NCBI GenBank assembly: GCA_946543095.1
Contig: CAMNLO010000016.1
Span: 1-12,626 of the forward strand
Direction of reading: 5' to 3'
DNA from: an uncultured bacterium
GTDB lineage: Bacteria; Bacillota; Clostridia; Lachnospirales; Lachnospiraceae
DNA length: 12,626 bases
Below, in pieces: positions 1 through 12,626 of the stretch. Positions within the stretch are counted from its first letter, which is position 1. Each line of letters opens with the position of its first letter. Both the position numbers and the translations under genes were made by a program. Under the pieces are notes generated by a model. The model saw only the letters and a list, made by a program, of their open reading frames with translations, was not told where the DNA came from and did no database searches.

Positions 1-54
<54 letters not shown>

Positions 55-252
55 AGTTTCGCTTTGCTTTCCAGCAAAACGTTAAGTTTGAATTGACTGC
101 AGATTCGAAAATCTGGCTAATTCTTATTTGTGTACACGTTTGTACTGTAGGAATCTCTTCCTACTCTTTTGTCCCCTAAAGTTCTGCTTACTTCAGGGTC
201 CTGCTGCTGTTCAGTTGTCAAGGTTCCCGTCGCTACCGTTCTGCGTGCGACG
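55..252 (-). promoter_or_regulatory. rRNA operon leader (transcribed spacer before 16S) with three small hairpins
   Basis: This is the stretch between the predicted rRNA transcription start (about 252) and the 16S start. It has no credible gene. Three perfect hairpins are visible: GTAGGAA/TTCCTAC with a 4-nt loop at 147-164, CAGATT/AATCTG with a 4-nt loop at 100-115 (the loop reads TTCG on the transcribed strand), and TTTGCT/AGCAAA with a 4-nt loop at 63-78. A smaller GTACA/TGTAC pair lies at 132-145. Leaders of this kind help fold, process and antiterminate pre-16S RNA. Which hairpin belongs to which step is not known from the sequence. Confidence 0.75.
207..223 (-). promoter_or_regulatory. 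boxA-like antitermination motif in the rRNA leader
   Basis: The minus strand reads CCTTGACAACTGAACAG. This resembles the CTTTGAAAACTGAACA-type element found upstream of 16S and in rRNA spacers of Firmicutes, where it is taken to recruit NusB/NusE-type antitermination factors. It lies about 30-45 nt downstream of the predicted start of transcription, a sensible place for boxA. The element contains TTGACA, but no -10 hexamer lies at the right distance, so I do not read it as a second promoter. The match is by eye and one base differs from the usual AAA core. Confidence 0.45.
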
Positions 253-258
253 CTCTAC

Positions 259-309
259 AGAATAACACCCCATGAATACATTGTCAAGCACTTTTTCATT
301 TTATTTTTC
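259..309 (-). promoter_or_regulatory. rRNA operon promoter with UP element
   Basis: On the minus strand there is a perfect -35 TTGACA (287-282), a 17-bp spacer and a -10 TATTCT (264-259, four of six consensus bases). Transcription should begin near 252. Directly upstream of the -35, about 309-290, the strand reads almost only A with a few T and G. This matches an UP element that contacts the RNA polymerase alpha C-terminal domain, as is usual for rRNA promoters. The promoter faces the 16S start about 200 bp away, and the preceding lipoprotein gene ends only 45 bp upstream of the -35. Confidence 0.88.
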
Positions 310-332
310 GGAAAGTCTAATGGCCGGTTTCC

Positions 333-1079
333 TCATCTGCTTCCCAGGGAATACTCCGTGCCGTACACCTCACCCGTCAGGGATACAGAGGCGATGCCCG
401 AAGCTTCCTCCTCAGAGATCTCACGGATCAGCACCAGCTCCTGCCCCGCCCCGGGGGAGAGAGGTCCCTGGAAATAAGCAAGGTCGTTTAAGAGCGCGGT
501 GGTGTTGGCCACCTTCGGAGCTTCCCCGTTGATCCCTATGCGGAACAGGGGTTTCAGGGAAAGGATATCCACAAAGACATCTCCTCCCGTTAAGTTCTCC
601 GTGTAAAAGCTTAGGACAAGAAGCTTGTGGCCGGGGTCCGCATCCATGGAAAAGCCGCCGCTCTCCCCGTAAGAATCCATCACATCATAGCCCATCCAGT
701 TGATGGAAACATCCGACAGGCCAAGCAGTTCGTCCACAGAGGACACCTCCGGCATGGAGGGTGCTTCCGGCGCGCCTCCCCCGCCGCTTTCAGAGCTCTC
801 GCCGCCTTCCTCTTCTGCCTGTGCTTCCTCCTCTTCCGCCCGCATCTTCGCCTTCATTTCCTCCACGGCGGCGTCCCGTTCTCTCTTCTTTGCCAGCTGT
901 TCCTCCGCATTGGTGACCAGCCGGAAATCCGTTCCCTTTCCGTGGCGCACGATCACGTCCACGGCGTATTCCGTGATAAGCTCCGTTTCCTCCTCCGTCA
1001 GATCGTAAAAGTATGCGCCGCAGGAGGAGAGCATAAGCGCCGATAATACAATGGCAATGATCCTGATGAATCCTTTCAT
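333..1079 (-). CDS. Lipoprotein with acidic linker, last gene of the signalling operon
   Basis: This is a 248-residue protein of unknown function. The N-terminus has a short basic start, a hydrophobic stretch and a lipobox LSSC, so Cys20 should be lipidated and the mature protein anchored on the outer face of the membrane. After a helical region (about 27-80) comes a low-complexity acidic and Gly/Ser-rich linker (about 81-112). A beta-rich C-terminal domain (about 113-245) has hydrophobic strands such as LLVLSFYTENL. It recalls extracellular DUF4352-like immunoglobulin-type lipoprotein domains, but I cannot prove that family. The start ATG overlaps the stop of the upstream sensor kinase (ATGA), so translation is probably coupled. 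A purine-rich AGGAAAGGAAA lies about 10 nt upstream. A role as ligand-binding partner or regulator of the kinase is inferred from the overlap alone. No terminator is visible after its stop. Confidence 0.85.
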   Translation of the reverse strand: MKGFIRIIAIVLSALMLSSCGAYFYDLTEEETELITEYAVDVIVRHGKGTDFRLVTNAEEQLAKKRERDAAVEEMKAKMRAEEEEAQAEEEGGESSESGGGGAPEAPSMPEVSSVDELLGLSDVSINWMGYDVMDSYGESGGFSMDADPGHKLLVLSFYTENLTGGDVFVDILSLKPLFRIGINGEAPKVANTTALLNDLAYFQGPLSPGAGQELVLIREISEEEASGIASVSLTGEVYGTEYSLGSR

Positions 1080-2410
1080 GAAAGCCCGGTTTCCTTTCCT
1101 ATAATAAAGAAGAACTCTACCCCGTTTTTCTTGTTTTCCACGCCATAGCTGCCCCCCATGCCGTCCAGGATGGCCTTGACGATGGAGAGGCCGATGCCGT
1201 TGCCGCCGTAGGCTCTGGTCCTGGCCTTGTCCGCTTTATAGAATTTCTCCCAAATATGGGGCAGGGCCTCCTCCGGGATGGGCTCCCCGGTGTTGAACAC
1301 GCTTACGACCGCCTGTTTTCCTTCACTCCTTAAGCCGATCCGGATCTTTCTCTCTCCAGAAAGGTGATGGAGGGCATTGGTGAAATAATTGGCAAACACC
1401 TGTCCCAGCTTGTCCGGATCCCCCAAGACCATGACCTCATCGTTTTCCGCTGTATCAAAAATGACCTCCGCCTGAGCCTCCCGGATCAGGACCTGCACGG
1501 AATTCAGGTAGTCCCGGATCAGGGCCGCCAGGTCAAAACGCTCCTCGTGATATTCCTCCCCCTGTTCCAGTTCGTTCAAGGTCAGAAGGCTTTTCACCAG
1601 CCAGTCCATTTTGGCGGCTTCATCCGCGATGATGCCCGCATACTCCCTGCACATTTCCTCATCTTCGCAGGCCCCGTCCGTTAGGCCTTCCGCGTAGCCC
1701 TGGATGATGGCAAGGGGAGTTTTCAGTTCATGGGAAGCGTTGGCAATGAATTCGTTGCGCATTTCGTCCAGCTTCTTCTGCCTGGCCAGATCCAGCTGCA
1801 GTGCCTCATTTTTGGCCTGCAGACTGATCAGGGTCTTTTCCAGAGGGCCTGACAGGATCCAGACCAGCAATCCGCCGGCGATCATGCCGAAGAGGCCGAT
1901 GTACAGCAGAAAACGGTTCGCCACAGCCGCGGATTCCCGCATGCTCTCAAGAGGAGACTGCATCAGGAAGGTCTCACCGCTTAACAGCGTGCCCCAGATC
2001 TCCATGTAGTCCGTCCCGGTGCGGCCATCCTTTGCGATCCACAGGGCATAGTGTTCGTTGCTTTCCAGTATATCTCTCTGCATGGGAGCCCCGGTGCTGC
2101 CTGCAAACAGGATGTCCAGGAGCCTGCGCTTTAAGCTCTCCTCCGAGCCGGAGAGACTGACTGTGGCAGAGGACGGATCCAGCACGATGATCCCCAGATC
2201 GTAACGGGCGGAGAGAAAGCTTAAGTCCACGGGAGCCCCGGAGGAAAAGCCCTGCTGCAGCAGCTCATAGGCCGCCACCAGGGATTTTTCCTTCTGTCCC
2301 CTGTAATACATCTCCAGAAACAGGTTATTGGCGATGCCGCAGAGAAGCAGGATGCAGGCCAGCAAAGCAATGTAGGACAAAGTCAGGTACAGCCTTAAGG
2401 AACGTTTCAA
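1076..2410 (-). CDS. Membrane sensor histidine kinase, VanS-like
   Basis: This 444-residue classical sensor kinase probably partners with the OmpR-type regulator four genes upstream. TM1 is about 8-30, an extracellular sensor region about 31-166, TM2 about 168-187, and a short coiled linker follows. The HisKA H-box SHELKTP has phospho-acceptor His227. The ATPase domain has an N-box with Asn341 and Asn345, a G1 box reading NTGEPIP (Asn373 where many kinases have Asp, common in VanS-like clostridial kinases), and a G2 box GGNGIGLSI at about 402-410. The start codon is TTG at 2410-2408. GGAGG lies 4 nt upstream (2419-2415), and the next Met would lose TM1, so the TTG is the likely start. It overlaps the stop of the preceding EAL gene, and the kinase stop overlaps the lipoprotein start. 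Autophosphorylation and phosphotransfer are family knowledge; the ligand is unknown. Confidence 0.93.
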   Translation of the reverse strand: MKRSLRLYLTLSYIALLACILLLCGIANNLFLEMYYRGQKEKSLVAAYELLQQGFSSGAPVDLSFLSARYDLGIIVLDPSSATVSLSGSEESLKRRLLDILFAGSTGAPMQRDILESNEHYALWIAKDGRTGTDYMEIWGTLLSGETFLMQSPLESMRESAAVANRFLLYIGLFGMIAGGLLVWILSGPLEKTLISLQAKNEALQLDLARQKKLDEMRNEFIANASHELKTPLAIIQGYAEGLTDGACEDEEMCREYAGIIADEAAKMDWLVKSLLTLNELEQGEEYHEERFDLAALIRDYLNSVQVLIREAQAEVIFDTAENDEVMVLGDPDKLGQVFANYFTNALHHLSGERKIRIGLRSEGKQAVVSVFNTGEPIPEEALPHIWEKFYKADKARTRAYGGNGIGLSIVKAILDGMGGSYGVENKKNGVEFFFIIGKETGLS

Positions 2411-4497
2411 GCTTCCTCCAGAAGATCGTGCACGATCTTTTCGATGGCTTCCTTTGTATAGGGCTTTGCGATAAAGCCGCTGGCCCCTAATGAGATCAGA
2501 CGGTTTTTCTCCTTGGGAGAGATCTGGGAGGTGATGAGCACCGGCAGATCCGCCAGATCCGAATTGGATTTCATGCGTTTTAACATCTCAAAGCCGTCCA
2601 TTCCGGGCATATTGATGTCCAGCATGACAATATCGCATTTGCCGCCGTTTAACAGATATTCCAGGCCGGAAATACCGTTGATGGCTTCCGTAATGGCAAA
2701 GCTTCCGCTGAAGATATCCCGGAGGATCGCCCGGTTCATGGCCAGGTCTTCCACGATGAGCATGGAGCGCTGCCCCTCGGAGGCATCCCGGACCAACAGG
2801 TCCTTCTGACGCTTCTTCTCCTCGATCTCCGTCATGACGCAGGTCCCCACCTTGTCCACCAGCTTGTTGAACTGGTCTATGGGAACCGGCGGCGAATAGT
2901 AAAAGCCCTGGACATAATGGCATTCCATGCGCTTTAAGGTGTTCAGCTCCTCCAGCCCCTCCACGCCTTCCGCGATGACGGAAAGATTCATCCATTTTGC
3001 CAGTCCGATGATGTATTCCAGGATCAGCCTCGCATTGGCATCCTGCTCCAGGGAACGGATGAAAAACCGGTCGATCTTTAAGATATCCAAAGACAGCTTT
3101 CCCAGCATGCTCAATGAGGAATAGCCGCTGCCGAAATCGTCCATTTCAATGATAAACCCGGATTTGCGCAGCACGTCCGTGACCTCTGCCAGCTTCGCCG
3201 GGCTGTCCACGTAGGCCGTCTCCGTGATCTCAAGATGCAGCAGCTCAGGAGCGATCCTGTGCTCCTCCACGATCTCCGGGATCACCTTCAGGATATCCAT
3301 GGAGTAGATGTCGCTTCTGGACACGTTCACGGACACCGGCACCACGGGCCTTCCGCTCTTCTTCCAGTCCGCGATCAGCTCTGCCGTCTTGTTCCAGACA
3401 TAGGTGTCCAGCTCGCTGACAAATCCGTTGCGCTCGAATAAGGGAATGAACTCTTCGGGGGAGATGATGCCCCGCTCCGGATGGACCCATCTCACAAGGC
3501 TCTCCGCCCCGATGATCTGTTCCCTGTCGATATCGAATTTCGGCTGCAGATAGATCTGGAACTGCTCCTCATTCAGAGCCTTGCGCATATTGTCGGTGAG
3601 ATGCTTCTCCCCCATCTTATGGGAATGGGTCTCCTCGCTGTAGAAGGCGTATTCCAGATTGAAATGATCCTTTGCCATGTTCACGGCGGAGTAGGCGCAT
3701 TCGCACATCTTTCCCACATCCTGGGCAGGATCCGTGATCTCATAGATGCCGAACTTGACCCGGATGTCCGTTTCCAGAGGATAGGAAGAGAGCACCCGCT
3801 CCGAAAACCGCACCAGCTTCGACTCATAGACCTTCTTTTTCATCAGGAAAATGAACCGGTCTGCATAGAGCCTGCAGCCCAGGACCAGATCCTTGCCGAA
3901 CTCCTTCCGCACCGCCTCCGCGATCCAGGACAGGAGCTGGTCCGCCTCCTTCGTTCCGTGCTGGACATTGATCAGGCTGAAATGGGAAACATCCATGGCC
4001 AGAAGGTCGTATTCCCCTTCTCCCGCCTTCAGGCGCTCCTCCACAAGCCGATAGAAAGGATTGCGTTTGAAGAGGCCTGTGAGATCATCATAGGACTCCT
4101 GCACGGGTCCCGGCATGGAAGCCTTCCGTTTTAAGAGATTGGCAAGCCGTAAACGGAACACATCCTTCCGGATCCCCTTGGCGGCGTAATCCATGGCTCC
4201 CAGCTTCAGCGCATTGGCTTCGAAAATGTCCTCCTTCTGGCCTGTGAGAACGAACACGGGCACGTCTGCGTGCTCCGGGCTCTTTGCCAGCTCGCTCAGG
4301 ACGTCAAAACCATCCATGCCGGGCATTACCAGATCCAGGATGATGGCACTGATATTCCCCCTTAAGTTCAGCTCCGATAAGGCGGCTTTTCCACCGGGAG
4401 CATCGATCAGGGTGTACTGCCCCTCCAGGGCTTCGTGAACCCAGCGTCTGTCCTGTTCTTCGTCATCCACAACCAATATGACCGGTTCTTTTTCCAT
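2407..4497 (-). CDS. Receiver - degenerate GGDEF - EAL - receiver protein, likely c-di-GMP phosphodiesterase
   Basis: A 696-residue cytoplasmic protein with four domains. Receiver 1 (about 5-125) has acidic pair Asp11/Asp12, phospho-acceptor Asp55, Thr85 and Lys108 (followed by Gly, not the usual Pro). The GGDEF domain (about 137-290) begins with DDLTGL, but its signature reads YADRF at 211-215, so it cannot be an ordinary diguanylate cyclase. The EAL domain (about 300-550) keeps the hallmarks: ESL with Glu332, Asn391, LEITET with Glu423, DDFGSG with Asp453/Asp454, Lys474, AEGVE with Glu510 and QGF with Gln530. It is therefore probably an active phosphodiesterase hydrolysing c-di-GMP to pGpG. 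Receiver 2 (about 578-693) has Glu583/Asp584, acceptor Asp627, Thr656 and Lys678-Pro. GAGGAG lies 7 nt before the ATG. The gene follows the hybrid kinase by 55 bp and overlaps the next kinase. Its receivers are the best candidates for the end of the relay. Confidence 0.94.
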   Translation of the reverse strand: MEKEPVILVVDDEEQDRRWVHEALEGQYTLIDAPGGKAALSELNLRGNISAIILDLVMPGMDGFDVLSELAKSPEHADVPVFVLTGQKEDIFEANALKLGAMDYAAKGIRKDVFRLRLANLLKRKASMPGPVQESYDDLTGLFKRNPFYRLVEERLKAGEGEYDLLAMDVSHFSLINVQHGTKEADQLLSWIAEAVRKEFGKDLVLGCRLYADRFIFLMKKKVYESKLVRFSERVLSSYPLETDIRVKFGIYEITDPAQDVGKMCECAYSAVNMAKDHFNLEYAFYSEETHSHKMGEKHLTDNMRKALNEEQFQIYLQPKFDIDREQIIGAESLVRWVHPERGIISPEEFIPLFERNGFVSELDTYVWNKTAELIADWKKSGRPVVPVSVNVSRSDIYSMDILKVIPEIVEEHRIAPELLHLEITETAYVDSPAKLAEVTDVLRKSGFIIEMDDFGSGYSSLSMLGKLSLDILKIDRFFIRSLEQDANARLILEYIIGLAKWMNLSVIAEGVEGLEELNTLKRMECHYVQGFYYSPPVPIDQFNKLVDKVGTCVMTEIEEKKRQKDLLVRDASEGQRSMLIVEDLAMNRAILRDIFSGSFAITEAINGISGLEYLLNGGKCDIVMLDINMPGMDGFEMLKRMKSNSDLADLPVLITSQISPKEKNRLISLGASGFIAKPYTKEAIEKIVHDLLEEA
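2415..2419 (-). promoter_or_regulatory. Ribosome binding site that fixes the TTG start of the sensor kinase
   Basis: GGAGG sits inside the last codons of the EAL-protein gene, 4 nt before a TTG whose last two bases are the first two of the upstream TGA stop. This arrangement suggests translational coupling and supports TTG as the kinase start. Confidence 0.7.
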
Positions 4498-4552
4498 AAA
4501 TACTCCTCATTTCTTAAACAGCTCCGGAAGCCTTTCCCCGATCCAGGGGCGC

Positions 4553-6889
4553 TCAGCCCGATATGGCCTTAAGCGGAGCCTTCAGCGCCTGATAATCCTT
4601 CAGAAAATCCCCATGGTGGGCGTTAATATATGCCATGTCCCCGTTTCTTCCCGCTTTTTCCAGCATCAGAGCCTTTTCTCCCAGCTCCATGGCGCCGATG
4701 GTCCTGGCGGAGCTTTTGAGCGAATGGACCAAAGTCGTGTATCCCTCCAGATCCGACTCCCGCAGCAGCCTTTCCAGCTCCTGTGTGTTTTCGTCAGCGG
4801 TATCCAGGAAGACCTTCAGGACCTGCCGGAAGATCTCCTCCCCCTGACAGTTTTCCAGGCCCGCCTCCACATTCACCCCGTAATCCTTTAAGGAAGCAAG
4901 ATCCGCCGCCTGCACCTCATGACGGTCTTCCTGCTGCTCCTCTTCCTCTGCCCAATCCATGATCTTTTCCTTCGGCAGATACTGCAGCAGCTGCTTTTCC
5001 AGTTCCTTCGTGTCGATGGGTTTTGCGAGATAATCCTCAAACCCGGCTTTCAGATATTGCTCCCTGGCCCCGGAGATCGCGTTGGCCGTAAGGCAGATCA
5101 CGGGGGTCTTGGCATTAATCCCCGTGGGATCGCTCTGCAATTCCTTCAGGGTCTCAATACCGTCCTTTTTCGGCATCATATGATCCAAAAAGATCATATC
5201 GTAGCGCTGCTTTGCTGCGAAGGCAAGCCCCTCGTCCCCGCTGCCCGCGGCGTCCACCCGGACCTTCGTGCGCTTGATGAGGCTCTTGAACACCTTCAGG
5301 TTCATGGTGTTGTCGTCCACCACCAGCACCCTCGCCTCCGGTGCCGTGAAGCGTCCGTGATCCTCTTTCCTGCGGCTGATATGCTCGCTGTAGGCATCCC
5401 TGTAATCCCCAAGAGGCTCCCAGCTCACCACCTTCTGCCGCAGGGCAAAGGAGAAGGTGGACCCTGCGCCGTAAATGCTGTCCACCTGAAGGGAGGCGCC
5501 CATGAGCTGCAGGAGGCTTCTGGTAATGCTCATGCCAAGGCCCGTTCCCTCTATGCTGCGGTTTCGCTTTTCATCGATCCGCTCAAATTCCACAAAGAGC
5601 TTCGGGATATCCTCCTTACGGATGCCGATGCCGGTGTCCCTGACGGAAACATTCAGGATGACCTGATCTTGCTCAGAGGGAAGCCTTTCGCTGCTGATGC
5701 TGAAGGTCACACTGCCCCGCTCCGTATACTTCACGGCGTTGGTCAGAATGTTCATGATGATCTGCTTGATGCGGACCTCGTCTCCATAGAGGCGGCCGGG
5801 CAGCAGGGGATCGAATTCCGGGATCAGCAGGAGTCCTTTTGCATCTGCCCTGGGATGGATCATGTTGACCAAAGAGTTGATAAACTCCGCCAGATCATAT
5901 TCCACGGGCAATATCTCGATCTTTCCGGCTTCGATCTTGGAAAAATCCAGAATGTCATTGATCAGGCCAAGGAGCGTCCCCCCGGCATCCCGGATGCTTT
6001 CGGAGTAGGAAAGGATCGCCTCGTTTTCCGCCTCCCTTAAGATCATCTCGTTCATCCCCAGCACCGCATTGATGGGGGTGCGGATCTCATGGGACATATT
6101 CGCCAGAAAGTCCGACTTGGAGCGGTTTGCGATATCCGCCGCCTGTTTGGCCTTGTCCAGATCCGAAAGGGTCTTCAAAAGATTCTGGTAGTCAGGGGTC
6201 TCCACTCCGATGTAAAAAATGTACAGCGCGATGACTGCCCCGAAATAATTAAACAGGATCCCGCTGCCGATCTGGAAGGTGTTGGTCAGCTCCAGCATGA
6301 CGCCGCCGATGGCCACGGAAAAGGCTGCCACTGCCGTGGACATGGCTCTGGCGCTCAGCTTCCTTCCCAGGATAATGAACAGCATGATGGTGTAGAACAG
6401 GTAATACAGCTCGTATACATAGCCCAGCATGACCCTGACCCACATGGGGACTGAGGTGATGATGTCTTCCCCCTGATTCCTGAGCAGCTGGAGTGTAAAG
6501 ACCAGAGTCGTAAAGACTACACTGGAAACAGCCAGGCCGGTGTTTATGGTGAGAAAAACATGCCTCAGGGGATACTCGTCAAAAAAGCCCTCCATGTAAA
6601 GCGACATGTAATAGGTCAGCAGGATATTCGCCTGAAAGACCAGCAGAAGCAGCAGAAGCTTGATCTCCGGCGCCACGGGAAACTGTCCTGAGTCCCGGAA
6701 AATATTGTCCAGTATGCTGATCAGATTCCCGAATACGATGGTGATGGTCAGGGTGCGGAACTGCAGGTTCTTATGCACCTGCCCCGTACCCAGGACGCGG
6801 ATCAGGATATAGAGCACTACACTGAATATAAATGCTGCAAGACTGAAGGAAATATGCAGCATGGTTTCCGTGCCGATCAGTTTAACCAA
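4553..6889 (-). CDS. Seven-helix hybrid histidine kinase with receiver and Hpt domains
   Basis: This 778-residue membrane kinase carries a full His-Asp-His relay cassette. About seven hydrophobic helices occupy residues 12-230 with only short loops, so sensing is probably within the membrane. A coiled linker (about 233-258) follows. HisKA has SHEIRTP with His267. The ATPase domain has N-box NILTN (Asn380, Asn384), G1 DTGIGI (Asp418) and G2 EGTGLGMSI (447-455). The receiver (about 519-638) has Asp525/Asp526, acceptor Asp569, Thr601 and Lys623. The C-terminal Hpt domain (about 665-772) has HSLKSSA with His722. There is no output domain, so phosphate must pass to another receiver; the adjacent EAL protein offers two. 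The proposed start is TTG (6889) with AAAGGA 5 nt away. An ATG at codon 10 (6862) just before the first helix is the alternative. The gene sits 35 bp after the OmpR-type regulator. Confidence 0.94.
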   Translation of the reverse strand: MVKLIGTETMLHISFSLAAFIFSVVLYILIRVLGTGQVHKNLQFRTLTITIVFGNLISILDNIFRDSGQFPVAPEIKLLLLLLVFQANILLTYYMSLYMEGFFDEYPLRHVFLTINTGLAVSSVVFTTLVFTLQLLRNQGEDIITSVPMWVRVMLGYVYELYYLFYTIMLFIILGRKLSARAMSTAVAAFSVAIGGVMLELTNTFQIGSGILFNYFGAVIALYIFYIGVETPDYQNLLKTLSDLDKAKQAADIANRSKSDFLANMSHEIRTPINAVLGMNEMILREAENEAILSYSESIRDAGGTLLGLINDILDFSKIEAGKIEILPVEYDLAEFINSLVNMIHPRADAKGLLLIPEFDPLLPGRLYGDEVRIKQIIMNILTNAVKYTERGSVTFSISSERLPSEQDQVILNVSVRDTGIGIRKEDIPKLFVEFERIDEKRNRSIEGTGLGMSITRSLLQLMGASLQVDSIYGAGSTFSFALRQKVVSWEPLGDYRDAYSEHISRRKEDHGRFTAPEARVLVVDDNTMNLKVFKSLIKRTKVRVDAAGSGDEGLAFAAKQRYDMIFLDHMMPKKDGIETLKELQSDPTGINAKTPVICLTANAISGAREQYLKAGFEDYLAKPIDTKELEKQLLQYLPKEKIMDWAEEEEQQEDRHEVQAADLASLKDYGVNVEAGLENCQGEEIFRQVLKVFLDTADENTQELERLLRESDLEGYTTLVHSLKSSARTIGAMELGEKALMLEKAGRNGDMAYINAHHGDFLKDYQALKAPLKAISG

Positions 6890-6894
6890 GGGTT

Positions 6895-6900
6895 TCCTTT
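6895..6900 (-). promoter_or_regulatory. Ribosome binding site supporting a TTG start of the hybrid kinase
   Basis: AAAGGA is 5 nt upstream of the TTG at 6889-6887 and lies in the 35-bp gap after the response regulator. The competing ATG at 6862-6860 has only a weak CGGAAA in front of it. Both starts leave the first transmembrane helix intact, so the choice does not affect the function call. Confidence 0.55.
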
Positions 6901-6924
6901 CAATTTACAAAATATGGGGAGGGC

Positions 6925-7605
6925 TCACTGTTTTTCCAGTTTGTACCCCAGGCCCCAGATGGTCCTGATGTGCTCGCCGGCGTCCCCCAGCTTGCTGCGA
7001 AGCTTTTTCACATGGGTGTCCACTGTGCGCTCATCTCCGAAATAATCATAATCCCAGACTGCCTGCAGGATCTTTTCCCTTGAGAGGGCGATGCCCGGAT
7101 GCTCCATAAAAAACCGCAGCAGTTCAAATTCCTTGAAGGAAAGCTCGATCCGCTCTCCCCCCACAGACACCTCTCTTGCCACAGGATCCAGAAGGATCTC
7201 CCCGAAGGAAAGCTTCTCTTCCTCCTGGGGCCTGCTGCGTCTTAAGATCGCATTGACCCTGGCCACCAGGACCCTGGGCCGGAAGGGCTTTTCCACATAT
7301 TCATCCGCCCCGGCGTCAAAGCCCGCCAGCTGATCCTGCTCGGAGGTCCTGGCAGTCAGAAGAATCACGGGCACAGCGGCGCGGTCCGCGCTGTCCCGGA
7401 TCTCCCGAAGCACCTGAAGCCCGTCCATTTTCGGCATCATCACATCCAGAATGAACAGCGAGATATCGGGAATCTCGTAAAAGGCGTTGATGGCCTCCTC
7501 TCCGTCTCCCGCCTCCAGCACCTCATAGCCTTCTTTTTTCAAAAAGTCGCGGACAAGTCTCCGGATCCTTTCCTCATCATCCGCCACAAGTATCTTTAAG
7601 CCCAT
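6925..7605 (-). CDS. OmpR/PhoB-family response regulator
   Basis: This 226-residue transcription factor has the usual two-domain length. The receiver (about 3-120) has Asp9/Asp10, phospho-acceptor Asp54 in LDVMMPKMDG, Thr84 and Lys106-Pro. The C-terminal winged helix (about 132-224) contains the strongly conserved FKEFELLRFF and RTVDTHVKKLRSKLG recognition segments and ends in the typical IRTIWGLGYKLE. Phosphorylation of Asp54 should favour dimerisation and binding to direct-repeat operators. The start ATG is one base after the stop of the upstream membrane-protein gene, with GGGG about 10 nt before it. The architecture pairs naturally with the VanS-like kinase at 1076-2410, but the two genes are separated by the hybrid kinase and the EAL gene. 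The operon promoter is an obvious first target for autoregulation; I see no clear direct-repeat operator there. Confidence 0.96.
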   Translation of the reverse strand: MGLKILVADDEERIRRLVRDFLKKEGYEVLEAGDGEEAINAFYEIPDISLFILDVMMPKMDGLQVLREIRDSADRAAVPVILLTARTSEQDQLAGFDAGADEYVEKPFRPRVLVARVNAILRRSRPQEEEKLSFGEILLDPVAREVSVGGERIELSFKEFELLRFFMEHPGIALSREKILQAVWDYDYFGDERTVDTHVKKLRSKLGDAGEHIRTIWGLGYKLEKQ

Positions 7606-7606
7606 T

Positions 7607-8152
7607 CTAACGGATCCCCAGCTCCTTCTCCGCCTTTTTGACTTCCTGCTCCCTCTGCGTCAGCTCCTCCTCCCAGGAGGCGTATTTGTTTACCAGTGCC
7701 TGCTCGTAGTTTAAGATATTGGGGTTTGGGGAGGACATGGTAAGATAAAACAGGATCCCCACCACTGCCAGAAGGATCAGGTTCAGGAGAACGGAGATCC
7801 TGTGGTTGTCAATGACGCGGTTTCTCTTCTCTTCCCTCCTGACCCGCTCCCTTGCGGTCTCGGTCCGTTCCCGGAACACCTCGGTAAAACGGACATAGAG
7901 CTGCACCGGGGGCACATCCTCCGCTCCGGAAGCCATCAGGGAGGCTCTCAGCCTGCTTAAAAACTGAAGCCCCGGAGGGGTACGGAAAATACGGTCTGCA
8001 AGAGCCTTGTCATAGATCCTCCGCACATTTTCCGTCTGGGAAAGATCGATGTGTGCGTCCAGATAGGCGGCCTGTTTTTCTTCCTTGGCAGCCTCGGCAG
8101 CATCTTCTTTGGAGGCATAGCAATAATGCCCGACGATCCGATCCTCTTCCAT
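7607..8152 (-). CDS. Single-pass membrane protein of unknown function
   Basis: This 181-residue protein belongs to no family I recognise. Residues 1-117 are charged and mostly helical, with an alanine- and acid-rich start and an Arg/Glu-rich stretch (about 94-112) just before the only transmembrane helix (about 119-139). The basic flank suggests N-terminus inside and C-terminus outside. The last 40 residues include a probable coiled coil (about 158-178, heptad-like Glu/Lys/Leu). The ATG lies six bases after the TAG of the zinc-ribbon/SH3 gene, and the only purine-rich site (GAGGAAG) is about 14 nt or more upstream. Expression therefore probably depends on translational coupling. It ends one base before the response-regulator start. 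Its fixed place between an SH3 envelope protein and a regulator suggests a signalling accessory or scaffold; this is inference. Confidence 0.85.
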   Translation of the reverse strand: MEEDRIVGHYCYASKEDAAEAAKEEKQAAYLDAHIDLSQTENVRRIYDKALADRIFRTPPGLQFLSRLRASLMASGAEDVPPVQLYVRFTEVFRERTETARERVRREEKRNRVIDNHRISVLLNLILLAVVGILFYLTMSSPNPNILNYEQALVNKYASWEEELTQREQEVKKAEKELGIR

Positions 8153-8158
8153 GACAGG

Positions 8159-9187
8159 CTAATTCACTTCCTCCACATAGTCCCGGTGCACATAGCCCTT
8201 CACATCGCCTCCGGCGTCAATATAGTACCACTCCCCCTGCTTCTTCAGATAGGGATACTCTTCGCCCTTTTTCGCCTTGCCGATGACCTGGGTCCCTGCC
8301 GTGGAGGCGCCGTCCCGGATATTCAGGCTGCCTGCGGTCACGCGGACCATGCCGCCCTCACCGGAGGCTTCTTCCTCCATGGAGCCGGCATCCCCGTCAG
8401 ACTCCTCCGTGTCTTCCTTCTTATCCTTCTTTTTTTCCTCTTTCTCTTCTTCCATCTCCTGCTTCGGCCCACTGCGGGGGATCAGCTCCTCGTTCCTGGC
8501 ATAGACGAAGAGCACTGCCGAAAGGACCACCAGGATCAGGATGCCTCCCGCGATAATGGCGATATTCAGCGCATTCTCCGTGGAATCCGGCTCCTGCTGA
8601 TAGGCGGCCCCGCTCTTTCTGCGCTGGGCATCTCTTCTCTGGGGCTCTCTTCTTTGCGCTCTGGCAGGCGCTGCCTGGGGCCTTGCGTTCTTCTGTCTTG
8701 CTCCCTGAGGCCTCTGCTCCTTCATCCTTGCGGGGATCCGGGGCTCCTCCTCATAGGCTTCCGACTCCTGTTCGTATAGCTCCTGCTCATAAGGATCCCG
8801 TTCATAAGGCTCCTGCCCGTAGGCCTCCTCTTCATAGGGGACTCCCGTGTCAAAAAGGGGCGCTCTTTTCTCCGGCTCTTTTCTTACGCTTTCCGGCTTC
8901 TTTTCATCATTTACGATCTCCCGCTGGGCCGCCGCGATGACGGCATCCGTCAGGGCGCCGATCTCCATTGTGCTCAATGCGTTGGGGTACGTCCCAGGCT
9001 GAGGGCTCTTGGGGGTCTCCCCCGGAACGGGGATCTCCGCGCCGCAGCGATGGCAGAATTTTTCCCCCTCTCTCAGCTTTTCCCCGCAGAAGGGACAGTT
9101 CTCGATCTTTACATCCACGAGCGTTCCGCAGTTGATACAGAACCGGTCCGTATCCAAAAGCTCCGCACCGCAATTCTTACACTTCAT
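8159..9187 (-). CDS. Zinc-ribbon / transmembrane / bacterial SH3 domain protein
   Basis: A 342-residue protein and first gene of the operon. Two zinc ribbons open the chain: Cys3-Cys6-Cys17-Cys20 and Cys31-Cys34-Cys45-Cys48. Then come a linker, a Tyr/Glu pentapeptide repeat (about 118-142), a Gln/Arg/Ala-rich basic segment (about 155-192), one transmembrane helix (about 206-230), an acidic/lysine-rich spacer (about 243-276) and a C-terminal SH3b domain (about 280-340, with SLNIRDGAS and GYVHRDYV motifs). The basic stretch before the helix indicates N-terminus inside and SH3 outside. Bacterial SH3 domains often bind cell-wall peptides, so this protein could link wall status to cytoplasmic partners held by the zinc ribbons. 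AAAGGA lies 9 nt upstream of the ATG, and a promoter is present at 9225-9253. The domain order is clear; the sensing role is inferred. Confidence 0.9.
   Translation of the reverse strand: MKCKNCGAELLDTDRFCINCGTLVDVKIENCPFCGEKLREGEKFCHRCGAEIPVPGETPKSPQPGTYPNALSTMEIGALTDAVIAAAQREIVNDEKKPESVRKEPEKRAPLFDTGVPYEEEAYGQEPYERDPYEQELYEQESEAYEEEPRIPARMKEQRPQGARQKNARPQAAPARAQRREPQRRDAQRRKSGAAYQQEPDSTENALNIAIIAGGILILVVLSAVLFVYARNEELIPRSGPKQEMEEEKEEKKKDKKEDTEESDGDAGSMEEEASGEGGMVRVTAGSLNIRDGASTAGTQVIGKAKKGEEYPYLKKQGEWYYIDAGGDVKGYVHRDYVEEVN
8763..8837 (-). repeat. Five imperfect 15-bp tandem repeats coding a Tyr/Glu pentapeptide repeat
   Basis: Five consecutive 15-bp units begin at 8763, 8778, 8793, 8808 and 8823, each a variant of GGCTCCTGTTCATAA on the plus strand. 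In frame they encode Y-x-x-(E/D)-x pentapeptides such as YGQEP, YERDP and YEQEL in the cytoplasmic linker of the zinc-ribbon/SH3 protein. The units are diverged, so they are old or selected at the protein level. The number of units may still vary between strains. Confidence 0.8.
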
Positions 9188-9202
9188 GTCCGATCATCCT
9201 TT

Positions 9203-9220
9203 AAAAGGGCATTCTTGCCC
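9203..9220 (-). terminator. Weak intrinsic terminator after the HAD gene, overlapping the next transcription start
   Basis: On the minus strand GGGCA and TGCCC (9220-9207) form a 5-bp hairpin with a 4-nt loop, followed by TTTT (9206-9203). It lies about 30 bp after the HAD stop codon. The short stem and short T-run make termination partial at best. The predicted start of transcription of the next operon (about 9218) falls inside the first arm, so transcripts from that promoter would not form the full hairpin. Confidence 0.45.
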
Positions 9221-9224
9221 GATT

Positions 9225-9253
9225 TTTACATAACTATCGTAATAATATCTCAA
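9225..9253 (-). promoter_or_regulatory. Promoter of the seven-gene signalling operon
   Basis: On the minus strand -35 TTGAGA (9253-9248, five of six consensus bases), a 17-bp AT-rich spacer and -10 TGTAAA (9230-9225, four of six). Transcription would start near 9218, giving a leader of about 30 nt before the zinc-ribbon/SH3 ATG at 9187. The -35 overlaps the stop codon of the HAD gene. There is no other gap of useful size before the hybrid kinase, so this is the best candidate for driving all seven genes. Confidence 0.6.
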
Positions 9254-9894
9254 TTATGACCGGATGTCCAGTCATAGGGATTCCGGATCTCTCCTGCATC
9301 CAGGAGCTCCGAAAGCCACTGAAGAAGTCCCTCTTCGTCCGTTACGAGGCAGGAATCCATCCCCAGAGACCGGGCAGCTTCCACATTTTCCGCCCTGTCA
9401 TCAAAGAAGATGGATTCCCTGCGGTCCAGATGATAGCGGTCAAACAGGATCCTGTAGATCTCCTTTTCCGGCTTCAGGCAATGGACCTGATAGCTGATGA
9501 CGGCTCCGTCCACATAAGGGAGCAGGCCCGTGGCCCAGATCTGCTTATAAAAGAAATTCTCGGAATAGTTGGAGAGCAGATAAACGGCAAAACCAGCGTC
9601 TTTCAGGTTTCTCACCATTTCCCAGACCCTGGGCCGTTCCACCACCATCAGCTCCGCATGGGTGAAGAAATGACGGAAGGCCTCGGCGTCCCCGGGATAG
9701 CGGCTGCACATGATCTCCATGACCTCCCGCTCCAGGATCCTGCCCCGGTCCATTTCATTCCAGAGGGGATCGTCAAAGCAAAGGCCTCCCACCCTGAGGG
9801 CATCCTCCTCGCTCAGCCCGAAATCCATGAACATATCCTTCCAGCGATAGCTCATGAGCACATTGCCGATATCCAGAACAAGATTTTTTTTCAT
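9250..9894 (-). CDS. HAD-superfamily hydrolase, YihX-like phosphatase
   Basis: This 214-residue cytoplasmic enzyme is of normal length for HAD subfamily IA. Motif I is LDIGNVL with nucleophile Asp8; the second Asp of the usual DxD is Gly, as in the YihX (glucose-1-phosphatase) group that reads DLGNV. A helical cap occupies about 15-95. Motif II is LLSNYS with Ser108, motif III is Lys141 in LKPEKEIY, and motif IV is FFDDRAENVEAA with Asp165/Asp166. The start is the ATG at 9894, because GGAGG lies 8 nt upstream and motif I normally begins a few residues from the N-terminus. A longer TTG frame from 9960 has no such support. The likely substrate is a small sugar or nucleotide phosphate, which cannot be read from the sequence. 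It follows the FliB-like gene by about 100 bp, with the small ORF between. Confidence 0.92.
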   Translation of the reverse strand: MKKNLVLDIGNVLMSYRWKDMFMDFGLSEEDALRVGGLCFDDPLWNEMDRGRILEREVMEIMCSRYPGDAEAFRHFFTHAELMVVERPRVWEMVRNLKDAGFAVYLLSNYSENFFYKQIWATGLLPYVDGAVISYQVHCLKPEKEIYRILFDRYHLDRRESIFFDDRAENVEAARSLGMDSCLVTDEEGLLQWLSELLDAGEIRNPYDWTSGHN

Positions 9895-9912
9895 TTCATC
9901 TTCCTCCAATTC

Positions 9913-9926
9913 CGAGGCAAACCTCG
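9913..9926 (-). other. Small hairpin just upstream of the HAD ribosome binding site
   Basis: CGAGG and CCTCG form a perfect 5-bp stem with a 4-nt loop, between the end of the small ORF (9929) and the GGAGG of the HAD gene (9907-9903). There is no T-run, so it is not a terminator. It could mark an RNA processing site or help couple the two reading frames. The neighbouring CGCGCTTCGCG adds a second short palindrome. Confidence 0.4.
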
Positions 9927-9928
9927 AA

Positions 9929-9985
9929 TCACGCGAAGCGCGATATGCTGCCGATGTCAAACGTGCGATTTATGTTTTCTTTCAA
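9929..9985 (-). CDS. Candidate 18-residue small ORF between the FliB-like and HAD genes
   Basis: GGAGG (9996-9992) comes immediately after the FliB-like stop codon and is followed 6 nt later by TTG (9985-9983). The frame then runs 18 codons, reading MKENINRTFDIGSISRFA, to a TGA at 9931-9929. The spacing is ideal and no other start lies near this GGAGG. I do not recognise the peptide. It has no hydrophobic helix and carries two or three basic residues. It may be a translated leader that couples FliB-like and HAD expression, a small protein, or part of a dispersed repeat that carries its own ribosome site. Being short, it could also be chance. Confidence 0.4.
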   Translation of the reverse strand: MKENINRTFDIGSISRFA

Positions 9986-9996
9986 ACGATACCTCC

Positions 9997-11094
9997 TCAG
10001 CCGTACCGGTCCATGATCCTCCGGAACAGCTCCTTTGCCACCTCATCATTGTGGTGGGCCCTGCGGGTGTAGGCGGCCAGGAGCTCGCACTGCCTGCTTA
10101 AGGGCAGCTCCCCCTCCGCATTGTATACCGTAAGATCCAGCATCAGGATCATATTCGCGTGGAGCACCGCCTGGATGATATGGGTAAAGAAGCTGTAGTC
10201 CTCATAGATGTCATAAAAGTCCAGCTGCAGAAAATAGCCGGCTATAACGGAGTATTTCCGGATCCTCCCGGGATCCTCCTCAAAATAGCGGCTGATCCAG
10301 CTGTCCAGAAGCTCCTGCCCTTTGATCTCCGTCAGGCGGTCAAAGACCCTGTAATAGCGCTTTAAGGGGCGATAGAGCTTCGGGGCAAGGATGCTTAGCC
10401 GTTCCTCAAACAAAGAGGTGGAATACAGCTCATTGAAAAGCATTATGGAAAAGGGAAACAAAGGAAACCTGTCTTCTTCGCAGAATGAAGCCTCCGGCAG
10501 CTTCTCTCCCCGGATACAGGCCTCCTGGGCTTTCTCAGCGTATTGCAGAAGACTGTTGAAGCTGTGGTTCAGGCCCCGGATCCCCGAATCCTCCCGAAGC
10601 AGCGAAAGCAGCCGGGGAAGCAGCTTTTCCAGAGAGGCAAGGAATTCCGGCTCCTCATTGTTTCCATAGCGCCTGCTTTCGATCTTCTCTTCGGAGTCCG
10701 TAAATCCAAGGGGGTCCTCTGCGGTCAAAAGAAGCCTGACGGCCTCCGGGCAGCCTGCATCCAGGGTCCTGACGGCAAAGCCTCCCAGATTGATGCACTG
10801 TCTGGGATACTCCCTGCAGACCCTGGGCATATACTTCTCCCCAAGCTTCCTCTGGAGGCCGCAGAGGGCCTCCCTGTCCTGAAAAGGACATTTCCCCAGG
10901 CTCAGCCGAAAGCTCTTCAGCTTCCCTCCCCGGATACGGGAACGGATGAGAAAGCCCTTCAGGCCCTTCATGTTGTGATAGGTCTCACAGATCTCATCGT
11001 CCAGAGGGATCCCCCAGCCAAAGCAGCAGGTTACGGGACATTCCCCCTGAATGCAGTGGAAATCGTGATACCAGGATACGGTCTTTACGATCAT
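9997..11094 (-). CDS. FliB-family cysteine-rich protein (flagellin lysine-N-methylase-like)
   Basis: This 365-residue protein has the family's cysteine pattern: Cys14-x4-Cys19-x3-Cys23-Cys24 followed by FGWGIPLDDE, then Cys69-PF, Cys78, Cys93-REYPR-Cys100 and Cys115. In Salmonella, FliB methylates surface lysines of flagellin, and the enzyme is reported to need a 4Fe-4S cluster and S-adenosylmethionine. The cysteines here fit a metal cluster. The C-terminal half is helical with no further motif I can name. The ATG at 11094 is preferred because it places the first cysteine at the usual distance. A longer TTG frame (11133) would start inside the terminator hairpin. No Shine-Dalgarno sequence is visible before the ATG. 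No flagellin or flagellar gene is in the window, so the substrate may be another protein. Confidence 0.85.
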   Translation of the reverse strand: MIVKTVSWYHDFHCIQGECPVTCCFGWGIPLDDEICETYHNMKGLKGFLIRSRIRGGKLKSFRLSLGKCPFQDREALCGLQRKLGEKYMPRVCREYPRQCINLGGFAVRTLDAGCPEAVRLLLTAEDPLGFTDSEEKIESRRYGNNEEPEFLASLEKLLPRLLSLLREDSGIRGLNHSFNSLLQYAEKAQEACIRGEKLPEASFCEEDRFPLFPFSIMLFNELYSTSLFEERLSILAPKLYRPLKRYYRVFDRLTEIKGQELLDSWISRYFEEDPGRIRKYSVIAGYFLQLDFYDIYEDYSFFTHIIQAVLHANMILMLDLTVYNAEGELPLSRQCELLAAYTRRAHHNDEVAKELFRRIMDRYG

Positions 11095-11100
11095 TCGGCG

Positions 11101-11106
11101 TTTATA
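11101..11106 (-). promoter_or_regulatory. Possible -10 hexamer placing transcription start at the FliB-like ATG
   Basis: TATAAA on the minus strand lies exactly six bases before the ATG at 11094. If used, transcription would start at or within a base or two of the ATG and give a leaderless mRNA, which fits the missing ribosome site. No -35 hexamer is present at 16-18 bp and there is no TGn extension, so support is weak. Confidence 0.25.
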
Positions 11107-11145
11107 ACGAAAGAGGCGCCCGCCGCTTTCCAACGGCGAGCGCCT
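11107..11145 (-). terminator. Strong terminator after the EAL/HDOD gene
   Basis: The minus strand forms a 12-bp stem, AGGCGCTCGCCG (11145-11134) with CGGCGGGCGCCT (11125-11114), with one T-G wobble and an 8-nt loop. It is followed by CTTTCGTT. The hairpin starts 22 nt after the EAL/HDOD stop codon. The tail is a modest T-run, but the stem is very stable, so it probably ends most transcripts of that gene and isolates it from the FliB-like gene. Confidence 0.78.
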
Positions 11146-11167
11146 GACATCATCCGCAACAGATTTC

Positions 11168-12388
11168 TTATTTGAACAGATCCCTGTACCACTGCAGGGA
11201 CTTCACGTAGGCGTCGTACACATCATCCATTTCGATGTTTAAGAGCACCATCTGGCGGGAAACCTCCTGCCAGGAAGCATCCTCATATTCCAGAATGAAT
11301 TCATACACCGGCGCCAGATTTCCCTTGCCGGAAATCAGCGCGTCGCTGATCATTTTAGAGACCTTCACCAACTCCAGGGCTTCCGCCATGGGCTTATCCA
11401 GAATGATATCCAGAACGGAGAACAGGCCCATTAAGAACAGCTCGGAGGAAAGGCCCGCCATCTGGAAGCAGGGGGCCAGATTCTCCGCAAACTTCGCCCG
11501 CAACAGGGAAAGACGGGTGATCTCGCTGGGTCTGTCGGCGCAGAGCTCTTTTGTGACGGCGGTGTTGATCCATCTCTTTAATTCCCGCTGCCCCAGCATT
11601 GCCGCTGCGTGGCGCACGGAGGAGATCCCGGAGTTTACGGTCATCCTGTTTACCATTTCCAGAAGGGAGATGACCAGGGCCGTATCCCTTCCGATGATGT
11701 CCGCCGCCTTGTCCAGGTCGAAATCCGGGTCGTTTACGATATTCAGCAGCTCGATGTAATTTACCTTTAAGGGGGCCACTTCCTTCGCCCCGTTATGCAC
11801 CGGCAGGCGGAAGAATTCGCCTTCGTAGAGGTCATAGCCGCCGTGCTCGCAAAGGGTATCGTAGTCTTCCTGGGAATCCACGTTCACAGCCACCAGCTTG
11901 ATGTTCGGATACACATTGCTGAAATAGATCCTGGCTTTGCTGATATCGATCTTCTTGTGGTTCAGCAGGATGTAATCCATCAGCAGCAGGATCTCGCGGT
12001 ACTGCTCAAACTGAGGGACCGTGAGCTTGCGGATCGCCAGCTTGAAGCCTTCTCCCTTCAGCTCCTTTAGGCGGTTAACATAATTTGTTTCCGGCGTCAC
12101 CGTCTGGTCGATCATCAAAACCACCTTGTCATGAGGGGCCTCGCACTCAGAGGCGATATCGCTGAAAATGGAGATATTATTAACCTCTACAAACACATCC
12201 CTGTCACCCACCAGGGTTTCCATCCCCATGCTCTCGATGATATCGAGACCGATGACCGTGGCGGCGCCGTCCAGGCTGCCGGCTCCGAGGAAGCTGGGAC
12301 GCAGCAGGAAGTTTTGTGTCTGGGCGAAAATCGAGTATCCTCCTACTCCCATTGATGAATCAAACAAAGGGATCAGGGTTGCAAGCAT
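11168..12388 (-). CDS. EAL/HDOD signalling protein with a catalytically dead EAL domain
   Basis: This 406-residue cytoplasmic protein follows the YuxH-type architecture. An EAL-like domain (about 1-190) precedes an HDOD domain (about 200-400). The HDOD part contains the typical IVNDPDFDLDKAADIIGRD and SSVRHAAAMLGQRELKRW segments. In the EAL part the ExL signature is replaced (GGYSIFAQ where family members read YElLyR) and the DDF metal site reads AIRK, so it should not hydrolyse c-di-GMP. It may act as a ligand-binding or protein-interaction module. The ATG at 12388 is chosen because AAGGAG lies 6 nt upstream (12400-12395). A TTG frame beginning at 12421 lies in the leader. The gene is monocistronic by signals: its own promoter (12436-12463) and the terminator at 11107-11145. 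Confidence 0.92.
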   Translation of the reverse strand: MLATLIPLFDSSMGVGGYSIFAQTQNFLLRPSFLGAGSLDGAATVIGLDIIESMGMETLVGDRDVFVEVNNISIFSDIASECEAPHDKVVLMIDQTVTPETNYVNRLKELKGEGFKLAIRKLTVPQFEQYREILLLMDYILLNHKKIDISKARIYFSNVYPNIKLVAVNVDSQEDYDTLCEHGGYDLYEGEFFRLPVHNGAKEVAPLKVNYIELLNIVNDPDFDLDKAADIIGRDTALVISLLEMVNRMTVNSGISSVRHAAAMLGQRELKRWINTAVTKELCADRPSEITRLSLLRAKFAENLAPCFQMAGLSSELFLMGLFSVLDIILDKPMAEALELVKVSKMISDALISGKGNLAPVYEFILEYEDASWQEVSRQMVLLNIEMDDVYDAYVKSLQWYRDLFK

Positions 12389-12422
12389 ACGATGCTCCTT
12401 TCCGATGAAAACATCAAACAAG

Positions 12423-12505
12423 CACTATCATGAGAATTATACCATTTTTTCAGCCTTTGTAAAAGAATTATTTATCTATTTTTACCCATGGGCTCTATGA
12501 TAGTG
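12423..12505. repeat. Perfect 9-bp inverted repeat flanking the EAL/HDOD promoter
   Basis: CACTATCAT at 12423-12431 and its exact complement ATGATAGTG at 12497-12505 enclose 65 bp that hold both promoter hexamers. The arm centres are 74 bp apart, close to seven helical turns. One arm overlaps the predicted transcription start (about 12429). The match does not extend beyond 9 bp on either side. It could be a pair of operator half-sites for a looping repressor, a small invertible segment, or chance. Confidence 0.5.
12436..12463 (-). promoter_or_regulatory. Promoter of the EAL/HDOD gene
   Basis: On the minus strand there is a perfect TATAAT (12441-12436) with a TGG extension (extended -10). A 16-bp spacer separates it from -35 TTTACA (12463-12458, five of six consensus bases). 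The start would be near 12429, leaving a leader of about 40 nt that contains the AAGGAG ribosome site. This is the clearest protein-gene promoter in the window. Confidence 0.85.
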
Positions 12506-12626
12506 TCAAAATGAAACAGCTTCCGGCAAAATAACTCCCGCATGCCCGTCTGCACAGGCCAAAGCATTGAAAATCCGTCGTTTATGAGAAACATTATGGC
12601 ATATTTCCACTGAATATGCTACAATG
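12506..12626. other. Right-edge intergenic stretch, with a 7-bp hairpin and possible plus-strand promoter
   Basis: I see no convincing gene here. GCATATT and AATATGC pair as a 7-bp stem with a 7-nt loop (12599-12619). On the plus strand an extended -10, TGCTACAAT (12617-12625), reads out of the window and could serve a divergent gene to the right. No good -35 is present. On the minus strand one frame stays open from the edge to a TGA at 12508-12506 (39 codons). This could be the tail of a gene beyond the edge but is short enough to occur by chance. Confidence 0.35.

Follow-up and report, generated by a model that had tools for sequence, protein, structure and literature searches.

A regulator–kinase gene pair of the Lachnospiraceae separated by a hybrid kinase gene and a REC-GGDEF-EAL-REC gene

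Genes of two-component systems (TCS) that lie within 200 bp of each other have been counted as partners (PMC3018481), and changes to such arrangements are also known: for two Myxococcus species, five changes of TCS gene organisation have been described, in two of which intervening genes had been gained or lost (PMC4603909). Sensor kinases devoid of a HAMP domain are equally known, and those named in PMC8199190 include AgrC, BvgS, DesK, DctB and the nitrate sensors of Bacteroidetes. The locus described here, from a member of the Lachnospiraceae, touches on all three subjects. By the 200-bp rule of PMC3018481 its regulator and kinase genes are not neighbours, although orthology makes them one pair. 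Unlike the Myxococcus cases described in PMC4603909, one and the same junction has been opened repeatedly within one family, with gaps reaching ~29 kb. As in the kinases discussed in PMC8199190, a transmembrane helix runs into the DHp helix with no HAMP between them. Absence of this domain inside a kinase family has precedent, whereas here the HAMP-less proteins are uncommon within a single set of orthologs, and all three detected belong to split loci. A literature search at title and abstract level, with subscription journals mostly outside its reach, found nothing on this locus and no report of repeated opening of one junction or of a coincidence between HAMP loss and splitting.

The reading that we favour, with a probability of about 70%, is that an ancestral regulator–kinase pair was opened by a hybrid kinase gene and a REC-GGDEF-EAL-REC gene, that the old partners would still constitute a working, re-tuned pair, and that the two intervening genes would encode a separate, co-transcribed c-di-GMP phosphorelay.

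Layout of the locus and the two intervening genes

The window, i.e., the whole stretch of DNA that was analysed, is the complete contig C16 (12,626 bases) of an assembly that is 68% complete and comprises 370 contigs. Four signalling genes had been predicted from its sequence, and open reading frames were indeed found at the positions given, on the - strand, with the domain content of all four confirmed by Pfam. The regulator (RR, 6925..7605) possesses Response_reg and Trans_reg_C domains and is an unusually divergent response regulator of the OmpR/PhoB type; the membrane-bound hybrid kinase (HHK, 4553..6889) carries HisKA, HATPase, REC and Hpt domains in one chain; the REC-GGDEF-EAL-REC protein (RGER, 2407..4497) contains GGDEF, EAL and two stretches matching Response_reg; and the sensor histidine kinase (HK, 1076..2410) is composed of HisKA and HATPase_c domains preceded by two hydrophobic helices recognised by eye. 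Read along the - strand, on which all genes discussed here lie, the order is HDOD protein, FliB-like protein, HAD hydrolase, a zinc-ribbon/SH3 protein (8159..9187), TM181 (7607..8152; 181 residues with one hydrophobic helix), RR, HHK, RGER, HK and a putative lipoprotein (333..1079), followed at the end of the contig by a 16S rRNA gene, present with its 5' end (1..47, recognised by its start motif), which places the locus ahead of an rRNA operon. Neither TM181 nor the lipoprotein has a Pfam or NCBIfam match, and no solved relative of the lipoprotein was found at an E value below 0.028.

The junctions in the central part of this array are tight. TM181 and RR are separated by 1 nt, RR and HHK by 35 nt, and HHK and RGER by 55 nt; the RGER stop and the TTG start of HK overlap by 4 nt (TTGA, 2407..2410), with a GGAGG motif just upstream, inside RGER, and the HK stop overlaps the lipoprotein ATG in a similar manner (ATGA, 4 nt). 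The terminator scan found no terminator-like site on the - strand in the gaps between the genes from TM181 to the lipoprotein gene, and an Rfam scan of the window gave no match. A promoter-like site (TGGACA-17-TATTAT, 9242..9270, - strand), recognised by its match to the consensus as one of 11 in the window against 6.7 expected, precedes the zinc-ribbon gene, which may be the first gene of the transcript. The earlier proposal of a shared mRNA has the support of gene anatomy, and we infer from this layout that the genes from RR through HK, with their neighbours, are probably transcribed together.

The assignment of the two outer partners to named families is less precise than had been suggested. 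HK had been called VanS-like, which is loosely right, since the NCBIfam VanS model does match; the PhoR, WalK and PnpS models match as well, and none exceeds its curated cut-off, the best being PnpS with 196.6 where 400 is needed. Similarly, RR belongs to the OmpR/PhoB structural family by virtue of its REC and Trans_reg_C domains, yet scores below the curated cut-offs of the PhoB, VanR and OmpR equivalogs (best PhoB, 224, with 296.2 needed), and its identity to the listed in-family orthologs is 56-67%. The pair shares its fold families with PhoB/PhoR-, VanR/VanS- and WalR/WalK-type systems without reaching the curated cut-offs for any of them.

Concerning the intervening genes, the EAL domain of RGER retains the residues E, N, E, DD, K, E and Q, which we take to be catalytic, in alignment with 5m3c and 4rnh, while its GGDEF signature reads YADRF, as against GGDEF in the solved relatives shown, and so departs from GG(D/E)EF. 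Because of these two features RGER is likely to be a phosphodiesterase without cyclase activity, and the suggestion that the locus serves c-di-GMP breakdown thus agrees with the anatomy of the protein. The domain set as such is common in Lachnospirales: 119 of the 120 best listed hits (all except P0070) carry EAL, GGDEF and REC. RGER differs from these listed proteins in its position inside a regulator–kinase pair and in its degenerate GGDEF domain. Its close homologs in a large protein set are P0001 (92% identity), P0002 (78%) and P0003 (71%, partial). In a search of 298 other genera, with at most three candidates scored per genome, the best listed match was that of genus G061 (53% over the full length), followed by a second copy in the same genus (44%) and then by 40%, such that G061 alone exceeds 50% among the matches listed.

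HHK matches the BarA, TorS and ArcB models below their cut-offs. Its best full-length match in the survey described below (61%) is encoded in genus G103, on a different contig from the RR ortholog of that genus, and a closer homolog, P0242, is 83% identical. Since the longest contig is given as 14,671 for both P0242 and the RGER homolog P0001, these two probably sit together, which would mean that HHK and RGER travel together; the evidence for their partnership is thus their adjacency in the window and this one matching value. Among the HK matches listed, none comes from an entry with a longest contig of 14,671.

A conserved pair and its repeated opening

The survey covered one genome per genus in 197 genera of the family, in three sets of 37 (of 61 genomes), 80 and 80 genera. 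RR orthologs were found in 184 genera (35/37, 76/80 and 73/80) and HK orthologs, at the thresholds used, in 182 (34, 76 and 72, respectively). Both occur on one contig in 172 genera and on separate contigs in nine; three genera hold RR without HK and one holds HK without RR, and in two of those three (G077 and G203) a weaker HK match adjoins RR. In every one of the 172 same-contig genera RR comes first and HK second on the same strand, and the intervening gap, estimated from match coordinates, is below 400 nt in 150 and at least 1 kb in 17, the window among them. The surroundings are conserved as well, a TM181 relative being present in 61 of 66 loci of the named collection that hold RR and a lipoprotein relative in 71 of 80, and the window has TM181 before RR and the lipoprotein after HK, as in these relatives. 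When 117 other HK loci were scanned, a 16S start motif was seen downstream of HK in seven, and a further 32 ended within 1.5 kb. RR and HK are thus orthologs of the members of one conserved pair, and HK is the original partner of RR. The distances among RR proteins correlate with those among HK proteins (r 0.68, Mantel p 0.001, n 151), as shared descent would likewise predict.

These results agree with the original prediction that the two genes normally lie side by side and that HHK and RGER divide them in the window, where order and strand are the usual ones and the distance from RR to HK amounts to 4.5 kb. A version of the locus without the two middle genes, the comparison proposed at the time, proved to be the rule (150/172 genera).

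The window is one of several loci in which this junction has been opened. The 22 genera with gaps of at least 400 nt do not all represent inserts, as those of G154 and G092 reflect long kinases, and the gaps of G013, G105, G110 and G131 (1.8 kb) contain no open reading frame of at least 150 codons; apart from that of G131, these are the five smallest of the 22 gaps. In the remaining split loci the gap genes form many clusters. By Pfam, the cargo includes an RND efflux pump, a glycosyltransferase, an HD_5 (HD-GYP type) protein, an MCP, a TIR protein and a hybrid kinase in some loci; PTS genes, GH43, an M20 peptidase, a GGDEF protein with a binding protein, and PfkB with MatE in others; and, elsewhere, tRNA synthetases, UvrD, a branched-chain amino acid transporter, an RND pump with a hybrid kinase, SUF and ECF genes, and an ABC sugar locus with GGDEF. 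The gap of ~29 kb in G103 holds ABC exporters and a beta-galactosidase. On contigs without HK, RR is followed by a hybrid kinase and an adjacent GGDEF gene in G065 and by an HD_5 protein in G181, and hybrid kinases also occupy the gap in G084 and in locus L117. Gap reading frames of at least 100 codons are co-directional with RR and HK in 85 of 99 cases, no excess over the flanks (816 of 958). The junction between RR and HK has therefore been opened repeatedly in the family, with varied cargo and with order and strand kept.

A preference for signalling genes at the opened junctions was considered and did not emerge clearly: seven of 71 gap families are signalling families, compared with 34 of the 554 in the flanks (p 0.21). 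Addition of the genes that follow RR on contigs without HK (8/50) raised the figure to 15 of 121 (p 0.031), and removal of two entries, the second half of the broken RGER of G061 and a kinase-like frame of G203, returned it to 13 of 119 (p 0.074). This is a weak hint at most, and does not make the signalling insert of the window an instance of a rule.

Divergence, HAMP loss and choice of partner

The rate of change of the locus was assessed by root-free branch measures in 27 in-family genera, which replaced depth ranks from a rough rooting (no outgroup, TM181 and lipoprotein trees). By mean path length the window ranks first for RR (1.22, median 0.71) and second for the catalytic part of HK (2.04, median 1.25), as against tenth for TypA (0.46, median 0.44), 11th of 19 for TM181 and 11th of 17 for the lipoprotein. 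The corresponding end-branch ranks are 1 for RR, 1 for HK, 10 for TypA, 15 for TM181 and 8 for the lipoprotein, and in larger sets, of 152 in-family RRs and 157 HKs, the window has the second longest and the longest end branch, respectively. RR and HK are thus unusually divergent in the window, whereas TypA and the flanking genes are not. In the HK tree the stem shared by the window with P0122 and P0124 measures 0.95 and the tips 0.43-0.52 (median tip 0.48), which points to a burst of change in this kinase lineage followed by ordinary constraint. Across split loci in general, however, no link to rapid change of RR or HK was found (p 0.46 and 0.13, respectively), and the larger sets include very divergent lineages in which the two genes are adjacent.

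The change in HK extends to its architecture. No HAMP domain was detected in the window HK by Pfam even at E 0.1, and of the kinases tested HAMP was absent from those of the window, G073 and G214 and present in the seven others (7/7). Alignments place the missing segment between I185 and L186 (1853..1858, - strand), where relatives are ~45 residues longer; the window HK has 444 residues, and the HAMP-bearing matches listed mostly have 486-513. Between N165 and H227 the linker comprises 63 residues in the window, 59 in G073 and 61 in G214, as compared with 108-129 in the rest of a set of 158 sequences (154 of 155, that of G030 being unreadable). The HAMP state could be read directly in 151 of the 172 same-contig genera: three of these HKs lack the domain, all three among the 17 with a gap of at least 1 kb, and none of the 134 with a smaller gap does so (Fisher p 0.0012; 0.0027 at a 400-nt threshold; 0.011 with the window, the starting point of the search, left out). 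In 94 same-locus pairs plus the window the association is not significant (p 0.083); as this set over-samples split loci, the survey with one genome per genus is preferred.

The HAMP-less state has probably arisen by three losses. The edges of the deletion differ among the three kinases in the alignments; the HK tree that includes P0122 and P0124 under a mixture model requires three changes; and G073 is placed as the sister of G034 (97/85), a genus whose pair is adjacent and whose kinase carries HAMP, a grouping that also appears in the TypA tree (100/99). A first HK tree, computed without P0122, P0124 or the mixture model, had joined the three HAMP-less kinases (94/97); this is read as long-branch attraction because the added sequences and the model separate them, with the AU test not rejecting a single HAMP-less clade (p 0.153). 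P0122, P0123 (443 residues) and P0124 (partial) have no HAMP, with the boundary as in the window HK, and retain the H-box as well as, so far as their sequences extend, the ATP-site motifs; because of this, the HAMP-less kinase of this lineage looks maintained.

As regards the partner of RR, residues A234, G238 and Y239 of HK, which we take to correspond to EnvZ T250, L254 and A255 and to act as specificity positions together with helix alpha-1 of RR, are the same in 95, 96 and 96 of 96 others, respectively. Within alpha-1 of RR, R15, L17, D20, F21 and L22 are common to all 96 others and V18 to 93, and I14 and R16 depart from 94 of 96; the unusual changes of RR lie mostly outside this helix, e.g., M82L, E92Q, S109R and N169H. 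At the three HK specificity positions HHK has N, G and M. That this docking core (the HK triple and alpha-1 of RR) has been kept favours a continued partnership of HK and RR, which most likely still form a working, re-tuned pair.

The strongest competitor is a rewired circuit in which HHK would drive RR via its Hpt domain, leaving the HAMP-less HK to serve as a phosphatase or a constitutive kinase, or to pair with the receivers of RGER. It would account for the loss of HAMP and for the rapid divergence of HK and RR alongside unremarkable TypA and flanking genes, and the other hybrid kinases found after RR in G065 and in the gap of G084 and L117 lend it some colour. We nevertheless regard it as unlikely, given that the docking core is unchanged, that the catalytic motifs of HK are intact, and that HHK probably travels with RGER. 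The retained pairing of HK with RR is preferred accordingly. Phosphate would then most likely move within HHK to its receiver and Hpt domains and from there to one or both REC domains of RGER, thereby setting c-di-GMP breakdown, HK would most likely still control RR, and all genes of the opened locus would share one mRNA. This lineage also saw the HAMP domain of HK lost and both HK and RR change fast, and the old pair was therefore probably re-tuned.

Origin of the split locus and its meaning for partner assignment

The original prediction had left the choice between an insertion and a long-kept operon open and leaned towards the latter on account of the overlap between the RGER stop and the HK start. 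That argument is not supported, as short overlaps also occur at uninterrupted RR/HK junctions. Furthermore, among the loci mapped, none other than the window holds orthologs of both HHK and RGER, G061 having RGER alone. In G061, the RGER ortholog directly follows RR, with HAD, 787-aa, zinc-ribbon and TM181 genes upstream in the same manner as the zinc-ribbon gene precedes TM181 in the window; this RGER carries an in-frame stop, and the HK of G061, which has HAMP, lies on another contig than RR, before a 16S gene. Because adjacency of RR and HK is the rule in the family (order kept in 172/172, gap below 400 nt in 150), the insertion of HHK and RGER into an ancestral pair is most likely. The ancestral TM181-RR-HK-lipoprotein locus, here ahead of an rRNA operon, would accordingly have been opened between RR and HK, perhaps stepwise and with RGER first, since RGER without HHK follows RR in G061. 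In base composition and codon use the insert matches its neighbours, and there is therefore no sign of a recent foreign origin.

Such ordinary composition, the tight junctions and the recurrence of RGER after RR in G061 would also suit an ancestral five-gene operon from which HHK and RGER were lost in most lineages. This history is highly improbable: it is at odds with the 150 of 172 genera whose estimated gap is below 400 nt, and other split loci hold mostly unrelated genes. None of 52 gap proteins compared matches the HHK or RGER of the window at E 1e-3, and the hybrid kinases of G065 (50% identity), G084 (27-29%) and L117 (30%) resemble HHK only in the common kinase and receiver parts and, in G084, also in the Hpt-side part. 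That RR and HK are no pair, or that the contig is an assembly chimera, an idea to which the 68% completeness and 370 contigs of the assembly give some occasion, is scarcely credible, as both halves are syntenic with the family-wide locus, the RR-RGER order recurs in G061, RGER and HK are joined by a 4-nt overlap of stop and start with both frames intact, and P0242 and P0001 share the longest-contig value of 14,671.

With insertion into an ancestral pair as the preferred history, a broader reading may be put forward tentatively, although we hold it to be rather doubtful: splitting may free the architecture of the kinase, HAMP having been lost three times and in split lineages only, and may open the way to rewiring, which in the lineage of the window would have included a burst affecting RR and HK alike, together with the capture of a c-di-GMP phosphorelay.

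In work on two-component systems, the neighbourhood of regulator and kinase genes is one of the main guides to partnership. One orthologous pair that can be traced through more than 150 genera, with a natural series of splits by unrelated inserts among them, offers a replicated system for studying the function of adjacency. Should HAMP loss and splitting continue to coincide in further genomes, this would connect the structure of operons with the architecture of kinases. At the locus in the window, in practical terms, a rule based on distance would mis-call the partners.

Other genes carried by the window

The gene at window 11168-12421 encodes a protein for which Pfam returned HDOD as the sole domain, EAL not being found; its N-terminal part resembles a degenerate EAL domain, the layout of YuxH-type proteins. 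The gene at 9997-11133 encodes a FliB-type flagellin lysine methylase (NCBIfam, 141.8 bits against a cut-off of 85). No flagellin gene is present among the ten genes of the window that were scanned. The lipoprotein (333-1079) and the single-helix protein (7607-8152), located on either side of the pair formed by the OmpR/PhoB-type response regulator (RR) and the sensor histidine kinase (HK), are conserved and unnamed, and searches of Pfam and NCBIfam returned no family for either.

Additional genes at RR-HK loci of relatives

The gap between RR and HK was observed to contain an RND efflux pump (HlyD and AcrB type) at a number of loci, the assignment being based on Pfam for L077 and L230, on clustering with L077 for L078, L080, L097, L106, L109 and L112, and on gene size alone for L072, L079, L083 and L096. 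Downstream of the lipoprotein in genus G065, Pfam identifies a gene with CheW and receiver domains (CheV-like) as well as an EAL gene (L241 8991-11924), and similar receiver matches follow the lipoprotein at L252, L254, L256 and other loci, where mostly the receiver match alone was observed.

RGER-type genes in G061 and unusual RR-HK arrangements

Two genes of the REC-GGDEF-EAL-REC (RGER) type occur together on a single contig of genus G061 (C51, locus L218; 271-2349 and 8911-10980), each with one in-frame TAA within the match; the G061 RGER-type gene that follows RR is interrupted, leaving one ORF of 419 aa and another of 257 aa. In G106, RR is followed by a lipoprotein relative (L242 10025-10696; 25%), with HK located on a different contig. 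In G203 a single 2100-aa open frame (L258 2434-8736) directly after RR contains an HK-like match.
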